This document shows, piece after piece, positions 1 to 64,000 of a DNA stretch of 64,000 bases. The stretch is from Streptomyces chattanoogensis. GTDB taxonomy: Bacteria; Actinomycetota; Actinomycetes; Streptomycetales; Streptomycetaceae. The stretch covers positions 62,001-126,000 of the forward strand of contig NZ_LGKG01000024.1 in assembly GCF_001294335.1 (NCBI RefSeq). Direction: 5' to 3'. Below the pieces are notes generated by a model, which searched no databases, had not been told where the DNA came from, and saw only the letters and a list, made by a program, of their open reading frames with translations. The translations under genes and the position numbers were made by a program. Every line of letters starts with the position of its first letter. The stretch's first letter is position 1.

Positions 1-583
1 GAGCCGATTCCGCGATCCACTCGGGCTCTCCGCCCATCTCGATGACCAGCGCCTCGGCGGCCATCCGCAGCTCCTCTGGCGCGGTCACCCCGAAGGAGCA
101 CCCGGCGAGCCGCTGGACGTCCACGGACGTGCCGGTGAACGTCATGGCCGGGTGCAGCGCGAGCGGCAGCGCGCCGGCCCGCGTGGCCGGATCGAGCACG
201 GCCGTTCCATAGCGCCCCGAGGTGTGCACCAGCAGCTGCCCCGGCCGTACGGCACCGGTCTCGGCGAGGCCGCGCACCAGGTCGGCGAGGGCGTCGTCGG
301 GAACGGTCAGCAGCACGAGGTCGGCGCGGGCGAGCACCTCGGCCGGGGCGACCAGCGGGACATCCGGGAGCAGCTCGGCGGCACGTCGTACGGAGGCGTC
401 GGAGACTCCCGATACGGCGACCGGCCGATGCCCTGCGAGCTGCAGAGATGCGGCGAGGGCGGGCCCGACTCGGCCCGCGCCGACGACTCCGACGGTGAGC
501 CGGGCGGGGCGGTCCTGGGCCGAGGGGGGTCCCCCCTGCTCGAGCGGAGCCGAGAACTTGGGGGAGGGTGGGTGTGCGTTCAC
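1..583 (-). CDS. DUF2520 Rossmann-fold oxidoreductase-like protein (partial, 3' end outside window)
   Basis: About 194 codons are visible and the gene runs off the left edge. The N-terminus, after a Pro-rich lead, has a Rossmann dinucleotide-binding loop (VGVVGAGRVGPALAASL near residue 30), then an LVLLTVPDDAL strand and an HTSGRYG segment. This is the layout of Rossmann-like/DUF2520 proteins, related to pyrroline-5-carboxylate reductase and ketopantoate reductase folds. The GTG start at 583 has a GGAAGG ribosome site about 11 bases upstream. In actinomycetes this family often sits before panC, which would lie outside the window. The exact substrate is not known for the family. Confidence 0.8.
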   Translation of the reverse strand, partial: MNAHPPSPKFSAPLEQGGPPSAQDRPARLTVGVVGAGRVGPALAASLQLAGHRPVAVSGVSDASVRRAAELLPDVPLVAPAEVLARADLVLLTVPDDALADLVRGLAETGAVRPGQLLVHTSGRYGTAVLDPATRAGALPLALHPAMTFTGTSVDVQRLAGCSFGVTAPEELRMAAEALVIEMGGEPEWIAESA

Positions 584-716
584 GCGGCGATGGCCTTCCG
601 TTCCAGTCCGCGGGGGGTACCGGACGATTCCTCGCCATGCTACGCGAGTGTTTCCGGCGGTCCTGGGGGCTGGACAGAGGTGAGACGGAGGCCATTCCGC
701 ACACCGCCCCGCAGGG

Positions 717-737
717 TTATCCACAACTTTATCCACA
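717..737 (+). promoter_or_regulatory. Two tandem perfect DnaA-box sequences
   Basis: TTATCCACA occurs at 717-725 and again at 729-737 in the same orientation, with three bases between. Both match the strong R1-type DnaA box of E. coli exactly (Streptomyces boxes prefer TTGTCCACA). They lie in the 240-base gap (584-823) between the divergent DUF2520 and threonine aldolase genes. No dnaA or dnaN is near, so this is not oriC. DnaA titration or DnaA control of the flanking promoters is inferred. Confidence 0.5.
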
Positions 738-823
738 GGGGTCGCGGGTCGGCGCGCAGCTGGGCCATGCTCGATGCGCCGGAACGAACGGCCGGCGAAC
801 GGACGGAAGGGCAGGTGGGGGCC

Positions 824-2056
824 GTGGAGCAGGGCACACGGAAGCCGGCGGCGGGTACCGGTGCGCAGGAGGCGGGGTCCGGCGGCGCGGGGGCGGGAGT
901 CCGTCCCGTCGAGCGGGCGCGGCTGATCGCGGCGTGGCGCGGCTCGGAGCGGAGACTCGTCGACGGCCCGTCGGGCGTGACCCTCCGCGAGCGGCTGGAC
1001 CGTCTCCTGGCCGACGCCCCCACCGCATACGACCTGGACAAGTGGACCGATGTCTACGGCAACGACGACGGCATCGTGGGCGAACTGGAGCGCCGCACCG
1101 CCGAGCTCCTGGGCATGGAGGCCGCGGCCTTCTTCCCGACCGGGACGATGGCGCAGCAGGTGGCGCTGCGCTGCTGGGCGGGGCGTACGGGCAGCGCGAC
1201 GGTCGCCGGTCATCCCCTGTCCCATCTGGAGGTGCATGAGCGCGACGCGTATGCGGTGGTCAGCGGGCTGCGCATGGTGCACGCGACGCGCGCACCACGG
1301 CTGCCGACAGCCGGCGAGATATACGACCTCCAGGAGCCGTTCGGCACCCTCGCGCTCGAACTTCCGCTGCGCGAGGCGGGGTTCGTGCTCCCGCAATGGG
1401 CGGATCTGACGGCCACCGTGGCGGCCGCACGGGACCGCGACGCGGTGGTGCACTTCGACGGCGCGAGACTGTGGGAGTGCGGACCGCACTTCGGCCGCAC
1501 CCTCCCGGAGACGGCCGCCCTCGCGGACAGCGTCTATGTCTCGTTCTACAAATCGCTGGGCGGCATATCGGGCGCCGCCCTGGCGGGCCCGGAGGATTTC
1601 ATCGAGGAGGCCCGCGCCTGGCGGCACCGCTACGGCGGCCAGCTGTTCCAGCAGTGGCCGGCCGCACTGGCCGCCCTCGTCGGACTGGACCGCGAACTGC
1701 CGCGCCTGCCGGAGTACGTGGCCCACGCCAAGGTCGTCGCCCGAGCGCTCGGCGACGGCCTGGCCGAGGCGGGCGTGCCGTGGTTCCGGGTGAATCCGGC
1801 GGTCCCGCACACCCATGAGTTCCAGGTGTGGCTGCCGCATCCTCCCGAGGTCCTGAACGAGGCGGGCGTGCGACTGGCCGAGGACACCGGGACCACGCTG
1901 TTCCGGCAGTGGTTCGAGCCGGATGCCGCCGCGCCTCCCGGACTGTCGATGACGGAGGTGACGGTCGCGGCAGCGGCCATGGAGTGGACGGCCGCCGATG
2001 TCCGGGCGGCGGTGGCGGAGTTCGCGGGGCGGGTGGGGGCGCTCGGGGGGGGGTGA
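824..2056 (+). CDS. Threonine aldolase / beta-eliminating lyase family protein
   Basis: A fold-type I pyridoxal-phosphate enzyme of about 410 residues, predicted to cleave L-threonine or allo-threonine to glycine and acetaldehyde. Visible landmarks are the N-terminal YGNDDGIVGELE segment, FFPTGTMAQQVAL (cofactor phosphate loop), VVHFDGARLWE (Asp contacting the pyridine ring), and VSFYKSLGGISGA with the Schiff-base lysine. GTG 824 follows a GGTGGGG ribosome site; in-frame GTG 815 and ATG 767 are alternatives that would lengthen the N-terminus. It converges on the small-gene operon ending at 2072. Substrate preference cannot be read from sequence. Confidence 0.85.
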   Translation: MEQGTRKPAAGTGAQEAGSGGAGAGVRPVERARLIAAWRGSERRLVDGPSGVTLRERLDRLLADAPTAYDLDKWTDVYGNDDGIVGELERRTAELLGMEAAAFFPTGTMAQQVALRCWAGRTGSATVAGHPLSHLEVHERDAYAVVSGLRMVHATRAPRLPTAGEIYDLQEPFGTLALELPLREAGFVLPQWADLTATVAAARDRDAVVHFDGARLWECGPHFGRTLPETAALADSVYVSFYKSLGGISGAALAGPEDFIEEARAWRHRYGGQLFQQWPAALAALVGLDRELPRLPEYVAHAKVVARALGDGLAEAGVPWFRVNPAVPHTHEFQVWLPHPPEVLNEAGVRLAEDTGTTLFRQWFEPDAAAPPGLSMTEVTVAAAAMEWTAADVRAAVAEFAGRVGALGGG

Positions 2057-2071
2057 GCTGCGGCTTCGGCT

Positions 2072-2377
2072 TCACCGTGCCCTGCCCCGAGTAGCAACGT
2101 CGCCTCGGTCGCTCTCGCGGTCGACGGCCCAGGCAGCATCGCCCTGGTCGTCGCCTTCGGCGACGACCGGCACACCACGCTGACCGGCCACCAGGTGAGC
2201 GTCATGACCAAAGAGCTGGCGCAACCGCTCCACGAACTCCGCGGCAAACGCCGGATCGGCGGACAGCGCGTGCAGCTCCCACTCCAGTTGACGCCGCTGC
2301 CGTAAGGACGCCTGTGCAGTCCGGGCGAGTTGGGCGCGCCGACGCCACCGCTCCGCCGACCACCGGCCGCCTCTCAC
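2072..2377 (-). CDS. Hypothetical 101-aa protein of XRE/DUF397 locus A (contains a TTA codon)
   Basis: Last gene of a three-gene minus-strand operon. Its GTG start overlaps the stop of the preceding gene as GTGA, so translation is probably coupled. The protein is Arg- and Gln-rich at the N-terminus (LRQRRQLEWELHALSADPAF), then has a short helix-rich part ending in acidic and basic residues. I recognise no domain. Codon 2303-2305 (minus strand) is TTA, which in Streptomyces needs the bldA tRNA. The position beside an XRE regulator and DUF397 gene suggests a partner role, but the function is unknown. Confidence 0.55.
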   Translation of the reverse strand: MRGGRWSAERWRRRAQLARTAQASLRQRRQLEWELHALSADPAFAAEFVERLRQLFGHDAHLVAGQRGVPVVAEGDDQGDAAWAVDRESDRGDVATRGRAR

Positions 2378-2559
2378 CGCTTCCCCGCCGGGTCGGCATG
2401 GGGATGGCGCCGGATCTCGACATTGCAGTCGGTCGCCCTCGACCTGTCCCCGCTGGCGTACGCCCCCGAGCGCTGCCGGTCCAGGGCCCCGCACACATCG
2501 CACCCGGCGACCGGCTCGGGCTCCCATGCCGGTTCTCCCAGGTGAACGGAGGGGTCCAT
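2374..2559 (-). CDS. Small Cys-containing protein (61 aa) of XRE/DUF397 locus A
   Basis: A 61-residue protein beginning MDPSVHLGEPAWEP with a CDVCGAL motif (CxxC) near residue 20 and a further Cys in ATDCNVEIRRHPH. Similar small proteins are, from memory, commonly encoded beside helix-turn-helix/DUF397 genes in Streptomyces. The three cysteines and C-terminal histidines could bind metal, but this is inference. It starts 8 bases after the stop of the upstream gene and overlaps the downstream start by four bases (GTGA). Confidence 0.6.
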   Translation of the reverse strand: MDPSVHLGEPAWEPEPVAGCDVCGALDRQRSGAYASGDRSRATDCNVEIRRHPHADPAGKR

Positions 2560-2567
2560 ACGGTCCG

Positions 2568-2885
2568 TCAACTCGCCACCTCCAAGGCGTCGATCCAGCG
2601 CGTCTCGGCCTCGTACCGCTGCACGACCAGCCACAGCGGCCGCCACTGTCCCTGCTGCGCCCGGCGTTTCTCCCGCTGCTCGGGCGTCAGGACGTACGGA
2701 CGGACCAGGGCGGCGTCCTCGTCCCACAGCGGCTCCCACCCTCGGGCGGGCACATAGCGAGGCTCGGGCATCGGCGGTACGTCGGCGTCCACCCCGGCGG
2801 GCGATGCGCCTGCCGATCGGCGACACCCCGACCCAGGCAGCAAGAGCCGTAGCAACGGCTCGAAGAGCCGGATAACGTGGTGCAT
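2568..2885 (-). CDS. Small protein with amphipathic N-terminus and VRPYVLTPE motif (105 aa), locus A
   Basis: First gene of the minus operon, divergent from the XRE gene. The N-terminus (VIRLFEPLLRLLLPG) is a hydrophobic or amphipathic helix. The C-terminal half holds VRPYVLTPEQREKRR followed by a Trp-rich tail. The same layout (IFESLLRWLIPG, then VRPYVLTPEEWAERR) is found in the gene at 38830-39162, so the two are paralogues in equivalent positions. ATG 2885 has GGAG about nine bases upstream; GTG 2900 is an alternative. Function is unknown; association with an XRE regulator is the only clue. Confidence 0.65.
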   Translation of the reverse strand: MHHVIRLFEPLLRLLLPGSGCRRSAGASPAGVDADVPPMPEPRYVPARGWEPLWDEDAALVRPYVLTPEQREKRRAQQGQWRPLWLVVQRYEAETRWIDALEVAS

Positions 2886-3074
2886 GTTGTCAATCTCCAC
2901 TCTGGGTTGATGACCACGCCCCCGGACGTACGCCGCTCAAAGCAACGTCGCGGGGGTTTGCATGTGGCCCTCTCGTGCGGGCATCCCAAAACAGGCCGAA
3001 ACCGGCCGAACAGCCCATTACTCTGGGTGTGTTCATCGTTGCTCAGCGAGACGTCCGGTCACAACGCCGAGCGC

Positions 3075-3095
3075 GTGACATTTGCCAACTGTCAC
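3075..3095. promoter_or_regulatory. Inverted repeat just upstream of the locus A XRE start
   Basis: GTGACA (3075-3080) and TGTCAC (3090-3095) form a six-base perfect dyad with a nine-base centre, directly before the ribosome site at 3096-3103. Its place suggests an autoregulatory operator or a translational block. Neither is proven. Confidence 0.4.
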
Positions 3096-3107
3096 AAAGG
3101 GGATGCC

Positions 3108-4052
3108 GTGAACCGGCGCAACGCCACAGGGGGAACGGCGGCCACCACGGCCGCCGTGTTCGGCGAGGTACTGAAGCATCATCGGGAGGCAGCAGGCCTC
3201 ACCCAGGACGCCTTGGCGCGCAAGGTTCCGTGCGACCGCTCGCACGTGGCGCGCGTCGAGGCGGGCGGCCGTGTACCGCAGGACACCTTTGCCAAGGCGT
3301 GTGACGAACTGCTGGGCACGGGTGGGGTGTTACTGCGCCTGTGGGCCCGCATCGACTGGTATCCCGAGGTTGAGCATCCGGATTGGTTCGAGCGGCGCGC
3401 GGAGATGGATGCCGAAGCCGTTGCCGTGCGCGCCTATCAGACCCAGGTCGTGCCGGGACTGCTACAGACAGAGGAGTACGCGTGGGCGATGTTCTCCTCG
3501 ATCGCAAGCGGCGACGAGTTGGAGAAGCTGGTCAGAGCACGACTGAGCCGCCAACAGCGCTTTCTGACCCCGGACGGCCCGCTGTACGTCGCGGTGCTGG
3601 ACGAGAGCTGTCTGCGCAACGTGGTGGGGAACGCGGCCGTCATGCATGGCCAGTGTGCGCACCTGCTGGAGGTCGGGCAGCGGTCCAACATGCGCATCCA
3701 GGTCGCCCCGGCCGCTCTTCCCGGAATCATTCGCCCCAAGACCTCCATGTCACTGATCACGCTGCCCGACGGAGGCCAGTGGGCTTATTCGGAGTCGCTG
3801 GACCGAGGCCATCTCAACGACGATCCGGCCGTCTATGCCCGTCACAGCCAGACCTATGATGTGCTCAGGGCGGACGCCCTGTCAGCCCGGGAGTCTGCTG
3901 CTCTGATCAGCGATGTAGTGGAGGGGTACGGGCACCATGGACAGACACGATCTCAGCGCGGCGACCTGGATAAAGAGCAGCTACAGCGACCGCGACGGCG
4001 GCGACTGCATCGAGGTGGCCCCCGGTATCCCCGGCCTCGTCCCCGTACGTGA
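3108..4052 (+). CDS. XRE-family helix-turn-helix regulator with DUF5753 domain (locus A)
   Basis: Residues about 15-75 form an XRE helix-turn-helix (FGEVLKHHREAAGLTQDALA ... SHVARVEAG). The rest is the DUF5753 region, recognised by VVPGLLQTEEYA near residue 115 and a C-terminal YDVLRADALS segment. GTG 3108 follows AAAGGGGA. Codon 3330-3332 is TTA. The frame does not stop near the usual end of the family but runs 116 bases into the DUF397 gene in another frame, adding a basic Arg/Pro-rich tail of about 38 residues. Family members are WhiJ-like regulators that act with DUF397 proteins; targets here are unknown. Confidence 0.85.
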   Translation: MNRRNATGGTAATTAAVFGEVLKHHREAAGLTQDALARKVPCDRSHVARVEAGGRVPQDTFAKACDELLGTGGVLLRLWARIDWYPEVEHPDWFERRAEMDAEAVAVRAYQTQVVPGLLQTEEYAWAMFSSIASGDELEKLVRARLSRQQRFLTPDGPLYVAVLDESCLRNVVGNAAVMHGQCAHLLEVGQRSNMRIQVAPAALPGIIRPKTSMSLITLPDGGQWAYSESLDRGHLNDDPAVYARHSQTYDVLRADALSARESAALISDVVEGYGHHGQTRSQRGDLDKEQLQRPRRRRLHRGGPRYPRPRPRT

Positions 4053-4149
4053 CAGCAAGAACCCGCACGGCCCCACCCTGGTCTTCCCGGCCGCCGACTG
4101 GTCGTCTTTCGTTGCTGCCGTCAAGGGCGGGACGCTCCGCGCCGCCTGA
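3937..4149 (+). CDS. DUF397 domain-containing protein (locus A)
   Basis: A 70-residue DUF397 protein: WIKSSYSDRDGGDCIEVA at the N-terminus, then VPVRDSKNPHGPTLVFPAADWSSF. This small domain is almost always paired with an XRE/DUF5753 regulator in actinomycetes and is thought to modulate it. The ATG lies inside the XRE reading frame, in a different frame. The protein is nearly identical in its middle to the DUF397 at 40329-40550, which supports a common origin of loci A and B. Confidence 0.85.
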   Translation: MDRHDLSAATWIKSSYSDRDGGDCIEVAPGIPGLVPVRDSKNPHGPTLVFPAADWSSFVAAVKGGTLRAA

Positions 4150-4229
4150 GTTGGCCCTCGTCGACCCAACGCCGATGGCCAACTCCACTGCTAGCGGGGC
4201 AACTTGAACGGGGAGGATGGCAACAGCAG

Positions 4230-5183
4230 ATGACATCGATCACTTTTGCCATCGGCGGGGATCTGGACGTACGGCGGCTCGGGTTCGGGGCCATGCGCCT
4301 GCCGACCGAGCCTGTCGACGCCCGCACGGCGTCCATCGAGGTCGCTCGGCGGGCCGTCGAACTGGGCGTCACGCTGATCGACACCGCTCATCTCTACGGC
4401 GGGGGAGCCAACGAGGAACTCCTCGCCGAGGCCCTGTACCCCTACCCGGACGATCTGCTCGTTACCACCAAGGTCGGCGTGGCGCGGTCGAGTTCCACTG
4501 GCGAGTGGGGGCTGGACGGACGGCCGGACGTTCTGCGGGATCAGGTCGAGCAGGCCCTGCGCCGGCTTCGCGTCGAGCGGATCGAGCTGCTCCAGCTGCA
4601 CCGGATCGATCCGCAGACGCCGGTCGACGACCAGGTCGGCACGCTGCGGGACCTCCGGTCCGAAGGCAAGATCGGCCGGATCGGGCTGTCCGAGGTCACC
4701 GTCGCCGAGCTGGACCAGGCACGGCAGATCACCGACATAGCGAGTGTGCAGAACCGTTACCACCTGCTCGACCGCGAGCACGAGCCGGTGCTCGTGGCCT
4801 GCGAGGCGGCGGGGATCGCGTTCCTGCCCTGGCGGCCTGTCGTGGCGGGAACGTCAGGCACGCGGGCCGAGATCGCCGCCGTGGCGGCCGAGGCCGGGGC
4901 CACCCCCACCCAGGTCGCGCTTGCCTGGCTCCTCGGCCACTCGCCGGTCATCCTCCCGATCCCGGGTACCGCCCGGGTCGACCACCTGGAGGAAAACCTC
5001 GCCGCGGCCCGCCTCCACCTGACCCCGGCCCAGCGCGAGCGCCTCGACCGGCTGTCCCAGGAGGCATGGTTTCTGCTGGTCGCCCGGCCTACCGGACCGG
5101 CCCCAGGCCTCGGTACCGCTGTCCTGCCCTGCCGCGTACCGCCCGCCGCACCCGCTCCCAAAGGCGCTCGGCAGGGTCCGTGA
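4230..5183 (+). CDS. Aldo/keto reductase family protein
   Basis: A 317-residue TIM-barrel NADPH-dependent oxidoreductase. RRLGFGAMRLP opens the barrel. The catalytic tetrad is visible as Asp and Tyr in IDTAHLYGGG, Lys in LLVTTKVGV, and His in LLQLHRIDP. The C-terminal cofactor region is ILPIPGTARVDHLEEN. A GGGGAGG ribosome site precedes ATG 4230. After RLDRLSQE, where the family normally ends soon, the frame continues about 45 residues of low-complexity Pro/Ala sequence antisense to the convergent gene 5089-5319, suggesting a lost stop codon. Substrate is unknown. Confidence 0.85.
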   Translation: MTSITFAIGGDLDVRRLGFGAMRLPTEPVDARTASIEVARRAVELGVTLIDTAHLYGGGANEELLAEALYPYPDDLLVTTKVGVARSSSTGEWGLDGRPDVLRDQVEQALRRLRVERIELLQLHRIDPQTPVDDQVGTLRDLRSEGKIGRIGLSEVTVAELDQARQITDIASVQNRYHLLDREHEPVLVACEAAGIAFLPWRPVVAGTSGTRAEIAAVAAEAGATPTQVALAWLLGHSPVILPIPGTARVDHLEENLAAARLHLTPAQRERLDRLSQEAWFLLVARPTGPAPGLGTAVLPCRVPPAAPAPKGARQGP

Positions 5184-5319
5184 CAACGGCCTGGAACCGT
5201 CGCCACTGCTGGATCTCGCGAATCGTCCGAACGGTTTCGGCACCTGGTGCGACGGGTGCCGCCTCGCCCCGCTGGGCGGCGCGGTAGGCATCGAACATGT
5301 GCTGCTGACTGGCGTTCAT
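5089..5319 (-). CDS. Small conserved hypothetical protein (76 aa)
   Basis: Starts MNASQQHMFDAYRAAQRGE, continues with a short Pro/Ala segment and a basic helical part (REIQQWRRFQAVV). It resembles small streptomycete proteins of unknown function. It is divergent from the DUF5937 regulator across a gap that holds a perfect palindrome, so it may be that regulator's target. Its last 95 bases overlap the 3' end of the convergent aldo-keto reductase frame. Confidence 0.55.
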   Translation of the reverse strand: MNASQQHMFDAYRAAQRGEAAPVAPGAETVRTIREIQQWRRFQAVVTDPAERLWERVRRAVRGRAGQRYRGLGPVR

Positions 5320-5355
5320 AGGCCTCACTGTGGAGCCGCCGCCGGGCCCGTGGCG

Positions 5356-5384
5356 CGTCGATTGACGGGAGCCGTCAATCGACG
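5356..5384. promoter_or_regulatory. Perfect 13-bp inverted repeat between divergent genes (putative operator)
   Basis: CGTCGATTGACGG, a three-base centre (GAG), then CCGTCAATCGACG. Each arm contains TTGACG, a good -35 hexamer, facing outward on its strand. It sits between the small gene starting at 5319 and the DUF5937/ArsR gene starting at 5420. It is most easily read as the operator of that regulator, controlling both promoters. Confidence 0.6.
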
Positions 5385-5419
5385 GCCGTGCAGGTCGCGG
5401 CCTCGCGCATGATGGGTGC

Positions 5420-6529
5420 ATGGCCAACGTCATCGACATCACCGGGCTGCCGGCGGAGCGCCTCGTCTTCTCCCCGTCCCCCCTGGCGGAACTGGGCGCC
5501 GCGCTGCACGCGCTGTCCGAGCCGGGGCATCACCCGGGGCTGCACGGCTGGGTCACCGCGACCAACGCGGGGCTGAAAACCGACCTCGCCGACCGGCTGT
5601 GCGAGGCGGATTTCCTGTGGCGGTCCTCGCGTTCCGACATCCTGCTGCCGACCCGCCCCGGGGCGACGCTGGCCGAGGATCTGGACGAGCTGGACCGGAT
5701 CGATGACGAGCGGTTCGTGGCCGCCGCGTTCGAGATCACCTGCTCTGCGACGTACACCCAGTGCACGCCGTCGCCCCTGGTCGATGCGGGCGAACGGGCC
5801 CGGGTGAGGGAGATGGCCGCGGCGCGCGGGCCGCGGCAGGCGGCGTTCACGGACCGGATGCTGACCGACCCCGACGGGCTGCGGGTGTGGCTGCGCCGCC
5901 TGTTCGAGGACTGCGAGGACGCGTTCTTCGGGGACATCTGGCGCCGGGTGGGTATCCAACTGGCCGCCGACGCCCGGCACAAGACCGAGCTGCTGCGCCG
6001 CAAGGGCCTGGCCGAGACGCTGTCCGCGACCTCGGCGGCGCTCAGCCTGGACGAGGCCAAGGACGGCGCCACCGGCACCCGCATCCTGGTGGACAAGCTG
6101 GCCACCGGCCGTACGACGGCGTACTCCAACCCCGCCGACCCCGGCATCACCTTCCTGCCGACGTCGTTCGGCTGGCCGCATCTGGTGTTCAGTCACGCCC
6201 CGGGGTGGCGCCCCGTGCTCCAGTACCCGGTCGCCGGCCCCGAGTTGCCGGCGCCGGCCACACTGGAACTCATCCAGCAGCGGCTGGAAGCGCTCGCCCA
6301 TCCGATGCGGATGAACCTGTGCCGCACGCTGTCCCGGGGGCCGCATTCGACGGGCGAGCTGGCGACGGCGTTCGGCATCACGCCGCCGGAGGTGTCGCGG
6401 CACATCGCCACGCTGAAGAAGGCCGGACTGATCCAGACGCGGCGCCGCGGCCGGTATGTGCTGCATCAGCTGGACCTCCAGGTGGTGGCCCGGCTGGGCA
6501 GCGACTTCCTGGAGGGTGTGCTGCGGTAG
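5420..6529 (+). CDS. ArsR-type winged-helix regulator with N-terminal DUF5937 domain
   Basis: A 369-residue protein. Residues 1 to about 260 match the DUF5937 pattern found in front of streptomycete ArsR domains (starts VIDITGLPAERLVFSPSPLAEL). The last 85 residues are a winged helix: RLEALAHPMRMNLCRTL, TGELATAFGITPPEVSRHIATL as the recognition segment, then RRRGRYVLHQLD as the wing. No Cys metal site typical of ArsR sensors is evident. The ligand is unknown. A perfect palindrome lies 36-64 bases upstream. Confidence 0.85.
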   Translation: MANVIDITGLPAERLVFSPSPLAELGAALHALSEPGHHPGLHGWVTATNAGLKTDLADRLCEADFLWRSSRSDILLPTRPGATLAEDLDELDRIDDERFVAAAFEITCSATYTQCTPSPLVDAGERARVREMAAARGPRQAAFTDRMLTDPDGLRVWLRRLFEDCEDAFFGDIWRRVGIQLAADARHKTELLRRKGLAETLSATSAALSLDEAKDGATGTRILVDKLATGRTTAYSNPADPGITFLPTSFGWPHLVFSHAPGWRPVLQYPVAGPELPAPATLELIQQRLEALAHPMRMNLCRTLSRGPHSTGELATAFGITPPEVSRHIATLKKAGLIQTRRRGRYVLHQLDLQVVARLGSDFLEGVLR

Positions 6530-6554
6530 GCGCGGGGCGTCCGCCCACGGCGCC

Positions 6555-7241
6555 CTACGCCCCCGGGCCGCCCCCGGCCCGCACCAGCCCCGTCTCGTAC
6601 GCGAGGACCACCGCCTGCACCCGGTCCCGCAGGCTCAGCTTTGTCAGGATCCGGCCCACATGCGTCTTGACCGTGGCCTCCGACAGCACCAGCCGCGCCG
6701 CGATCTCGCCGTTCGACAGCCCCTGCGCGACCAGCAGCAGCACCTCCCGCTCCCGCTCCGTCAGCCGTTCCAGCTCGGGGCGCGCGGGCGCGGCGGAGGT
6801 GGCGGGCAGCATCGGCGTGAAGCGGTCGAGGAGGCGGCGGGTGGTGGACGGTGCGACGACCGCGTCGCCGCTCTGAACCGCCCGGATCGCGGCGAGCAGT
6901 TCGCCCGGCGGCACGTCCTTGAGCATGAAGCCGCTGGCCCCGGCCTTGAGCGCGGAGAAGGCGTATTCGTCGAGGTCGAAGGTGGTGAGGATGAGCACCT
7001 TCGGCGCGTCTTCCTTCTGCCCGCCCTCGCAGATCCGCCGGGTCGCCTCCACCCCGTCCAGATGCGGCATCCGTACGTCCATGAGGATCACATCGACCTG
7101 GGTGGAGCGCAGCACCTCCAGCGCCTCCACGCCGTTGCCCGCCTCCGCGACCACCTCCATGTCGGGCTGCGCGGCCAGCACCATCCGGAATCCGGTGCGC
7201 AGCAGCGCCTGGTCGTCGACGAGCATCACACGGATGGTCAT
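6555..7241 (-). CDS. LuxR/NarL-family two-component response regulator
   Basis: A 228-residue regulator. The receiver domain has the acidic pair in VMLVDDQALLR, phospho-acceptor Asp55 in VILMDVRMPHLDG, and Lys in GASGFMLKDVPP. The C-terminal LuxR helix-turn-helix is LTEREREVLLLVAQGLSNGEIA followed by SEATVKTHVGRIL. It is transcribed after the histidine kinase at 7413-8612, with a 171-base repeat-rich spacer between. It is predicted to activate or repress unknown promoters once phosphorylated by that kinase. Confidence 0.92.
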   Translation of the reverse strand: MTIRVMLVDDQALLRTGFRMVLAAQPDMEVVAEAGNGVEALEVLRSTQVDVILMDVRMPHLDGVEATRRICEGGQKEDAPKVLILTTFDLDEYAFSALKAGASGFMLKDVPPGELLAAIRAVQSGDAVVAPSTTRRLLDRFTPMLPATSAAPARPELERLTEREREVLLLVAQGLSNGEIAARLVLSEATVKTHVGRILTKLSLRDRVQAVVLAYETGLVRAGGGPGA

Positions 7242-7262
7242 GGCGGGGAGAACCCTTCAAAG

Positions 7263-7310
7263 GTGGGGCTGCAGGGGCAGTGGGGCTACAGGGACGGTGG
7301 GGCTACAGGG
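7263..7310. repeat. 17-bp-period tandem repeat, three copies
   Basis: GTGGGGCTGCAGGG at 7263, then GTGGGGCTACAGGG at 7280 and 7297. The repeats lie in the spacer between the histidine kinase and response regulator genes, just before the regulator's start. Confidence 0.7.
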
Positions 7311-7345
7311 TACGAAGCGGGCCGGGCGGACGGCAGTACGGGCAG

Positions 7346-7388
7346 GAGCCGAATGGGCGGGAGCCGCATGGGCGGGAGTCGTATGGGA
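7346..7388. repeat. 15-bp tandem repeat, almost three copies
   Basis: GAGCCGAATGGGCGG (7346-7360), GAGCCGCATGGGCGG (7361-7375) and a partial GAGTCGTATGGGA (7376-7388). Same kinase-regulator spacer as the 17-bp array; it may be a length-variable stretch. Confidence 0.7.
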
Positions 7389-7412
7389 AGGGCGCAGGAC
7401 CCCCACCCCCTC

Positions 7413-8612
7413 TCACCCCTCCGGTTTCAGCGGCAGCACGGCGCTGATCCGGAACCCGCCTCCCGGCCGCGGTCCCGCGTGCAGACTGCCGCCCACCATG
7501 CCGACCCGTTCGCGCATCCCGATCAGGCCGTGCCCGAGGCCGTCCGCGCCGCCCTCCTCGTAGAGCTCCTGCTGCGCACCCCTGCCGTCGTCCTCGACGA
7601 GCAGATCGAGCTCGCTGTCGCGGTACGCGAGGCGGACGGTGGCGCCGGCGTCGGGGCCGCCGTGCTTCCGGGTGTTGGTGAGCGCCTCCTGGACGATGCG
7701 GTACGCGGTGAGCTCGATGCTGCTGGGCAGCGGGCGGGGCTCGCCCTCGATCCGGAAGTCGACGGGCAGTCCGGCGCCGCGGACCTGGTCGATGAGGTCG
7801 GCGAGCTCTTCGACGCCCGGCTGCGGGACGTATTCGCCGCTCTCGGGCTGTTCGCCGGTACGGAGCACGCCCAGCAGGCGGCGCATCTCGGCCAGCGCCT
7901 GCCGGCCCGTGCCGGAGATCGTCTCCAGCGCCTGCTTCGCCTGGTCGGGCGCGGCGTCGAGGACATATGCGGCGCCGTCCGCCTGGACCACCATCACCGA
8001 GACGTTGTGCGCCACGACGTCGTGCAGCTCGCGGGCGATCCGGGCGCGCTCGGCCGCGACCGCGATCCGGGACTGCGTCTCGCGTTCCTTCTCGAGCCGG
8101 GCGGCCTTCTCCTCGAGCTGTGCCCAGTAGGCGCGGCGGGTACGGATGGAGTCGCCGAGGACCCAGGCGAGGACGAAGGGGACGGTGAGCAGCGCGGTGA
8201 AGAACATTCCCTCCCACGCCGGCTGGCCGCTGGGCATGTCCGAGAACCGCCACACGGAGAGGGCCGGCCCGACGAGGGCACCTGCGAGGGCACAGCGGGA
8301 GGCCCAGCGGACGGGGCCGGAGGCGACGGTGTAGACGATGGCGAACATCGCGATGTCCGGGATGCCGGCCTGGACGCGGAAGACCAGCTGGCCGACGCCG
8401 ATGGCGGCCGTCAGCAGCAGCATCTTCTCGGGGGCCTTGCGGCGCAGCGCGACGACGAGGGACAGGCCGACGGCGAAGAGCGCGCCGGCGATCAGTTGGG
8501 GTCCTCGGAGAGCGGCCGCGATCCACAGACAGCTGAACCCGAAGAGGAGGACGGCCCAGAAGCTGTCCACTCCCGTCGGGTGTCTGCGGAGAAAGTCGTA
8601 GAGGCGCTGCAC
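7413..8612 (-). CDS. Two-component sensor histidine kinase (HisKA_3 type)
   Basis: A 399-residue membrane kinase. The N-terminal ~150 residues form several hydrophobic segments (for example FWAVLLFGFSCLWIAAAL) with no large sensory loop. A coiled linker leads to the dimerisation/phosphorylation motif ARIARELHDVVAHNVSVMV with His197. The ATPase domain has LTAYRIVQEALTNTRKHG and DDGRGA ... GLIGMRERVG. First gene of the operon with the response regulator. Such kinases often sense membrane or cell-envelope stress; the signal here is not evident. Confidence 0.92.
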   Translation of the reverse strand: MQRLYDFLRRHPTGVDSFWAVLLFGFSCLWIAAALRGPQLIAGALFAVGLSLVVALRRKAPEKMLLLTAAIGVGQLVFRVQAGIPDIAMFAIVYTVASGPVRWASRCALAGALVGPALSVWRFSDMPSGQPAWEGMFFTALLTVPFVLAWVLGDSIRTRRAYWAQLEEKAARLEKERETQSRIAVAAERARIARELHDVVAHNVSVMVVQADGAAYVLDAAPDQAKQALETISGTGRQALAEMRRLLGVLRTGEQPESGEYVPQPGVEELADLIDQVRGAGLPVDFRIEGEPRPLPSSIELTAYRIVQEALTNTRKHGGPDAGATVRLAYRDSELDLLVEDDGRGAQQELYEEGGADGLGHGLIGMRERVGMVGGSLHAGPRPGGGFRISAVLPLKPEG

Positions 8613-8782
8613 GTAACCCAGCGTAGGCAGGTCGGATAGGTGTAGGAGTCAACCGGAGGAGCGATCCTCAGAACCGGCCCTACTCCCCAAGGTGGAGACC
8701 GTATACGCCGTCGTGTCGGCCCTGGGTTCGGTGCCGGGGCCGGAGCCGGGGACTACGCCCGGCCGCCCGTACCGTGGGGCGG

Positions 8783-9808
8783 GTGACGAACGACTGGCAG
8801 GGCTGGCGGGATGCGATGGACCGGGCGCTGTACGGCCCGGACGGCTTCTACACCCGCCCCGGTGGCCCCGGCCCGGCCGGCCACTTCCGCACCTCGGTGC
8901 ATGTCTCCCCGCTGTACGCCGGAGCCGTCGCCACGCTGCTGTGCCGGGTGGACGCCGCCCTGGGCCACCCGGACGAGCTGGCGCTGGTCGATGTGGGGGC
9001 GGGGCGCGGCGAGCTGCTGACGGGGGTGCTGGGGCGGCTGCCGGAGGCGGTGGGGGCGCGGGTCCGTCCGTACGCCGTCGAGCTGGCCGCCCGCCCCGAG
9101 GGCCTCGATCCGCGCATCGTGTGGCGCTCCGGGCTGCCCGCGGAGGGCTCGCTCACGGGCCTGCTGTTCGCGAACGAGTGGCTGGACAATGTGCCGCTCG
9201 AGGTCGCCGAGACGGATGCGGACGGGGTGCCCCGGCGGGTTCGGGTACGGGCGGACGGCACGGAGCGGCTGGGCGGGCCGGTGGACGGGGCGGACGCGGA
9301 GTGGCTGGCGCGGTGGTGGGAAGCGGCCGGGCACCCCGGGGTGCGGGCGGAGATCGGCCGCCCGCGGGACGCCGCCTGGGCGCGGGCCGTCCGTACGCTG
9401 CGGGGCGGGCTCGCGGTCGCGGCCGATTACGCGCACCGGCGGACGGACCGGCCGCCGTTCGGGACGCTGACCGGGTTCCGGGAGGGGCGGGAGGTGCGGC
9501 CGGTGCCGGACGGCAGCTGCGACATCACGGCGCATGTGGCGCTGGATGCGTGTGCCGGGCCGTCGGCGGTACTGCTGACCCAGCGGGCGGCGCTGCATGC
9601 CCTCGGCGTGGCCGGCCGGCGCCCCCCGCTGGCCCTCGCCTCCACCGACCCCGCCGGGTACGTACGGGCCCTGAGCGCGGCGGGCGCCGCGGCCGAGCTG
9701 ACCGACCCGGCGGGCCTGGGCGCCTTCGGCTGGCTGGTGGAGCCGGTGGGCGAGGCCTGTGCGGGGGCCCTCGAAGAAGCGGCGCTGTTCAAGGAGTGGG
9801 ACGCCTGA
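8783..9808 (+). CDS. SAM-dependent methyltransferase, NDUFAF7/COG1565 family
   Basis: About 341 residues. [12 protein letters not shown] is the SAM-binding glycine loop and [13 protein letters not shown] matches the NDUFAF7 family. In mitochondria NDUFAF7 methylates an Arg of the NDUFS2 subunit of complex I. The next gene, 45 bases downstream, encodes NuoD, the bacterial NDUFS2 homologue, so an enzyme-substrate pair is a strong inference. GTG 8783 is chosen because GTGGGGCG precedes it; GTG 8774 is an alternative. Confidence 0.85.
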
Positions 9809-9852
9809 GGGCCAGGGCGTTCCCCGGGGCGGCCTTTTGCGAGACTGTCCCC

Positions 9853-10995
9853 ATGACGGAGACGACGGTCGGCATCGGCGGCGCGGCGGAGAGCACCGAC
9901 ATGGTGCTGAACATCGGCCCGCAGCACCCCTCCACGCACGGCGTGCTGCGGTTGCGCCTGGTGCTGGACGGCGAGCGCATCCAGCACGCCGAGCCGGTGA
10001 TCGGCTATATGCACCGCGGCGCCGAGAAGCTCTTCGAGGCGCGCGACTACCGCCAGATCATCATGCTCGCCAACCGGCACGACTGGCTGTCGGCGTTCTC
10101 CAACGAGCTCGGCGTGGTGATGGCCGTCGAGCGGATGCTGGGCATGGAGGTCCCCGAGCGCGCGGTGTGGACGCGTACGCTCCTGGCCGAGCTGAACCGC
10201 GTCCTGAACCATCTGATGTTCCTCGGCTCGTATCCGCTGGAGCTGGGCGGCATCACGCCCGTCTTCCATGCGTTCCGTGAGCGCGAGGAGCTCCAGAACG
10301 TCATGGAGGAGATCTCCGGCGGCCGGATGCACTACATGTTCAACCGCGTCGGCGGCCTCAAGGAGGACCTGCCGGCCGGCTGGCTGGGCCGTGCCCGGCA
10401 TGCCGTCGCCGATGTCCGCTCCCGTATGGACGTCTTCGACAACCTGGTCCTGGGCAACGAGATCTTCCGCGGCCGCACCCGCGGTATCGGCCGGCTCGCA
10501 CCCGAGACGGTGCATGCGTACGGCGTCTCGGGGCCGATCGCCCGCGCCTCCGGCGTCGACTTCGACCTGCGGCGCGACGAGCCGTACCTGGCGTACCGGG
10601 AGCTGGGTGACACCCTCAAGGTCGTCACCCGGCAGGAGGGCGACTGCCTGGCCCGCTTCGAGTGCCTCCTGGAGCAGAGCCACAACTCCCTCGACCTCGC
10701 CGACGCCTGTCTGGACCGCCTCGCGGAGCTGGCGCCGGGCCCGATCAACCAGCGGCTGCCCAAGGTCCTGAAGGCCCCGGAGGGCGCGACCTACGCCTGG
10801 ACCGAGAACCCGCTGGGCATCAACGGCTACTACCTCGTCTCCAAGGGCGAGAAGACGCCGTACCGCCTCAAGCTGCGCTCGGCGTCGTACAACAACATCC
10901 AGGCGCTGGTGGAGCTGCTGCCGGGGACGCTGGTCGCGGACATGGTGGCCATCCTCGGCTCGCTGTTCTTCGTCGTCGGGGACATCGACAAGTAG
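9853..10995 (+). CDS. nuoD2: NADH-quinone oxidoreductase subunit D paralogue (NuoD2)
   Basis: A 380-residue homologue of the 49-kDa subunit of complex I. Landmarks are [16 protein letters not shown] with the quinone-pocket histidines, [22 protein letters not shown], and the C-terminal VVGDIDK. It is shorter than the usual NuoD (about 440 residues). No other nuo gene is nearby, so it is a stand-alone second copy, as I recall for S. coelicolor. It may replace NuoD1 under some condition or serve another hydrogenase-like complex. It is probably co-transcribed with the upstream methyltransferase. Confidence 0.9.
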
Positions 10996-11038
10996 GCGAA
11001 CGGCGAGCAGGCGAACGGCAAGCAGGGGAACCGCAAGC
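10994..11038. repeat. 15-bp tandem repeat, three copies, starting in the nuoD2 stop codon
   Basis: AGGCGAACGGCGAGC, AGGCGAACGGCAAGC and AGGGGAACCGCAAGC run head to tail from 10994. The first unit begins inside the TAG stop. The array fills most of the gap before the convergent carboxypeptidase gene. Confidence 0.7.
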
Positions 11039-11062
11039 AGGCGCGGGCGGGGCGTCGCGTCC

Positions 11063-11992
11063 TCAGGCGCCGGTCCGCCGCCCGAAGGCGTGGTCGAGCA
11101 GCTTCGCCGCGTCCGGGTAGAGCCGCGCGGCGCTGTCGCCGAGCAGGGCGCCCACCACGGTGCGCCCGCCCCGCCTGGCCGCGAAGACCAGGCAGTGGCC
11201 CGCCCGCCTGCCGGTGCCGGTCTTTATGCCGAGGGCGCCCCGGTAGGAGCCGAGCAGCCGGTTGGTGTTGTACCAGGTGTAGGTGCGGTTGACGTTGACC
11301 GCCTTCTGCCGGGTGCGGGGCGTCCTGACGACGGCGGCGAAGGTGCGGTTGCCCATCGCGTGCCGGGCGAGCCGGACCAGGTCGCGGGGCGTGGTCTGGT
11401 TGCGGCCGTGGGAGATGCCGTCGAAGGAGTCGTAGTGGGTGCGGGTCAGCCCCAGTGACCTGGCCCGGGCGTTCATCCGGGCGATGAAGGACCGGGTGCG
11501 CCCGGCCGTCGTTCCGCCGCTGCCGAGGGTGTCGGCGAGCGCGTAGGCGGCGTCGCAGCCGGACGGGAGCATCAGCCCGTACAGCAGCTGGCGCACCGTC
11601 AGCTTGTCGCCGGTGCGCAGATCGGCGGTGCTCGCGCCGTACCGGGCGACGTAGTCGCGGTAGGCCTGTTTGACGGTGACCCGCTTGTTCAGGTTCACCC
11701 CGCGGGTCTCGAGGACCACGACGGCCGTCATCACCTTGGTGGTGCTGGCCATCTCCCGGCGGGTGTCCGCGGCCCGGCCCCACAGCACCCGGCCGGCCCC
11801 GCTGTCCAGGAGGTAGGCCCCCTTCGCCGTGATTCCGGACGGGCCGCTGGGTGCAGGGAGTGCCTGGGCATCGGTCACGGGAAGGATGACGGCGAGCGCC
11901 GCCGTGGCCGCGGTCAGCGCCGCGCCGGCCCCCCTGCGCCGGACCGTACTGCCCCCGAAACTGCCCCCGAAAGTGCCCCCGAAAAGCCTCAT
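11063..11992 (-). CDS. D-alanyl-D-alanine carboxypeptidase, S11 family (secreted)
   Basis: A 309-residue penicillin-binding protein 5-like enzyme that trims the terminal D-Ala of peptidoglycan stem peptides outside the membrane. The signal segment follows a Gly/Phe/Ser repeat (GGTFGGSFGGS) and a basic stretch. Catalytic motifs are MASTTKVM (SxxK, nucleophile Ser), LPSGCDAAY (SxN position, here SGC) and GIKTGTGR (KTG). ATG 11992 has GGACGGAG five bases upstream; a longer start at 12100 lacks support. Converges with nuoD2. Confidence 0.88.
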   Translation of the reverse strand: MRLFGGTFGGSFGGSTVRRRGAGAALTAATAALAVILPVTDAQALPAPSGPSGITAKGAYLLDSGAGRVLWGRAADTRREMASTTKVMTAVVVLETRGVNLNKRVTVKQAYRDYVARYGASTADLRTGDKLTVRQLLYGLMLPSGCDAAYALADTLGSGGTTAGRTRSFIARMNARARSLGLTRTHYDSFDGISHGRNQTTPRDLVRLARHAMGNRTFAAVVRTPRTRQKAVNVNRTYTWYNTNRLLGSYRGALGIKTGTGRRAGHCLVFAARRGGRTVVGALLGDSAARLYPDAAKLLDHAFGRRTGA

Positions 11993-12226
11993 CGACGCTC
12001 CGTCCGCAGGATGGCCGCCCACCGGTGGGGACGCCTCGGCAGCGGGCACGACGGCGGTCACGCACCAGTGGTGGCACAACGGTGGTGAAGGGAGCCGCAT
12101 CCTGCCACCCCGGCGCCCGCGACGGAATCTCAGCGGAGCCGGAACGTCACCCGTGTCGGCCCACGTGTCGCATTGCTTTCGCGGTGGGGCCGGTTCCGGT
12201 CGGTCGGCGGGCGCCTACGAGGCCGC

Positions 12227-13417
12227 CTAGGAGATTGCCGTGCGCAGTGGGGCGAGGTCGAGCTGCTCGGTCTCGTCGTGCGCGGTCAGGTCGATGATCT
12301 CGCCCACGCCGTCGGTCGTCGCACCGTCAGGCGCGGCGTCCCCGGGGGCCGTAGGGTCACTCGCTTGACCGTCAGCCACTTGACCGTCGGCCGCCTGACC
12401 GTCGGCCGCTTCGGCGTCGGCTGCCGCGCCCTCGGCCGGTTCGCCGTCGGCCGTCTCGCCGTCGGCCGTCCCGGCAGGGATCGCCCGCCGCGCCTCGGCA
12501 TGTGCCGACTGCTCGGCCACCGCCTCGTCGCCGACGACGTCCGCCAGATCGTCCTCCAGGGGCGCGGTCAGCTGCCGCGGCTGTACGGGGGCCGCGTTGC
12601 CGAAGAAGTCGAAGCCGCCCAGCGCGCGGGACGCGGCGGGACGGGACGGGGCCACAGCGGCGGCGGCCGGCACCCGGCGGAGCGCGGGTGCGACGGCCGC
12701 CCCGGGCGTCCCCCGGCCCGTCTCACCGTCCTGGGCGCCCTCTCGCGGGCCGTTACCGCCGCGCCCGCCGTCCCGCTGCCGGGCCGCGTTACGGGCCAGC
12801 TGCCGCAGCGCCTGGTCCGCGCGGGCGTACAGGGCGGGGCCGACGGCGGGGGCGGGGACGGTGGCGGGAGCCGGAGCGGCGGCAGGAGCCGGGACCGGGG
12901 CGGATGCCGCCTGCTGCGCCGGGCGGCGGCCGGCGGCCACCGGAAGGGCCTTCGCCGGCGCCGACGCCTCGATGGCGAGCAGCCGCCGCCCCTCCAGGGC
13001 ACTGGCCCGCTCGGTCTCCGCGGTGGCGTAACGGCGCAGGAGTTCGGCGTGTTCGCTGCGCAGCCGGGCCAATTCGGCGCGCTTGGCGCGCAATTTGGCA
13101 TCCAGTGCGGTGCGGATCTCGCGGGACTCCTCGACATCCGTTTCGAGCTCGGCTATCCGCTCCTCGGTGCGCCACTCGTCGCGCACTCGGGCGCGGGTGA
13201 GTTCGGCGACCCTCTTACCGGCTTTACGGTCCCAGGTCCGCATCAGGACCGCGCCGCCGATTGCGGCGGCAGCGGCGCCCGCGGCGAGTATCCGTTGCAC
13301 CAGATCGTCGCCGACAAACCACGCGCCCGCGGCGCAGGCGATTGACGCACCGGCGACCGTCGACGGAGGAAGCAGCCGGTGGAGGGGTGGTGAATGGCGG
13401 TGGCGTCCTCGTGGCAT
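12227..13417 (-). CDS. Membrane-anchored coiled-coil protein with Ala/Pro-rich repeats, unknown function
   Basis: A 396-residue protein. Two hydrophobic helices near residues 20-36 and 43-60 anchor it. A charged coiled coil (WRTEERIAELETDVEESREI ...) spans about residues 80-150. The middle is Ala/Pro-rich low complexity. The C-terminal ~80 residues contain degenerate repeats built on DGETADGEPAEG and ADGQVADGQ, acidic and likely disordered. It ends with EIIDLTAHDETEQLDLAPL. I do not recognise a family function. A structural role at the cell envelope or division site is possible only by analogy. Confidence 0.75.
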   Translation of the reverse strand: MPRGRHRHSPPLHRLLPPSTVAGASIACAAGAWFVGDDLVQRILAAGAAAAAIGGAVLMRTWDRKAGKRVAELTRARVRDEWRTEERIAELETDVEESREIRTALDAKLRAKRAELARLRSEHAELLRRYATAETERASALEGRRLLAIEASAPAKALPVAAGRRPAQQAASAPVPAPAAAPAPATVPAPAVGPALYARADQALRQLARNAARQRDGGRGGNGPREGAQDGETGRGTPGAAVAPALRRVPAAAAVAPSRPAASRALGGFDFFGNAAPVQPRQLTAPLEDDLADVVGDEAVAEQSAHAEARRAIPAGTADGETADGEPAEGAAADAEAADGQAADGQVADGQASDPTAPGDAAPDGATTDGVGEIIDLTAHDETEQLDLAPLRTAIS

Positions 13418-13481
13418 GGCCAGAAACTTACCGTGCGTGCGGGGCCTATGGGGCCCCGCCCGCCAATCCGTTTCTCGCTGG

Positions 13482-14447
13482 TTACTTCTTCAGCAGCCCC
13501 TTGGACTCCAGATATGTCTGCGCGACATCCGCCGGCTTGAGCCGCTCGGCATCAACCTTGCTGTTCAAGTTGATCAGGTCCTGGGTGGTGAGGGTGCGTG
13601 TGAGCTTGCCGAGCAGCCCGGCGATCTCCTTGCTGCCGGCGCTCTTGGCATTCACCACCGGCAGCACATTGTCGGCGTTCTGCAGCTTCTTGTCGTCCTG
13701 CAGAAGCACCAGTCCGAAGTTGTCGAGCGTGGCGTCCGTGGTGGTGGTCAGCACCAGTTGGTCGGTGCCGTCCTTGACCGCCTGCTTGGCCTGCGGGGTC
13801 CCTACGCCCTTGGGGTCGATGCCGGTGATGTCGATGCCGTACCGCGACTCCAGGCCCGGCTTGCAGAACACCCGGGTCTCGCACTCCTCGCCCGCCGCGA
13901 GCTTGATCTTCTGTTTCGACCGGCCGAGGTCGGAGAGCGTCTTCAGCTTGTGCTCGGCGGCGAATTTCCTGGTGACCGCGAAGGCGTTCTGGTCGGTGGC
14001 CGGTCCGGCCGGCAGCGCCTTGAGGCCGTAGGAACCGGCGAGCTTCTCGAGCGCCGTCACGGTCTTGCCGATGTCGCTGGAAGCGACGGGCTTCGCCTTG
14101 GCGCCGTTCTTCTTGGCGTTGAGGAATTCGGCAAGTGTGGAGGCATATTCCGGCACCACATCGATCTGGGACTTCTCCAGGGCCGGTTCATACAGCTCGC
14201 GATTGGACAGCGTCTGCACCCGCGCCGAGTATCCGGCGGCATTAAGGATCTTGGAATACATCTCGGCGAGCACCTTCGACTCGGTGAAACCCGCCGAGCC
14301 GACGACGATCTCGCCCTTCCCGCCGCCGGTGTTCTTACCGCCCTTGTCCTCCAGGCTCTGCCCCGTGCAGGCGGCCAGCCCGGCCGCCAGCGCGATCGCT
14401 GTCCCCGCGACAAGCGCGGTGCGCGGCCCGCGCGACTTGCTGCTCAT
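13482..14447 (-). CDS. Glycine betaine/osmoprotectant ABC transporter substrate-binding lipoprotein
   Basis: A 321-residue OpuAC/OsmF-type binding protein. The lipoprotein signal ends LAAGLAACTGQ with the lipidated Cys27. The mature part opens with IVVGSAGFTESKVLAEMY, typical of the quaternary-amine binding family, and contains ALEKSQIDVVPEYASTLAEF and LVLTTTTDATLDNFGLV. It captures compatible solutes outside the cell for the two permeases downstream in the gene order (14682-16251) and the ATPase at 16436. ATG 14447 is chosen; ATG 14459 is possible. A repeat array separates it from the permease gene. Confidence 0.9.
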   Translation of the reverse strand: MSSKSRGPRTALVAGTAIALAAGLAACTGQSLEDKGGKNTGGGKGEIVVGSAGFTESKVLAEMYSKILNAAGYSARVQTLSNRELYEPALEKSQIDVVPEYASTLAEFLNAKKNGAKAKPVASSDIGKTVTALEKLAGSYGLKALPAGPATDQNAFAVTRKFAAEHKLKTLSDLGRSKQKIKLAAGEECETRVFCKPGLESRYGIDITGIDPKGVGTPQAKQAVKDGTDQLVLTTTTDATLDNFGLVLLQDDKKLQNADNVLPVVNAKSAGSKEIAGLLGKLTRTLTTQDLINLNSKVDAERLKPADVAQTYLESKGLLKK

Positions 14448-14540
14448 GGAATTCACCATTCCGTATTCCGTCCGTTCGGATGAGATCGGGTGACGCCGGA
14501 TGAGGCCGGATGCCGGATGACGTCGGGTGGAGCCGGGTGA

Positions 14541-14600
14541 GTCGGATGGGGTCGGGTGGCGTCGGATGGGGTCGGGTGGCGTCGGATGGGGTCGGATGAC
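14541..14600. repeat. 20-bp tandem repeat, three copies, inside a longer degenerate 10-mer array
   Basis: GTCGGATGGGGTCGGGTGGC is repeated perfectly at 14541 and 14561, with a third copy at 14581 that differs in its last bases. The unit is itself two related decamers (GTCGGRTGGS), and degenerate decamers extend left to about 14475. The array fills the gap between the ABC permease and binding-protein genes. Confidence 0.8.
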
Positions 14601-14681
14601 GGTGGGGGTCCGGGCGGGACCCGGCGGGTGGTGTCCGCTCGGTTGCGTACGGCGGCAGCATCGCAAGGCCAGGCCCCACCG

Positions 14682-15509
14682 TCAGGTGAGTTTCCGTACC
14701 GCGACCACATCGTCACCCTGCCCCTCTGCCGCCGCCGCGCCCGAAGCCGTACGCGGTGCCGCGCCCGCTGCCGTGCCCGATTCCGTGCTCGATTCCGTAC
14801 GGGCGCCCGTACGGGAGCTGCCACGCCCCGCGCGTCCCGCCCGCCGCTGCCCCCGCATCGGGTCGAAGGCCCGGTCCGCCACGACGAGCGCCCCCTCGAC
14901 CAGCAGCGCCAGCACGGCCACCAGCAGCGCACCGGCGACCACCTGGGCGGTGTTGTAGTTGCCGAAGCCCGCGGTGATGATCCGGCCCAGGCCGCCGCCG
15001 CCCGCCAGCGCGGCCAGCGTCGCCGTCGCCACCACCTGGACCGTGGCCGACCGCAGGCCCGTCATGATCAGCGGATAGGCGAGCGGTATCTCGACCCGCA
15101 GCAGGAGCTGCGGCCCCGACATCCCCATCCCCCGCGCCGCCTCGACCACATTGCGGTCCGCCTCCCGCATGCCCAGATAGGCGTTGGTCAGCAGCGGCGG
15201 CACCGCGAACAGCACCAGCGCGATGACGGTCGGCCAGTCCCCCTGGCTGCCCAGCGGACTGAGCGTCAGCAGCACCAGGACCGCATAGGTCGGCACCGCC
15301 CGCCCGACGTTGGACACATTGACCGCCAGCGCCCCGCCCTTGCCCAGGTGCCCCAGCCACAGCGCCACCGGCAGGGCTATCAGGCAGGCGAGGACCAGGC
15401 ACACCCCGCTGAGCCACAGATGCTCGCTCAGGCGATGCCACACCCCCTTCTCCCCGGCCCAGTTGGCGCCCGTGGTCAGCCACTGCCACGCGCCCGCTAT
15501 CGCCTCCAT
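14682..15509 (-). CDS. Osmoprotectant ABC transporter permease (OpuCB/ProW type)
   Basis: A 275-residue inner-membrane permease with five or six hydrophobic helices. The EAA loop that contacts the ATPase is VVEAARGMGMSGPQLLLRVEIPLAYPLIMTGL (shown in parts here only as its ends, VVEAARGMGM and PLAYPLIMTG). AALAGGGGLGRIITAGF is also typical of the family. The C-terminal ~60 residues are a Gly/Ala/Arg-rich cytoplasmic tail, unusual for the family. It follows the other permease with a 13-base gap, so they form one operon. Confidence 0.9.
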   Translation of the reverse strand: MEAIAGAWQWLTTGANWAGEKGVWHRLSEHLWLSGVCLVLACLIALPVALWLGHLGKGGALAVNVSNVGRAVPTYAVLVLLTLSPLGSQGDWPTVIALVLFAVPPLLTNAYLGMREADRNVVEAARGMGMSGPQLLLRVEIPLAYPLIMTGLRSATVQVVATATLAALAGGGGLGRIITAGFGNYNTAQVVAGALLVAVLALLVEGALVVADRAFDPMRGQRRAGRAGRGSSRTGARTESSTESGTAAGAAPRTASGAAAAEGQGDDVVAVRKLT

Positions 15510-15522
15510 CGTCCGGCCCCCC

Positions 15523-16251
15523 TCACTCGGCCCCGGCCCGCACCGCGCGCAGCCCGCGCCGCGCTCCGGCCCCCGCCCGCCGCTGCGCCCGCGTCCAGGG
15601 CGTCAGCAGCCGCTGCAGCCCCATCAGCAGTCCGTCGGCTATCAGCGCCAGCAGCACACACAGCACCGACGCCGTCAGGACCTCCGCCTTGAACAGGCTC
15701 TCCATACCGCTGGCTATGAGATTGCCCAGGCCGCCGTAGCCGACCACGGAACCGATGGTGGTCATCGCCACCGTGGAGACCGTGGCGATCCGGAGCCCGG
15801 CCACCAACGCGGGCAGCGCGAGCGGAAGTTCCACCTCGAACAGCAGCCGCGCGGGGCCGTAGCCCATCCCCCGGGCGGCCTCCCGCACCTCGGCGGGCAC
15901 CGCCTGCAGACCGGCGAGGATGTTGCGCACCAGGATAGTCAGCGAATACAGCACCAGGCCCGTGACGACCACCGAGGCCGAGACCCCGAACACCGGCGTC
16001 AGCAGCGCGAACATCGCCAGCGACGGCACGGTGTAGAGCACCGTCGTCAGCCCCAGAACCGGCCCGGCGGCGGCCCGCGAGCGCCGGGCGATCAACGCCA
16101 GCGGAAACGCGACCAGCAGCCCGATGAGCACGGACACCGCCGTGATGCCGATGTGCTGGAGCGTCGCATCCATCAATTCCTGGCCGCGGGTGCGGACATA
16201 CTCACCGCAGATCCAGTCGTTCGCCGTCAGGCAGTTCTCCGACCCCTGCAC
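15523..16251 (-). CDS. Osmoprotectant ABC transporter permease (OpuCD/ProW type)
   Basis: A 242-residue permease. The first ~28 residues are periplasmic or linker sequence, then hydrophobic helices such as HIGITAVSVLIGLLVAFPLAL. The EAA motif is REAARGMGYGPARLLFEVE and the conserved glycine run is VVGYGGLGNLIASGM. It pairs with the permease 14682-15509 to form the heterodimeric channel for betaine-like solutes. The gene is divergent from the ATPase gene across 184 bases that must hold both promoters. Confidence 0.9.
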   Translation of the reverse strand: MQGSENCLTANDWICGEYVRTRGQELMDATLQHIGITAVSVLIGLLVAFPLALIARRSRAAAGPVLGLTTVLYTVPSLAMFALLTPVFGVSASVVVTGLVLYSLTILVRNILAGLQAVPAEVREAARGMGYGPARLLFEVELPLALPALVAGLRIATVSTVAMTTIGSVVGYGGLGNLIASGMESLFKAEVLTASVLCVLLALIADGLLMGLQRLLTPWTRAQRRAGAGARRGLRAVRAGAE

Positions 16252-16435
16252 CCGTCGTCACCTCCCCCGCCCGATCGCCGCCACTTCCGGTGACTGTCTG
16301 CGACCCTAACCCCCACCACTGACAATCGGACCGGCGTCACCGCCCCCGGGCCGACTTCGCCACCGATCCGCAACACCGCGTTCACGACCACCCGGCCGCA
16401 ACCCGGCACAATGGGCCCGTCGACCCAGGGGAACC

Positions 16436-17620
16436 ATGATCCGTTTTGAGCACGTCACCAAGAGCTACCCGGACGGCACCACCGCCGTCGACGACCTCTC
16501 CTTCGAGGTCGCCAAGGGTGAACTCGTCACGCTCGTCGGCCCGTCGGGCTGCGGCAAGACGACGACGATGAAGATGGTGAACCGGCTCATCGAGCCCACC
16601 AGCGGCCGCATCCTGCTCGACGGCGAGGACATCTCGACCATCGATCCCGTCGGCCTGCGCCGCCGCATCGGCTATGTCATCCAGCAGGTCGGCCTCTTCC
16701 CGCACAAGACCGTCCTGGACAACACCGCCACCGTCCCGCATCTGCTGGGCCGGCCGCGGAAGGAGGCCCGGGCCCGCGCCGCCGAACTCCTCGATCTGGT
16801 CGGCCTGGACCCGTCGACGTACGGCGACCGCTACCCCGACCAGCTCTCCGGCGGCCAGCGCCAGCGCGTCGGGGTCGCCCGCGCGCTCGCCGCCGATCCG
16901 CCCGTGCTCCTGATGGACGAGCCGTTCGGCGCGGTCGACCCGGTGGTCCGCGAGCACCTCCAGAACGAGTTCCTGCGGCTGCAGTCCACGCTCCACAAAA
17001 CGGTCCTCTTCGTCACCCACGACATCGAGGAGGCGGTCCGGCTCGGCGACCGGATCGCCGTCTACGGAGCGGGGCGCATCGAGCAGTTCGACACCCCCGC
17101 GACGGTGCTGGGCGCGCCCGCGACCGACTACACCGCGGAATTCGTCGGCGCGGACCGCGGGCTGAAGCGGCTGTCCGTCACGCCTGTGGAGACCGGCGAC
17201 CTCGAACAGCCCCCGGTGGTGCACCTCGACGACACGGCCGCGAGCGCCGCCGGCCGGCTCCGCGCCGACGGCGCCCCCTGGGCGGTCGTCCTGGACGGCG
17301 ACGGGTCCCCGTACGGCTGGGTCCCGGCCGAGGCGCTCGCCGAGGGCTCCGGCGCGCTCACCAAGGGCTCCGGCGGCTCGACGGTCCGCGAACACGCCCG
17401 CCGGATGGATGCCCGGCTGCCGCTCGGCGCCCCGCTGCGCCAGGCCCTCAGCGCGATGCTGCAGCACGACGCCGGCTGGATCGCCGTCCTGGACGGCGAC
17501 CGCTATGTGGGCGTCCTGACCCCCGCCCGGTTGCACACGGCACTGCGCCGCTCCACCACCGCGGACGCCGCGAACGTCCCGCGCGGCAAGGTCACCGTGG
17601 ACACGGTGCCCGACGCCTGA
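16436..17620 (+). CDS. Osmoprotectant ABC transporter ATP-binding protein with C-terminal CBS-like region
   Basis: A 394-residue ATPase of the OpuCA/ProV class. Walker A is GPSGCGKT at residues 35-42, the signature LSGGQRQRVGVARAL near 139, Walker B LLMDEPFGAVDP near 157, and the switch HDIEEA follows. After residue ~240 there are two CBS-like modules (APWAVVLDGDGSPYGWV and AGWIAVLDGDRYVGVLT), which in OpuA-type transporters sense ionic strength. It is divergent from its two permeases and powers the same importer. Confidence 0.92.
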   Translation: MIRFEHVTKSYPDGTTAVDDLSFEVAKGELVTLVGPSGCGKTTTMKMVNRLIEPTSGRILLDGEDISTIDPVGLRRRIGYVIQQVGLFPHKTVLDNTATVPHLLGRPRKEARARAAELLDLVGLDPSTYGDRYPDQLSGGQRQRVGVARALAADPPVLLMDEPFGAVDPVVREHLQNEFLRLQSTLHKTVLFVTHDIEEAVRLGDRIAVYGAGRIEQFDTPATVLGAPATDYTAEFVGADRGLKRLSVTPVETGDLEQPPVVHLDDTAASAAGRLRADGAPWAVVLDGDGSPYGWVPAEALAEGSGALTKGSGGSTVREHARRMDARLPLGAPLRQALSAMLQHDAGWIAVLDGDRYVGVLTPARLHTALRRSTTADAANVPRGKVTVDTVPDA

Positions 17621-17647
17621 CACGCCGCCATGGCCTTGTCCGGCGGA

Positions 17648-18058
17648 TCAGGGTCGGCAAGGCCGCGTGAGTCCCGGTCGTGTGCAGGTCTCCCGACTAC
17701 ACGGCCACAGCCTGCCCGCGGTGCCCTGGGGCACGAGCGCGAAGGCGGCTCCCGGCACCGCGCCGGCGGCCGGCACGAACGCGGACAGCAGCCGCAGTGG
17801 CCGTTGCCGACCGCTCAGCGCGTAGGACGTCGCGAGTGCGCCGACCAGACCACAGCTCCCCACCGAGTCACCCCCGCCGTGCACACTCCGGCCCGCCGTG
17901 CTCACCGCGTGCGCCGCCGCGCCGGACAGAAGGAAGACCACCGGCATCCACACGGCACCCAGCCTGCGTTCGGCCGGCGGCGCGACGACCGCGAGGGCCG
18001 CCAGGTTGAAGGCGAGCTGCACCCGGCCCGACGTCTGCACCAGCAGCGCGGTCACCAC
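17648..18058 (-). CDS. Rhomboid-like membrane protein, apparently truncated
   Basis: A 136-residue hydrophobic protein with NLAALAVVAPPAERRLG, similar to the first conserved helix of rhomboid proteases, and GGGDSVGSCGLVGAL, similar to the GxSx active-site helix. No catalytic histidine helix is evident, and the C-terminal ~28 residues (rich in Cys, Arg and Pro) look like out-of-frame sequence. The upstream frame is open to the DUF3180 stop without a further start codon. It may be a decayed rhomboid gene. Confidence 0.45.
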   Translation of the reverse strand: MVTALLVQTSGRVQLAFNLAALAVVAPPAERRLGAVWMPVVFLLSGAAAHAVSTAGRSVHGGGDSVGSCGLVGALATSYALSGRQRPLRLLSAFVPAAGAVPGAAFALVPQGTAGRLWPCSRETCTRPGLTRPCRP

Positions 18059-18109
18059 CCGCCGCCACAGCGCCGCGAGCGGCCGGCCCGGGCTGACCGG
18101 CTCAGGACG

Positions 18110-18601
18110 CTAGGGCCGCGACGCTCCCCGGTGGTCGGGATGGTCCTCGTCCTCCGGGAGTTTGCACACCCGCTCCAGGAAGATCGCGGCGGCCACCACG
18201 GCCGCTCCCGCGAGGACGGCGAAACCGGCGTTGATCGCCTGTTCCCGGCGCGGTGCGACATCGATGCCGGAGGCCAGCAGGAAGACGCCGACTCCGCCGT
18301 ACAGCCCGGCGACCAGCGCCGCCACGAGGGCGCTGGCCTGCCCGAAGACCACCGAGCGGGCGGCCACCAGGGGATCGACGCCCTTGGCGTCCGGCCGCCG
18401 CTCGCGCTGGGCGCGCAGCCGCGAGCGGAGGTTGAACGCCGTGGCGGCCAGTACGGCGGCGATCAGCGCCAGCACGACCGGCGCGGCCACCGGCACGCTC
18501 GGCAGCGTGCCGAACGAGTCCCACAGCCGCGCACCGGCCCAGGCCAGCACCCCTGCCGCCAGAAACAGCCCGACCAGCACCTTGATGTGTAGCTGCTTCA
18601 C
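18110..18601 (-). CDS. DUF3180 domain-containing membrane protein
   Basis: A 163-residue protein with four hydrophobic helices (VLVGLFLAAGVLAWAGARL, VVLALIAAVLAATAF, a third near ALVAALVAGLYGG, and AGFAVLAGAAVVAAAIFL). DUF3180 genes characteristically follow folK in actinomycetes, as here. GTG 18601 follows GAGGGG. Function is unknown; the linkage with folate genes is positional. The 233-base gap before it contains a 13-bp direct repeat CCGTACGCGATCA at 18757 and 18773. Confidence 0.8.
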   Translation of the reverse strand: MKQLHIKVLVGLFLAAGVLAWAGARLWDSFGTLPSVPVAAPVVLALIAAVLAATAFNLRSRLRAQRERRPDAKGVDPLVAARSVVFGQASALVAALVAGLYGGVGVFLLASGIDVAPRREQAINAGFAVLAGAAVVAAAIFLERVCKLPEDEDHPDHRGASRP

Positions 18602-18834
18602 CGAGCCATCGCCCCTCGCGCCGTCATGGCCGTCCCGTCCGTTTCCTACGCATGTCCGCGGATTCCACGCATTCCCGTCGTATGTACCGATCCATGCCAT
18701 ATGGATCCGACGTCTACGCATGGCTCGCGTACGTGAGCGTCCTGTACGTGATCCTCCCGTACGCGATCAGCGCCGTACGCGATCACCGGTGCGCGCCCTC
18801 CCCGTCGTGCGCGACCGACCCGCAACCCTAACGA

Positions 18835-19431
18835 CTACTCCGGCAGCCGCAGTTCCAGGTCCGTCCGCTGGTGGACGCCCTCGCTGCCCACCGACGACAG
18901 CAGTTCGGCCACCGCGCCGCGCCCGGGGACCTGCGCCTCCGGGTCCACGTCATGCCACGGGACCAGCACGAATGCGCGCTCGTGGGCCCGCGGGTGCGGC
19001 AGGGTCAGCCGCGGGTCGTCGGAGACGACGTCCTGGTACGCCAGGATGTCGACGTCGATCGTGCGCGGGCCCCAGCGCTCGTCGCGCACCCGCTCGAAGG
19101 CTTCCTCGATGGCATGGCCGCGCTCCAGAAGGGAGTCCGGCGGCAGAGTCGTCTTGATCAGCACCACGGCGTTGAAGTACGCGGGCTGGGAGGCGGGATC
19201 GACGCCCCACGGCGCGGTCTCGTACACCGGGGAGACGGCCTTGACCCGCAGGCCGGGGGTCTCCTCCAGTGCGTCGACGGCGCCCTGCAGGGTCTCCAGG
19301 CGGTTGCCGAGATTGCTGCCGAGCGAGATCACGGCGCGTTTGGGGTTGGACAGCGTCACATCCGCGGCGTCCACCTGCTCCACGACGGAGGCGGGCACCG
19401 GCTGTACGGTCGGGTCACTGCTGGTGTTCAT
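18835..19431 (-). CDS. folK: 2-amino-4-hydroxy-6-hydroxymethyldihydropteridine pyrophosphokinase
   Basis: HPPK, 198 residues, transfers pyrophosphate from ATP to 6-hydroxymethyl-dihydropterin in folate synthesis. SLGSNLGNRLETLQ is the N-terminal pterin/ATP segment. The diagnostic RWGPRTIDVDILAY carries the two magnesium-binding aspartates, and LPHPRAHERAFVLVPW follows. The first ~30 residues are a variable leader. Its ATG overlaps the folB stop (ATGA), showing coupling with the preceding pathway step. Confidence 0.95.
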   Translation of the reverse strand: MNTSSDPTVQPVPASVVEQVDAADVTLSNPKRAVISLGSNLGNRLETLQGAVDALEETPGLRVKAVSPVYETAPWGVDPASQPAYFNAVVLIKTTLPPDSLLERGHAIEEAFERVRDERWGPRTIDVDILAYQDVVSDDPRLTLPHPRAHERAFVLVPWHDVDPEAQVPGRGAVAELLSSVGSEGVHQRTDLELRLPE

Positions 19432-19787
19432 ACGGCACTCCGGGTGATGGTGATGGTCACGTCGTCGAAGGGGACAGTGATCGGGGCGTCCGGCTTGTGC
19501 ACCACTACCTCCACCTCCTTGACCCCCTCGTGCTTGAGGCACTGGTCGGCGATCCGCTCCGCGAGGGTCTCGATGAGGTCGACCGGCTCGCCCTCCACGA
19601 CGGCCACCACCTCCTCGGCCACGACACCGTAGTGCACGGTCTTCGCGAGGTCGTCGGATGCCGCGGCGGGGCGGGTGTCCAGGCTGAGCACCAGGTCGAC
19701 GATGAAGGTCTGGCCTTCCTCGCGCTCCCGGGGAAACACCCCGTGGTGCCCTCGGGCCTTGAGCCCACGCAGCGCGACACGATCCAC
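19428..19787 (-). CDS. folB: Dihydroneopterin aldolase
   Basis: A 119-residue FolB that converts dihydroneopterin to hydroxymethyl-dihydropterin and glycolaldehyde. Typical sequences are DRVALRGLKARGHHGVFPRE, with the catalytic Glu region, and DLIETLAERIADQCL. The C-terminus has VHKPDAPITVPFDDV with the conserved Lys. GTG 19787 is preceded by GGGAGTG. Four-base overlap with folK downstream. Confidence 0.95.
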   Translation of the reverse strand: MDRVALRGLKARGHHGVFPREREEGQTFIVDLVLSLDTRPAAASDDLAKTVHYGVVAEEVVAVVEGEPVDLIETLAERIADQCLKHEGVKEVEVVVHKPDAPITVPFDDVTITITRSAV

Positions 19788-20119
19788 GCGAATCACTCCC
19801 ACTGGTCCACTGGCACCGCCGGCGCCACCGATCATCGAATCCGGGCAGGCGCCGGAGTCCTCCGGCAACACTGCCCCACTCGAATCTACCTTCGAGCACT
19901 GACAGCGCTCGCCCATGGGGGCTATGGACAAGTCCCCGTCCTGCTGCTAGGCGGGCCGTGAGAGGTCATCCGCGCGACGTCTTACCCCTTTGCCCGCGCC
20001 CCACCCCTACCCGTACCGCACTTGGCTCGAACGGGTGCCCTCAGACCGTCTCGCTGACGCCCCCGAGGCGCCGGGCCCGGAGCCGCGCGCAGACCCTGCG
20101 CACAGCGGTCACGAGCTGC
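19788..20119. other. Intergenic gap (332 bases) between the NTF2-like gene and folB
   Basis: No convincing gene on either strand. It should contain the folB promoter if folB is not read through from folP. I see no clear hairpin or strong promoter match. Confidence 0.5.
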
Positions 20120-20611
20120 TCAGACCCCGCTCACCGGGCCGTTCTCGTCCCCGTCGGCGTCCTCGTCGTCGCCTTCTTCGTCCTCGCGGTCCGCCAGCAC
20201 CGGCGACCCGTGGTGCGACCACACCCGCCAGCCGTCCTCGGTGCGCTTGAAGACGTTCGTGGCCACCACGAGCTGGCCGATCAGCGGCCCCACCGTGCCG
20301 TCGTCCTCGGCCGGACCGCCGCTGAGGATGTTCTCGGTGCAGGTCACCAGGGCGGTGTCCCCGACGACGTCGATCTCCACATCCGTCAGGAAGAACTGGA
20401 TGTACTCGGTGTTCGCCATGATCAGTGCATACGAGCGCAGCACCTCGCCGCGCCCACGCAGCACCGGCCACCCCGGGTGCACCACGCTCACCTGACCGTC
20501 GAGCCACAGCTCGGACAGCGCCTCGTGATCACCGCGCTCGATGGTCTCGTACAGGGTCGTGTTCGCCTGCTCGACCAGCTCGATGTCCGTCTGTGGGCCC
20601 AAGCCGCTCAC
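20120..20611 (-). CDS. NTF2-like (SnoaL-fold) protein linked to folP
   Basis: A 163-residue protein of the nuclear transport factor 2 superfamily: DIELVEQANTTLYETIERGDHEAL, VSVVHPGWPVLRGRGEVL and VWSHHGSPV are typical of this cone-shaped fold. The last ~20 residues are highly acidic (DREDEEGDDEDADGDENG). GTG 20611 overlaps the folP stop as GTGA. The conserved coupling to folP suggests a role near folate synthesis, but no reaction is known. Confidence 0.85.
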   Translation of the reverse strand: MSGLGPQTDIELVEQANTTLYETIERGDHEALSELWLDGQVSVVHPGWPVLRGRGEVLRSYALIMANTEYIQFFLTDVEIDVVGDTALVTCTENILSGGPAEDDGTVGPLIGQLVVATNVFKRTEDGWRVWSHHGSPVLADREDEEGDDEDADGDENGPVSGV

Positions 20612-21516
20612 ACCGCTCCCGTCGCATTCGCCGTCGTACCGCTCACGTCGTCGGCCGGCGCCGTCGCGGCCTCCACCGCGCGGGCCACCCGCACCGCGTC
20701 CGCGCTCGCCCGCACCTCGTGCACCCGCACCGCCCAGGCCCCCTCCCGCGCCACGATCGCCGACACCGCGGCCGTCGCCGCGTCCCGCTCCCTCGCGGGC
20801 GGCGGGGCGGCTCCCGCACCGCCCGCCAGCACCCTGCCCAGGAACCGTTTCCTCGAAGCGGCCACCAGAAGGGGACGGCCCAGCGCCCGCAGCCGGGCCA
20901 GCTGGGCGACCAGCGCCAGATCGTGCCCCGCCTGCTTGGCGAAGCCCAGACCCGGGTCGATGACGATCCGCTCCGGGTCGATGCCGCCGGACACCGCACG
21001 CTCCATGGACTGCCCGAGCTCGTCGACGACCTCGCGGACCACGTCCCCGTAGACCGCCCGGTTGTTCATGTCGATCGACTGGCCGCGCCAGTGCATGACG
21101 ACGAACGGGACTCGGGAGGCGGCCACCACCGGGATCATCGCCGGGTCGGCGCCGCCCGCGCTGACGTCGTTGACCAGCCGCGCCCCGGCCGCCACCGCCT
21201 GCTCGGCGACGGATGCGCGCATGGTGTCGACGGAGACCACGGCGCCGGCCGCGGACAGTTCCCGTACGACGGGGACGACGCGGCGCAGTTCCTCGGCCTC
21301 GTCCACCCGCGCCGCGCCCGGCCGGGTGGACTCGCCGCCGACGTCCACCAGGTCGGCGCCCTGTGCCACCAGGTCGAGACCGTGTTTGACGGCGAGTTCG
21401 GTGTCGAACCACTCGCCGCCGTCGGAGAACGAATCGGGCGTCACATTCACGACGCCCATCACCGCGCAGCGGTCCCAGTCCGGCAGTCCGGCCACCCGGC
21501 CACGCAAGGTACTCAT
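20608..21516 (-). CDS. folP: Dihydropteroate synthase
   Basis: A 302-residue TIM-barrel enzyme that joins hydroxymethyl-dihydropterin pyrophosphate with para-aminobenzoate; the target of sulfonamides. Signatures are MGVVNVTPDSFSDGGEW and LVDVGGESTRPGA. Other conserved pieces are NDVSAG, IVIDPGLGFAK and LLVAASRKRFLG. The C-terminal 20 residues are a variable Ala/Thr tail. First gene of a coupled pair with the NTF2-like gene. Confidence 0.95.
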   Translation of the reverse strand: MSTLRGRVAGLPDWDRCAVMGVVNVTPDSFSDGGEWFDTELAVKHGLDLVAQGADLVDVGGESTRPGAARVDEAEELRRVVPVVRELSAAGAVVSVDTMRASVAEQAVAAGARLVNDVSAGGADPAMIPVVAASRVPFVVMHWRGQSIDMNNRAVYGDVVREVVDELGQSMERAVSGGIDPERIVIDPGLGFAKQAGHDLALVAQLARLRALGRPLLVAASRKRFLGRVLAGGAGAAPPPARERDAATAAVSAIVAREGAWAVRVHEVRASADAVRVARAVEAATAPADDVSGTTANATGAV

Positions 21517-21626
21517 GACACCAGCCTAGGCCGTGTGCCGACCGGCCGGATGGTGGCCGTCGGCCCTGGCGCGGAGCGGCCGGCAGCGGGCCCCGCGCCG
21601 GCCGTCGGGTGCCCCGGGGCCGACCG

Positions 21627-23471
21627 TCAGGCGGCGGTCTCGACCACCCCGGGGGCCTTGACGCGTTCCGTCGTGTGGGCGCAGGGGCGTGGCTCGGCGG
21701 CCTTCTTGCGGCGCAGCACCCGCGGCAGCTCCAGGTAGCCCTCGGCCTGCATGGTGGCCAGGCCGATGCGCGGGATGTCCCGGGTGTTGCGGAAGACCAC
21801 GAAGCGCGGCTCCCAGCGCGGGCGGAACTTGTCGTTGAACTTGTAGAGCGACTCGATCTGGTACCAGCGGGACAGGAAGAGCAGCGTCCCGCGCGTGATG
21901 CGCGTCACCGGTCCCGCGCCCAGCTTCTCGCCGCGCTCCAGGGCGGAACGGAAGACCGCGAAGTTCAGCGAGAGCTGTTCGATCTTCAGGTCCGGCGCGG
22001 CCTGCAGCGCGGCGACGATCAGCAGCTCGTTCATGCCGGGATCGGCGCTGCGGTCGCGCCGCATCCGCTCCAGCGAGATGCCGTTCGGACCCCAGGGCAC
22101 GAAGTACTGCAGCGCCTTCAGGTCGCCGAACGGGCCGGGCTCCTCGCCCTCCGCCGGGGCCAGATGGGCGGTCGCGATCACCGCGTCGCTGTCCTTGACC
22201 GCGTCGATACGGCCCAGCGCCATGGAGAAGCCGCGCTCGTCGTCGGTGTCGCGCCAGGCGTCGGCGGCCTTCTGTACGCGCTCCAGCTCCTCCGGCTCCA
22301 GATCGCGCACCCGGCGTACCTGGGTGGTGTATCCGTTGCGCTCGATGCGCTTGACCATCTGGCGTACGTTGCGCATCGCGCGGCCGGACAGCGTGAAGTC
22401 GGCGACGTCGACGATCGCCTCGTCGCCCAGCTCCAGCGCGTCCATACCGGTCTCACGGGTCCAGACCTGCCCGCCGGTCTCGCTGCAACCGTGCACCGCC
22501 GGGGTCCAGGAGTGCGCCCTGGCCTCCTCCATGAACCGCTCGATGGCGCCCGGCCAGGCCTCGACATCGCCGATCGGGTCGCCGCTGGCGAGCATCACGC
22601 CGGAGATCACCCGGTAGCAGACGGCGGCCTTGCCGGTCGGGGAGAAGACGGCGCCCTTGTCGCGGCGCAGCGCGAAGTAGCCGAGCGAGTCGCGGGCGCC
22701 GTGCTTGGCGAGCAGCTCGCGCAGCCGCTCCTCGTCGTCCTCGGTGAGGCGGGCGGCCGGGTGCTCGGGGCGGAAGGCGAGGTAGGCGGTGGTGGCGACG
22801 GTCAGCAGGCCGAGCGCGCCGAGGGAGTAGCCGACGGTGTAGTCGATGTCGTGGGTGTAGCGCACCGGGCCCTCGAAGCCGAACAGGCCCCACAGGACGT
22901 GCTGGGTGCGGTCCCAGAACGACGGCGAGCCGACGGTCTTGTCGGGGTGGGAGCTGACGATCACCATGCCGATGCCGAAGCTCACGCCGCCGAGGACGAT
23001 GAGGTTGGCGAGGGCCTTCCAGCGGCTGCGCGGGTCCGGGAGGGCCGCGAACTCCTTCCGATGCCACACCAGGAACCCCAGCAGCGCCAGCGAGAGCACC
23101 GCTCCGAAAACGGAGTGGCGGTATACGAGCTGAGCGGCGATCCCCACCGGAAGCAGTGCCACGGCCGCGCCCCAGGCCCGGCGCTTGCGCCGTTTGAGCC
23201 CATGGGCCAGCAGAAGCAGCAGGATGCCCACGACGATGGACGCGGCGGCCGCCAGCGGGCTCACCGCGCCCGGCAGCACCTCCGCCAGCGCATGCATCCG
23301 GCTGTGCCGGAACCGCGGGAAGACACCGGCCGCCAGGTTCAGCAGTCCGACGACCACGCCGGCCGTCCCGACGATGCCGGGGACCCTCTCGGGCCGCGGG
23401 CCACGGAGCCAGCGTGGCGTGCGCCACGCAACCGTCTCCGACTTTTCGCCATCTAGCCTGTCAGACATCAC
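21627..23471 (-). CDS. Phosphatidylglycerol lysyltransferase domain membrane protein (MprF/LysX-like)
   Basis: A 614-residue protein. About the first 230 residues hold six or so transmembrane helices. The C-terminal ~330 residues are the cytosolic LPG-synthase (MprF C-terminal) domain, with FALRRDKGAVFSPTGKAAVCYR, VISGVMLASGDPIGD, and SLNFAVFRSAL. Such enzymes move an aminoacyl group from tRNA to phosphatidylglycerol, lowering envelope charge and giving resistance to cationic peptides. The amino acid used cannot be read from sequence. MM start; the second Met (23468) is equally likely. Confidence 0.85.
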   Translation of the reverse strand: MMSDRLDGEKSETVAWRTPRWLRGPRPERVPGIVGTAGVVVGLLNLAAGVFPRFRHSRMHALAEVLPGAVSPLAAAASIVVGILLLLLAHGLKRRKRRAWGAAVALLPVGIAAQLVYRHSVFGAVLSLALLGFLVWHRKEFAALPDPRSRWKALANLIVLGGVSFGIGMVIVSSHPDKTVGSPSFWDRTQHVLWGLFGFEGPVRYTHDIDYTVGYSLGALGLLTVATTAYLAFRPEHPAARLTEDDEERLRELLAKHGARDSLGYFALRRDKGAVFSPTGKAAVCYRVISGVMLASGDPIGDVEAWPGAIERFMEEARAHSWTPAVHGCSETGGQVWTRETGMDALELGDEAIVDVADFTLSGRAMRNVRQMVKRIERNGYTTQVRRVRDLEPEELERVQKAADAWRDTDDERGFSMALGRIDAVKDSDAVIATAHLAPAEGEEPGPFGDLKALQYFVPWGPNGISLERMRRDRSADPGMNELLIVAALQAAPDLKIEQLSLNFAVFRSALERGEKLGAGPVTRITRGTLLFLSRWYQIESLYKFNDKFRPRWEPRFVVFRNTRDIPRIGLATMQAEGYLELPRVLRRKKAAEPRPCAHTTERVKAPGVVETAA

Positions 23472-23609
23472 TTTCCCGTCGCCCCGGTCGAGAGAACGTG
23501 CGAGCCTAGTCGCAGCTTCTGGACTTTTTGCGCCCTGTATGACGGCGTTTCAGGGCTCGGGGTTCCACCAGCGGACCGGCTGGACCGGCCGCCCGGCAGA
23601 AAGCACCTC

Positions 23610-24830
23610 ATGGGCCTCACCAGCAAGAAAGTGCTGCTTCTTGCCGTCTTCGTAGCAGTAGCACTTTTCGTCCTCACCATCTGGCTCTGGCCGCGTCTGT
23701 CGAAGGGGAACTGGCGCGCCGTCCTCGGCCGAATAGGTCTGTTGCTGGCCACCCAGATATCCCTCTTCGCCACGATCGGCCTGGTCGCCAACAACTCCTT
23801 CGGCTTCTACGCCTCCTGGGCCGACCTTTTCGGCCAGGAGCAGGCGCCGGGCGTGGTCACGAATTACCAGACCGGGCCGAACGGCACCAAGCTCCAGATG
23901 CTCGGCACCGAGCGGATCAGCATCCCCGGCGGCTCCCGTCCCACGAAGGCCGGCCGGGTCGAGAAGGTCATGGTCCACGGCGGGCAGTCCAACCTCACCA
24001 GCCCGGCCTATGTTTATCTGCCGCCCCAGTACTTCCAGGAGAAATACGCGAAGAAGAAGTTCCCGGCAGCGGTCGTCCTCACCGGCTATCCCGGAACCGC
24101 CGAGGCGCTCTACAAAAAGCTGGCTTTCCCCCAGACCCAGCACAAGCTCCTCAAGCAGCACAAAATGAAGCCGACCATCCTGGTCATGATGCGGCCGACG
24201 GTCGCGCCGCCCCGCGACACCGAGTGTGTGGACGTCCCCGGCGGCCCGCAGGCCGAGACGTTCTTCACCCGGGACCTGCGCGCCAATATCTCCGAGCACT
24301 ACCGCGTCGGCACCGACGCCAAGAACTGGGGCGTCATCGGCGACTCCACCGGCGGCTACTGCGCGCTGAAGATGACCATGCGCCACCCCGAAGCGTTCTC
24401 CACCGGCGTCGCCCTCTCCGGCGCCTACAAGGCCCCCATCGACGCCACGACCGGCGACCTCTTCGGCGGCGACCCCCAGCTGGCCCGCGAGAACAACCTC
24501 CTGTGGCGCCAGCAGCACCGCCCCGCCCCGCCGGTGAACCTGCTGGTCACCACCAGCAAGCAGGGCGAGACCAACTACCAGAAGACCCTGCGCTTCATAC
24601 AGCAGACGAAGTCGCCCACCCGCATAGCGTCGATCATCCTCGACAGCGGCGGCCACAACTTCAACACCTGGCGCCGCGAAATCCCGGCCGCCCTGGAATG
24701 GCTGGGCGGCCACCTCCGAGCCGACAACCCCAGCGCCCCGAAGCCGGACCGCCATCCCAAGCCGGACCACCCCAAGCCGGACCACCGCAAGGCGGACCGC
24801 CCTGTGCCGGACGACCGCCGCGCTGCGTAA
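23610..24830 (+). CDS. Secreted/membrane-anchored alpha/beta-hydrolase (esterase, mycolyltransferase-like fold)
   Basis: A 406-residue protein. Two N-terminal hydrophobic helices (KVLLLAVFVAVALFVLTIWLW and a second around residue 45-60) anchor it. The hydrolase domain has YVYLPPQYF, nucleophile Ser in WGVIGDSTGGYCALKM, and catalytic His in DSGGHNFNTW, as in esterase D/Ag85-like proteins. The C-terminus carries a KPDHPKPDH-type Lys/Pro/Asp repeat, probably an extended tail across the wall. Substrate is unknown. Divergent from the lysyltransferase gene. Confidence 0.85.
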   Translation: MGLTSKKVLLLAVFVAVALFVLTIWLWPRLSKGNWRAVLGRIGLLLATQISLFATIGLVANNSFGFYASWADLFGQEQAPGVVTNYQTGPNGTKLQMLGTERISIPGGSRPTKAGRVEKVMVHGGQSNLTSPAYVYLPPQYFQEKYAKKKFPAAVVLTGYPGTAEALYKKLAFPQTQHKLLKQHKMKPTILVMMRPTVAPPRDTECVDVPGGPQAETFFTRDLRANISEHYRVGTDAKNWGVIGDSTGGYCALKMTMRHPEAFSTGVALSGAYKAPIDATTGDLFGGDPQLARENNLLWRQQHRPAPPVNLLVTTSKQGETNYQKTLRFIQQTKSPTRIASIILDSGGHNFNTWRREIPAALEWLGGHLRADNPSAPKPDRHPKPDHPKPDHRKADRPVPDDRRAA

Positions 24831-25034
24831 TACGGCGCCGGCCCCCACTCACCTGTCTTGCCCCACCTCCCGCGGGAGGCGCCGGGCTGTAGCGGCGAAG
24901 CCGCGTAAGCCTGGTGCCGTTGCCGAACAGCCCCGCGCAGCGGCAACCAGCCCGCCGCAGGCGCAACGGCGAGAAGAAACCGCGGTGCCGCAGACGACAA
25001 CGTACGGCCCAGGCAAAGCGCAGCGGACCGGCGC

Positions 25035-25640
25035 CTAGCGAGCCAGTATCAGGCTCATCGCCTCGGCCCGCGTGGCCGGATCCCGCAGCTGCCCGCGGAC
25101 GGCCGACGTGGTGGTCTTGGCCCCCGGCTTCCGCACCCCGCGCATGGTCATGCACATGTGCTCGCACTCGATGACCACGATCACGCCGCGCGGCTCCAGG
25201 ATCTCCATCAGGGAGTCGGCGATCTGGGTGGTCAGCCGCTCCTGGACCTGGGGCCGGCGGGCGTAGACATCGACCAGCCGGGCCAGCTTCGACAGCCCGG
25301 TGATCTTTCCCTCCACGGAGGGGATGTAGCCGACGTGGGCCACGCCCACGAACGGCACCAGATGATGCTCGCAGCTGCTGACCAGCTCGATGTCCTTGAC
25401 CAGCACCATTTCGTCATGGCCGAGATCGAACGTCGTCGTCAGGACATCCTCGGGCTTCTGCCACAGCCCGGCGAAGATCTCCTTGTACGCCCGCGCCACC
25501 CGCGCCGGGGTCTCCAGCAGCCCCTCGCGGTCCGGGTCCTCGCCGACCGCGATGAGCAGCTCGCGTACTGCGTTCTCGGCGCGCTTCTCGTCGAAGGTGC
25601 CGATCACGCCGTCGCCGTCCAGCGTCACGGGGTCCGTCAT
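25035..25640 (-). CDS. folE: GTP cyclohydrolase I
   Basis: A 201-residue enzyme that makes dihydroneopterin triphosphate from GTP, the first step of folate synthesis. Zinc ligands are in [12 protein letters not shown] and in [29 protein letters not shown] and the C-terminal SLILAR are typical. Start ATG 25640. It lies downstream of ftsH, separated by a hairpin, and several kilobases from the folP and folBK genes on the same strand. Confidence 0.97.
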
Positions 25641-25688
25641 CTGGTGCCTCGTTCTCTCTGCGCCCGCTCGGCGCCCGCTCGAAACGCG

Positions 25689-25732
25689 GAATGCCGCGTC
25701 CCCCAGGCTAAAACCTGCGGAACGCGGCATTC
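25689..25732 (-). terminator. Extended hairpin between ftsH and folE
   Basis: Perfect 11-bp stem GAATGCCGCGT / ACGCGGCATTC, with a nested CAGG/CCTG stem in the loop. It lies after the ftsH stop and before the folE start. There is no T-run, so it could be a terminator, an attenuator or an mRNA-processing structure. Confidence 0.5.
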
Positions 25733-25759
25733 ATTCCGGGGCTCGTCCGAGCCCTTCGG

Positions 25760-27802
25760 TCAGCTCTCCGGGGTGGTGTCCTCGGAGGCTGTCTCCGTCT
25801 TCTGCGTCTTCTCCGTGGAAACTGCCTTCTCCGTGGAGACGGTGGCGGTGGTCGGCACGGAACCGTTGGCCGGGGCCAGCTCCCTGGGGGAGAGAACCGG
25901 CGGACGGCTGGACGGCGTACGCCGCGAGGAACCGGTCCACGCCGGGCGAGCCGGGCGCTTGACCACGTGCTTGAAGACCTCGGCGATCTCCTCCTTGCCG
26001 AGCGTCTCCTTCTCCAGGAGCGTCAGCACGAGGTTGTCGAGGATGTCGCGGTTCTCGACGAGGATCTCCCACGCTTCGTTGTGGGCGGTCTCGATGAGCT
26101 TCTTGACCTCCTCGTCGACCAGTGCGGCGACCTCCTCGGAGTAGTCGCGCTGGTGGGACATCTCACGGCCCAGGAACGGCTCGGAGTTGTCGGAGCCGAA
26201 CTTGATCGCGCCGAGCCGCTCGGTCATGCCGTACTGCGTGACCATCGCGCGGGCCGTTGCGGTGGCCTTCTCGATGTCGTTGGCGGCACCGGTGGTCGGG
26301 TCGTGGAAGACCAGCTCCTCCGCCGCGCGCCCGCCCAGCATGTACGCCAGCTGGTCGAGCATCTCGTTGCGGGTGGTGGAGTACTTGTCCTCGTCCGGCA
26401 GGACCATGGTGTAGCCCAGGGCCCGGCCGCGGGACAGGATCGTGATCTTGTGGACCGGGTCGGAGTTCGGGGAAGCCGCCGCGACCAGGGCGTGTCCGCC
26501 CTCGTGGTACGCGGTGATCTTCTTCTCCTTGTCGGACATGATCCGGGTCCGCTTCTGCGGACCGGCCACGACGCGGTCGATCGCCTCGTCCAGGAAGTGG
26601 TTGTTGATCAGCTTCGAGTCGCTGCGGGCCGTCAGCAGCGCCGCCTCGTTGAGGACGTTCGACAGATCGGCACCGGTGAAGCCGGGGGTGCGCTTGGCGA
26701 CGGCCGTGAGGTCGACGTCCGGGGCGACCGGCTTGCCCTTCTGGTGGACCTTGAGGATCTCCAGACGGCCCTGCATGTCCGGGCGGTCGACGGCGATCTG
26801 CCGGTCGAAACGGCCGGGGCGCAGCAGCGCCGGGTCGAGGATGTCCGGACGGTTCGTGGCGGCGATGAGAATCACACCGCCCTTGACGTCGAAGCCGTCC
26901 ATCTCGACCAGCAGCTGGTTGAGGGTCTGCTCACGCTCGTCGTGGCCACCGCCGAGACCGGCACCGCGGTGACGGCCCACCGCGTCGATCTCGTCGACGA
27001 AGACGATCGCCGGGGCGTTCGCCTTGGCCTGCTCGAAGAGGTCACGGACCCGGGAGGCACCGACACCGACGAACATCTCGACGAAGTCGGAGCCGGAAAT
27101 CGAGTAGAAGGGGACCCCCGCCTCACCGGCGACGGCGCGCGCGAGCAGCGTCTTGCCGGTGCCGGGCGGGCCGTAGAGCAGCACGCCCTTGGGGATCTTG
27201 GCGCCGACGGCCTGGAACTTCGCCGGCTCCTGCAGGAACTCCTTGATCTCCTGGAGCTCCTCGACCGCCTCATCCGACCCCGCGACGTCCGAGAAGGTCG
27301 TCTTGGGGGTGTCCTTCGTGATCAGCTTCGCCTTCGACTTCCCGAAGTTCATCACCCGGGAGCCGCCGCCCTGCGCCTGGTTCATCAGGAACAGGAAGAT
27401 CACCACGATGGCGACGAAGGGGACGAAGGAGATCAGCATCGAAACGAACGGATTCTGCTTCTCCGGGGAGACCGTGTATCCGTCCTTGATGTCGCCAGTC
27501 TGGTACTTGGCCTGCAGGTTCTTCGCCAGATCGACGCCCTGGTCGCCGATGTAGCTCGCCTGGATCTTGTTGGAGCCCTCGATCTTGTTGGAGCCCGACA
27601 GCTCGAGCTTGATCTTGTTCTCGTCACCGGTCGTCAGCTCGGCGGACTTCACCTTGTTGTCAGCGATCGCCTTGACGACCTGACCGGTGTCCACCGTTTT
27701 GTAGCCGCCGGACGAGCCGACGACCTGCATCAACACGACCACGGCGAGGACGGCCAGCACGATCCACATGACCGGCCCACGGAAGTATCGCTTCACGTCC
27801 AT
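25760..27802 (-). CDS. ftsH: ATP-dependent zinc metalloprotease FtsH
   Basis: A 680-residue membrane AAA+ protease. First membrane helix near residues 10-27, an extracytoplasmic domain, second helix near 121-140 ([16 protein letters not shown]). The AAA domain has Walker A GPPGTGKT at 211-218 and Walker [10 protein letters not shown] at 266-274, and a second-region-of-homology arginine in [11 protein letters not shown]. The zinc protease site is HEGGH at 433-437. The tail after residue ~610 is low-complexity Ser/Thr/Val/Glu sequence. It degrades misfolded membrane and some cytosolic proteins. ATG 27802 gives the usual [10 protein letters not shown] start. Confidence 0.97.
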
Positions 27803-28039
27803 CCATACGGAGCCGTTTGCGGCCCCGTCCCTCCTGCCACAGTGAGGCACAACGCCCTCGGGAGGGCTGGTCGTGCGTACGGTGTATTACTGGCCCGAAA
27901 AAGAACTGCCTTCGGACGGTACCCCAGCATTGTCACCCGTCGCCTGCGCCGACAGTGAACATGCGGCCGGGGAATCCGTTCTCCCTGGTCCAACGGCGGG
28001 AGGCCCCGAAGGGTTCCCGCCGGGCCAGGGGAGCCGGCA

Positions 28040-28603
28040 TCAGCCGCCGTAGACGTGTGGCGCGAGGGTACCCACGAACGGCAGATTGCGGTACTTCTCC
28101 GCGAAATCGAGGCCATAACCGACGACGAATTCGTTGGGGATGTCGAAGCCGATCCACTTCACATCGATGGCGACCTTCGCCGCGTCGGGCTTGCGCAGCA
28201 GCGTGCAGACCTCAAGGGAGGCCGGCTCGCGCGAGCCGAGGTTCGACAGCAGCCACGACAGCGTCAGGCCGGAGTCGATGATGTCCTCGACGATCAGGAC
28301 GTGCTTGCCCTTGATGTCGGTGTCGAGGTCCTTGAGGATGCGGACCACGCCGGAGGACTGGGTGCCCGCGCCGTAGGAGGACACGGCCATCCAGTCCATC
28401 GTGACGGGGGTGGACAGCGCGCGCGCCAGATCCGCCATCACCATCACCGCGCCCTTGAGGACACCGATGATGAGCAGGTCCTTGCCCGCGTACTCCGCGT
28501 CGATCTTCGCGGCCAGCTCGGCCAGCTTCGCGTCGATCTCTTCCTTGGTGATGAGTACCGACTGAAGGTCGGTGCCCATGTCCTTGTCGTCCACCCGTGC
28601 CAC
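28040..28603 (-). CDS. hpt: Hypoxanthine phosphoribosyltransferase
   Basis: A 187-residue purine salvage enzyme that makes IMP and GMP from hypoxanthine and guanine with PRPP. The PRPP loop is [32 protein letters not shown] is the pyrophosphate loop region, and [18 protein letters not shown] is the purine-binding end. An alternative ATG start is at 28579. It lies between tilS and ftsH, an order conserved from Bacillus to Streptomyces. Confidence 0.96.
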
Positions 28604-28728
28604 TCTCGCTCGGTTCGGTGTTCCTGACCGGTCGGTCCCTGCGTCGGTCGATGATCCGCCGAACAGCCGTCATACGGCTGTCGTACGGCTCATACAGCGA
28701 CCGATGGAGCTGGGCAGCGTGCTGCGGC

Positions 28729-29736
28729 TCAGCCCTGCCGGATGACCAGTCTGCCACCCTGCCGCCGGACACCGACCCGCCCGGGGAGATTGATGGCCCC
28801 CTGACCCCGCCAGGCGGTGATCAGCCGGTCCACTTCCTCGATGTGGCGGGCGAAGAGCGAACCGGCCGGCGCACCGGCGGCGACGACGGCCCGGCGCAGC
28901 ACCCGGCGGCGTACGGCGGGGGGCAGTGCGTAGAGCGCGGCGACGTCCAGCGTGCCGGCGTCGTCGAGCACCGCGGCCTCGGCGTCGGCGGCCCAGGCGT
29001 CCAGGGCGTCGGCGTCGTCCCTCGAGAGCTGGGCGGTACGGGCGAGGGCCTCCACGACGCCCTTGCCCAGCGCCTTCTCCAGCGCGGGCAGCCCTTCGTG
29101 GCGCAGCCGCGAGCGGGTGTAGGCGGGGTCGGTGTTGTGCGGGTCGTCCCAGACGGGCAGCGACTGCATCAGGCAGGCCTTGCGGGCGGTCTGGCGGTCC
29201 ACGTCGAGGAACGGGCGGCGGTAGCGGCCGTCGGTGCCGCTGGTCGCGGCCATCCCCGACAGCGAGCGGGTTCCGGAGCCGCGGGCCAGCCCCAGCAGCA
29301 CCGTTTCCGCCTGGTCGTCGCGGGTGTGGCCGAGCAGGATCGCGGCGGCGCCGTGCCGTTCCGCGGCGGCGTCGAGCGCGGCGTAGCGGGCATCACGGGC
29401 GGCGGCCTCGGGCCCGCCCTCCTTGCCCACCTGCACGGTGAGGGTCTCTACGGGATCGAGCCGCAGGGCCTGCAGGCGGAGGGCGACCTCGGCGGCGCGG
29501 AGGTCGGAGCCTTCCTGGAGGCCGTGGTCGACGGTGACGCCCCCGGCCCGTACGCCCAGCTTGGGGGCTTCGAAGGCCAGGGCGGAGGCGAGCGCCATGG
29601 AGTCGGCGCCGCCGGAGCAGGCGACGAGCACGAGCGGCGGGTCGTGCCGGTCCTGCGCGAGGTGGTGGTTCAGTACGTCGTGGAGTACGCGGCGGACCGC
29701 CAGGCGTATCGCGGCGACCGCTGGATGGGGACCCAT
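28729..29736 (-). CDS. tilS: tRNA(Ile)-lysidine synthase
   Basis: A 335-residue PP-loop ATPase that adds lysine to C34 of the CAU-anticodon tRNA(Ile), so that it reads AUA. The P-loop is [13 protein letters not shown] (SGGADS at 41-46). [10 protein letters not shown] and [22 protein letters not shown] are further N-type family landmarks. ATG 29736 is chosen because it starts directly before the conserved core; in-frame starts up to 29802 exist. Upstream of hpt. Confidence 0.95.
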
Positions 29737-29951
29737 GTCCGTTTCCAATCGTTCAGCTGGAGCCTCGGAGGCGGACGGCGGCGGCGTCATGGTGTGGGTC
29801 ACGCCGTCGCCATCACACAGAGTGCCTAGATGGTGACAGAGGCGGGAGGTTCCCCGAGCATTGCACGCCTATCCATGGACCACGGTCCCTCAGACGGGTG
29901 ATTGAAGGGGCGCTCTTCTGCCGCACGGCGCGCCCGGCCGACGCGGCTCGC

Positions 29952-31106
29952 CTACGGTGCCCCGTCCGACTTGCGATGCACCCGCGCGATCCAGTCCGCC
30001 GGTTTGGCGATCTCCTGCTTGGTGGGGAGGGTGTTGGGCGACGTCCACACGCGGTTGAAACCGTCCATGCCGACCTCCTCGACGACGGCGCGCACGAACC
30101 GCTCGCCGTCGCGGTACTGGCGCAGCTTGGCGTCCAGCCCCAGCAGTTTACGCAGCGCCTGGTCGAGCCGGCCCGCGCCGCTGGCCCGGCGCTTCTGGAA
30201 CTTCTCGCGGATCTCGGCCACCGAGGGCACCACGTCCGGTCCGACGCCGTCCATCACGAAGTCGGCGTGGCCCTCCAGCAGCGACATCACGGCGGTGAGC
30301 CGGCCGAGGATCTCGCGCTGGGCCGGGGTCTGGACGAGGTCCACGAGGGAGTGGCCGTCGTCGCCCTCCTCGCCCTCGGGCCGGGCACCGGCCAGCGACT
30401 GGGCGGCCTCGCGCAGCCGCTCCAGGAGGGCGCCCGGGTCGATGTCGGTCTCGCCGAGGAACGACTGGATCTCGCCCTCGATGTGGTCACGCAGCCAGGG
30501 CACCGCCGTGAACTGGGTGCGGTGGGTCTCCTCGTGGAGGCAGACCCACAGACGGAAGTCGTGCGGGTCCACCTCGAGCTCCCGCTCCACGTGGACGATG
30601 TTCGGCGCGACGAGCAGCAGCCGGCCGCCCTGCGCCGCGGCCGGCAGGTCGCGGGAGGCCGGGGCGAAGGTCTCGTACTGGCCGAGGACCCGCGACGCCA
30701 GGAACGACAGCAGCATGCCCAGCTCCACACCGGTCACCTTGCCGCCGACCGCGCCGAGGACGGCGCCGCCGGGGACGGTGGCGCGGCGGTCCTCCATCTT
30801 GGCCAGAAGCGGTTTGAGGACCGCCCGGAAGCCGGCAACGTTCGCCTTGATCCAGCCGGGCCGGTCCACCACCAGGACCGGGGTGTCATGCGGCGCATCG
30901 TCGGCCGCGCCGTCGGCCGCGCCCGGCTGTGCCAGGCGTGTGAACTCCCGGACGTGCAGTTCGGAGGACTTGGCGTGCCTGCGTAGTTCGGCGACGATCG
31001 CACGGGCCTCGTCGCGGCTCACCTCTGGGCCGGGGCGTACGAGGCGGGTCGCGGTCGACACCGCGAGATTCCAGTCGACCATCTCGGTTCCACCGATGCT
31101 CGTCAT
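29952..31106 (-). CDS. Zinc-dependent metalloprotease-like protein (DUF2342/zincin_2)
   Basis: A 384-residue actinobacterial protein. VCLHEETHRTQF near residue 190 holds a zincin HExxH motif. MVDWNLAVSTATRLVRPGP at the start and SFLGETDIDPGAL are family hallmarks. The group has been labelled as coenzyme F420-associated on phylogenetic grounds, without a proven substrate. It lies between tilS and dacB on the same strand. The predicted product has no signal peptide and should be cytosolic. Confidence 0.88.
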   Translation of the reverse strand: MTSIGGTEMVDWNLAVSTATRLVRPGPEVSRDEARAIVAELRRHAKSSELHVREFTRLAQPGAADGAADDAPHDTPVLVVDRPGWIKANVAGFRAVLKPLLAKMEDRRATVPGGAVLGAVGGKVTGVELGMLLSFLASRVLGQYETFAPASRDLPAAAQGGRLLLVAPNIVHVERELEVDPHDFRLWVCLHEETHRTQFTAVPWLRDHIEGEIQSFLGETDIDPGALLERLREAAQSLAGARPEGEEGDDGHSLVDLVQTPAQREILGRLTAVMSLLEGHADFVMDGVGPDVVPSVAEIREKFQKRRASGAGRLDQALRKLLGLDAKLRQYRDGERFVRAVVEEVGMDGFNRVWTSPNTLPTKQEIAKPADWIARVHRKSDGAP

Positions 31107-31224
31107 GGGTTCACCGTACGGGGACGTTCCACTTGGGGGTAGCCGACTTGGGGTTTCTCCGTACGTTGTTGTCTGCGGCGCCGCGGTGTCGTCTCGCCGT
31201 TGCGCCTGCGGCGGGCGGGGGGCC

Positions 31225-32799
31225 TCAGCGGCACCCGCAGTTCGCCACCGTCGAGGCCAGCCTGTCGAGGGCCTGCTGCGCCCCCTGGGGGTTGGTGGTT
31301 CCGCTGGTCATGAAGGCGAAGACCAGGAGGCGGCCGTCGGCGTCCACGACCGTTCCGGCGAGGGTGTTCACGCCGGTCAGGGTGCCGGTTTTCGCGCGTA
31401 CGGCGCCCGCTCCCGCGGTCCGGGCGTAGCGGCCGCTGAGGGTGCCGGTGAAACCGGCCACGGGGAGGCCGGTGACCACGGGGCGCAGGGTCGGCTTGTC
31501 GGGGGCGGAGGCGGCCAGCAGGAGGTGGGACAGGAGACGCGCGGAAACCCTGTCGTCGCGGTTGAGGCCGCTGCCGTCCTTGAAGGCGGCGCCGGCGACG
31601 GGGAGGTGCTGGGCGGCGAGGGCCTCGTGGACGGCCTTGCCGGCGCCCGCGAAGCTCGCGGGCCGGCCGGCGGCGAGGGCGGTCTGGCGGGCCAGGGCCT
31701 CGGCGATGTCGTTGTCGCTGTAGGTGAGCATGCGCTCCACCAGGCCGGCGAGGGGCAGGGAGGCGACGGTGGCGATCCGGTCGGCCGTCTTGGGGGCCTT
31801 GGCGTACCTGGGGGTGCCGGTGACGGTGATGCCGCGGGTGTGGAGGAGGCCCGCGAAGGTACGGGCGGTGGCCGCTGCCGGGTCGCTCGCGCGAGGGGCG
31901 GTGCCGTGGTCGGAGGCGTCCAGGCGGGCCTCGTCCGTCATCAGGGGGGTGACGGGGGCGAGGTTCTCGTTGCGGCCGATGGGGTGCAGGGCCGGGCCGG
32001 AGTAGGCCGAGGTGTCGTAGCCGAGGGCGACTTTGGTGATCTTGCGGTGCTTGAGGGCGCGGGCGGTCTCGTCGGCCAGGGTGCGCAGGCTCGCGGGGTG
32101 GTCACCGGGGCCCTGCCGGGGGGCGCGTGCGGTGAGGGTGGGGTCGCCGCCGCCGACGAGGACGATGCGCTTGCCGTCGGCGACGACGGTGGTGTCGATG
32201 CGGTGGTCGGGGCCCAGAACGGAGAGCGCCGCCACGGCGGTGGCGAGCTTCACGGTGGAGGCGGGGGTCGTGGGCGTGCCCTGCTTGGCGCCGAAGACCT
32301 CGGCGCCGGAGGCGACGTCCACGACGGAGGCGCTGCGCAGCGGGCCGAGTTCGGGGGACTTGAGCAGGGGGGCGAGCGCGTCGGCCAGTCCGGCGTCGGT
32401 GGGTGCGGGCGCGGCGCCGCGGCCGGAGGGCACGGGGCCCCCTAGCGCGGGCAGTACGGGCGGCGCGTGGGGCACGGGCCGCGCGGCCGGGGCGTGCGTC
32501 TCGCCCCCCGCGCCGTCCGCGGCGGCGGCGAGCGTCCGCTCGGCCGTACGCTGGCCGGCCTCCCAGGGACCGGCCACCGCGACCGCACCGGCCGCGACCG
32601 CGAGACCGGCCACGGCGGAACCGGCCGTCAGCTGCCAGGTCCGCCGCCGCTGCAGCGGGATCCGCCGCCACCACTGGCGGGCGAAGAACCATTCATCGGC
32701 CACGAACGTCGCGGCAGCCCGCCCCGCGCCGGCTGCCCCGCGCACCGCGGACCGGCCCCAGCCGACCCACCTGACCTGCCACGACCTGGTCTCCGGCAC
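31225..32799 (-). CDS. dacB: D-alanyl-D-alanine carboxypeptidase/endopeptidase (PBP4, S13 family)
   Basis: A 524-residue enzyme acting on peptidoglycan outside the membrane. A cytosolic basic N-terminus (~45 residues) precedes one membrane helix (QLTAGSAVAGLAVAAGAVAV). The three penicillin-binding motifs are TPASTVKLATA (SxxK, near residue 180), TYSDNDIAEAL (SxN) and VRAKTGTLTGVN (KTG). The long insertion between the first and second motifs is typical of S13. GTG 32799 follows AAGGGG; GTG/ATG starts up to 32844 are possible. Divergent from ppa. Confidence 0.93.
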   Translation of the reverse strand: MPETRSWQVRWVGWGRSAVRGAAGAGRAAATFVADEWFFARQWWRRIPLQRRRTWQLTAGSAVAGLAVAAGAVAVAGPWEAGQRTAERTLAAAADGAGGETHAPAARPVPHAPPVLPALGGPVPSGRGAAPAPTDAGLADALAPLLKSPELGPLRSASVVDVASGAEVFGAKQGTPTTPASTVKLATAVAALSVLGPDHRIDTTVVADGKRIVLVGGGDPTLTARAPRQGPGDHPASLRTLADETARALKHRKITKVALGYDTSAYSGPALHPIGRNENLAPVTPLMTDEARLDASDHGTAPRASDPAAATARTFAGLLHTRGITVTGTPRYAKAPKTADRIATVASLPLAGLVERMLTYSDNDIAEALARQTALAAGRPASFAGAGKAVHEALAAQHLPVAGAAFKDGSGLNRDDRVSARLLSHLLLAASAPDKPTLRPVVTGLPVAGFTGTLSGRYARTAGAGAVRAKTGTLTGVNTLAGTVVDADGRLLVFAFMTSGTTNPQGAQQALDRLASTVANCGCR

Positions 32800-32885
32800 C
32801 TCGGACCAGCCCCTTTCGCGATCACACACCTGCGTGAGGGACACTTAATCACCAGAAGTATGTGCTGATCATGGAGGAGCCACCC

Positions 32886-33380
32886 GTGGAGTTCGACGTC
32901 TGCATCGAGATCCCGAAGGGTTCGCGGAACAAGTACGAGGTGGACCACGAGACCGGTCGCATCCGACTGGACCGCCACCTTTTCACCTCGACCGTCTACC
33001 CGGCCGACTACGGCTTTGTCGAAGGCACGCTGGGTGAGGACGGCGACCCGCTGGACGCGCTCGTCCTCCTCGACGAGCCGACCTTCCCGGGTGTCCTGGT
33101 GAAGTGCCGCGCCATCGGTATGTTCCGGATGACGGACGAGGCCGGCGGCGACGACAAGCTGCTGTGCGTGCCCGCGTCCGACCCGCGCGTGGAGCACCTG
33201 CGCGACATCCACCACGTCTCGGAGTTCGACCGCCTGGAGATCCAGCACTTCTTCGAGGTCTACAAGGACCTGGAGCCCGGCAAGTCCGTCGAGGGTGCCG
33301 ACTGGGTCGGCCGCGCGGACGCCGAGGCCGAGATCGAGGCCTCGTACAAGCGCCTGGAGGCGCAGGGCGGCGCCCACTGA
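32886..33380 (+). CDS. ppa: Inorganic pyrophosphatase (family I)
   Basis: A 164-residue soluble enzyme that hydrolyses pyrophosphate and so pulls biosynthetic reactions forward. The active site is in [34 protein letters not shown] (family signature with the metal aspartates) and [12 protein letters not shown] 32886 has a full GGAGG at 32873-32877, which decides the start over ATG 32871. It is followed by a strong hairpin terminator. Confidence 0.97.
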
Positions 33381-33478
33381 GGCAGTCCGGCAGGTAGCCG
33401 TCGGCGGCCCTTCCGGGGCCCTCGTACGCCTGCCGTCAGGCCCTGATTTTCGTACCCGCAGGTCGTACGGAAAACACA

Positions 33479-33518
33479 CGAACGGGCGGCACCCATGTGA
33501 GTGGGTGCCGCCCGTTCG
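33479..33518. terminator. Strong bidirectional hairpin between ppa and the threonine/serine exporter gene
   Basis: A perfect 17-bp stem (CGAACGGGCGGCACCCA and its complement) with a six-base loop TGTGAG. It lies between two convergent genes, and no T-run is present, as is usual in Streptomyces. Confidence 0.85.
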
Positions 33519-33532
33519 CGTACGACGGGGCG

Positions 33533-35272
33533 TCAGAACCCGCGCGTCCGCTTGGCCGCCCGGCGGCCGCCCGCCTCCTCGGCGCCCGGCGCCCGCAGGA
33601 ACAGCCGGGCCACCTCGCCGCCGAGGTTCACACCGACGGCGATGGCGAGCGCCAGCGAGGCCGCCTTGATCAGGGACGAGAAGCCGTCGATCAGATGGCC
33701 CTGGGCGAAGTTCAGCAGGCCGAAGTAGGTGGCGCTACCGGGCAGCAGCGGGCCGATGGCCGCGGTGACGTACGGCAGCGCGGACGCATAGCGGTAGCGG
33801 GACAGCAGCTGGCCGAAGAGGCCGACGAGACCGGCGGCGATGGCGGTGGAGGGCACCTCGTTGAAGTCGGCGGTGACCGCGAGGGCTCCGTAGACGACCC
33901 AGGCGACCCCGCCGTTTATCGTCGCGAAGGCCACGGTGTGACGTTCCTGCTGGAGCAGCACACAGAACGCCAGCGCCAGCAGCATGGACGCCATGATCTG
34001 CACCGGCGGCTGGTTGTAGAGCTTGAAGGCCTGTTCCGGGTTGACGTGCTTGAGCGCGGGGTTGAGCTGGAGCCCGACGTAGAGCACGGAGAGCACGCCG
34101 ACGACGATGCCGACGACCAGGTAGCCGACCTCCAGAAGGCGGGCGGAGGCGGTGATGTAGTAGCCGGTCAGGCCGTCCTGGACGCCGGCGACCAGCGCCC
34201 GCCCCGGGATCAGCGCGAACAGCCCACCGGTGATCACCGCGGAGGCCTGCACGTTGGAGTGCGCCAGGCCGAAGGCGAGACCCACCGCTGCGGGCGGCAT
34301 CGCCGCGACCACGAACTGGTAGAACTCCGGCAGCCCGCGCCCGGACGCCAGCCACGCCAGCCGGTCGCCCAGCATCGAGCCCACCGCGGCCGCGAAGAAC
34401 ACCAGCGCCCCGCCGCCGACCAGCATCGAGGCGGCACCGGACAGCAGCCCGGAGGCCAGCGTCAGCCCCCAGCTCGGGTAGGGGTGCCGGTTACGGCGGA
34501 TCTCGGCGAGGCCGCGGTAGGCCTCCTCCAGGGTGATGCCGTCGGAGGTGATGGCGTCGACGAGCCGGAAGACGGCGGAGAGCCGGTTGTAGTCGACGCC
34601 CCGGCGCCGTACCGTCCGGCTGGCCGTGACCGGGTCCTCCACCAGCGACGGCTGGTACGAGATCGACAGCAGCGTGAAGGTGACGGTCGGCTCGACCCGC
34701 TCCAGCCCGTACGCATGCGCCACGCCGAACATCGCGGCCTCGACGTCCTCGGCCCCCTCGCCGCCGGCCAGCAGGATCTCGCCGATACGCAGGGTCAGGT
34801 CGAGCACACGGGGAATGGCCGGGCCGGCCTCCTCGTCGGCGCGCTCGATGCGCTCGGGCACCGGCCGCTCATGGATCGGCATCCGCAGCATCGTGCGCAT
34901 CCGGTCCTGCCAAGGGGCTTCCTTGGTGAGGTGGATGGTGGGTATGCCGTGCGGCGGGGTGAAGGCGCTCATGGCGGTGGCGCCGACGGGCAGCGGGGTC
35001 TGCCCGGTCGTGCTGCCCGGCGGCGCGAACGCCGACCCCTCGTGCTCGGGCGGCGCCTCCGGTTTCAGCCCCGACGGCAGCGCGAACTCGGAGGTCGGGT
35101 GCTCATCCTCCGGGAGCGGCGGATACGGCACCCCCAGCGGCGGGGTGAAGGCGCTGTGCGCCTCGTCCGACTGCGGTTTGCGTTCCTCCGGCGCTCCCTG
35201 GTCCGTACGGCTGCCGCCGCCGGCCTTCGGGCCGTCCGTGCCACGCTGGCCACGCTGTGGGTCCGACGCCAC
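33533..35272 (-). CDS. Threonine/serine exporter family protein (ThrE-like)
   Basis: A 579-residue membrane protein. The first ~150 residues are polar and Pro-rich, probably disordered, with repeated SAFTPPxG motifs (HSAFTPPLG, MSAFTPPHG). The ThrE domain then starts LDLTLRIGEILLAGGEGAEDVE, and the C-terminal half has about ten hydrophobic helices. ThrE of Corynebacterium exports threonine and serine by proton antiport. The N-terminal SAFTPP repeats are not a usual part of the family core. Confidence 0.88.
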   Translation of the reverse strand: MASDPQRGQRGTDGPKAGGGSRTDQGAPEERKPQSDEAHSAFTPPLGVPYPPLPEDEHPTSEFALPSGLKPEAPPEHEGSAFAPPGSTTGQTPLPVGATAMSAFTPPHGIPTIHLTKEAPWQDRMRTMLRMPIHERPVPERIERADEEAGPAIPRVLDLTLRIGEILLAGGEGAEDVEAAMFGVAHAYGLERVEPTVTFTLLSISYQPSLVEDPVTASRTVRRRGVDYNRLSAVFRLVDAITSDGITLEEAYRGLAEIRRNRHPYPSWGLTLASGLLSGAASMLVGGGALVFFAAAVGSMLGDRLAWLASGRGLPEFYQFVVAAMPPAAVGLAFGLAHSNVQASAVITGGLFALIPGRALVAGVQDGLTGYYITASARLLEVGYLVVGIVVGVLSVLYVGLQLNPALKHVNPEQAFKLYNQPPVQIMASMLLALAFCVLLQQERHTVAFATINGGVAWVVYGALAVTADFNEVPSTAIAAGLVGLFGQLLSRYRYASALPYVTAAIGPLLPGSATYFGLLNFAQGHLIDGFSSLIKAASLALAIAVGVNLGGEVARLFLRAPGAEEAGGRRAAKRTRGF

Positions 35273-35356
35273 TCTCTACGCTCCTCGTTACGCCTCCTGC
35301 CGACCGTCAGGGACACAATGCCTGATGCCGTGAGCGGGAGCCCGCGGAGGTCTGCC

Positions 35357-36082
35357 TCAGCGCTTGGCGTGCCGTCCCCGGCGCCCCTCCGCGCCGCCCC
35401 CCTGCGGCCGCTCCCCGACCGGTCCGGCGGCCGGCCGCGGCACGCCCGCCGCGGCCTCCTTCTTGGCCTTGCCCCGTGCGCGGAGGTATTCGATGGCGAT
35501 CGGCACGACGGACACCAGCACGATGCCGATCAGGATCGCCTCGACGTTCTTGTGGACGAACGCGATATTGCCCAGCAGCGCCCCGGCCACCGTCACCCCG
35601 ACACCCCACAGCAGCCCGCCGATGAGGTTGAAGGTGATGAAGGAGCGGTAGTTCATCCGGCTCACGCCCGCGATGATCGGCGTGAAGGTGCGCACGATCG
35701 GCACGAAACGAGCCAGGATCAGCGACTTGGGCCCGTACTTCTCGAAGAATTCATGCGCCTTCTCCACGTTCTCCTGCTTGAACAGGCGCGAATCCGGGCG
35801 CTTGAAGAGCGAGGGCCCGACCTTCCGGCCGAAGAGATAGCCCACCTGGTCGCCGAGCACCGCGGCGACGAAGATCAGTCCGCACACCAGCGCCAGCGGC
35901 TGGTCCATCTTGCCCGTCGTCACCAGCAGCCCGGTGGTGAACAGCAGGGCGTCGCCCGGCAGGAAGAAGCCGATCAGCAGACCGGACTCGGCGAAGACGA
36001 TGACCAGGACGCCGAGCAGGCCGAACGTCTTGATCAGGAAGTCCGGGTCCAGCCACTGCGGGCCGAGCGCGAGAGTATTCAC
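35357..36082 (-). CDS. DedA family membrane protein
   Basis: A 241-residue protein with the DedA/VTT domain: VIVFAESGLLIGFFLPGDALLF near the N-terminus and RFVPIVRTFTPIIAGVSRM, the conserved arginine-containing motif, in the middle. DedA proteins are linked to lipid scrambling and proton-motive-force dependent envelope upkeep. The C-terminal 35 residues are a basic Gly/Pro tail. GTG 36082 with GGAG about ten bases upstream. Confidence 0.92.
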   Translation of the reverse strand: MNTLALGPQWLDPDFLIKTFGLLGVLVIVFAESGLLIGFFLPGDALLFTTGLLVTTGKMDQPLALVCGLIFVAAVLGDQVGYLFGRKVGPSLFKRPDSRLFKQENVEKAHEFFEKYGPKSLILARFVPIVRTFTPIIAGVSRMNYRSFITFNLIGGLLWGVGVTVAGALLGNIAFVHKNVEAILIGIVLVSVVPIAIEYLRARGKAKKEAAAGVPRPAAGPVGERPQGGGAEGRRGRHAKR

Positions 36083-36315
36083 GGGGTGAAGGCTCCAGGG
36101 TCGAGGGCGCCGGATCGTGCGGTGCGCCACGGGGTGCGCGGCACGGGGTACGACGGGGATGCAGGCGCTGTGTGCGGCCCAAAGCTATCAACGGCGGGTG
36201 CCCGGTCATGGTTCCACGGCTGGCAGCCCCTCCCGCCCCGGGTGATCCTGGCCACAGAAACCAGGAGAAATGCGGCAGGCGCCATGCGGCGAGGAGCTAC
36301 CGGAGGTGCACCCCT

Positions 36316-36684
36316 ATGGGCATCGAGGAGTACGGCGGCGGACAGCACACCCAGTCCGACGTCCTGGTGGTCACGACCAACGACGTTCCGGGGTTTCACG
36401 TGGAACGGGTGATCGGCGAGGTCTTCGGCCTGACGGTGCGCTCCCGGCACCTCGGCAGCCAGATCGGCGCCGGCCTGAAGTCGATGATCGGCGGCGAGCT
36501 GCGGGGCCTGACCAAAACCCTCGTCCAGACCCGTAACCAGGCCATGGAGCGGCTGGTGGAGCAGGCCCGCGCACGCGGCGCCAACGGAGTGCTGATGTTC
36601 CGCTTCGACGTCACGGAGGCCGCGGACGTGGGTACGGAGGTCTGCGCCTACGGAACGGCCGTGGTCCTCGTCCCGCAGGCCTGA
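36316..36684 (+). CDS. YbjQ/UPF0145 family protein
   Basis: A 122-residue protein of the YbjQ fold, a small homopentameric domain of unknown function sometimes annotated as heavy-metal binding. VLVVTTNDVPGFHVERVIGEVFG and SRHLGSQIGAGLKSMIGGEL are characteristic, and RARGANGVLMFRFD follows. ATG 36316 has GGAGG upstream. Convergent with tipA. Confidence 0.9.
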   Translation: MGIEEYGGGQHTQSDVLVVTTNDVPGFHVERVIGEVFGLTVRSRHLGSQIGAGLKSMIGGELRGLTKTLVQTRNQAMERLVEQARARGANGVLMFRFDVTEAADVGTEVCAYGTAVVLVPQA

Positions 36685-36721
36685 CCCGTGACCCCGTACC
36701 CACCCGCTGTCACACCTGCCG

Positions 36722-37480
36722 TCACACCTGCCGGACGGCGTTGGCCAGCATCGCGTCCCGCATGTAGACCGCGAGCCCCGGCCGGATCTTCTCGTACGTG
36801 GCCGTGAACCGCTCGTCCGCCACGTACATCTCCCCCAGCCCGGTGTGCATCTCGTAGCTGCAGTCGTAGTAGCCACCGCTGATGAACTGCCGGTGCTCCT
36901 CGGCCACGTCCATCGCCGCCTCGGAATCCGCCGCCACGCCCTGCGCCATCAGATCGGCCATCTTCCGGTGAATGGCGTCGAATTCCGCCATCAGCCGCTT
37001 CCAGTCCTCCTTCGTGTACGAGGCCGTCCGCCGCTGCGACTCCTTATAGGCGTCGCAACCGCCCCAGCGCTCCGCGGCCTCCGCCGCATAGTCGTCCGGG
37101 TCGAAGTCCCCGAAGACCTCGAACTTCTCCTCCGGTGTGAGCCGTACGTTCATCCTGCGTGCCTCCATCGTGTATGCGACGGCGGCGGCCATCTCCTGGA
37201 GCTTGCCGATCCGCGCTTTCAGCACGTCGTGCTGGCGCCGCAGATGTTCCTGCGGGTCCGCGTCCGGATCGTCCAGGAGGACCGCGACCTCGTCGAGCGG
37301 AAAGCCGAGCTCCCGGTAGAACAGGATCTGCTGCAGCCGGTCGAGGTCGTCGTCGCCGTAGCGGCGGTGCCCGGCGTGATTGCGCTCACTGGGCACCAGC
37401 AGCCCGATCTCGTCGTAGTGGTGCAGCGTCCGCACCGTGACACCGGCGAACCGGGCGACCTGTCCCACCGAATAGCTCAT
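36722..37480 (-). CDS. tipA: TipA-type MerR-family transcriptional regulator
   Basis: A 252-residue homologue of TipAL, the thiopeptide-responsive activator of S. lividans. Residues 1-75 form a MerR winged helix (YSVGQVARFAGVTVRTLHHYDEIGLL), residues about 78-108 a coiled coil, and the rest the TipAS ligand domain (LTPEEKFEVFGDFDPDDY ... YMRDAMLANAV). ATG at codon 110 (37153), preceded by GGAGG, matches the internal start from which TipAS is made. Cys207 (YYDC) is kept, but position 214 is Gly (EMHTGLGEMY), where as I recall TipAL has the cysteine that bonds covalently to thiostrepton. Divergent from a LysE-type exporter. Confidence 0.93.
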   Translation of the reverse strand: MSYSVGQVARFAGVTVRTLHHYDEIGLLVPSERNHAGHRRYGDDDLDRLQQILFYRELGFPLDEVAVLLDDPDADPQEHLRRQHDVLKARIGKLQEMAAAVAYTMEARRMNVRLTPEEKFEVFGDFDPDDYAAEAAERWGGCDAYKESQRRTASYTKEDWKRLMAEFDAIHRKMADLMAQGVAADSEAAMDVAEEHRQFISGGYYDCSYEMHTGLGEMYVADERFTATYEKIRPGLAVYMRDAMLANAVRQV

Positions 37481-37511
37481 TTCCGCGCCCTTCCTCTTCG
37501 GTACGCACTCC

Positions 37512-37542
37512 ACGATGTGTCCTCACGCCGCGTGAGGTGCAA
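37512..37542 (-). promoter_or_regulatory. tipA promoter with 19-bp spacer and dyad operator
   Basis: On the minus strand: -35 TTGCAC (37542-37537), a 19-base spacer, and -10 CATCGT (37517-37512). The spacer holds the inverted repeat CTCACG-CGG-CGTGAG (37522-37536). An overlong spacer with a central dyad is the hallmark of MerR-activated promoters and matches, from memory, the well-known thiostrepton-inducible tipA promoter. Confidence 0.88.
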
Positions 37543-37641
37543 GCCCGCAGGCACCGTTCTTCTGCACACGTCCGCATGCGCACATGTCCGCATGGTGAAA
37601 ACCCGTGAAGGGGTCTCCCGGCGGATGAGACCCTTCCCCAC

Positions 37642-38307
37642 ATGCTGGGGATAACGGATCTGTCCACCTATCTGGTGGGCCTCGCGCTGATCATTCTTCT
37701 GCCGGGACCGAATTCGCTGTACGTGGTCTCCGTGGCGGCCCGCCGCGGCCCGCGCGTCGCCTACCGCGCCGCGCTCGGCGTGCTCTGCGGCGACGCCGTC
37801 CTGATGACCCTGTCGGCGGGCGGCGTGGCCTCGCTGCTGCAGACCACCCCGATCCTCTTCGCCATCGTGAAATTCGCCGGCGCGGGATATCTGACCTGGC
37901 TGGCGATCGGCATGCTGCGCGGTGCCTGGTCCCTGTGGCGCGGCCGCCAGGCCCGCCGGGCGGAGCCCGCGGGCGAGCCGGCCGAGCCCAGGGAGACGGT
38001 CGAGCGCCCGTACCGCCGGGCCCTGGTGATCAGCCTCCTCAACCCCAAGGCGATCCTCTTCTTCATCTCCTTCTTCGTGCAGTTCGTGGACCCGTCCTAC
38101 GCCCATCCGGTGCTGTCCTTCGTCACCCTCGGCGCCTGGGCCCAGCTCTTCAGCTTCACGTATCTGTCGGTGCTGATCTTCAGCGGTACGTTCCTGGCGG
38201 CCACCTTCCGGCGCCGCCGCAAGCTGACGGCCGGTCTGTCGGCGGGCGCCGGGGCGGCATTCCTCGGCTTCGCCGCGAAACTGTCGCTGGCGAGCGCGAG
38301 CAGTTAG
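37642..38307 (+). CDS. LysE-family amino acid/metabolite exporter
   Basis: A 221-residue protein with six predicted helices. The start has YLVGLALIILLPGPNSLYVVSVAARRG, the conserved PGPN motif of LysE/RhtB exporters, and NPKAILFFISFFVQFVD is the second conserved motif. It is divergent from tipA, so the TipA operator could affect it. The exported compound is unknown. No strong ribosome site precedes ATG 37642. Confidence 0.9.
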   Translation: MLGITDLSTYLVGLALIILLPGPNSLYVVSVAARRGPRVAYRAALGVLCGDAVLMTLSAGGVASLLQTTPILFAIVKFAGAGYLTWLAIGMLRGAWSLWRGRQARRAEPAGEPAEPRETVERPYRRALVISLLNPKAILFFISFFVQFVDPSYAHPVLSFVTLGAWAQLFSFTYLSVLIFSGTFLAATFRRRRKLTAGLSAGAGAAFLGFAAKLSLASASS

Positions 38308-38336
38308 GCCTCCGGACCGGGGGATATCGTCCCTGC

Positions 38337-38825
38337 ATGACTCCTCGTCGCCTCGCGGTATCCGGTGTATCGGTGGTAGCTCTTCTGGTCATCGCGGCGA
38401 CATTCCTCGTCTCCGGAAACGCGGTGCAGGTGGCACCGCCCGCTCCGGAGGCGAAAGTCCGCGGGATGTGCACCGCGCTTGCCGATGCCCTGCCCGATTC
38501 CGTGGCCGGCCTCGAGCGACGGGATACGGAACCCTCATCGCCCTTCACCGCGGCATGGGGCGATTCCGCGATCGTTCTCCGCTGCGGTGTACCGCGCCCG
38601 GCGGAAATGCTCGACACCAAGGCGGCGGGTGGCGAGATCCGCGGGGTGCGGTGGCTGCTGCAGACTTCGCCGGACGGCCGCCACCGGTGCACCACCGCGC
38701 TGCGCAAGGCCTACGTGGAGCTGACCCTTCCCGCGAAGTACGGCGACGTGGGCGCTCTCATGGATCTGGCGGCCGCGATCAAGAAGACGGTGCCGCGGAT
38801 CCAGGACGGCGCCAAGTCCTCCTGA
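38337..38825 (+). CDS. DUF3515 domain-containing secreted or membrane protein
   Basis: A 162-residue protein with an N-terminal hydrophobic segment (VSGVSVVALLVIAATFLVSG) and two Cys in the mature part (CTALADALPDSVAGLERRD and VLRCGVPRP), plus a further Cys in RHRCTTAL. The layout matches DUF3515, a small actinobacterial exported family of unknown function. It follows the LysE gene by 29 bases and may be co-transcribed. Confidence 0.8.
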   Translation: MTPRRLAVSGVSVVALLVIAATFLVSGNAVQVAPPAPEAKVRGMCTALADALPDSVAGLERRDTEPSSPFTAAWGDSAIVLRCGVPRPAEMLDTKAAGGEIRGVRWLLQTSPDGRHRCTTALRKAYVELTLPAKYGDVGALMDLAAAIKKTVPRIQDGAKSS

Positions 38826-38829
38826 CGCG

Positions 38830-39162
38830 TCAGAGCCGGCCGCCCCCGCTGGACGACCACCTGTTCAGCCGCCGCACGTCCGCCGCCAGCGCCGCGCGCC
38901 GGGCGTGGACCGCCCGGCGCTCCGCCCATTCCTCCGGGGTGAGGACGTACGGCCTGACGGCGCGGGCGTCCGCGCTGCACATCAGGTGGAGGGCGGACGG
39001 TACGCGGCGTACGCACACCAGGTGGCGGCGCTGCGGGCTCGGCGCCGCTACGCGCCAAGTGGCGCCGGTGGTCGGCTCGTTGAGCGGTGCCCGATGCTGG
39101 CCACGGCCGGGAATTAACCATCGCAGCAGCGATTCGAAGATCATCTGGATCAGGCCGATCAC
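38830..39162 (-). CDS. Small protein with amphipathic N-terminus and VRPYVLTPE motif (110 aa), locus B; has a TTA codon
   Basis: Paralogue of the 105-residue protein at 2568-2885. The N-terminus LIQMIFESLLRWLIPGRG is hydrophobic and amphipathic, and the C-terminal part has ARAVRPYVLTPEEWAERR. GTG 39162 starts 4 bases after the stop of the upstream gene. Codon 16 is TTA (39115-39117, minus strand), implying control by the bldA tRNA. Function is unknown; the same position relative to an XRE/DUF397 pair in loci A and B is the main clue. Confidence 0.65.
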   Translation of the reverse strand: MIGLIQMIFESLLRWLIPGRGQHRAPLNEPTTGATWRVAAPSPQRRHLVCVRRVPSALHLMCSADARAVRPYVLTPEEWAERRAVHARRAALAADVRRLNRWSSSGGGRL

Positions 39163-39166
39163 GTCG

Positions 39167-39376
39167 TCAACTCTTCTCGGCTGCCTTGCGGAGCGCCGTG
39201 GCCAGCTTCCGGGCGGTGGCCACGTTGCAGTTCCCGAGGGCGACGAGCGGGACGCCGTAACGGCCCGCGAAGCTCGGCAGGTCGACGCCGAGCGACGGCA
39301 GGGTGATGCCGTTGGCCCGGAGCGCGGCGTGCAGCGCGGCGGCGCTGTCGTGTACGTCGTCGTGGTGGTCGGGCAT
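39167..39376 (-). CDS. Small hypothetical protein (69 aa), locus B
   Basis: Begins MPDHHDDVHDSAAALHAALRA, His/Asp-rich, then LPSLGVDLPSFAGRYGVPLVALGNC and a basic helical end (ARKLATALRKAAEKS). Small proteins of this type beside streptomycete XRE/DUF397 pairs have no known role. It is divergent from the broken XRE gene and co-directional with the 110-residue gene, almost certainly one operon. Confidence 0.6.
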   Translation of the reverse strand: MPDHHDDVHDSAAALHAALRANGITLPSLGVDLPSFAGRYGVPLVALGNCNVATARKLATALRKAAEKS

Positions 39377-39421
39377 GTGTCGTACGCCTTCCTTTGCGCT
39401 TGGTGACGAATCCCTCACAGC

Positions 39422-39431
39422 GTGACGTCAC
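39422..39431. promoter_or_regulatory. GTGACGTCAC palindrome in the divergent promoter region of locus B
   Basis: A perfect 10-bp palindrome between the 69-residue gene and the XRE pseudogene. Locus A has a dyad with the same GTGAC half in the matching position (3075-3095). It may be the operator of the original XRE regulator. Confidence 0.35.
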
Positions 39432-39493
39432 CGGGCGTAGCGTGGAAGGCAATTGGGTTGCGCACGACAATCCGGCAAACCAGGTGGTGAACC

Positions 39494-40351
39494 ATGCCTC
39501 CTCGCAAAGATCCCGACGCATCAGCAAGCGTCCCCTGCTTCTACGGCGCCGAGTTGCGCTACCTGAGGGAAGAAGCGGGCCTCACTCTCGAACAGTTAGC
39601 GGACGGCAGCTTTCGCGGCATCTCGTTCCTCAGCCAGATCGAGCGGGGCGAGCGCGGAATGCCGCTGGATCTGGCCATCCACTGCGACACGGTGCTCAAG
39701 ACGAACGGGTTCTTCCAGCGTCGCTGTGAAGATGCGTAGAAGGCACGGCGGACCGGTCATCCCTCGTACTTCGCGGATATCCCGGACCTGGAGAAACAGG
39801 CGACGACGATCGAGGAGTGAGCGCCCTTCGTCATCCCGGGCCTGCTGCAGACGGAGGCGTACATCCGGGAGCTCATCCGGGTGGCGAAACCGTGGGAGGA
39901 GGCCGAGGATGCCGAACACAAGGTTCGTGCGCGCATAGAGCGCGCGAAGCTCTGGAAGAGCAAGGTCCGCCCTACGTACTGGGTGATCCTTCGCGAGGAC
40001 CTGATCCGCAAACCGCTGCTTCCTCCCGAGCAGATGGCCGAGCAGCTGAAGCACATCGTCGAAGTGATCCGATCCACGCAGAGCGTTTTGCAGATCCTCC
40101 CGGACACAACCATCGGCTACCCCCTCATGATGGGCGGCGAAGTGCGGGTGATGACCTTCTCGGACGCCCCACCGGTGGTCTGGGTCGAAGGCACATTCAA
40201 CGGCGAATCCATCGACTATCCACCCCTCGTGACGGACCATCGGAGGTCGTACGATCTGCTGAGGGCCGCCGCACTGCCACCCAAGGCGTCCCTGGCCCTT
40301 ATCGAGGAAGCCGCAAGGGGATACAGAGATGAAGCCCAAGAACAAGCTTGA
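39494..40351 (+). pseudogene. XRE/DUF5753 regulator interrupted by two in-frame stop codons (locus B)
   Basis: The frame encodes a helix-turn-helix (ELRYLREEAGLTLEQLADG ... SQIERGERG), stops at TAG 39737-39739, continues in the same frame with HPSYFADIPDLEKQATTIEE, stops at TGA 39818-39820, then resumes as APFVIPGLLQTEAYIREL and runs through a full DUF5753 region to 40351. No frameshift is needed: both interruptions are nonsense codons, and TGA sits where TGG (Trp) is common in the family. Codon 39596-39598 is TTA. The last 23 bases overlap the intact DUF397 gene. Stop readthrough is the alternative to a pseudogene. Confidence 0.85.
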
Positions 40352-40550
40352 CCTGAGCTCTGCCACCTGGCGGAAGAGCAGCCACAGCAACCCCGACGGC
40401 GCCAACTGCATCGAGGTCCGCGACGACCTCCCCGGCCTCGTCCCCGTCCGCGACAGCAAGGACCCGCACGGCCCGGCGCTCGTCTTCCCGGCCGCCAGCT
40501 GGTCGTCGTTCGTCACCGCCGTCAAGGACGCCGAACTGCCGGACGCCTGA
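40329..40550 (+). CDS. DUF397 domain-containing protein (locus B)
   Basis: A 73-residue DUF397 protein: LSSATWRKSSHSNPDGANCIEV and VPVRDSKDPHGPALVFPAASWSSF. It closely matches the DUF397 of locus A. It is intact although its XRE partner is broken, so it is either about to decay or acts with another XRE protein. ATG 40329 overlaps the XRE frame by 23 bases. Confidence 0.88.
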   Translation: MKPKNKLDLSSATWRKSSHSNPDGANCIEVRDDLPGLVPVRDSKDPHGPALVFPAASWSSFVTAVKDAELPDA

Positions 40551-40571
40551 CACTCGTTGGACAGCCGACCC

Positions 40572-40599
40572 GCTCCCCCGCTCTCAGCCGCGGGGGAGC
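40572..40599. terminator. Hairpin terminator between convergent genes
   Basis: 10-bp perfect stem GCTCCCCCGC / GCGGGGGAGC with an eight-base loop, after the DUF397 stop and covering the stop of the minus-strand gene 40584-41318. Confidence 0.7.
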
Positions 40600-41318
40600 A
40601 GGTTGACCAGTTCGTACAGCTCCACGGCGAGCACTTCGAGCATTTTGGGGGCGGTGCGCCCCTCCGACCAGGCGATCGCGACGTTGCCGTCGAGACGCAC
40701 GTGCCTGCCGGTCAGCTGGGCGCGTTGGAGTACGTCCGGTCTGACGAGTGCGGAGAAAACCCAATCTTCGGCGACCAGCACTCTCGTTCCCCCGTGGTCC
40801 GGACCGAGCGCCGCAAGCGCGTGGTACTCGCGCACGAGATGCCTGCGACGACGCTTCTCCCTGGGGGACAACCAGAAGCATGGCTTGGGGATCGACGCGA
40901 AGTCCCACCGTGTCGCCTGCCAGTGCTCGCTCTTGGGGTAGAAGCCGAAGAGAGGAAGCGTCCGGGGGAAGAACAAGGCCACCCCGGACGACAGGACCTC
41001 GTAGGAAGAGTTGCCTCTGGGGAACGACTGCTTGAGATGCCAGAGCACCACCTCTGCGCGCTCATCAGTGCCGCCCGGATCTGCCAGCTCGCCGACGGTG
41101 GCGTACCGGAAAACTCCGCCACCGCTCACCGGCTGGCCGCGAAGCCGTCGTTTCACGTCTATGCGAGCGTTGAACTTCCGCACCGCTCGCCAGTCCGGAC
41201 GAACGTTGTCCCAGTCCTCCTCCGACTCCCGGAGCGTGACCGGATCGGGCCGAGGATCCCCGGCGGGCCGCCTCCGACGGCCCGTGCCCTCCCATTTCTT
41301 ACCGTCGAAAGGCCACAT
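40584..41318 (-). CDS. Hypothetical protein (244 aa) downstream of WXG-like genes
   Basis: I do not recognise the family. It is a soluble, Arg- and Trp-rich protein with PDWRAVRKFNARIDVKRRL, a hydrophobic core LSSGVALFFPRTLPLFGFYP, and an end ALVRPDVLQRAQLTGRHVRLDG ... VELYELVNLLPRG. No signal peptide or membrane helix. It is the third gene of a minus-strand set after an EspC-like and a WXG-like gene (41-base gap). A secretion-chaperone or immunity role is possible by position only. Confidence 0.55.
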   Translation of the reverse strand: MWPFDGKKWEGTGRRRRPAGDPRPDPVTLRESEEDWDNVRPDWRAVRKFNARIDVKRRLRGQPVSGGGVFRYATVGELADPGGTDERAEVVLWHLKQSFPRGNSSYEVLSSGVALFFPRTLPLFGFYPKSEHWQATRWDFASIPKPCFWLSPREKRRRRHLVREYHALAALGPDHGGTRVLVAEDWVFSALVRPDVLQRAQLTGRHVRLDGNVAIAWSEGRTAPKMLEVLAVELYELVNLLPRG

Positions 41319-41359
41319 CGCGGCCGCCCCCTAGGCGATCTGGCTGAGGGACTCCACGG

Positions 41360-42484
41360 CTATTCACGGGGAAGCCGCACCGCACCGTCTTCGTCCGTGA
41401 CGGCGTCCCCCGCCTCCGGCCAATGCTCTTTGACCGTTCCCTCGTGAATGCCGCCAACCCCGTAGACGGCCCCGTTCGCACCGATCTCATGAAGGTTACG
41501 CATCGCCGGCCGCGCCGCCTCAGGTACGTGTTCGCCTCGGAACCGACCCGCGTAGTGCGCGCCCGCACCGCCGGTGACGAAGCTGGTCGCGGTATCGGCA
41601 CCCACCGAGGCATTCGGGTCGTCGTGCTCGGCCGCCCATGTACCGGCCGCGCTGGTAGCCGCACCGGAGACGACACTCTGGACCTTCTTGGCGCCACCCG
41701 TCAGACCGTCGCCGGCCAGCACCTTCTCGAAGGCGTTGGGCGCACCGTGCCGGCCCAGCGAGCCCAGGCCCTTGCCCAGCGCTCCCGGAGCCGCCGCCAC
41801 GCCGCCGGCGATCAGCGCGTTCCTCGCATCATGCATGTCGACGTCACCCTGGCCGGTGGCCCGCTTGGTGATTTCGGTGCCCAAGAGGTTCATCGCGGAG
41901 TTCCTGAGACCGTCCTGAATCAGCTTGGACAGCGCCTTGACGATACGCATCAGGGTCCTGGAACCCTTGACCAGCTTGAGGACGGCATTCTCGGCCTTCT
42001 CCGCAAGGGCCGTGAACTTCTCCACCCAGGTGAGGAGCTTCGCCACCCGGGCTCCGGCGGCGGCCGTTGCCACCAGTTCCGAGATGCCCGCCGTGACCAC
42101 CGACAGCACGGCGCCGGCGAGTTCTGTCTCCGCGATCTCCAGGGCGATCTCGACGATCTCCTTGACGATCTCCTCGGCCTCGTCGGCGTAGGCGTCGAGC
42201 TCCTTCTGTACCTCGGCGAAGTTCTTCGCGGTGGCCTGGAAGGCGTCGTACTGCTGCTTCCAGTGCTCCTTGAAGGCGTCGGCCGCATCGCCGCGCCAGG
42301 TGACGCCCACGACGGCGTCGACCCGGTTGTTCAGGTGCTCGGCGGTCTGGTGGAGGTCCTGGCCGAGGCTGTGCCATCGGCCGGCGATGGTGCGCAGGGT
42401 GGCCGGGTCACCGCCGGGCCAGGGGATGTGGAAAAGTTCGAGGACCGGGACGACCTTGTCCACGATGAAGCTGTTGACGCTCAT
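41360..42484 (-). CDS. WXG100-like N-terminal domain protein, putative type VII secretion substrate
   Basis: A 374-residue protein. The first ~110 residues are a helical hairpin with a WxG motif (VTWRGDAADAFKEHW, Trp63), as in WXG100/PPE-type substrates. Residues ~110-190 contain hydrophobic and amphipathic helices (LAGAVLSVVTAGISELVATAAAGA). The rest is Gly/Ala-rich pre-toxin-like sequence ending GGIHEGTVKEHWPEAGDA. No known toxin domain is visible at the C-terminus. It starts 3 bases after the stop of the EspC-like gene, so the two are co-translated. Confidence 0.65.
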   Translation of the reverse strand: MSVNSFIVDKVVPVLELFHIPWPGGDPATLRTIAGRWHSLGQDLHQTAEHLNNRVDAVVGVTWRGDAADAFKEHWKQQYDAFQATAKNFAEVQKELDAYADEAEEIVKEIVEIALEIAETELAGAVLSVVTAGISELVATAAAGARVAKLLTWVEKFTALAEKAENAVLKLVKGSRTLMRIVKALSKLIQDGLRNSAMNLLGTEITKRATGQGDVDMHDARNALIAGGVAAAPGALGKGLGSLGRHGAPNAFEKVLAGDGLTGGAKKVQSVVSGAATSAAGTWAAEHDDPNASVGADTATSFVTGGAGAHYAGRFRGEHVPEAARPAMRNLHEIGANGAVYGVGGIHEGTVKEHWPEAGDAVTDEDGAVRLPRE

Positions 42485-42487
42485 CGG

Positions 42488-42799
42488 TCAGGCCCCCATC
42501 GTCGCGCTGACGTGCTGGTCGACGCCCTCGTAGTTGCCGGCGGACTGGTGCACGCCGGAGCTGTTGGCGTAGAGCAGATGGGCGAGCTCGGTCAGGCCTT
42601 CACCGGTGTGGACCACCATCTCCACGTACTGCGAGGTCACTCCAGTGCACGCACCCAGCAGCCCGAACGCCTCTCCGATCTCGATGACGCTTCCCTGGAA
42701 GTCCTTGATGCACCCGGCGAGTTCATCGGCGGCGGATTGAAAATCCGCTGCCAGTTCTCGTAATCCGTCCGGATGCGCCTGAAAATGCCCGGCCGCCAT
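42488..42799 (-). CDS. EspC-like type VII secretion target (103 aa) with a TTA codon
   Basis: Small helical protein resembling ESX EspC/T7SS_ESX targets: ELAADFQSAADELAGCIKDFQG, then a second helix ending LTELAHLLYANSSGVHQSAGNYEGVDQ. ATG 42799 has GGGGGAG six bases upstream; ATG 42814 is an alternative. Codon 13 (42761-42763, minus strand) is TTA. It is the first gene of the set with the WXG-like protein. No ESX ATPase or membrane gene lies in the window. Confidence 0.6.
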   Translation of the reverse strand: MAAGHFQAHPDGLRELAADFQSAADELAGCIKDFQGSVIEIGEAFGLLGACTGVTSQYVEMVVHTGEGLTELAHLLYANSSGVHQSAGNYEGVDQHVSATMGA

Positions 42800-43033
42800 A
42801 TGCCACTCCCCCATCTGTGCATCGTCGTCATCGCCCGCACTGCATTCGAAAACATGAGCGACGGGCGGAACGCTACGAGGCCCCCTCGGGGGAGATCGCC
42901 GAATTTTGCTGCGCTTGATCCAACCCTGACGCCGTCCATATGCGCGACGGAGGGAACCGACTCTCCCTCTGGCCGAACCCCGGAGGCTCGACACCCCTTA
43001 TGCCCCTATTGTCGGCGGCGAGGAGGTACGTCC

Positions 43034-43678
43034 ATGTCCCCAGACCCGCCCCCGCCCCACCCTCCGCCCGTGCACGTAGCCGTCATCTACTACTCGTCGA
43101 CCGGCACCATCGCCGAGCTCGCCCGGGTGATCGCGGACACCGCAGAGCACGAGGGGGCGGAGGTCCGGTTGCGGCGGGCGGCCGAGCTGGCGCCGCAGGT
43201 GGCGATCGACGCCAATCCGGCGTGGGCGGCCAATGCCGCGGCGACCGCCGACATCCTGGAGGCGACCGCCGAGGACATGCTCTGGGCGGACGCCGTCATC
43301 CTCGGCACACCCACCCGCTTCGGGAATGTGTCCTCGCAGCTCAAGCAGTATCTCGACACCCTGGGCGGCCACTGGCAGGCGGGCCATCTGCAGGACAAGG
43401 TCTACAGCGGCTTCACCGCCAGCGCCACGAAACACGGCGGCCAGGAGTCCACCCTGCTCGCGCTCTATCAGACCGTTCACCACTTCGGCGGGATCCTCGT
43501 GACCCCCGGGTACACCGACCCGTCGAAGTTCACCGACGGGAATCCGTACGGGACGTCCCACGTCGGCGGGCCGGACACCCCGGTGGACGACGAGGCGCGC
43601 ACCGCCGCCCGCGTCCAGGCCCGGCGGGTCGTGAAATTCACCAGGGCCATCAAGGCAGGTCCGGCGCAGGCCGGTTGA
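43034..43678 (+). CDS. wrbA: NAD(P)H:quinone oxidoreductase, WrbA family
   Basis: A 214-residue flavodoxin-like protein. IYYSSTGTIAELARVIA is the FMN phosphate loop; ILGTPTRFGNVSSQLKQYLD and SGFTASATKHGGQESTLLAL are WrbA signatures. It catalyses two-electron reduction of quinones and protects from redox cycling. A perfect AGGAGG lies eight bases before ATG 43034. The gene is followed by glutamate decarboxylase after 21 bases and is probably co-transcribed. Confidence 0.95.
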   Translation: MSPDPPPPHPPPVHVAVIYYSSTGTIAELARVIADTAEHEGAEVRLRRAAELAPQVAIDANPAWAANAAATADILEATAEDMLWADAVILGTPTRFGNVSSQLKQYLDTLGGHWQAGHLQDKVYSGFTASATKHGGQESTLLALYQTVHHFGGILVTPGYTDPSKFTDGNPYGTSHVGGPDTPVDDEARTAARVQARRVVKFTRAIKAGPAQAG

Positions 43679-43699
43679 GGAGAGGAGGGCGACGCACTC

Positions 43700-45118
43700 A
43701 TGACGCTGCACAAGGGGGCACCCGACGGCGACCGGCGAGCGGAGGCCCGCCGCCCGGTCAACCCCTTCTACGGGGACGCCGACCCGGTCGCCGGTCTTTC
43801 CTCCTCTCCCCCGCGGCATGCGCTGCCCGACGGCCCGGTCTCCCCGCACACCGCCTACCAGTTCGTGCACGACGAGCTGATGCTCGACGGAAATGCGCGG
43901 CTGAATCTGGCGACCTTCGTCACCACCTGGATGGAACCGCAGGCCGGCGTCCTGATGGCCGAGTGCCGGGACAAGAACATGATCGACAAGGACGAGTACC
44001 CGCGCACCGCGGAGCTGGAGAAGCGGTGTGTGGCGATGCTCGCCGACCTGTGGCACGCGCCCGACCCGTCGTCGGCCGTCGGCTGTTCGACCACCGGGTC
44101 GAGCGAGGCGTGCATGCTGGCCGGGATGGCCCTGAAGCGGCGCTGGATGCAGCGGAACGGCGACCGGTATCCGGGGGCGGCCCGGCCCAACCTCGTCATG
44201 GGGGCCAACGTCCAGGTCTGCTGGGAGAAGTTCTGCAATTTCTGGGAGGTGGAGATGCGTCTGGTCCCGATGGAGGGCGACCGCTTCCACCTGGACGCGG
44301 AATCGGCCGCCGGCCTCTGCGACGAGAACACCATCGGTGTCGTCGCCGTGCTCGGCTCGACCTTCGACGGGTCGTACGAGCCGGTGGCCGGCATCTGCGC
44401 GGCGCTGGACGCGCTGCAGGAACGGACGGGCTGGGACGTCCCGGTGCACGTGGACGGCGCGTCCGGTGCCATGATCGCGCCGTTCCTCGACCCGGACCTG
44501 GTGTGGGACTTCCGGCTGCCCCGCGTCGCCTCCATCAACACCTCCGGGCACAAGTACGGCCTGGTCTACCCCGGCGTCGGCTGGGCGCTGTGGCGCGACC
44601 AGGAGGCGCTGCCCGAGGAGCTGGTCTTCCGGGTCAACTACCTGGGCGGCGACATGCCGACCTTCGCCCTCAACTTCTCCCGCCCCGGCGCCCAGGTCGC
44701 CGCCCAGTACTACACCTTCCTGCGGCTGGGCCGGGCCGGTTTCCGCGCCGTACAGCAGGCGACCCGCGACGTGGCCCGCACCATGGCCGAACGGATCGGT
44801 GCGCTGGGCGACTTCCGCCTCCTCACCCGCGGCGACGAGCTGCCGGTCTTCGCCTTCACGACCGCGGACGACGTGAAGGCCTTCGACGTCTTCGACGTGT
44901 CGCGCAGGATGAAGGAGCACGGCTGGCTGGTCCCCGCCTACACCTTCCCGCCGCACCGCGAGGACCTCTCCGTCCTGCGCATCGTCTGCCGCAACGGCTT
45001 CTCCCACGACCTCGCGGACATGTTCCTCACCGACCTGGAGCAACTCCTGCCCGAACTGCGCGACCAGCCCGGCCCCTTGCAGCGGCCGGAAGGCGTGGCG
45101 ACGGCCTTCCATCATTGA
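43700..45118 (+). CDS. gadB: Glutamate decarboxylase
   Basis: A 472-residue group II PLP decarboxylase that converts glutamate to GABA and CO2, consuming a proton. GCSTTGSSEACMLAGMALKRRW is the cofactor phosphate region (given as its key residues STTGSSEA). HVDGASGAMIAPF holds the PLP-binding Asp, and INTSGHKYGLVYPG holds the Schiff-base Lys285. Length fits the family. No glutamate/GABA antiporter is adjacent, so acid resistance is not assured; GABA shunt use is also possible. Confidence 0.95.
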   Translation: MTLHKGAPDGDRRAEARRPVNPFYGDADPVAGLSSSPPRHALPDGPVSPHTAYQFVHDELMLDGNARLNLATFVTTWMEPQAGVLMAECRDKNMIDKDEYPRTAELEKRCVAMLADLWHAPDPSSAVGCSTTGSSEACMLAGMALKRRWMQRNGDRYPGAARPNLVMGANVQVCWEKFCNFWEVEMRLVPMEGDRFHLDAESAAGLCDENTIGVVAVLGSTFDGSYEPVAGICAALDALQERTGWDVPVHVDGASGAMIAPFLDPDLVWDFRLPRVASINTSGHKYGLVYPGVGWALWRDQEALPEELVFRVNYLGGDMPTFALNFSRPGAQVAAQYYTFLRLGRAGFRAVQQATRDVARTMAERIGALGDFRLLTRGDELPVFAFTTADDVKAFDVFDVSRRMKEHGWLVPAYTFPPHREDLSVLRIVCRNGFSHDLADMFLTDLEQLLPELRDQPGPLQRPEGVATAFHH

Positions 45119-45209
45119 GCGCCCGCCACCGGCAAGCACGGCAGCCTCAAAGCAACCCATCGGGCGCCAATCCCCTCTTTGCGATAAAGGCCGTCAAGGG
45201 GGAAGCGCC

Positions 45210-46430
45210 GTGGGTTGGTCACGTATCACGATCGGCACGGCCGTCGCGGTGTGCGGCGGGATGGTGGTGTGCGGCGTCGGCGCGTCCGGCAGCGCAGCGG
45301 CCGACGACGGCGGCCGCGCCAGGAAGAAGCCGCAGCTGCTGTTCCAGTCCGACGGCGAGCGGCCGGGGCAGCTCGCCGGCCTCCAGGTGATCGGCATCGC
45401 CACGCGGCACGAGAAGGTCGTCGTGAAATCCCCGGCCTTCGCGCACGCCGTCCGCCTCGCCTACGAAAGGGACCCGATGGCGGAACCCACCTGGGGCCTC
45501 AGCTACCAGGCACGGGGCCCGATCTCGATGAAGGCCGGGCGCGGCTCGTATCCGCTCACGGTCGAGATCGCCGGGCGCGTCGTGGACCGGGGAACGGTCC
45601 GTGTGGTGGCGTCACAGCGGCCGTCGTTCGAGGTGAGCGGTTCCGTGGAGGGTGTGCGCCCCGGTGAGTCGGTGGGGCTGTCCTTCGACGACCTGTATCC
45701 GGGGAAAACCGGCAGCTCCTTCACGGTGCACTCGAAGGCGTTCAAGGCGCCGGTCCCGCTCCGGCACGACGACCACGGCGGGTACTGGAACAATCCCCGG
45801 ATGTTCGAGGCGGTGCCGAGCGTGCTGCCGGACGCCGCGGACGGTACGTACAAGGTGGTGCTGACCGGCCCGGACGGGCGGCGGATCGCCGAGCGCCGGC
45901 TCACGGTACGGGCCTCCCGGCCCGGCGACTACGACTACACGGGCAAGGTGCACGGCCCCGAGTTCTTCGGGAAGCGCGGCGACCTCGGCGCCACGCCCCA
46001 CTTCCGTGTCAGGGCCGGCGGCCGGATGCACGTGCTGTGGGAGGACGCCACGCCCGACGCCGGGGAGGAGAACCGGCTGACCGCGACCTCCCCGGCGTTC
46101 GAGGAGCCGGTACGGCTGAAGCGGGACGACAGCAAGGCCGCCGACGGCTCTGACCCGCGCTACTACGGCCTGGCCAGGATCCGGTCCGGCCTGGACGGCG
46201 GAAGCTACCCCGTGACGGTCGTCAGCCACCACGGGCGGGTCAAGCGGAGCAGTCGGCTCGTGGTGACGGCGGCGCCGGGGCACCACGGCAACACGCCTGG
46301 TCAGCAAGGCGATCACGGGGGCTTTCCGGCCGTGGCGGTCATCAGTGGCGGCGCCGGGGCGCTGGCGGTGGGCGCGACCGGCGTGCTGCTGGTCCGGGCC
46401 CGTCGGGCCCGGACCGGCGACTCCCGCTGA
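45210..46430 (+). CDS. Secreted Ig-like repeat protein with C-terminal membrane anchor, unknown function
   Basis: A 406-residue protein with a signal peptide (TIGTAVAVCGGMVVCGVGASGSAAA). The mature part contains about three similar beta-rich modules, each with a binding-type turn and a line like FTVHSKAFKAPVPLRHDD, LTATSPAFEEPVRLKRDD and VVVKSPAFAHAVRLAYERD. The C-terminus has a hydrophobic helix (GGAGALAVGATGVLLV) and a basic tail. GTG 45210 follows AAGGGGGAAG. It converges with the LAXTG surface protein gene; both are probably cell-surface proteins. Confidence 0.75.
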   Translation: MGWSRITIGTAVAVCGGMVVCGVGASGSAAADDGGRARKKPQLLFQSDGERPGQLAGLQVIGIATRHEKVVVKSPAFAHAVRLAYERDPMAEPTWGLSYQARGPISMKAGRGSYPLTVEIAGRVVDRGTVRVVASQRPSFEVSGSVEGVRPGESVGLSFDDLYPGKTGSSFTVHSKAFKAPVPLRHDDHGGYWNNPRMFEAVPSVLPDAADGTYKVVLTGPDGRRIAERRLTVRASRPGDYDYTGKVHGPEFFGKRGDLGATPHFRVRAGGRMHVLWEDATPDAGEENRLTATSPAFEEPVRLKRDDSKAADGSDPRYYGLARIRSGLDGGSYPVTVVSHHGRVKRSSRLVVTAAPGHHGNTPGQQGDHGGFPAVAVISGGAGALAVGATGVLLVRARRARTGDSR

Positions 46431-46453
46431 TCCCGCTGATCCCGCCTCCGGCC

Positions 46454-47470
46454 TTACGCGCCGGAACCGGTCTTACGCCGACGCACGACGAAAACCGCCC
46501 CGGCACCTGCGACGACCGCGGCGCCACCGAGGGCGGCGACGGTCGGCAGCGCGGAGGAGGAACCGGTCGTGGCGAGCTTGCCGGTGGCCGGGACCGCGTC
46601 GTGAGTGCCCTGCGCCGCGGGCTTGTTCCCGGCGGCGCCCGTACCGCCGTGCATCCCCGGCTTGTTCGGCATTCCCGGTGTACCCGGCTTGCCCGGCTTC
46701 CCCTTGGCGTCCGCGACCTTGCCGGGCTTGCTGCCCGCGGACAGCACCTTGAAGTCGAACTGGCTGATCTTGTCGAAGCCGCAGGTGCCGTCCTCGGCGT
46801 ACGAGTAGCCCGTCGTGAAGAAGTAACCGGCTCCCGCCTTCGCCTTCTTGCCGATCTTGATCCGCATCCTGGCGTCCGCGTGCTCCCCCGGCGCGAGGCG
46901 CTTGACGGTGGTGAAGTCGTCGTTGTCCTGGAACTTGGCGCCTTCGCCCTCGATCGGCTTCCACTTGCCGGTCGCCGGGTTGAACCACTGGACCGTGACC
47001 GCCAGTTCGGAGACGTCCTTGATCTTCGGGTCGCCGGTGCCGAGGGAGAGGGAGATGTCGGTCTCCATCACCGTGATCTTGGATACGTTGGTCACGCGGT
47101 AGGCGAACGCGTGCCAGCCCGAACCGGCGACGATCTTGCTCGGGAGGCCGCGCAGCCCCGTCTTGCCGCGGTCCACGTCGAAGACCGGGGAGCAGAAGGC
47201 CGGGCGGGTCCAGGCGGGGGACGGCGTCCCGCTCGGCGCGGCCGACTCGGTGCCGGCCGGCGTGGCCGATGCGGAAGCCGCCGGTGCGCCCGCCTCCGGA
47301 GCGCTCGGCCCGGCCGGCTCGCCCCCCGGCGTGGCGGCGGCGGACGCGGCGGGGGTGCCGCCGGCCGCCGGCGCCTCCCCCGCCGCCCATGCGGCGGGGG
47401 CCGCGAGCAGCGCCACGGGTCCGATGACGGCCGTGACCACTGCGGTCGCCAGAGTGCGGTGAAGCTTCAT
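46454..47470 (-). CDS. LAXTG-anchored cell-surface protein
   Basis: A 338-residue protein. Signal peptide LATAVVTAVIGPVALLAAPAAWA, an Ala/Pro/Ser/Gly-rich stalk to about residue 85, a compact domain with two Cys (AFCSPVFDVDRG and GTCGFDK), and a Gly/Pro/Lys collagen-like stretch (GKPGKPGTPGMPNKPG). It ends with the sortase motif LATTG, a hydrophobic helix and RRRK. LAXTG is the class E sortase signal of Streptomyces, which also anchors long chaplins. The ligand is unknown. Confidence 0.85.
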   Translation of the reverse strand: MKLHRTLATAVVTAVIGPVALLAAPAAWAAGEAPAAGGTPAASAAATPGGEPAGPSAPEAGAPAASASATPAGTESAAPSGTPSPAWTRPAFCSPVFDVDRGKTGLRGLPSKIVAGSGWHAFAYRVTNVSKITVMETDISLSLGTGDPKIKDVSELAVTVQWFNPATGKWKPIEGEGAKFQDNDDFTTVKRLAPGEHADARMRIKIGKKAKAGAGYFFTTGYSYAEDGTCGFDKISQFDFKVLSAGSKPGKVADAKGKPGKPGTPGMPNKPGMHGGTGAAGNKPAAQGTHDAVPATGKLATTGSSSALPTVAALGGAAVVAGAGAVFVVRRRKTGSGA

Positions 47471-47612
47471 TGAGGCCTTCCTCAGGAGTCCAAGCGGCCA
47501 CCGCGAGGGGTTCTGCGCGGTACAGCCGCACGCGTACACGTACGTGACCTGCGCATTCCCGCGAAGGTTGCACACCGGACAAACGCCCCCCGCGTGATCA
47601 TCCTCACAGCCT

Positions 47613-48400
47613 CTACCGCCCCATCCGCCCGTACCTCCGCACCGCCAACGGGAAGAACACCGCCAGCAACAGCACCGGCCACACCACCGCCAGCATCCCG
47701 GCGTGCCCGGACGCCCAACTTCCGCCCGTAACAGGCGGGTTGCCGAACAGCTCCCGCACCGCACCCGCCGTCGCCGACAGCGGATTCCACTCCGCGACGG
47801 CGCCCAGCCAGCCGGGCATCGACCCGGCCCAGACAAAGGCGTTGGAGAGAAAGCCGACCGGCCAGACCAGGATCTGCGCGGCCTGCACCATCTCCGGTCT
47901 GCCCGCAACCAGCCCCAGATAGATGCCGATCCACAGCATCGCGAAGCGCAGCAGAAGCAACAGCCCCACGGCACCCAGCGCCTGACCCGTACCGCCGTGC
48001 CAGCGCCAGCCCATCGCCAGCCCGGCGCCGATCATCACCAGCAGGCTCAGCGCGGACTGCAGCATGTCCAGCACGCTCCGGCCGACCAGCACCGCGGACG
48101 AGGCCATCGGCATCGAGCGGAACCTGTCGATGACGCCCTTGCCCAGGTCCTGGGTGACCGCGACCATCGTCGATTCCAGCCCGAACGCCATGGTCAGCGC
48201 GAACATCCCCGGGAGCAGGTACTCCTTGTAGTCGCCGCCGCCCGGTACGGCCATCCCGCCGCCCAGGAAGTACGCGAACATCACCAGCATCATCACCGGG
48301 AAGACCAGGCCCACCACGACCTGCCCCGGCCGCCGGGCCCAGTGCGCCAGCCCGCGCCGCGTCATCGTCCAGGAATCGGTCACCGCCCACATCACGCCCG

Positions 48401-48404
<4 letters not shown>
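47613..48404 (-). CDS. ABC-2 type transporter permease (DrrB-like)
   Basis: A 263-residue membrane protein with six helices. [19 protein letters not shown] is the first conserved segment, and [24 protein letters not shown] matches the ABC-2/DrrB motif. With the ATPase encoded just upstream (4-base overlap) it forms an exporter, as in daunorubicin-resistance pumps. The substrate is unknown and no biosynthetic genes are near. Confidence 0.92.
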
Positions 48405-49432
<1,028 letters not shown>

Positions 49433-49451
49433 GACATCCCCTCCAGAAGTC

Positions 49452-49467
49452 TAGTCAAGTTTGACTA
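49452..49467. promoter_or_regulatory. PadR-type operator O2 (proximal)
   Basis: TAGTCAA-GT-TTGACTA, perfect 7-bp arms with a two-base centre, twenty bases before the drrA-like start. It lies downstream of the promoter hexamers, so binding would block elongation or initiation. Confidence 0.75.
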
Positions 49468-49478
49468 CTTGCCGAGCG

Positions 49479-49516
49479 AAGGTAACGCCGCTCCTCTCGC
49501 TAGTCAAACTTGATTA
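49479..49516 (-). promoter_or_regulatory. drrAB-like promoter overlapped by PadR-type operator O1
   Basis: Operator TAGTCAA-AC-TTGATTA (49501-49516) has one mismatch against O2. On the minus strand its TTGACT (49507-49502) serves as -35, with a 17-base spacer to -10 TACCTT (49484-49479). Operator starts are 49 bp apart, close to an odd number of half turns for looping. The operator also overlaps the last codons of padR. Confidence 0.7.
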
Positions 49517-50155
49517 ACGGTCATCCTCGGGATGCACGGCCCTCGTCGCGTACGGGTTCTCCTGCCCCTCCGCCAGCACCCCCACGAAGGGCTCGCCCTC
49601 CCCCGCGAAGACATACGCCCCGCCTTCGATCCGCTCGATCAGCCCCCGGGTCCACTCCGCGCCGCTGTCCGCGGAGTGGACCCACATGTTCATGATCTCG
49701 CCGATATGGCCGAGCTGACCGGGCCCGCCCTCGGGGGTGTAGTACTCGGTGACCGCGCTCCGCCACTCCTCCAGGCCCCGCACCCGCTCCTTGAGCAGCG
49801 CCACCGCCTCGGTGCGCGGCAGATCGAGAAGGAAGCCGATACCGGCGCTCAGCACATCGGCCTTCTGGTCGTGCTGCGAGAGCGCCGCGCGCAGCAGCGC
49901 GAAGAACTCCGCCTCGCCCGCCTCGGTCAGCTCGTATTCCGTACGGGGCGGACCGCCGGCCGTACTGGGCGCGATGTCATGGGCGAGCAGCATGCCTTGC
50001 TTCGCCATCTGCTTGAGCGCGTGATAGATCGAGCCCGGCTTGGCGTTGGACCACTCATGGGCGCCCCAGTACTCCAGGTCGTTGCGCACCTGATAGCCGT
50101 GCGCCCGCCCGTGCTGCCGCACGGCACCCAACACCAACAGCCGGATCGCCGACAT
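49514..50155 (-). CDS. PadR-family transcriptional regulator
   Basis: A 213-residue repressor. The winged helix is IRLLVLGAVRQHGRAHGYQVRNDLEYWG with wing GPPRTEYELTEAGEAEF. The C-terminal half is a long helical dimerisation domain (LLKERVRGLEEW). It precedes the DrrAB-like exporter on the same strand, and two TAGTCAA palindromes lie between. PadR repressors of drug pumps usually release DNA when the pump substrate binds; the inducer here is unknown. Confidence 0.9.
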   Translation of the reverse strand: MSAIRLLVLGAVRQHGRAHGYQVRNDLEYWGAHEWSNAKPGSIYHALKQMAKQGMLLAHDIAPSTAGGPPRTEYELTEAGEAEFFALLRAALSQHDQKADVLSAGIGFLLDLPRTEAVALLKERVRGLEEWRSAVTEYYTPEGGPGQLGHIGEIMNMWVHSADSGAEWTRGLIERIEGGAYVFAGEGEPFVGVLAEGQENPYATRAVHPEDDR

Positions 50156-50239
50156 CGCTTTCTCAACCCCTTACCCTCCCCCAGCTGACGCTGGGCGGTA
50201 CCCCCCTCGCCGCCAGCCTAGACGGGCGGGGCCCGGGCC

Positions 50240-50788
50240 CTACGCCTCGCGCGCCTTGCGCTCCTCGTCGACCAGCTCGAAGGCCGTCCTGCCGTCGAGG
50301 GACTCGCGGATGACGTCGGCGTGACCGGCGTGCCGGGCGGTCTCCTCGATCAGGTGCAGGACGAGCCAGCGCATCGACTGCCGGGCGTTCGGCGGGTACC
50401 ACGGCGCCTCCGGCAGCGGGAAGGTGTCGTTCAGGCTCGGGACCTTGCGGATGAACTCCTCGGTCAGCCGCGCGACCTCGTCCCAGTGCGACAGCACCCC
50501 GGCCAGCGTCTCGCCGTCCTCCAGCTGGAAGCTCAGGTGCCAGGTCTCCTGGGTCCGCCCGACGGACGGCGGCAGCTCCTGGGCCATCTCGACCCAGCGC
50601 TGCTCCACCTCCACGACATGCTTGACCAGCCCGCCCAGCGTCAGTTCGCTGGCGCTCGGCCGCTCGGTGGCCTGCTCGGCGGTCAGTCCCAGGACCGCCC
50701 GCCGCAGCCCGCCGCGCTGTGCCTCGAGGAAGGCCAGCAGCGCGCCGCGCTCGTCACCATCGGCCTCGGCAAGTACGTGAGTGGGCAT
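50240..50788 (-). CDS. DinB/DUF664 family protein
   Basis: A 182-residue four-helix-bundle protein. LLAFLEAQRGGLRRAVLGLT, LGGLVKHVVEVEQRW (first metal His) and VLHLIEETARHAGHADVIRE (His pair) fit DinB-like metal-dependent enzymes, which in actinomycetes include mycothiol- or bacillithiol-dependent transferases. The exact activity is not evident. ATG 50788; an upstream in-frame ATG at 50809 is possible. Confidence 0.88.
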   Translation of the reverse strand: MPTHVLAEADGDERGALLAFLEAQRGGLRRAVLGLTAEQATERPSASELTLGGLVKHVVEVEQRWVEMAQELPPSVGRTQETWHLSFQLEDGETLAGVLSHWDEVARLTEEFIRKVPSLNDTFPLPEAPWYPPNARQSMRWLVLHLIEETARHAGHADVIRESLDGRTAFELVDEERKAREA

Positions 50789-50915
50789 AACAGCCGCCTT
50801 TCGTGGCATCCGCCGGCGGACGGCCTCGCGCCGCCCGCTTTCCGACACCCCTCACGTTAGGAGCCAAGTAGGACAGGGGCGGCCCTACTTGCGACCCTGC
50901 TTGCAAAACGCCGGC

Positions 50916-52373
50916 TCAGAACGGGAACTGCGACCGCCCGTGCTGAATGGAGATCCACTTCGTCGTCGTGAACGCCTCCACCATCGCCTCGCCGTTCAGC
51001 CGCCCCACCCCGGAGCTCTTCTCGCCGCCGAACGGCACGATCGGCTCGTCGTGCACCGTGCCGTCGTTGATATGGATCATCCCGGTGTCGATGCGCTTGG
51101 CGAACCGCACCCCGCGCTCGATGTCCCCGGTGTGCACGGCACCGCTGAGCCCGTACGGCGTCGCGTTGGTGATCCGTACGGCCTCGTCGTCGCCGTCGAA
51201 CGGGATCAGCAGGACCACCGGGCCGAAGATCTCCTGGGTCAGGAGCGGGGAGTCGGCCGGCAGACCGCCGAGGACGCTCGGCGCGACGAGGGTGCCCCGG
51301 GTCTCGCCGTGCAGGAGCGCCGAGGCGCCGTCCGCGACGGCCCGGTCCACCAGCGCGGCGATGGACTCGGCTTGGCCCTCGTTGATCAGCGGGCCGATGT
51401 GCGTACCGGGATCCGTCGGATCACCGACCTTCAGCGACGCGACCTTGGCGACGAACTTCTCGGTGAACTCCCGCTCGACGGCGCGGTCGACCAGCACACG
51501 GTTGGCGGCCATACAGACCTGGCCCTGGTGGACGAAGCGGCTGAAGACGGCGGCGTCGACGGCGTAGTCGATATCGGCGTCGTCGAGGACGACCAGCGCA
51601 CTGTTGCCGCCCAGCTCCAGGATGGCGTGCTTGAAGTTCGCCGCCGCGACCGTCGCGACATGCCTGCCGACCTTCTCCGAGCCGGTGAACGAGATCGTCT
51701 TGGGTACCGGGTGATCGATCAGCGCATCCCCGATCTCCGCGATGTCGGTGACGACCACATTGAGCAGCCCGGCCGGCAGCCCGGCCTCCTCGAAGATCTT
51801 GGCGACCAGCCCGCCGCCGCAGATCGGGGTGTTCTGGTGCGGCTTGAGGACGACGGCGTTGCCCAGCGCGAGGGCGGGCGCGACGGACTTGATGGAGAGG
51901 AGGAAGGGGAAGTTGAAGGGGGAGATCACGCCCACCACGCCGACCGGCAGCCGGTAGAGGCGGTTCTCCTTGCCGTCGATGGGCGAGGGCAGGATCCGGC
52001 CCTCGGGCCGCAGCGCCAGCTGCATCGCCTCGCGCAGGAATTCCCGTACGAGATGCAGCTCGAAGCCCACCTTCGCGAGCGTGCCGCCCACCTCCGCGGC
52101 GATCGCCGCGCCCAGCTCGTCCTCGCGCTCGTCGATGATCCGCAGCACCCGCTCGAAGACCAGCCGCCGGGCGTAGGGATTGGTCGCACCCCATTCCCGC
52201 TGCGCGCGCTCGGCGGCGCGGTATGCCTGATCGATCTCCTCGACCGTGGCAACGGTTATGGAGGACAGCTTTTCGCCGTTGTACGGATTGAAATCGACGA
52301 TGTCCCAAGAGCCGCTGCCCGAGCGCCACTCGCCGTCGATGAACTGATACGCCAACTCGTCGAAGTAGGACAT
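50916..52373 (-). CDS. NAD(P)-dependent aldehyde dehydrogenase
   Basis: A 485-residue enzyme. ISPFNFPFLLSIKSVAPALALGN is the cofactor region, ISFTGSEKVGRHVA the glycine motif, LELGGNSALVVLDDADID the catalytic Glu region, and HQGQVCMAANRVLVD the catalytic Cys near residue 285. The sequence is close to the benzaldehyde/vanillin dehydrogenase type. The next upstream gene (XRE regulator) is on the same strand 84 bases away but is probably separate. Confidence 0.93.
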   Translation of the reverse strand: MSYFDELAYQFIDGEWRSGSGSWDIVDFNPYNGEKLSSITVATVEEIDQAYRAAERAQREWGATNPYARRLVFERVLRIIDEREDELGAAIAAEVGGTLAKVGFELHLVREFLREAMQLALRPEGRILPSPIDGKENRLYRLPVGVVGVISPFNFPFLLSIKSVAPALALGNAVVLKPHQNTPICGGGLVAKIFEEAGLPAGLLNVVVTDIAEIGDALIDHPVPKTISFTGSEKVGRHVATVAAANFKHAILELGGNSALVVLDDADIDYAVDAAVFSRFVHQGQVCMAANRVLVDRAVEREFTEKFVAKVASLKVGDPTDPGTHIGPLINEGQAESIAALVDRAVADGASALLHGETRGTLVAPSVLGGLPADSPLLTQEIFGPVVLLIPFDGDDEAVRITNATPYGLSGAVHTGDIERGVRFAKRIDTGMIHINDGTVHDEPIVPFGGEKSSGVGRLNGEAMVEAFTTTKWISIQHGRSQFPF

Positions 52374-52457
52374 GTCATCCCGATCTGGAGAACAGGGCGC
52401 TCAGGGCGCCGCAATGTGGGGTGCTGACTCCTGATGGTTTTTCATCCTACCCACGCG

Positions 52458-53333
52458 TCACATGAGTTGGAGCAGGCCTCGCAAGAGATCCCGACTCTCG
52501 GCCGGGCTCGGCCCCTCCCCCTGAAGACGGTCCATCGCCCGCGCGTACTGCGCCACTTCCTCGGGCTTGTCCACATACAGCGCGCTGGTCAGCTGCTCCA
52601 GATAAACCACGTCCGGCAGCCCCGATTCCGGAAAACCGAGCATGGTGAACGCGCCGCTCTCCGCGGCATGCCCGCCGAAGCTGAACGGCATGACCTGAAG
52701 GCGCACATTCGGCCGTTCGGACACCTCGATCAGATGCCGCAACTGGTCGCGCATTACCTCGCGTTCGCCGTACGGACGGCGCAGCGCCGCCTCGTCCAGC
52801 ACACAGTGGAATTCCGCCGGACGCTCGGCCACCAGCAGCTTCTGCCGCTCCAGCCGCAGCGCGACACGGCGATCTATTTCGGCGGCACTTGCCCCCGGCA
52901 TACCGCTCTTGACGACGGCCTGCGCATATCCCTCCGTCTGCAACAGCCCGTGCACGAACTGCACTTCGTAGTTGCGGATGAGCGAGGTCGAACCCTCCAG
53001 GCCGACATAGGTCTGGAACCAGCTGGGCAGCACGTCGGTGTAACTGTGCCACCAGCCAGTGGCGTTGGCCTCCCGGGCGAGGGAAAGCAGCGCGTCGCGC
53101 TCCTGCTGGTCCCCGACGCCGTACAGCGAGAGCAGATCCTCCACATCCCGCGCCTTGAAGCTCACCCGCCCCAATTCCATACGGCTGATCTTGGATTCGG
53201 AGGCACGGATCGAGTAGCCGGCCGCCTCCCGGGTTATGCCCCGCGATTCACGAAGCCTGCGAAGCTGCGCCCCCAGCAGAATGCGCCGCACCACCGAACC
53301 GCTCGACTCGTTTGCCGCCCCACTTGCGGACAC
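52458..53333 (-). CDS. XRE-family helix-turn-helix regulator with DUF5753 domain (locus C)
   Basis: A 291-residue protein. Helix-turn-helix QLRRLRESRGITREAAGYSIRASESKISRMELG (key part RESRGITREAA and SKISRMELG), then DUF5753 with SWFQTYVGLEGSTSLIRNYE and VHGLLQTEGYAQAV. GTG 53333 follows AGGAGG. It is divergent from the ATPase-domain gene at 53668, and a DUF397 gene follows that. This trio (XRE, anti-sigma-like ATPase, DUF397) matches WhiJ/AbaA-like regulatory sets of Streptomyces linked to development and antibiotic control. Confidence 0.9.
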   Translation of the reverse strand: MSASGAANESSGSVVRRILLGAQLRRLRESRGITREAAGYSIRASESKISRMELGRVSFKARDVEDLLSLYGVGDQQERDALLSLAREANATGWWHSYTDVLPSWFQTYVGLEGSTSLIRNYEVQFVHGLLQTEGYAQAVVKSGMPGASAAEIDRRVALRLERQKLLVAERPAEFHCVLDEAALRRPYGEREVMRDQLRHLIEVSERPNVRLQVMPFSFGGHAAESGAFTMLGFPESGLPDVVYLEQLTSALYVDKPEEVAQYARAMDRLQGEGPSPAESRDLLRGLLQLM

Positions 53334-53667
53334 TCTCACCCTCCTGTGACCCCGCCCCGTCCAATGGTGGGCCGCAGTCTGCCACGTTCGCGCTCCGTTG
53401 AGTGCTCGTGCGGTTACTGATATGTGACTTCCCCGCAAGCCCTCCACAGCGAGCCCGCAGAACACCGCCCGGATCCGCGGGAAATATCGCTGCGTATCCG
53501 CATCGCTCTACGCAATCAGGGCGCGTGCACGTGCATCTGCCCTTGCATCTGTCGTGGTCATTGGGAACCATAGGCGACGCACACATGCTCACTCGCTCGT
53601 GAAAGATCCGCCAGATCCGGCTGCCCGGCCAGGATCATGACGTCCGCGAACGCCAGGAGTGCCTCGC
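53334..53667. other. Divergent intergenic region (334 bases) of locus C
   Basis: No gene. It contains the 26-bp element at 53526-53551 (listed separately) and must hold the promoters of the XRE and ATPase genes. Confidence 0.6.
53526..53551 (+). promoter_or_regulatory. 26-bp locus C element, copy 1
   Basis: Palindrome TGCACGTGCA, overlapping two direct TGCATCTG repeats at 53532 and 53544 (12-bp period). It matches copy 2 at 54768-54793 at 24 of 26 bases and points toward the ATPase gene, whose start is 116 bases further on. Confidence 0.7.
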
Positions 53668-54195
53668 ATGGGGACCAGGGTTTTGACCATGCCCGAGCCG
53701 TTATGGCAGGGCCTTCCTCCCGTCGACCCCTTGTCCGTCTCCGGATCCGTGTCCTGCACGCTCCCGCCGCGGTACGAATCGGTCGGCGGTGCACGGAAGT
53801 TCACTCGCGAAACGCTCCAGGGCTGGGACCTGGACGAGCTCTTCGACGGGGTCGCCCTGGTGGTCTCCGAACTCGTCACCAACGCCCTGCGGCACGCGGT
53901 CCTCTCCCCCGCGGAAGCGCCCGCTCCCAGTACCTGCGTCCCCGAGCCGCGCACCCCGGAAGGAACCGTCGGCACCACCTCCGCCCGGCTCCATCTGATG
54001 CGCTGGTCCTCCCGCCTGATCTGCGCCGTACGCGACCCCAGCGACGCCTCACCGGTCGCCGCCGAGGCCGACTCGGCCGCGGAATCGGGCCGCGGGCTCT
54101 ACCTGGTGGAGTCCTTCAGCGACAGCTGGGGCTGGCACCGGCTGACCGGCGCCCTCCACGGCAAAATCGTGTGGGCCCAGTTCCGTCTCCCTTAG
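53668..54195 (+). CDS. ATP-binding protein of the anti-sigma/serine kinase (HATPase_c_2) type, with a TTA codon
   Basis: A 175-residue protein. FDGVALVVSELVTNALRHAV is the N-box, and SGRGLYLVESFSDSWGW the G-box region, as in RsbW/SpoIIAB-like kinases. A middle loop is Pro/Ala-rich and variable. ATG 53668 has AGGAG nine bases upstream; GTG 53659 is an alternative. Codon 12 (53701-53703) is TTA, so expression likely depends on bldA. The paired DUF397 and XRE genes suggest one regulatory module. Confidence 0.85.
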   Translation: MGTRVLTMPEPLWQGLPPVDPLSVSGSVSCTLPPRYESVGGARKFTRETLQGWDLDELFDGVALVVSELVTNALRHAVLSPAEAPAPSTCVPEPRTPEGTVGTTSARLHLMRWSSRLICAVRDPSDASPVAAEADSAAESGRGLYLVESFSDSWGWHRLTGALHGKIVWAQFRLP

Positions 54196-54382
54196 CCCCG
54201 CACCCCGCGCACCAGAACCCAGAACCCCAAAAGGCCCTGCCCAGCGCCTCAACCGCCGGTCGGGGCCTTCGCCGTACGCGAGGGGGGACACCCGTCGGCC
54301 ACGCCGACCGCACCGAACCCGCTGCCACCCTCCGGGAACACCCTCCACCCCCGCCACGTTGTGGCCTGCAAGGGGCGCTCAC

Positions 54383-54396
54383 ATCCCCTAGGGGAT
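54383..54396. promoter_or_regulatory. Perfect 14-bp palindrome ATCCCCTAGGGGAT between convergent genes
   Basis: Self-complementary sequence in the 274-base gap between the ATPase and DUF397 genes. A second GACC...CCCCTAAGGG stretch follows. It is placed after both genes, so its role is unclear (terminator core or protein site). Confidence 0.35.
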
Positions 54397-54469
54397 CTGT
54401 TCGACCAACCCCTAAGGGTCGGAGCAGTACAGAGCACCACGTCATACATCAGACGTCGGACCTGCGCCC

Positions 54470-54709
54470 CTAATCCCGTACGAGGTGATCGAACTCCCCG
54501 TCCTTGACGCCGAGCAGCATCGCCTCGACCTCCGCCGGGGTGTAGATGAGCGCCGGTCCGTCCGGGAAGCGGGAGTTGCGTACCGCGATCTCGCCCCCGG
54601 GCAGCTTCGCGAATTCGACGCACGAGCCCTGGGAATTGCTGTGCCGGCTCTTCTGCCAGGCCGCATTGTGGAGCTCCGTTGCGGCCATGCCGTTGTATGC
54701 GTGGGGCAC
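54470..54709 (-). CDS. DUF397 domain-containing protein (locus C)
   Basis: A 79-residue DUF397 protein with WQKSRHSNSQGSCVEFAKLPGG and AVRNSRFPDGPALIYTPAEVEAMLLGVKDGEFDHL. It is a different subtype from the DUF397 proteins of loci A and B. GTG 54709 follows GGGAGAG; ATG 54688 is an alternative. The 26-bp element copy 2 lies 58 bases upstream and reads toward this gene. Confidence 0.9.
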   Translation of the reverse strand: MPHAYNGMAATELHNAAWQKSRHSNSQGSCVEFAKLPGGEIAVRNSRFPDGPALIYTPAEVEAMLLGVKDGEFDHLVRD

Positions 54710-54767
54710 AGGGCTCTCCCAGTGAGAAGGGGCGTCAACTGCCGGGGATCATAGCCGTGTTCACATG

Positions 54768-54793
54768 CAGATGCATGCGCAGATGCACGTGCA
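54768..54793 (-). promoter_or_regulatory. 26-bp locus C element, copy 2
   Basis: On the minus strand: palindrome TGCACGTGCA overlapping two TGCATCTG repeats with a 12-bp period, two mismatches from copy 1. It is oriented toward the DUF397 gene, as copy 1 is toward the ATPase gene. Confidence 0.7.
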
Positions 54794-54815
54794 TGACAGG
54801 GGCGTGCCGCCCCGG

Positions 54816-55289
54816 TCACAGGTCGTTGAGCGCCTGCCCCAAACGCTGCGTCACAATCGACCGCCAGCCGCTGCCCATGATGCGGTGCGCCTGCACCTGG
54901 TACGGATCGTCGGGGTCGAAGCCTTCATGGACGAGGAAGAGACGGGTGCCGCGGCCCTCGGGTTCCAGGGTCCAGGTGATCGTCCAGTCGGCGCGATTGC
55001 CCTGGCCCTCGTCGGCGTCCCGCCAGCGCAGCCGCAGCATCCGCTCGGCCTCGAAGGCCAGCACCTCGGCGATGACGGTGCCGGAGAAGTTCGTGTGGGG
55101 CCGCGGCACCCCGGCCATCTCGTAACGGTGGCCGACCTCGAGCCGGAAGTCGCCGGGCATCATCCACTGGGCGATCAGCTCGGGCTCGGTCAGCGCCCGC
55201 CACACCTTGGCGGGAGGGTGCGCCAGGAATTGCGCCAGGCGGATCACGGTCGGGTCGTCGTCGGAGGTCTCGAAGGCAGGGGTGTTCAT
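54816..55289 (-). CDS. SRPBCC (AHSA1-like) domain protein
   Basis: A 157-residue START/Bet v1-fold protein: TVIRLAQFLAHPPAKVWRALTEPELIAQWM is the family start (key part PPAKVWRALTEPELI), then FEAERMLRLRWRDADEG and TRLFLVHEGFD. Such proteins paired with ArsR regulators may bind small hydrophobic ligands. Its ATG overlaps the ArsR stop by four bases, so the pair is translated together. Confidence 0.92.
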   Translation of the reverse strand: MNTPAFETSDDDPTVIRLAQFLAHPPAKVWRALTEPELIAQWMMPGDFRLEVGHRYEMAGVPRPHTNFSGTVIAEVLAFEAERMLRLRWRDADEGQGNRADWTITWTLEPEGRGTRLFLVHEGFDPDDPYQVQAHRIMGSGWRSIVTQRLGQALNDL

Positions 55290-55726
55290 GGCGTCTCTTC
55301 GTCAGGGATCTCAGGAAGCTCAGGGATCTCAGAGGTGTCGGAGGTATCGGGAGTGTCAGGGGTGTCGGGGATGCGGTCGAGCAGCTCCCCCAGGCCCGCG
55401 AGCCTCCCCCGCCAGAACCGCTCATAGGGCGAGAGCCAGTCCTGCACCTCGCTGAGCGGCGCGGCCTCCAAGCGGTAGATCCGCTGCCGCCCGGCCCGCT
55501 CCTCGCTGACCAGTCCGGCGTCCCGCAGCACCTTCAGATGCTCGGACAGGCTCGGCCGGCGCATCGCGAAGTGCTCGGCGATCTGCTGAACGGGTTGCGG
55601 CCCGTCCTCGCGCAGCAGCCGCAGCACCTCGCGGCGGGTGCCATTGGCGAGCGCCGCGAAGAGCCGGTCCTGCCCGGGGTCGGACGGGACGGGGTCCGGA
55701 AGGCGACGTACAGGAGTGGCGTTCAC
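55286..55726 (-). CDS. ArsR-family regulator, probably translated from a leaderless mRNA
   Basis: A 146-residue regulator. Winged helix LFAALANGTRREVLRLLREDG, IAEHFAMRRPSLSEHLKVLRDAG as recognition region, EERAGRQRIYRLE as wing. The last ~25 residues are Pro/Asp/Thr-rich repeats (DTPDTPDTSDTSE). There are no metal-binding cysteines; this subtype works with SRPBCC proteins. The predicted transcription start coincides with GTG 55726. Confidence 0.92.
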   Translation of the reverse strand: MNATPVRRLPDPVPSDPGQDRLFAALANGTRREVLRLLREDGPQPVQQIAEHFAMRRPSLSEHLKVLRDAGLVSEERAGRQRIYRLEAAPLSEVQDWLSPYERFWRGRLAGLGELLDRIPDTPDTPDTSDTSEIPELPEIPDEETP

Positions 55727-55732
55727 GACCCG

Positions 55733-55781
55733 AATATAGGTAGGAGATCCCCTACGCGTCAAACGTAGGGGATCTCCTACC
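55733..55781 (-). promoter_or_regulatory. ArsR-SRPBCC promoter with twin operator dyads
   Basis: Minus strand: -35 TTGACG (55762-55757), an 18-base spacer, -10 TATATT (55738-55733), then six bases to the GTG start. Two near-palindromes of the type GTAGGxGATCxCCTAC lie at 55740-55755 (filling the spacer) and 55765-55780 (just upstream of -35). Together they form a perfect 18-bp inverted repeat around a seven-base centre. Confidence 0.82.
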
Positions 55782-55794
55782 TTTTCCCGCGCCC

Positions 55795-56052
55795 TCAGCG
55801 AGCAGAGGGACCCGCCATCCGGGAGGCGTACGGCAGCAGCGCCATTTCCCGGGCGTTCTTGATCGCACGGGCCAGCTGCCGCTGCTGCTGCGCGGTGACC
55901 CGGGTGACCCGGCGGCTGCGGATCTTGCCGCGGTCCGAGAGGAACTTCCGCAGCAGATCGGTGTCCTTGTAGTCGATGTACGTGATGCCCGCCGCCTCCA
56001 GCGGATTGGGGCGGGGCGCGGTCGTGCGGCGGGGGTCGTGGCGTCGCGGCAT
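55795..56052 (-). CDS. rpsR: 30S ribosomal protein S18, cysteine-free paralogue
   Basis: An 85-residue S18: [26 protein letters not shown] and [29 protein letters not shown] (key part [16 protein letters not shown]). No cysteine is present. It is the last gene of the minus-strand zinc-starvation set (L33, L31, CobW-like, S18). Such copies replace zinc-binding versions when zinc is scarce. Confidence 0.95.
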
Positions 56053-56165
56053 GGGGCTTCCTTGTGTGTGGGTGGGGGCGAGCGGGCGGTGGGCGGGCGG
56101 AGGCAGGGCCGGATCCGTACGCAAAACGGCCGATTCGGGTCCGCTTCAGCAGGGCTGCGGCCGGC

Positions 56166-57314
56166 CTACGAGACCGGGTCGAGCAGCTCGTCGAACGCGG
56201 GCGGCAGGCTCTTCCAGGCCCTCGGCCCGCCCGCGTACTCGGCGTCGGTGAGCAGACAGGACTCCAGCAGGGACGTCAGCCCCTCCCGGTCGAGTCCGGG
56301 CGAGACGAAGACCAGGTGCTGGGCGCGGTCGCCGTGCTCGGGGTGCCAGTCCAGCGCGGCGGCGGCCCGGCGCATGGGCGGCACCATCTCCCAGGCGGCG
56401 TCCGGCAGCGAGACCAGCCAGGGCCCGGCGTTCTCCACACACAGCGCGCCGCCCGCCGCGTCCCAGGACAGCAGGGTGTCCGGCCGGTCGGCGAGCCAGA
56501 ACCGGCCCCGGCTGCGCGCGGCCGCGCAGGTCAGATCCTCCAGCGCCGTATAGAGCCGCTCGGGATGGAAGGGCCGGGTGTGCTGCCATACGAGCGTGGT
56601 GACGCCCTCCCCGTCGGCTTCCTGCGGCAGCAGCGCGCAGGCCGGGTGCTGCCGCGCCGCGGCCGCCTCCACGTCGAACCCGCCCATTGCCGCTGCCGCC
56701 AACTCGCCCGATTCCACAGGGATGTGACGGGCCGTGGGATGCAGTTGCGCCAGCAGGGCAAGGTCCGTGGGGTCGGCCGGCTCCTCCCCCTCCACGATCG
56801 CCAGCACCGGCGCGTACTCCAGCTGGCGGGCCCAGGTGTCGGCGACGGTGCGCTGATCGGAGGCGGCAGCTGCGAGCCCCGCCTCGGCGAGATCGTCACC
56901 GCACCCCAGACAGCACAGCACCAGCGCCGGATCGACGGCCGTGATCACCCCGGTCAGCACGAGATTCTCGCTCCCGCACGAGGTGATGACCTCGGCCATC
57001 GCCTTCGGCTCGACCGAGTCCCACAGCTCCACGATCGCCAGCCGGCACGTCCGGCTCGCGGCCAGCCGCTCCAGCTCGGGCACCAGGTCCTCGCGGAGCG
57101 CGCAGCAGGCGCAGTCGTTGACCAGCGGGGCCTCGCCGGTGTCGAGCGTGGCGCCGGCGTCGCGGACGGTGCGCCGTACGGTGCCCTCCGCCGCCGAGGC
57201 GAGATCGTGGTGGAGGGCGACGCTGCCGGGCACCACACGCAGCAGCCGCTCGACGGCGGTCCGCCGCGCGTCCGAGTGCAGGCCGCCCACCAGCACGACG
57301 TTGAGCGGATGCAT
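56166..57314 (-). CDS. CobW/COG0523-like protein with CxCC motif and degenerate P-loop
   Basis: A 382-residue protein of the COG0523 family, whose members deliver zinc by GTP hydrolysis. The metal motif is LVNDCACCALREDL (CxCC). The C-terminal CobW domain has HTRPFHPERLYTALEDL and SWDAAGGALCVENAGPW. The N-terminal loop reads VVLVGGLHSDARRTAVE, which lacks the GxxGxGKT lysine of a true Walker A. ATG 57314 overlaps the L31 stop by one base. Confidence 0.88.
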   Translation of the reverse strand: MHPLNVVLVGGLHSDARRTAVERLLRVVPGSVALHHDLASAAEGTVRRTVRDAGATLDTGEAPLVNDCACCALREDLVPELERLAASRTCRLAIVELWDSVEPKAMAEVITSCGSENLVLTGVITAVDPALVLCCLGCGDDLAEAGLAAAASDQRTVADTWARQLEYAPVLAIVEGEEPADPTDLALLAQLHPTARHIPVESGELAAAAMGGFDVEAAAARQHPACALLPQEADGEGVTTLVWQHTRPFHPERLYTALEDLTCAAARSRGRFWLADRPDTLLSWDAAGGALCVENAGPWLVSLPDAAWEMVPPMRRAAAALDWHPEHGDRAQHLVFVSPGLDREGLTSLLESCLLTDAEYAGGPRAWKSLPPAFDELLDPVS

Positions 57315-57565
57315 CAGCGGGCTTTCCTGCCGTAACGGCGCTCGAACCGCTCGACGCGGCCCGCGGTGTCCAGCACCTTGGCGGTGCCCGTGTAGAAGGG
57401 GTGGCTCGCCGAGGAGATCTCGACGTCGATGACCGGGTACGTGTTTCCGTCCTCCCACTCGACGGTCTTCTCGCTGGTCGCGGTCGACCGGGTCAGGAAG
57501 GCGTAGCCGGCGGACCGGTCGCGGAAGACGACGGGCGCGTAGGCGGGGTGGATTCCAGGCTTCAT
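57314..57565 (-). CDS. rpmE2: 50S ribosomal protein L31, type B (zinc-free)
   Basis: An 83-residue L31 with [33 protein letters not shown] and [10 protein letters not shown]. There are no cysteines, unlike the zinc-binding type A. It starts 8 bases after the L33 stop. Confidence 0.96.
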
Positions 57566-57573
57566 GGCCGTCC

Positions 57574-57738
57574 TCAGCGCTCCTCTCGGAAGGTCACGTG
57601 ACGGCCGGCGACCGGGTCGCACTTGCGCAGTTCCAGGCGGTCGGGGTCGTTACGGCGGTTCTTGCGGGTGACATAGGTGAACCCGGTGCCGGCGGTGGAC
57701 CGGAGCTTGATGACCGGGCGTAGTTCGTTGCGGGCCAT
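57574..57738 (-). CDS. rpmG: 50S ribosomal protein L33 (non-zinc type), probably leaderless
   Basis: A 54-residue L33: [32 protein letters not shown]. It has a single Cys, so it lacks the zinc-binding CxxC pairs. First gene of the minus-strand set. The promoter -10 lies only seven bases before the ATG, so the mRNA probably begins at or next to the start codon. Confidence 0.95.
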
Positions 57739-57745
57739 GCCAGGT

Positions 57746-57773
57746 AGTATACGCAAATGAATTCCATTTTCAA
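57746..57773. promoter_or_regulatory. Zur-like box overlapping the rpmG promoter
   Basis: TGAATTCCATTTTCA (57758-57772) fits the TGAAAATxATTTTCA type of Streptomyces Zur sites. The minus-strand promoter has -35 TTGAAA (57773-57768) inside the box, a 16-base spacer, and -10 TATACT (57751-57746). Zinc-bound Zur here would block rpmG and probably also rpmB in the other direction. Confidence 0.75.
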
Positions 57774-57815
57774 TAAGCCTCCGCCGGAGGCCCCGACCAC
57801 CGGAGGGACCGCACC

Positions 57816-58052
57816 GTGTCCGCCCACTGCCAGCTGACCGGCCGCAAGCCGGGCTTCGGCAAGACCGTCTCCCACTCACACCGCCGCACCCCGCGCCGCT
57901 TCGACCCCAACATCCAGCGCAAGCGCTACTGGCTGGAAAGCGAGGGCCGGCACATCCGGCTCACGCTGAGCGCCAAGGGCGTCAAGACCGTCGACACCAT
58001 CGGGATCGAGGCGGCCGTCGCCCGGATCCGCGCCCGGGGGGAGAAGATCTGA
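57816..58052 (+). CDS. rpmB: 50S ribosomal protein L28 (non-zinc type)
   Basis: A 78-residue L28: [31 protein letters not shown] with the conserved SHSHRRT core. The CxxC pairs of the zinc form are missing; one Cys remains. GTG 57816 follows GGAGGG. A small hairpin GCCTCC-GCC-GGAGGC lies in the leader (57776-57790). Its stop overlaps the rpsN start. Confidence 0.95.
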
Positions 58053-58357
58053 TGGCCAAGCAGAGCAAGATCGCCAAGAACGAGAAGCGACGCATGACCG
58101 TCGCCCGCTACGCGGCCCGGCGCGCGGTCCTCAAGGCCGTCATCCGCAATCCGCGGACGCCGCAGGAAGAGCGCGACGCCGCGCAGCGCGAGCTCTCCCG
58201 TCAGCCCCGGGACGCAAGCGCCACCCGGGTCCGTAACCGCGACAGCGTCGACGGCCGCCCGCGCGGCTACTTCCGCACCTTCGGCCTCTCCCGCGTACGG
58301 CTGCGCGAACAGGCGCACGCGGGCCATCTGCCGGGCGTGCGCAAATCCAGCTGGTAG
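58052..58357 (+). CDS. rpsN: 30S ribosomal protein S14 (long, zinc-free type)
   Basis: A 101-residue S14: [26 protein letters not shown], then [28 protein letters not shown]. It is the long form without the zinc CxxC of the 61-residue type. The ATG overlaps the L28 stop (TGATG), so the pair is coupled. Confidence 0.97.
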
Positions 58358-58473
58358 GCGCGCCACCGGCCGTCCGGATCGGGGCGCGCCCCCTGGACCG
58401 GGCGGCCGGACCGTTCGGGTAATACTGGACAGACCGTCCCCAGGCACCGCCACCCGACGAAAGCGAGCGCCCC

Positions 58474-58671
58474 ATGCTCCGCAACGCCTTCGAGCCCTGG
58501 CATCTCATCCTGATCCTCGTGGCCCTCGTGCTGCTCTTCGGCTCGAAGAAGCTGCCCGACATGGCGCGCGGCCTCGGCCGCTCGATGCGCATCCTCAAGT
58601 CCGAGACCAAGGCCCTCAAGGACGAGCGCCCGGCCGATGCCGCCCGTCCGGAGTCGGCTCCCGGCCACTGA
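58474..58671 (+). CDS. tatA: Twin-arginine translocase subunit TatA/E
   Basis: A 65-residue protein: short N-terminus, membrane helix [15 protein letters not shown], hinge [15 protein letters not shown], and an amphipathic, charged tail. It forms the pore for folded proteins. It is monocistronic here; tatC is not in the window, so this may be the main or a second TatA. TAATACT before the gene (about 58420) could be its -10. Confidence 0.93.
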
Positions 58672-58721
58672 CGGGCGGACGGACGGGGCCGGGGGGATGC
58701 CTCGGAGGCGCCGCCCTTGCC

Positions 58722-59567
58722 CTAGCTGTCCCCGCCCTCGTCGATCAGCCGCCGTACCTCGCGGTCGACCAGCCCCAGCCGGGCCTCGGCCACCAGGGGA
58801 ACCGCCCGCCGCTGCCGGCGCGCCTCGGCGGGGTCGATGTCCACGGTCACCAGCGCGGGCTCCCACTTGGGCGCCTGCGCCACGACCATCCCCCGTGGAT
58901 CCACCACCCGCGAGCCGCCCCAGAACGAGGCGCCGTGCTCGTTGCCGACCCGGTTCACAAACACCACCCAGCACTGCAGCATCCGCGCCGTATAGGACAG
59001 CAGCGTGTCCCAGTACACGCCGGTGTCCATCGCTTCCGGATCCAGACTCGCCGCGCTGTTGGTCGGCACGAACAGCACCTCGGCCCCGTCCTGCACCGCC
59101 AGCCACGGCAGCACCGGCTGCCATGCGTCATTGCACACCAGCATCGCGCCCCGCCCGCCGCTCGCCGACTTCGTCAGGTCGTACGCCCGCAGCGACTGCC
59201 CGGGGCTGACGTGCTTGCGCTCCTCCCAGGCCAGGTAATTGGGCAGATAGAGCTTGCGGTGGGCGTGCAGCAGCGCCCCCTCCGCATAATGCGCGGCCGC
59301 GTTGTACGCCCGCAGGCTGGTGTGCTCGTGGAAGCCGACCAGCACGTCGGGCCCGAGGAGGCTCAGCTCCAGCAGCCGGGGATCACGCGCCTCGATGGAG
59401 GCATCCCGCTTGAGCGCCCCCAAGTGATAGCCGTGGAGGCTCAGTTCGGGAAAGACGACGAGATCGGCAGCCTGCTCCGCCGCCTGCTGGATCTGCTCGC
59501 GCGCGTGATCGAGATTCTCCGCCACCTCACCCAGCACACAGTCCGTCTGCGCCAGTGCGATACGCAT
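58722..59567 (-). CDS. Carbon-nitrogen hydrolase (nitrilase superfamily)
   Basis: A 281-residue enzyme. The catalytic Glu is in LVVFPELSLHGYHLG, Lys in HRKLYLPNYLAWEE, and Cys in AMLVCNDAWQPVLPW. The order Glu-Lys-Cys and overall length fit amidase/ureidopropionase-like members. ATG 59567 gives the standard MRIALAQTDC start. Substrate is unknown. Confidence 0.9.
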   Translation of the reverse strand: MRIALAQTDCVLGEVAENLDHAREQIQQAAEQAADLVVFPELSLHGYHLGALKRDASIEARDPRLLELSLLGPDVLVGFHEHTSLRAYNAAAHYAEGALLHAHRKLYLPNYLAWEERKHVSPGQSLRAYDLTKSASGGRGAMLVCNDAWQPVLPWLAVQDGAEVLFVPTNSAASLDPEAMDTGVYWDTLLSYTARMLQCWVVFVNRVGNEHGASFWGGSRVVDPRGMVVAQAPKWEPALVTVDIDPAEARRQRRAVPLVAEARLGLVDREVRRLIDEGGDS

Positions 59568-60451
59568 GGCCCACACCTCACCGATCAGTCGGCTTTGCGG
59601 CTTTTACGCAATTTTGCCAGCTCCTGGCCGTATGGTCTCCCGGATTACGCACCGCACTGCGACCACACCCCACAGCCACGTCAAACCCGCAGGCAGGGGG
59701 GTCCCCACCAACGGGCGAAAGAACGATCCTTCCCGTGCCGGACACAGGTTTCACACGTTGATCCGCACGATGCGCCGTACGACCGCCGGGCGGCCTCCAG
59801 CCGCAGCTCCGCCCGGCAGCGGGGGTACGGCGGTGCACGGCCGAGTCGTCCGGCGATGCCGACGGCCGCCTCGGCCGGGTGGCCCAGGCCGAGCGGCCCG
59901 CCGGATCCGCTCGGCCGGCCGCCGAGCCCCTGACCGGCCACGGCGGGCGGGTGCACCGACGGCCGCCCGGCACCCCGCTCCGGGAGGGCTCCCCGGCACC
60001 GGCCATGGCCGCCACGAGCACGCCCCTCTTTCCGTTCCGCCGCATGTCTTCCTCTCCCGCGGGCCGAGCCGGGTGCTCAGGATCCCGGACAGGGAGGATT
60101 CCCGTGCGGGAGAGATTCCTGTGCGCAGTGACGGCGCCGCTGCCGGTGACCGGCTTGCCGTCATGCGGTCATCGATCGCCTTCGTGAACCTTCGTGGATC
60201 GATATCTGCGTGGATCCCTGTCTCAACAACAGGTCACGCGAGAGCAAGTTCCGCGCCCTCACCCGAACAGCTGGAAATATGCGTGCCGATAAGGCGTCAC
60301 CCGCCCCTACCGCAAGGCGAGACAGCCCATCTGCCTCGTCACATGTTGCACACCGTCAATGACGTTCGCAGAGTTGACGATGAGCGCCTCGCACCGCGAT
60401 GAGCACATCACACCGTACGGATCCTCCGCACACCACGGAAAGGAACCTTCC
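59568..60451. other. 884-base region without a convincing gene; possible decayed secreted-protein gene on the minus strand
   Basis: On the minus strand a GAGAGGAAG ribosome-like site precedes ATG 60045 and a signal-peptide-like start MRRNGKRGVLVAAMAGAG, but the frame then becomes Arg/Pro-rich without a hydrophobic core. A different frame continues with PPYPRCRAELRLEAARRSYG and several Cys. This looks like a frameshifted remnant or chance. The plus strand shows nothing credible until the ribosome site of the 60452 gene. Confidence 0.3.
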
Positions 60452-61075
60452 ATGCGCATGTCCCGGAAGGCCGGTCTGGTGGTCTCCGCCGCCGTGTGCG
60501 GAGCCCTGGCTCTGGGCGCCGCGGGAGAGGCCATTGCGTCCATCGACGACGCCGCGGCCCACCCCTCCGGCGCCTCCCCGCGAAAGGCCCCGCTGCCGAA
60601 CACCGACACCCTCAAGGCGCAGGCCAAGAGCCTCGGCGATATCTCCGGGGTACTCACACCGGTAACCGGTCTGATCAATGACGTTCTCGCGGCCGCAGAC
60701 GCGGGCAAGCTGCCCCCCGATCGGATCACCACGCACAGCACGGCCATCAAGAAGGCCCTCGCCACCGCTCAGCAGGCGGCCGGCCCCGCGGCCCCTTCCA
60801 CGCCCTCGGTCTCGCAGCCCGACAACGGTTCCCGGCCCGCCACCGGAAAGACCGCCGCCGATCTGCGGGCCGCGGCCCTGACGGGGCTCCGGGCAAAGAC
60901 CGATGCACTGCTCAAGACGATTTCGGCGGGTGATTCGGACGCCGTCACCAAGGCCGTGGCAAACAGCGTCACCGCGCTGTCGAACTTCCTTGTCAGCATT
61001 ACGCTCGGAGGGCTGCCGGTGCCCGATCTGCCGGGCCTGCCAACTCTGCCCAGACTCCCCGGCGGAATTTCCTGA
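60452..61075 (+). CDS. Small secreted helical protein, unknown function
   Basis: A 207-residue protein with signal peptide MRMSRKAGLVVSAAVCGALA followed by LGAAGEAIAS. The mature chain is Ala/Thr/Lys-rich and mostly helical (TAADLRAAALTGLRAKTDALLKTI), with a Pro/Ser linker near residue 115 and a Leu/Pro-rich end (GLPVPDLPGLPTLPRLPG). No Cys in the mature part. GGAAAGGAA precedes ATG 60452, and a strong terminator follows. It lies next to chaplin genes and may be a surface protein. Confidence 0.75.
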   Translation: MRMSRKAGLVVSAAVCGALALGAAGEAIASIDDAAAHPSGASPRKAPLPNTDTLKAQAKSLGDISGVLTPVTGLINDVLAAADAGKLPPDRITTHSTAIKKALATAQQAAGPAAPSTPSVSQPDNGSRPATGKTAADLRAAALTGLRAKTDALLKTISAGDSDAVTKAVANSVTALSNFLVSITLGGLPVPDLPGLPTLPRLPGGIS

Positions 61076-61086
61076 TCCGGAAACAC

Positions 61087-61131
61087 CACCGGGCCCGCGC
61101 TGCCGATTGCGGCGCGGGCCCGGTGCTTTTT
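61087..61131 (+). terminator. Intrinsic terminator after the small secreted protein gene
   Basis: Perfect 14-bp stem CACCGGGCCCGCGC / GCGCGGGCCCGGTG with an 11-base loop, followed by CTTTTTG. This is the only hairpin in the window I found with a clear downstream T-run on the plus strand. Confidence 0.92.
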
Positions 61132-61309
61132 GTCATGATGTTCGGGATTCCAGCCGACACACCAACGCCCCGGCGGCCCCATCAATCTCGCAAGGGCATT
61201 GGCATGCATCCCTCCACACGCCTTGAATAACGACCCGGGCGCCCCGATTCAGTCACAACCGAATAACAATGCGGCAGCCGTCGGGCGATTATCACACGCA
61301 TACCCGACA

Positions 61310-61350
61310 AAACCCGGGCCGCCCGGCAGAAGGAGGCCTGGGCGGCCCGG
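61310..61350 (-). terminator. Intrinsic terminator for the minus-strand gene 61558-61842
   Basis: Perfect 13-bp stem ACCCGGGCCGCCC / GGGCGGCCCGGGT with a 15-base loop; on the minus strand it ends in TTTTG. It stands about 210 bases after the stop of the nearest minus-strand gene. Confidence 0.8.
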
Positions 61351-61557
61351 GTCCTGTCCGTCCCGTCAATGGGTGCGCTTGCCGTTCCCGGTCCCGCAGG
61401 GAATGGGCCGGCCTGCACGTTGATGCCCTGACGCGACGTGCCGACCGGCCTGGCGACCGGCCTTACGACCGGTCTTGCCGATCCGCGGTGCCGATCCATG
61501 GATACCGTCTGCGGGGCCGAGAAAGCGAAGTCAGCGGAGTTCGGCGCGCATCGGGAA
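61351..61557. other. Trailer between gene 61558-61842 and its terminator, with a 12-bp triple repeat
   Basis: Contains GACCGGCCTGGC, GACCGGCCTTAC and GACCGGTCTTGC head to tail at 61443-61478. The minus strand can be read as an open Arg/Gly-rich stretch ending at a TGA before the terminator, which may be a frameshifted end of the upstream gene, but no start is visible. Confidence 0.4.
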
Positions 61558-61842
61558 TTACCTGGGGATCTGCAGCCCACCGAGCAGCAGACCCGGCCCG
61601 CCGCGGTTGACCTTGTTACCGCGGAGGAGGTTCCTGGGCCCGGCCTTCACGGTCTTCGCCGTGTCCCGGACCGTCTTGACCAGCGGTGCGACATCGTCCT
61701 GCTTGCCCTGCAGCGCGTCCGTCAGCGGGCTGTTCACGCGCGTGCGCGGGGGCGCGGGGGTGGTGGTGGCGAAAGCGGGGGCGGCGGCGCCGATCGCCAC
61801 GACGGTCCCGGCAACAATCGCGGCAGACTTCGCGTACTTCAC
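61558..61842 (-). CDS. Small secreted protein with a chaplin-like signal peptide
   Basis: A 94-residue protein. Signal peptide KYAKSAAIVAGTVVAIGAAAPAFA is almost the same as that of the chaplin at 62110-62358, but the mature part (TRVNSPLTDALQGKQDDVAPLV ... GPGLLLGGLQIPR) has no chaplin domain. Helical and then Gly/Leu-rich. GTG start. Function is unknown; the neighbouring chaplins suggest a cell-surface role. Confidence 0.7.
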   Translation of the reverse strand: MKYAKSAAIVAGTVVAIGAAAPAFATTTPAPPRTRVNSPLTDALQGKQDDVAPLVKTVRDTAKTVKAGPRNLLRGNKVNRGGPGLLLGGLQIPR

Positions 61843-62043
61843 TTTTTTGCTGTCCCTTCTCGGGGCGGTGCTTGATCGGATCGCGACACCGGCGCCGCGT
61901 GAGCAATCACTTCGCTGCTCGAATCACCGCTTGCGTCATGACTAACGACTCCCGACCGCCGGGGAAACTCCGAAACTTCCCGCTTCTTTCCGGCGCCACC
62001 CGAAAGAATCGCCTGTTCGCCTTTCCGTGCCGCAGAACGCGGA

Positions 62044-62078
62044 CGGCCCCGGCGCACATGGACTGCGCACCGGGGCCG
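62044..62078 (-). terminator. Hairpin after the chaplin gene 62110-62358
   Basis: CGGCCCCGG / CCGGGGCCG, nine base pairs, extended by CGCA/TGCG with a bulge. No T-run. Confidence 0.55.
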
Positions 62079-62109
62079 GTCAGAGCGGCATGGCTCGAAT
62101 TGCTTCGCG

Positions 62110-62358
62110 TCAGTGGCGACCGTGTTCGGCGTTGATGCAGACGTTGCCGAACGCCGGGTTGAGCAGCGCGACAAAGTTGATGGTGTTCCCGCAGACGTTG
62201 ATCGGGATGTTGATCGGGACCTGGACGACGTTGCCCGAGATCACACCGGGGGAACCCTTTGCGCCGCCCTTGGCGTCGGAGTTGGCGAATGCCGGCGTGG
62301 CCGCACCCACCGCCATGAGCGTGCCGGCAGTAATTGCAGCGACCTTTGCGTACTTCAC
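62110..62358 (-). CDS. Short chaplin
   Basis: An 82-residue secreted protein. Signal peptide to about residue 26 (AGTLMAVGAATPAFA). The single chaplin domain follows: GSPGVISGNVVQVPINIPINVCGNTINF then ALLNPAFGNVCINAEHG. The two Cys form the intramolecular disulfide of short chaplins D, F, G and H. Chaplins assemble into amyloid-like surface films that let aerial hyphae leave the water. GTG 62358 follows GAAGGG. Usual chaplin length. Confidence 0.95.
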   Translation of the reverse strand: MKYAKVAAITAGTLMAVGAATPAFANSDAKGGAKGSPGVISGNVVQVPINIPINVCGNTINFVALLNPAFGNVCINAEHGRH

Positions 62359-62607
62359 TTTCAGCCCTTCCGTAGCGGGTCCGTAGCGAACACGACCGTC
62401 GTGTCGCACGGGCGGAATCCTGCTCGCCCGTAACACCGCTGCAGCTATTGGTAACGATTAACCCCCGCCAACGAAACCCCCGTGGCGAAGTTTTCGGAAG
62501 AATCGCTCGAACGGTGCAAGGACGTTTCGAGAGATTGCCGTCGCACATGCGACGCCGGAAATATCACCGCAGTTCGAACGGGCGAGGCCTGTGCCGAATA
62601 CGAATTC

Positions 62608-62766
62608 CTACCGAAAGGGGATCAAGAATTTCCCCCAGCGGTTCATACCTGGGTGGGCTCCAGCCGCGGGCTCACCCTGCCATGTGTGGCCGCACGGGGG
62701 CGGCCGTCGCCGGCTACCGACGACGGCCCCGACTATCGCCGTCGCGGCCAAGGCCTTCTTGATCAC
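62608..62766 (-). pseudogene. Possible remnant of a secreted-protein gene between the two chaplins
   Basis: GTG 62766 with AAGGATGAAAT upstream opens VIKKALAATAIVGAVVGS, a good signal-peptide start that recalls rodlins or chaplins. It then turns into Arg/Pro-rich sequence and stops after 52 codons. Shifting frame after VVGS gives ATAAPVRPHMAG and a stop, so the signal peptide could be completed only with a frameshift. Probably decayed; chance cannot be ruled out. Confidence 0.3.
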
Positions 62767-63061
62767 ATTTCATCCTTTTCGCAGCGGAGTGCCCGCACCC
62801 TGAGGGGCAGTCACCCGGAGCACCCGCATCCGGAGCGCCCTGGTCAACTCGCCCCCGAGGGTGTGGTTCCGCCCATTCACCCGAATGCCACGAAGCGATA
62901 GACGGATATCGAAGCGATAGGCAGATATCACTGCAGCTGCGCGGTGTTGCAGCCGTGGCCGGTTCCGGGAACGGGCCGGATTCCGGGCAGGCGAAAGGCC
63001 GGTACGGAGAGCGCGTACCGGCCTTTGTTCCGGCGCTAGGCGACGGTCAGAGGTGCACGCG
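62767..63061. other. Region between the possible remnant and the second chaplin
   Basis: No gene seen. It contains a direct repeat of GAAGCGATAG (near 62894 and 62911) and the chaplin terminator at 62994-63026. The stretch 62359-62607 likewise shows no supported gene. Confidence 0.4.
62994..63026. terminator. Hairpin terminator after the chaplin gene 63062-63310
   Basis: Perfect 13-bp stem AAAGGCCGGTACG / CGTACCGGCCTTT with a seven-base loop and T/A ends on both strands. Confidence 0.85.
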
Positions 63062-63310
63062 TCAGGCGTTGATGCACTTGTTGCCGAACGTCGGGTTGAG
63101 CAGCGCGATGAAGTTGGCGGAGTTGCCGCAGACGTTGATCGGAATGTCGATCGGGACCTGGACGACGTTGCCGGAAATCACACCCGGGGAGTGGGCGGCA
63201 CCACCCTTGGCATCGGCACCGTGCCCGCCGGCGGCGGCCACACCGGCCCCGCCCACGACGGCCACGCCCGCGGCAGCGGACAGGACGGCGGCCTTCGAAA
63301 CAAGCTTCAC
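63062..63310 (-). CDS. Short chaplin
   Basis: An 82-residue secreted chaplin. Signal peptide KLVSKAAVLSAAAGVAVVGG plus AGVAAAG, then GGHGADAKGGAAHSPGVISGN and the domain NVVQVPIDIPINVCGNSANF, ALLNPTFGNKCINA. Both Cys are present. GTG 63310 is chosen (GAGG six bases upstream), which makes it the same length as the neighbour; GTG 63325 is an alternative. Its domain differs from the neighbour at only a few positions. Confidence 0.95.
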   Translation of the reverse strand: MKLVSKAAVLSAAAGVAVVGGAGVAAAGGHGADAKGGAAHSPGVISGNVVQVPIDIPINVCGNSANFIALLNPTFGNKCINA

Positions 63311-63554
63311 TGTGAACCTCTTCACTGAGCAGCATTCAGGATCTGTACGCGCCGCTTAGAGCGACAACCTGTTCAACGCACCAGCCCGGAAAGAGGTATT
63401 GCAGCATTCGGGTGAAGGTGGTAACAGATCGACCCGAGGTACCGCCATTCCCCATCCTCACATATCTGCGCCCCCGGAATTCAGTTGGCATTCATTGTTC
63501 GGTGGACGTCCGCGAAGTCATGTGTTTGTCAGTGGAGTCGTGTGCAATGGCCGT

Positions 63555-64000
63555 ATGAAGGTGACATATACACAGGTGTTGGCCTGGCGGCTGCGGCAGC
63601 AGAGCCTGACGCCTCGTACGACGGGCTCCGTCGCGGAGATGGTGGAGCGCCTGGCGGGTGTACAGGCGCAGCTGGCCTCCGCCGCCGAACTGGCCGTCAG
63701 CACACGCCAGTTGGCCCCTGTGCCCGATGCCGTACGGCGTTCCCTGGCGACGCGTGCGGTGGTGAAGACCTGGGCGATGCGGGGCACCTTGCACCTGCTG
63801 CCGGCCGAGCGGGCGGGGGCGTATCTGGCGCTCCTGGGTGCCGCCCGGACCTGGGGAAAGCCATCCTGGCAGAAGGCGTTCGGGGTGAGCGCGGCGCAGA
63901 TGGCGGCCCTCGGGGACGCCGTCGACGACATCCTGGACGGGCGGGTGCTGACCCGGCAGGAGCTGACCGAGGCGGTGCTGGCGCGCAGTGGCCTGGAGGA
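63555..64000 (+). CDS. Winged-helix DNA-binding domain protein (AlkZ-like), partial
   Basis: About 148 codons before the right edge. MKVTYTQVLAWRLRQQSL, then RLAGVQAQLASAAELAVSTR and VVKTWAMRGTLHLLPAERAG match the HTH_42/AlkZ-like family, which includes DNA glycosylases that unhook interstrand crosslinks (AlkZ/YcaQ). The QAQ motif of AlkZ-like proteins is visible in GVQAQLA. The C-terminus is outside the window, so the subtype is open. Confidence 0.85.
   Translation, partial: MKVTYTQVLAWRLRQQSLTPRTTGSVAEMVERLAGVQAQLASAAELAVSTRQLAPVPDAVRRSLATRAVVKTWAMRGTLHLLPAERAGAYLALLGAARTWGKPSWQKAFGVSAAQMAALGDAVDDILDGRVLTRQELTEAVLARSGLE

Follow-up and report, generated by a model that had tools for sequence, protein, structure and literature searches.

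A conserved palindromic element as the predicted operator of a WhiJ-like XRE regulator in Streptomyces

Two near-identical 26-bp elements stand in front of an ATPase gene and a DUF397 gene in Streptomyces chattanoogensis, which raises the question of which protein reads them and to what effect. Both lie in the 64,000-nucleotide window (the whole stretch of DNA that was analysed), beside the gene of an XRE-type regulator. Judged from the sequence, both elements are quite probably the operator of this adjacent WhiJ-like XRE protein, which is of the SCO3421 type.

Two copies of the element beside a WhiJ-like module

The genes of the module and the two candidate sites are as follows.

52458..53333, minus strand: WhiJ-like XRE regulator, predicted binder (Pfam HTH_31, 59.9 bits; DUF5753, 203.3 bits)
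53526..53551, plus strand: candidate operator copy A, TGCACGTGCATCTGCCCTTGCATCTG, 5' of the ATPase gene
53659..54195, plus strand: AbaA-like ATPase, predicted target of copy A (Pfam HATPase_c_2, 39.7 bits)
54470..54709, minus strand: DUF397 (BldB-like) protein, 79 aa, predicted target of copy B (Pfam DUF397, 68.5 bits)
54768..54793, minus strand: candidate operator copy B, TGCACGTGCATCTGCGCATGCATCTG, 5' of the DUF397 gene

The window locus is a complete whiJ/abaA/bldB-type cluster. Specifically, the XRE protein carries an N-terminal HTH with DUF5753 behind it, and its gene is neighboured by both a DUF397 gene and an AbaA-like HATPase_c gene. Copy A and copy B are identical at 24 of 26 bases, and the TGCATCTG repeats within the element start 12 bp apart. 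Copy A ends 116 bases before the ATPase ATG at 53668 (the ATPase start is uncertain, being GTG 53659, ATG 53668 or ATG 53689), and copy B ends 58 bases before the DUF397 GTG at 54709. The coordinates, the number of shared bases, the 12-bp repeat period and both distances given in the original prediction were all reproduced. A repeated site therefore adjoins the regulator gene, as is expected of a WhiJ-type operator.

The ATPase gene has a TTA codon early in its reading frame (53701-53703), and TTA is present in 62/81 related ATPase genes; given this codon, translation of the ATPase may depend on the rare bldA tRNA. Next to the module, at 55795-58357, an alternative-ribosomal-protein-like gene cluster (S18, L31, L33 and others) and a CobW-like gene were recognised by eye from the translations. 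These ribosomal-protein-like neighbours presumably match the SCO3425-SCO3430 region of S. coelicolor, and by gene content and by this neighbourhood we take the window module to be SCO3421-SCO3423-SCO3424 of that species. Solved structures searched by sequence gave no credible match for the XRE or the DUF397 protein, and an XRE structure prediction built from 29 close sequences had a low mean pLDDT of 59.1.

The combined pattern TGCATCTGN4TGCATCTG occurs twice in the window, both times exactly, whereas dinucleotide shuffles give an expectation of 0.29 per window at up to 3 mismatches, with two such matches in 2 of 100 shuffles. In the whole own genome, scanned as 9,129,105 bases in 217 contigs, these two copies are the only exact occurrences. 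Likewise, TGCACGTGCA-N8/9-TGCA is found exactly twice in the 9.13-Mb genome, both times at this locus. When up to 3 mismatches are allowed, matches in the own genome do not exceed background (55+87, versus 75+100 for the reversed pattern).

Conservation and placement of the element

At up to 2 mismatches, the element is present in 295/295 Streptomyces genomes, versus 5/295 for the reversed pattern, and about 227 of the 295 hold at least two copies. Conservation was then computed over 80 named Streptomyces loci, taken as the best 80 among 388 that their XRE protein confirmed. In these best 80 of 388, copy A was found at 80/80 and copy B at 78/80 loci (up to 4 mismatches), copy B being missing from the examined stretch at L070 and L072, both on short contigs. 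With the window included, copy A has 0, 1 and 2 mismatches at 54, 16 and 11 of 81 loci, respectively, and copy B has 0 to 4 mismatches across 78 loci. In a gapless alignment on the element, from which L049 was omitted for copy B for lying too close to a contig end, the 26 bp are near-invariant in copy A and nearly so in copy B. Conservation drops outside the 26 bp, save for a block that extends about 20 bp downstream, and most of the flanking sequence decays.

Beyond the genus, an order-wide scan at up to 3 mismatches gave matches in 237/245 genomes, the 8 misses all being outside the family. Ten non-genus stretches with matches that start with TGCACGTG were examined. In nine, relatives of all three module genes (XRE, ATPase and DUF397) are present; L154, the tenth, at a contig start, has a DUF397 gene 57 bp from a site that reads away from it; in the order-level group L146, L148, L153 and L154 the site adjoining DUF397 shares this outward reading. 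Matches at L003, L121 and L126, which lack the TGCACGTG start, are taken as background, with no XRE, ATPase or DUF397 relative in their 3-kb stretches. Recurrent 3-mismatch matches such as TGCTCGGGCAACTGGCCCTGCATCTG, present in many genomes, were set aside as probable coding matches.

In a class-wide search with E up to 1e-50, 113/345 genomes held a strong XRE relative. The short pattern occurs in about 93 of the 113 class genomes having an XRE match versus 41/232 without a strong one, a co-occurrence that supports the link weakly because genome size differs; the reversed control pattern also scores in many large class genomes. Sixty non-genus loci were chosen by XRE protein similarity (about 56-64% identity) among the matches listed. 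Across these 60, which include several loci per genus and some from one genome and whose counts are not independent because the loci are related, TGCACGTGCA is the commonest 10-mer, present anywhere in the stretch at 54/60 and in the 450 bp preceding a module gene at 49/60, while control palindromes of the same content (4 A/T) reach at most 11/60. The exact core was not found at 6/60 of these loci, five of them being orphan XRE genes. Additionally, ten distant ATPase-linked XRE loci, which score low in the 26-bp weight matrix because the matrix is blind to the N9 spacer, all carry the exact core with that spacer. What the sites share is the palindrome, often joined by a single TGCA half-site at N8/9, and the conservation of this core extends far outside Streptomyces.

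The five orphan XREs (L252, L254, L259, L271 and L281) have a near-identical recognition helix but neither a core nor any neighbour recognised as ATPase or DUF397; they may act in trans on another locus.

These counts bear on whether the element is a chance similarity or, as would have spoken against an operator, a dispersed repeat that is common and has no relation to XRE/DUF397 genes. Such a reading could draw on the own-genome matches at 2-3 mismatches, none of which rises beyond background. However, the two exact own-genome copies are found only in the module, and the element recurs in XRE/ATPase/DUF397 modules of other families with other gene orders, so the argument from a dispersed repeat fails. 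The excess over the reversed pattern throughout the genus points the same way, and a repeat with many module-unrelated copies is ruled out by the own-genome, genus and non-genus 10-mer counts. We give chance or dispersal next to no weight.

The placement of the site was counted upstream of the genes at 69 loci, using the core and four close variants, 450 bp of scanned sequence and phmmer hit coordinates, which probably misplace a few units (e.g. L261, L267 and L268). ATPase genes are preceded by the core or a close variant in 34/36 cases, DUF397 genes in a separate unit in 26/36 (none was scored for 10/36) and DUF397-XRE units, in which DUF397 directly precedes XRE, in 6/6. DUF397 genes directly behind XRE have one of their own in 0/11 cases, and for XRE genes without an ATPase the core is upstream of XRE in just 8/33. 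Taken by unit type, these counts therefore indicate that the site tends to precede each module transcription unit.

The orientation of the half-site is less uniform. Among 80 exact cores at 70 non-genus loci, 7 have the half-site toward the nearest module gene start, 14 away from it and 21 on both sides; the rest comprise 27 without a half-site at N8/9 and 11 without a module gene start within 500 bp. Some of the 14 away-pointing cores face another divergent reading frame, not a recognised module gene. The original proposal that each element points toward its downstream gene thus holds in Streptomyces and does not extend as a general rule outside the genus. Since the operator claim rests on the palindrome, its standing is unchanged by this varied orientation. 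At L263 and L273, where a CATGAT -10-like box accompanies the element, the two are directed at a divergent frame that would encode about 210-300 aa and is not a recognised module gene; this frame is possibly another target.

Predicted promoters and the sign of control

We infer that the XRE protein would recognise the palindrome TGCACGTGCA together with a TGCA half-site located 8 bp on (9 bp in some relatives). In both Streptomyces copies this half-site would fill the -35 slot of a predicted promoter, in which the -35 is weak and the -10 follows exactly 17 bp on.

53543..53548, plus strand: TTGCAT, predicted -35 slot of the ATPase promoter, in copy A (element +17..22)
53566..53571, plus strand: AACCAT, predicted -10 of the ATPase promoter, 17 bp past TTGCAT
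54771..54776, minus strand: ATGCAT, predicted -35 slot of the DUF397 promoter, in copy B
54748..54753, minus strand: TATGAT, predicted -10 of the DUF397 promoter

In Streptomyces, the -35 slot (TTGCAT or ATGCAT) is the element's own 3' TGCA half-site. The copy A slot reads TTGCAT at 81/81 loci, partly by construction in that the loci were found by the element. The -10 hexamer was not part of locus selection, and NANNNT stands at +40..45 of copy A at 81/81 loci (AACCAT 64, AACGAT 15, AAGCAT 2). The copy B slot reads ATGCAT at 56 of 79 loci, a total that includes the doubtful L070, whose 5-mismatch match is probably no real copy. Over the other 78, which the counts of the copy B promoter use, NANNNT lies at +40..45 in 64/78, with 4 further at +41, and TATGAT is found in 61/78. 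The conserved block of about 20 bp downstream of the element contains the -10. The geometry is claimed for Streptomyces, where it was computed, and the promoters themselves are predictions. Outside the genus, the -10 is at TGCA+22 for 20/64 oriented elements and at +23 for 15.

The fixed distance from the -35 slot to the -10 in Streptomyces would also suit an element that is only the conserved core promoter of a particular sigma factor, with no operator role. However, TGCACGTGCA, the most conserved part, sits upstream of the -35 slot and persists where the half-site and the promoter geometry differ, and the combined sequence is found nowhere else in the own genome; we regard a pure core promoter as highly improbable.

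With its half-site in the -35 slot, the operator would place the bound protein over roughly -53 to -28. We propose that the XRE protein activates the AbaA-like ATPase and DUF397 genes from a promoter-proximal position at about -40, and that the DUF397 protein would feed back on it as a brake. Activation is the most likely sign of control, at a little better than an even chance, and we favour it over repression because the paralog WhiJ9 has been shown to activate its neighbouring gene. The same XRE binder could act with the opposite sign, repressing the ATPase and DUF397 genes by covering the -35, with relief by DUF397 or a ligand. Both copies of the element overlap the predicted -35 slot, which would equally suit a repressor. 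Relief of repression in this manner has been proposed for WhiJ and SCO4542, and the model for WhiJ is described in the available parts of PMC4255298 and PMC6262351. In line with this, at 10/10 inspected loci of one distant group, a -10-like TAC(G/C)GT on the XRE side is just 9 bp away from TGCA, a spacing that suits autorepression. In the same ten-locus group the ATPase-side -10-like CAT(G/C)AT lies 22-23 bp from TGCA in most, and the two spacings together would fit autorepression with divergent activation. On the other hand, the weak -35, together with the weak -10 of copy A, suits an activated promoter, and activation of the neighbouring gene requires WhiJ9, according to the accessible text of PMC10294661. 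Repression of the two genes is thus a serious but rather doubtful alternative to activation.

Recognition helix, paralogs and rival binders

residues 43-56 of the XRE protein: predicted recognition helix, RASESKISRMELGR

Across 69 distant XREs, the computed identity to the window's helix averages 0.92, against 0.56 for the C-terminal part, and own-genome paralog helices reach at most 0.71, a few having the HTH missing from the aligned stretch. The own genome holds 28 DUF5753 loci, some of them overlapping, and the exact core is present at the window locus and at 0/27 others. The closest XRE paralog (on contig C152; 339 bits) has a 3-mismatch variant between a DUF397-XRE unit and a divergent ATPase gene, and none of the other 26 own loci has a match within 3 mismatches, with a few matches at 4 to 6. 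The conservation of the helix and this related variant at the nearest paralog support the original proposal that the element is a probable site of this XRE protein. The diverged element in the C152 paralog module (L213 / L156; own genome C152:25500-32500) reads TGCAAGTGCATCTGCAAGTACATCGG.

A different binder is unlikely, be it another WhiJ paralog or some unrelated factor by which the module happens to be controlled. BldB paralogs hetero-oligomerise across loci, as the available portion of PMC10294661 reports, and the orphan XRE genes that share the helix have no core nearby. Moreover, the parts of the sigma E data available to us place SCO3423 among the sigma E binding sites under ethanol stress and SCO3424 in a sigma E regulon table, so other factors do act there. 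Yet the element accompanies XRE homologs in different families and gene orders, conservation of the predicted recognition helix goes along with that of the element, and the exact core is missing from every other DUF5753 locus of the own genome, all of which argue for the adjacent XRE protein as the binder.

Paralogs appear to have sites of their own. Relatives of the C152 paralog (5 loci) carry TGCAAG-type repeats with a period of about 12 bp upstream of DUF397, and an element-like form is present in 2/5 of them. At L296, tandem TGCAAGAAC-like units with a 12-bp period, about six in a row, lie upstream of DUF397. Among relatives of a second paralog (L298-L327, 30 loci, 60-100% identity), CAGTGTGCCA occurs at 18/30 and ACACTTGGCAAG at 17/30, frequent words that suggest a second WhiJ-type paralog with a different operator; both words are absent from the own-genome second paralog and four relatives (11 loci inspected). 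Where the XRE helix is of the HA type, at 6 distant loci and in the C152 paralog, the spacers are changed, a pairing of helix and spacer that we treat as a lead only. One further paralog search gave a single additional ortholog and no motif. From the TGCAAG-type repeats of the nearest paralog, the CAGTGTGCCA/ACACTTGGCAAG words and the HA-type spacer changes, we tentatively propose, at somewhat under an even chance, that each WhiJ-type clade has a private operator code, consisting of a helix and its own repeated site near the ATPase/DUF397 promoters, of which TGCACGTGCA with RASESKISRMELGR would be the ancestral class-wide member and the others diverged forms.

Among known systems, the WhiJ9 locus of S. 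venezuelae is comparable. The available part of PMC10294661 describes WhiJ9 as binding direct repeats beside its own gene and as required to activate the neighbouring gene iosA. The two loci are alike in that a WhiJ-type XRE gene adjoins a BldB paralog and a divergent target, and in that a multi-part site with direct repeats adjoins the regulator gene (PMC10294661, as far as available). They differ in the site itself: that of WhiJ9 consists of the direct repeat CGXXCTCAAC in three copies and lies 113 bp upstream of the iosA start (PMC10294661, same portion), whereas the window element is a palindrome with a TGCA half-site over a predicted -35, occurs twice and has a different sequence, and neither window copy, as read from its sequence, contains CGXXCTCAAC-type repeats. 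The predicted targets also differ, being an AbaA-like ATPase gene and a DUF397 gene in the window.

For SCO3421-SCO3423-SCO3424, the accessible text of PMC4255298 gives SCO3424 as BldB-like, as in the window module, and that text describes no operator. Scr1/Scr2 (SCO4441/SCO4442) resembles the window pair as an XRE-DUF397 pair acting as a transcriptional regulator, and its S. lividans ortholog Cpb1 is reported to bind the chiA promoter; it is a different paralog, and the bound sequence is not given in the available part of the source (PMC6262351). XRE-DUF397 pairs are also proposed there as type II toxin-antitoxin systems (PMC6262351, available part). In the open full-text literature on DUF397/XRE, SCO3421/SCO3423/SCO3424, WhiJ/abaA, BldB and Scr1, with supplements, preprints and most subscription papers outside this scope, the element is undescribed.

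Streptomycetes have more than ten, and sometimes more than twenty, WhiJ-type regulators (PMC4255298, available part), and the paralog discussed here is found in nearly all complex actinomycetes, according to the accessible part of a review. Few targets of these regulators are known, and the WhiJ9 site is the one operator we found described. Taken together, our analysis adds a precise and deeply conserved candidate binding site and two predicted target promoters for a WhiJ paralog, so that binding, the direction of regulation and the influence of the BldB-like partner become testable with short duplexes and two reporters, and it suggests a route to reading the operators of other paralogs from comparative sequence.
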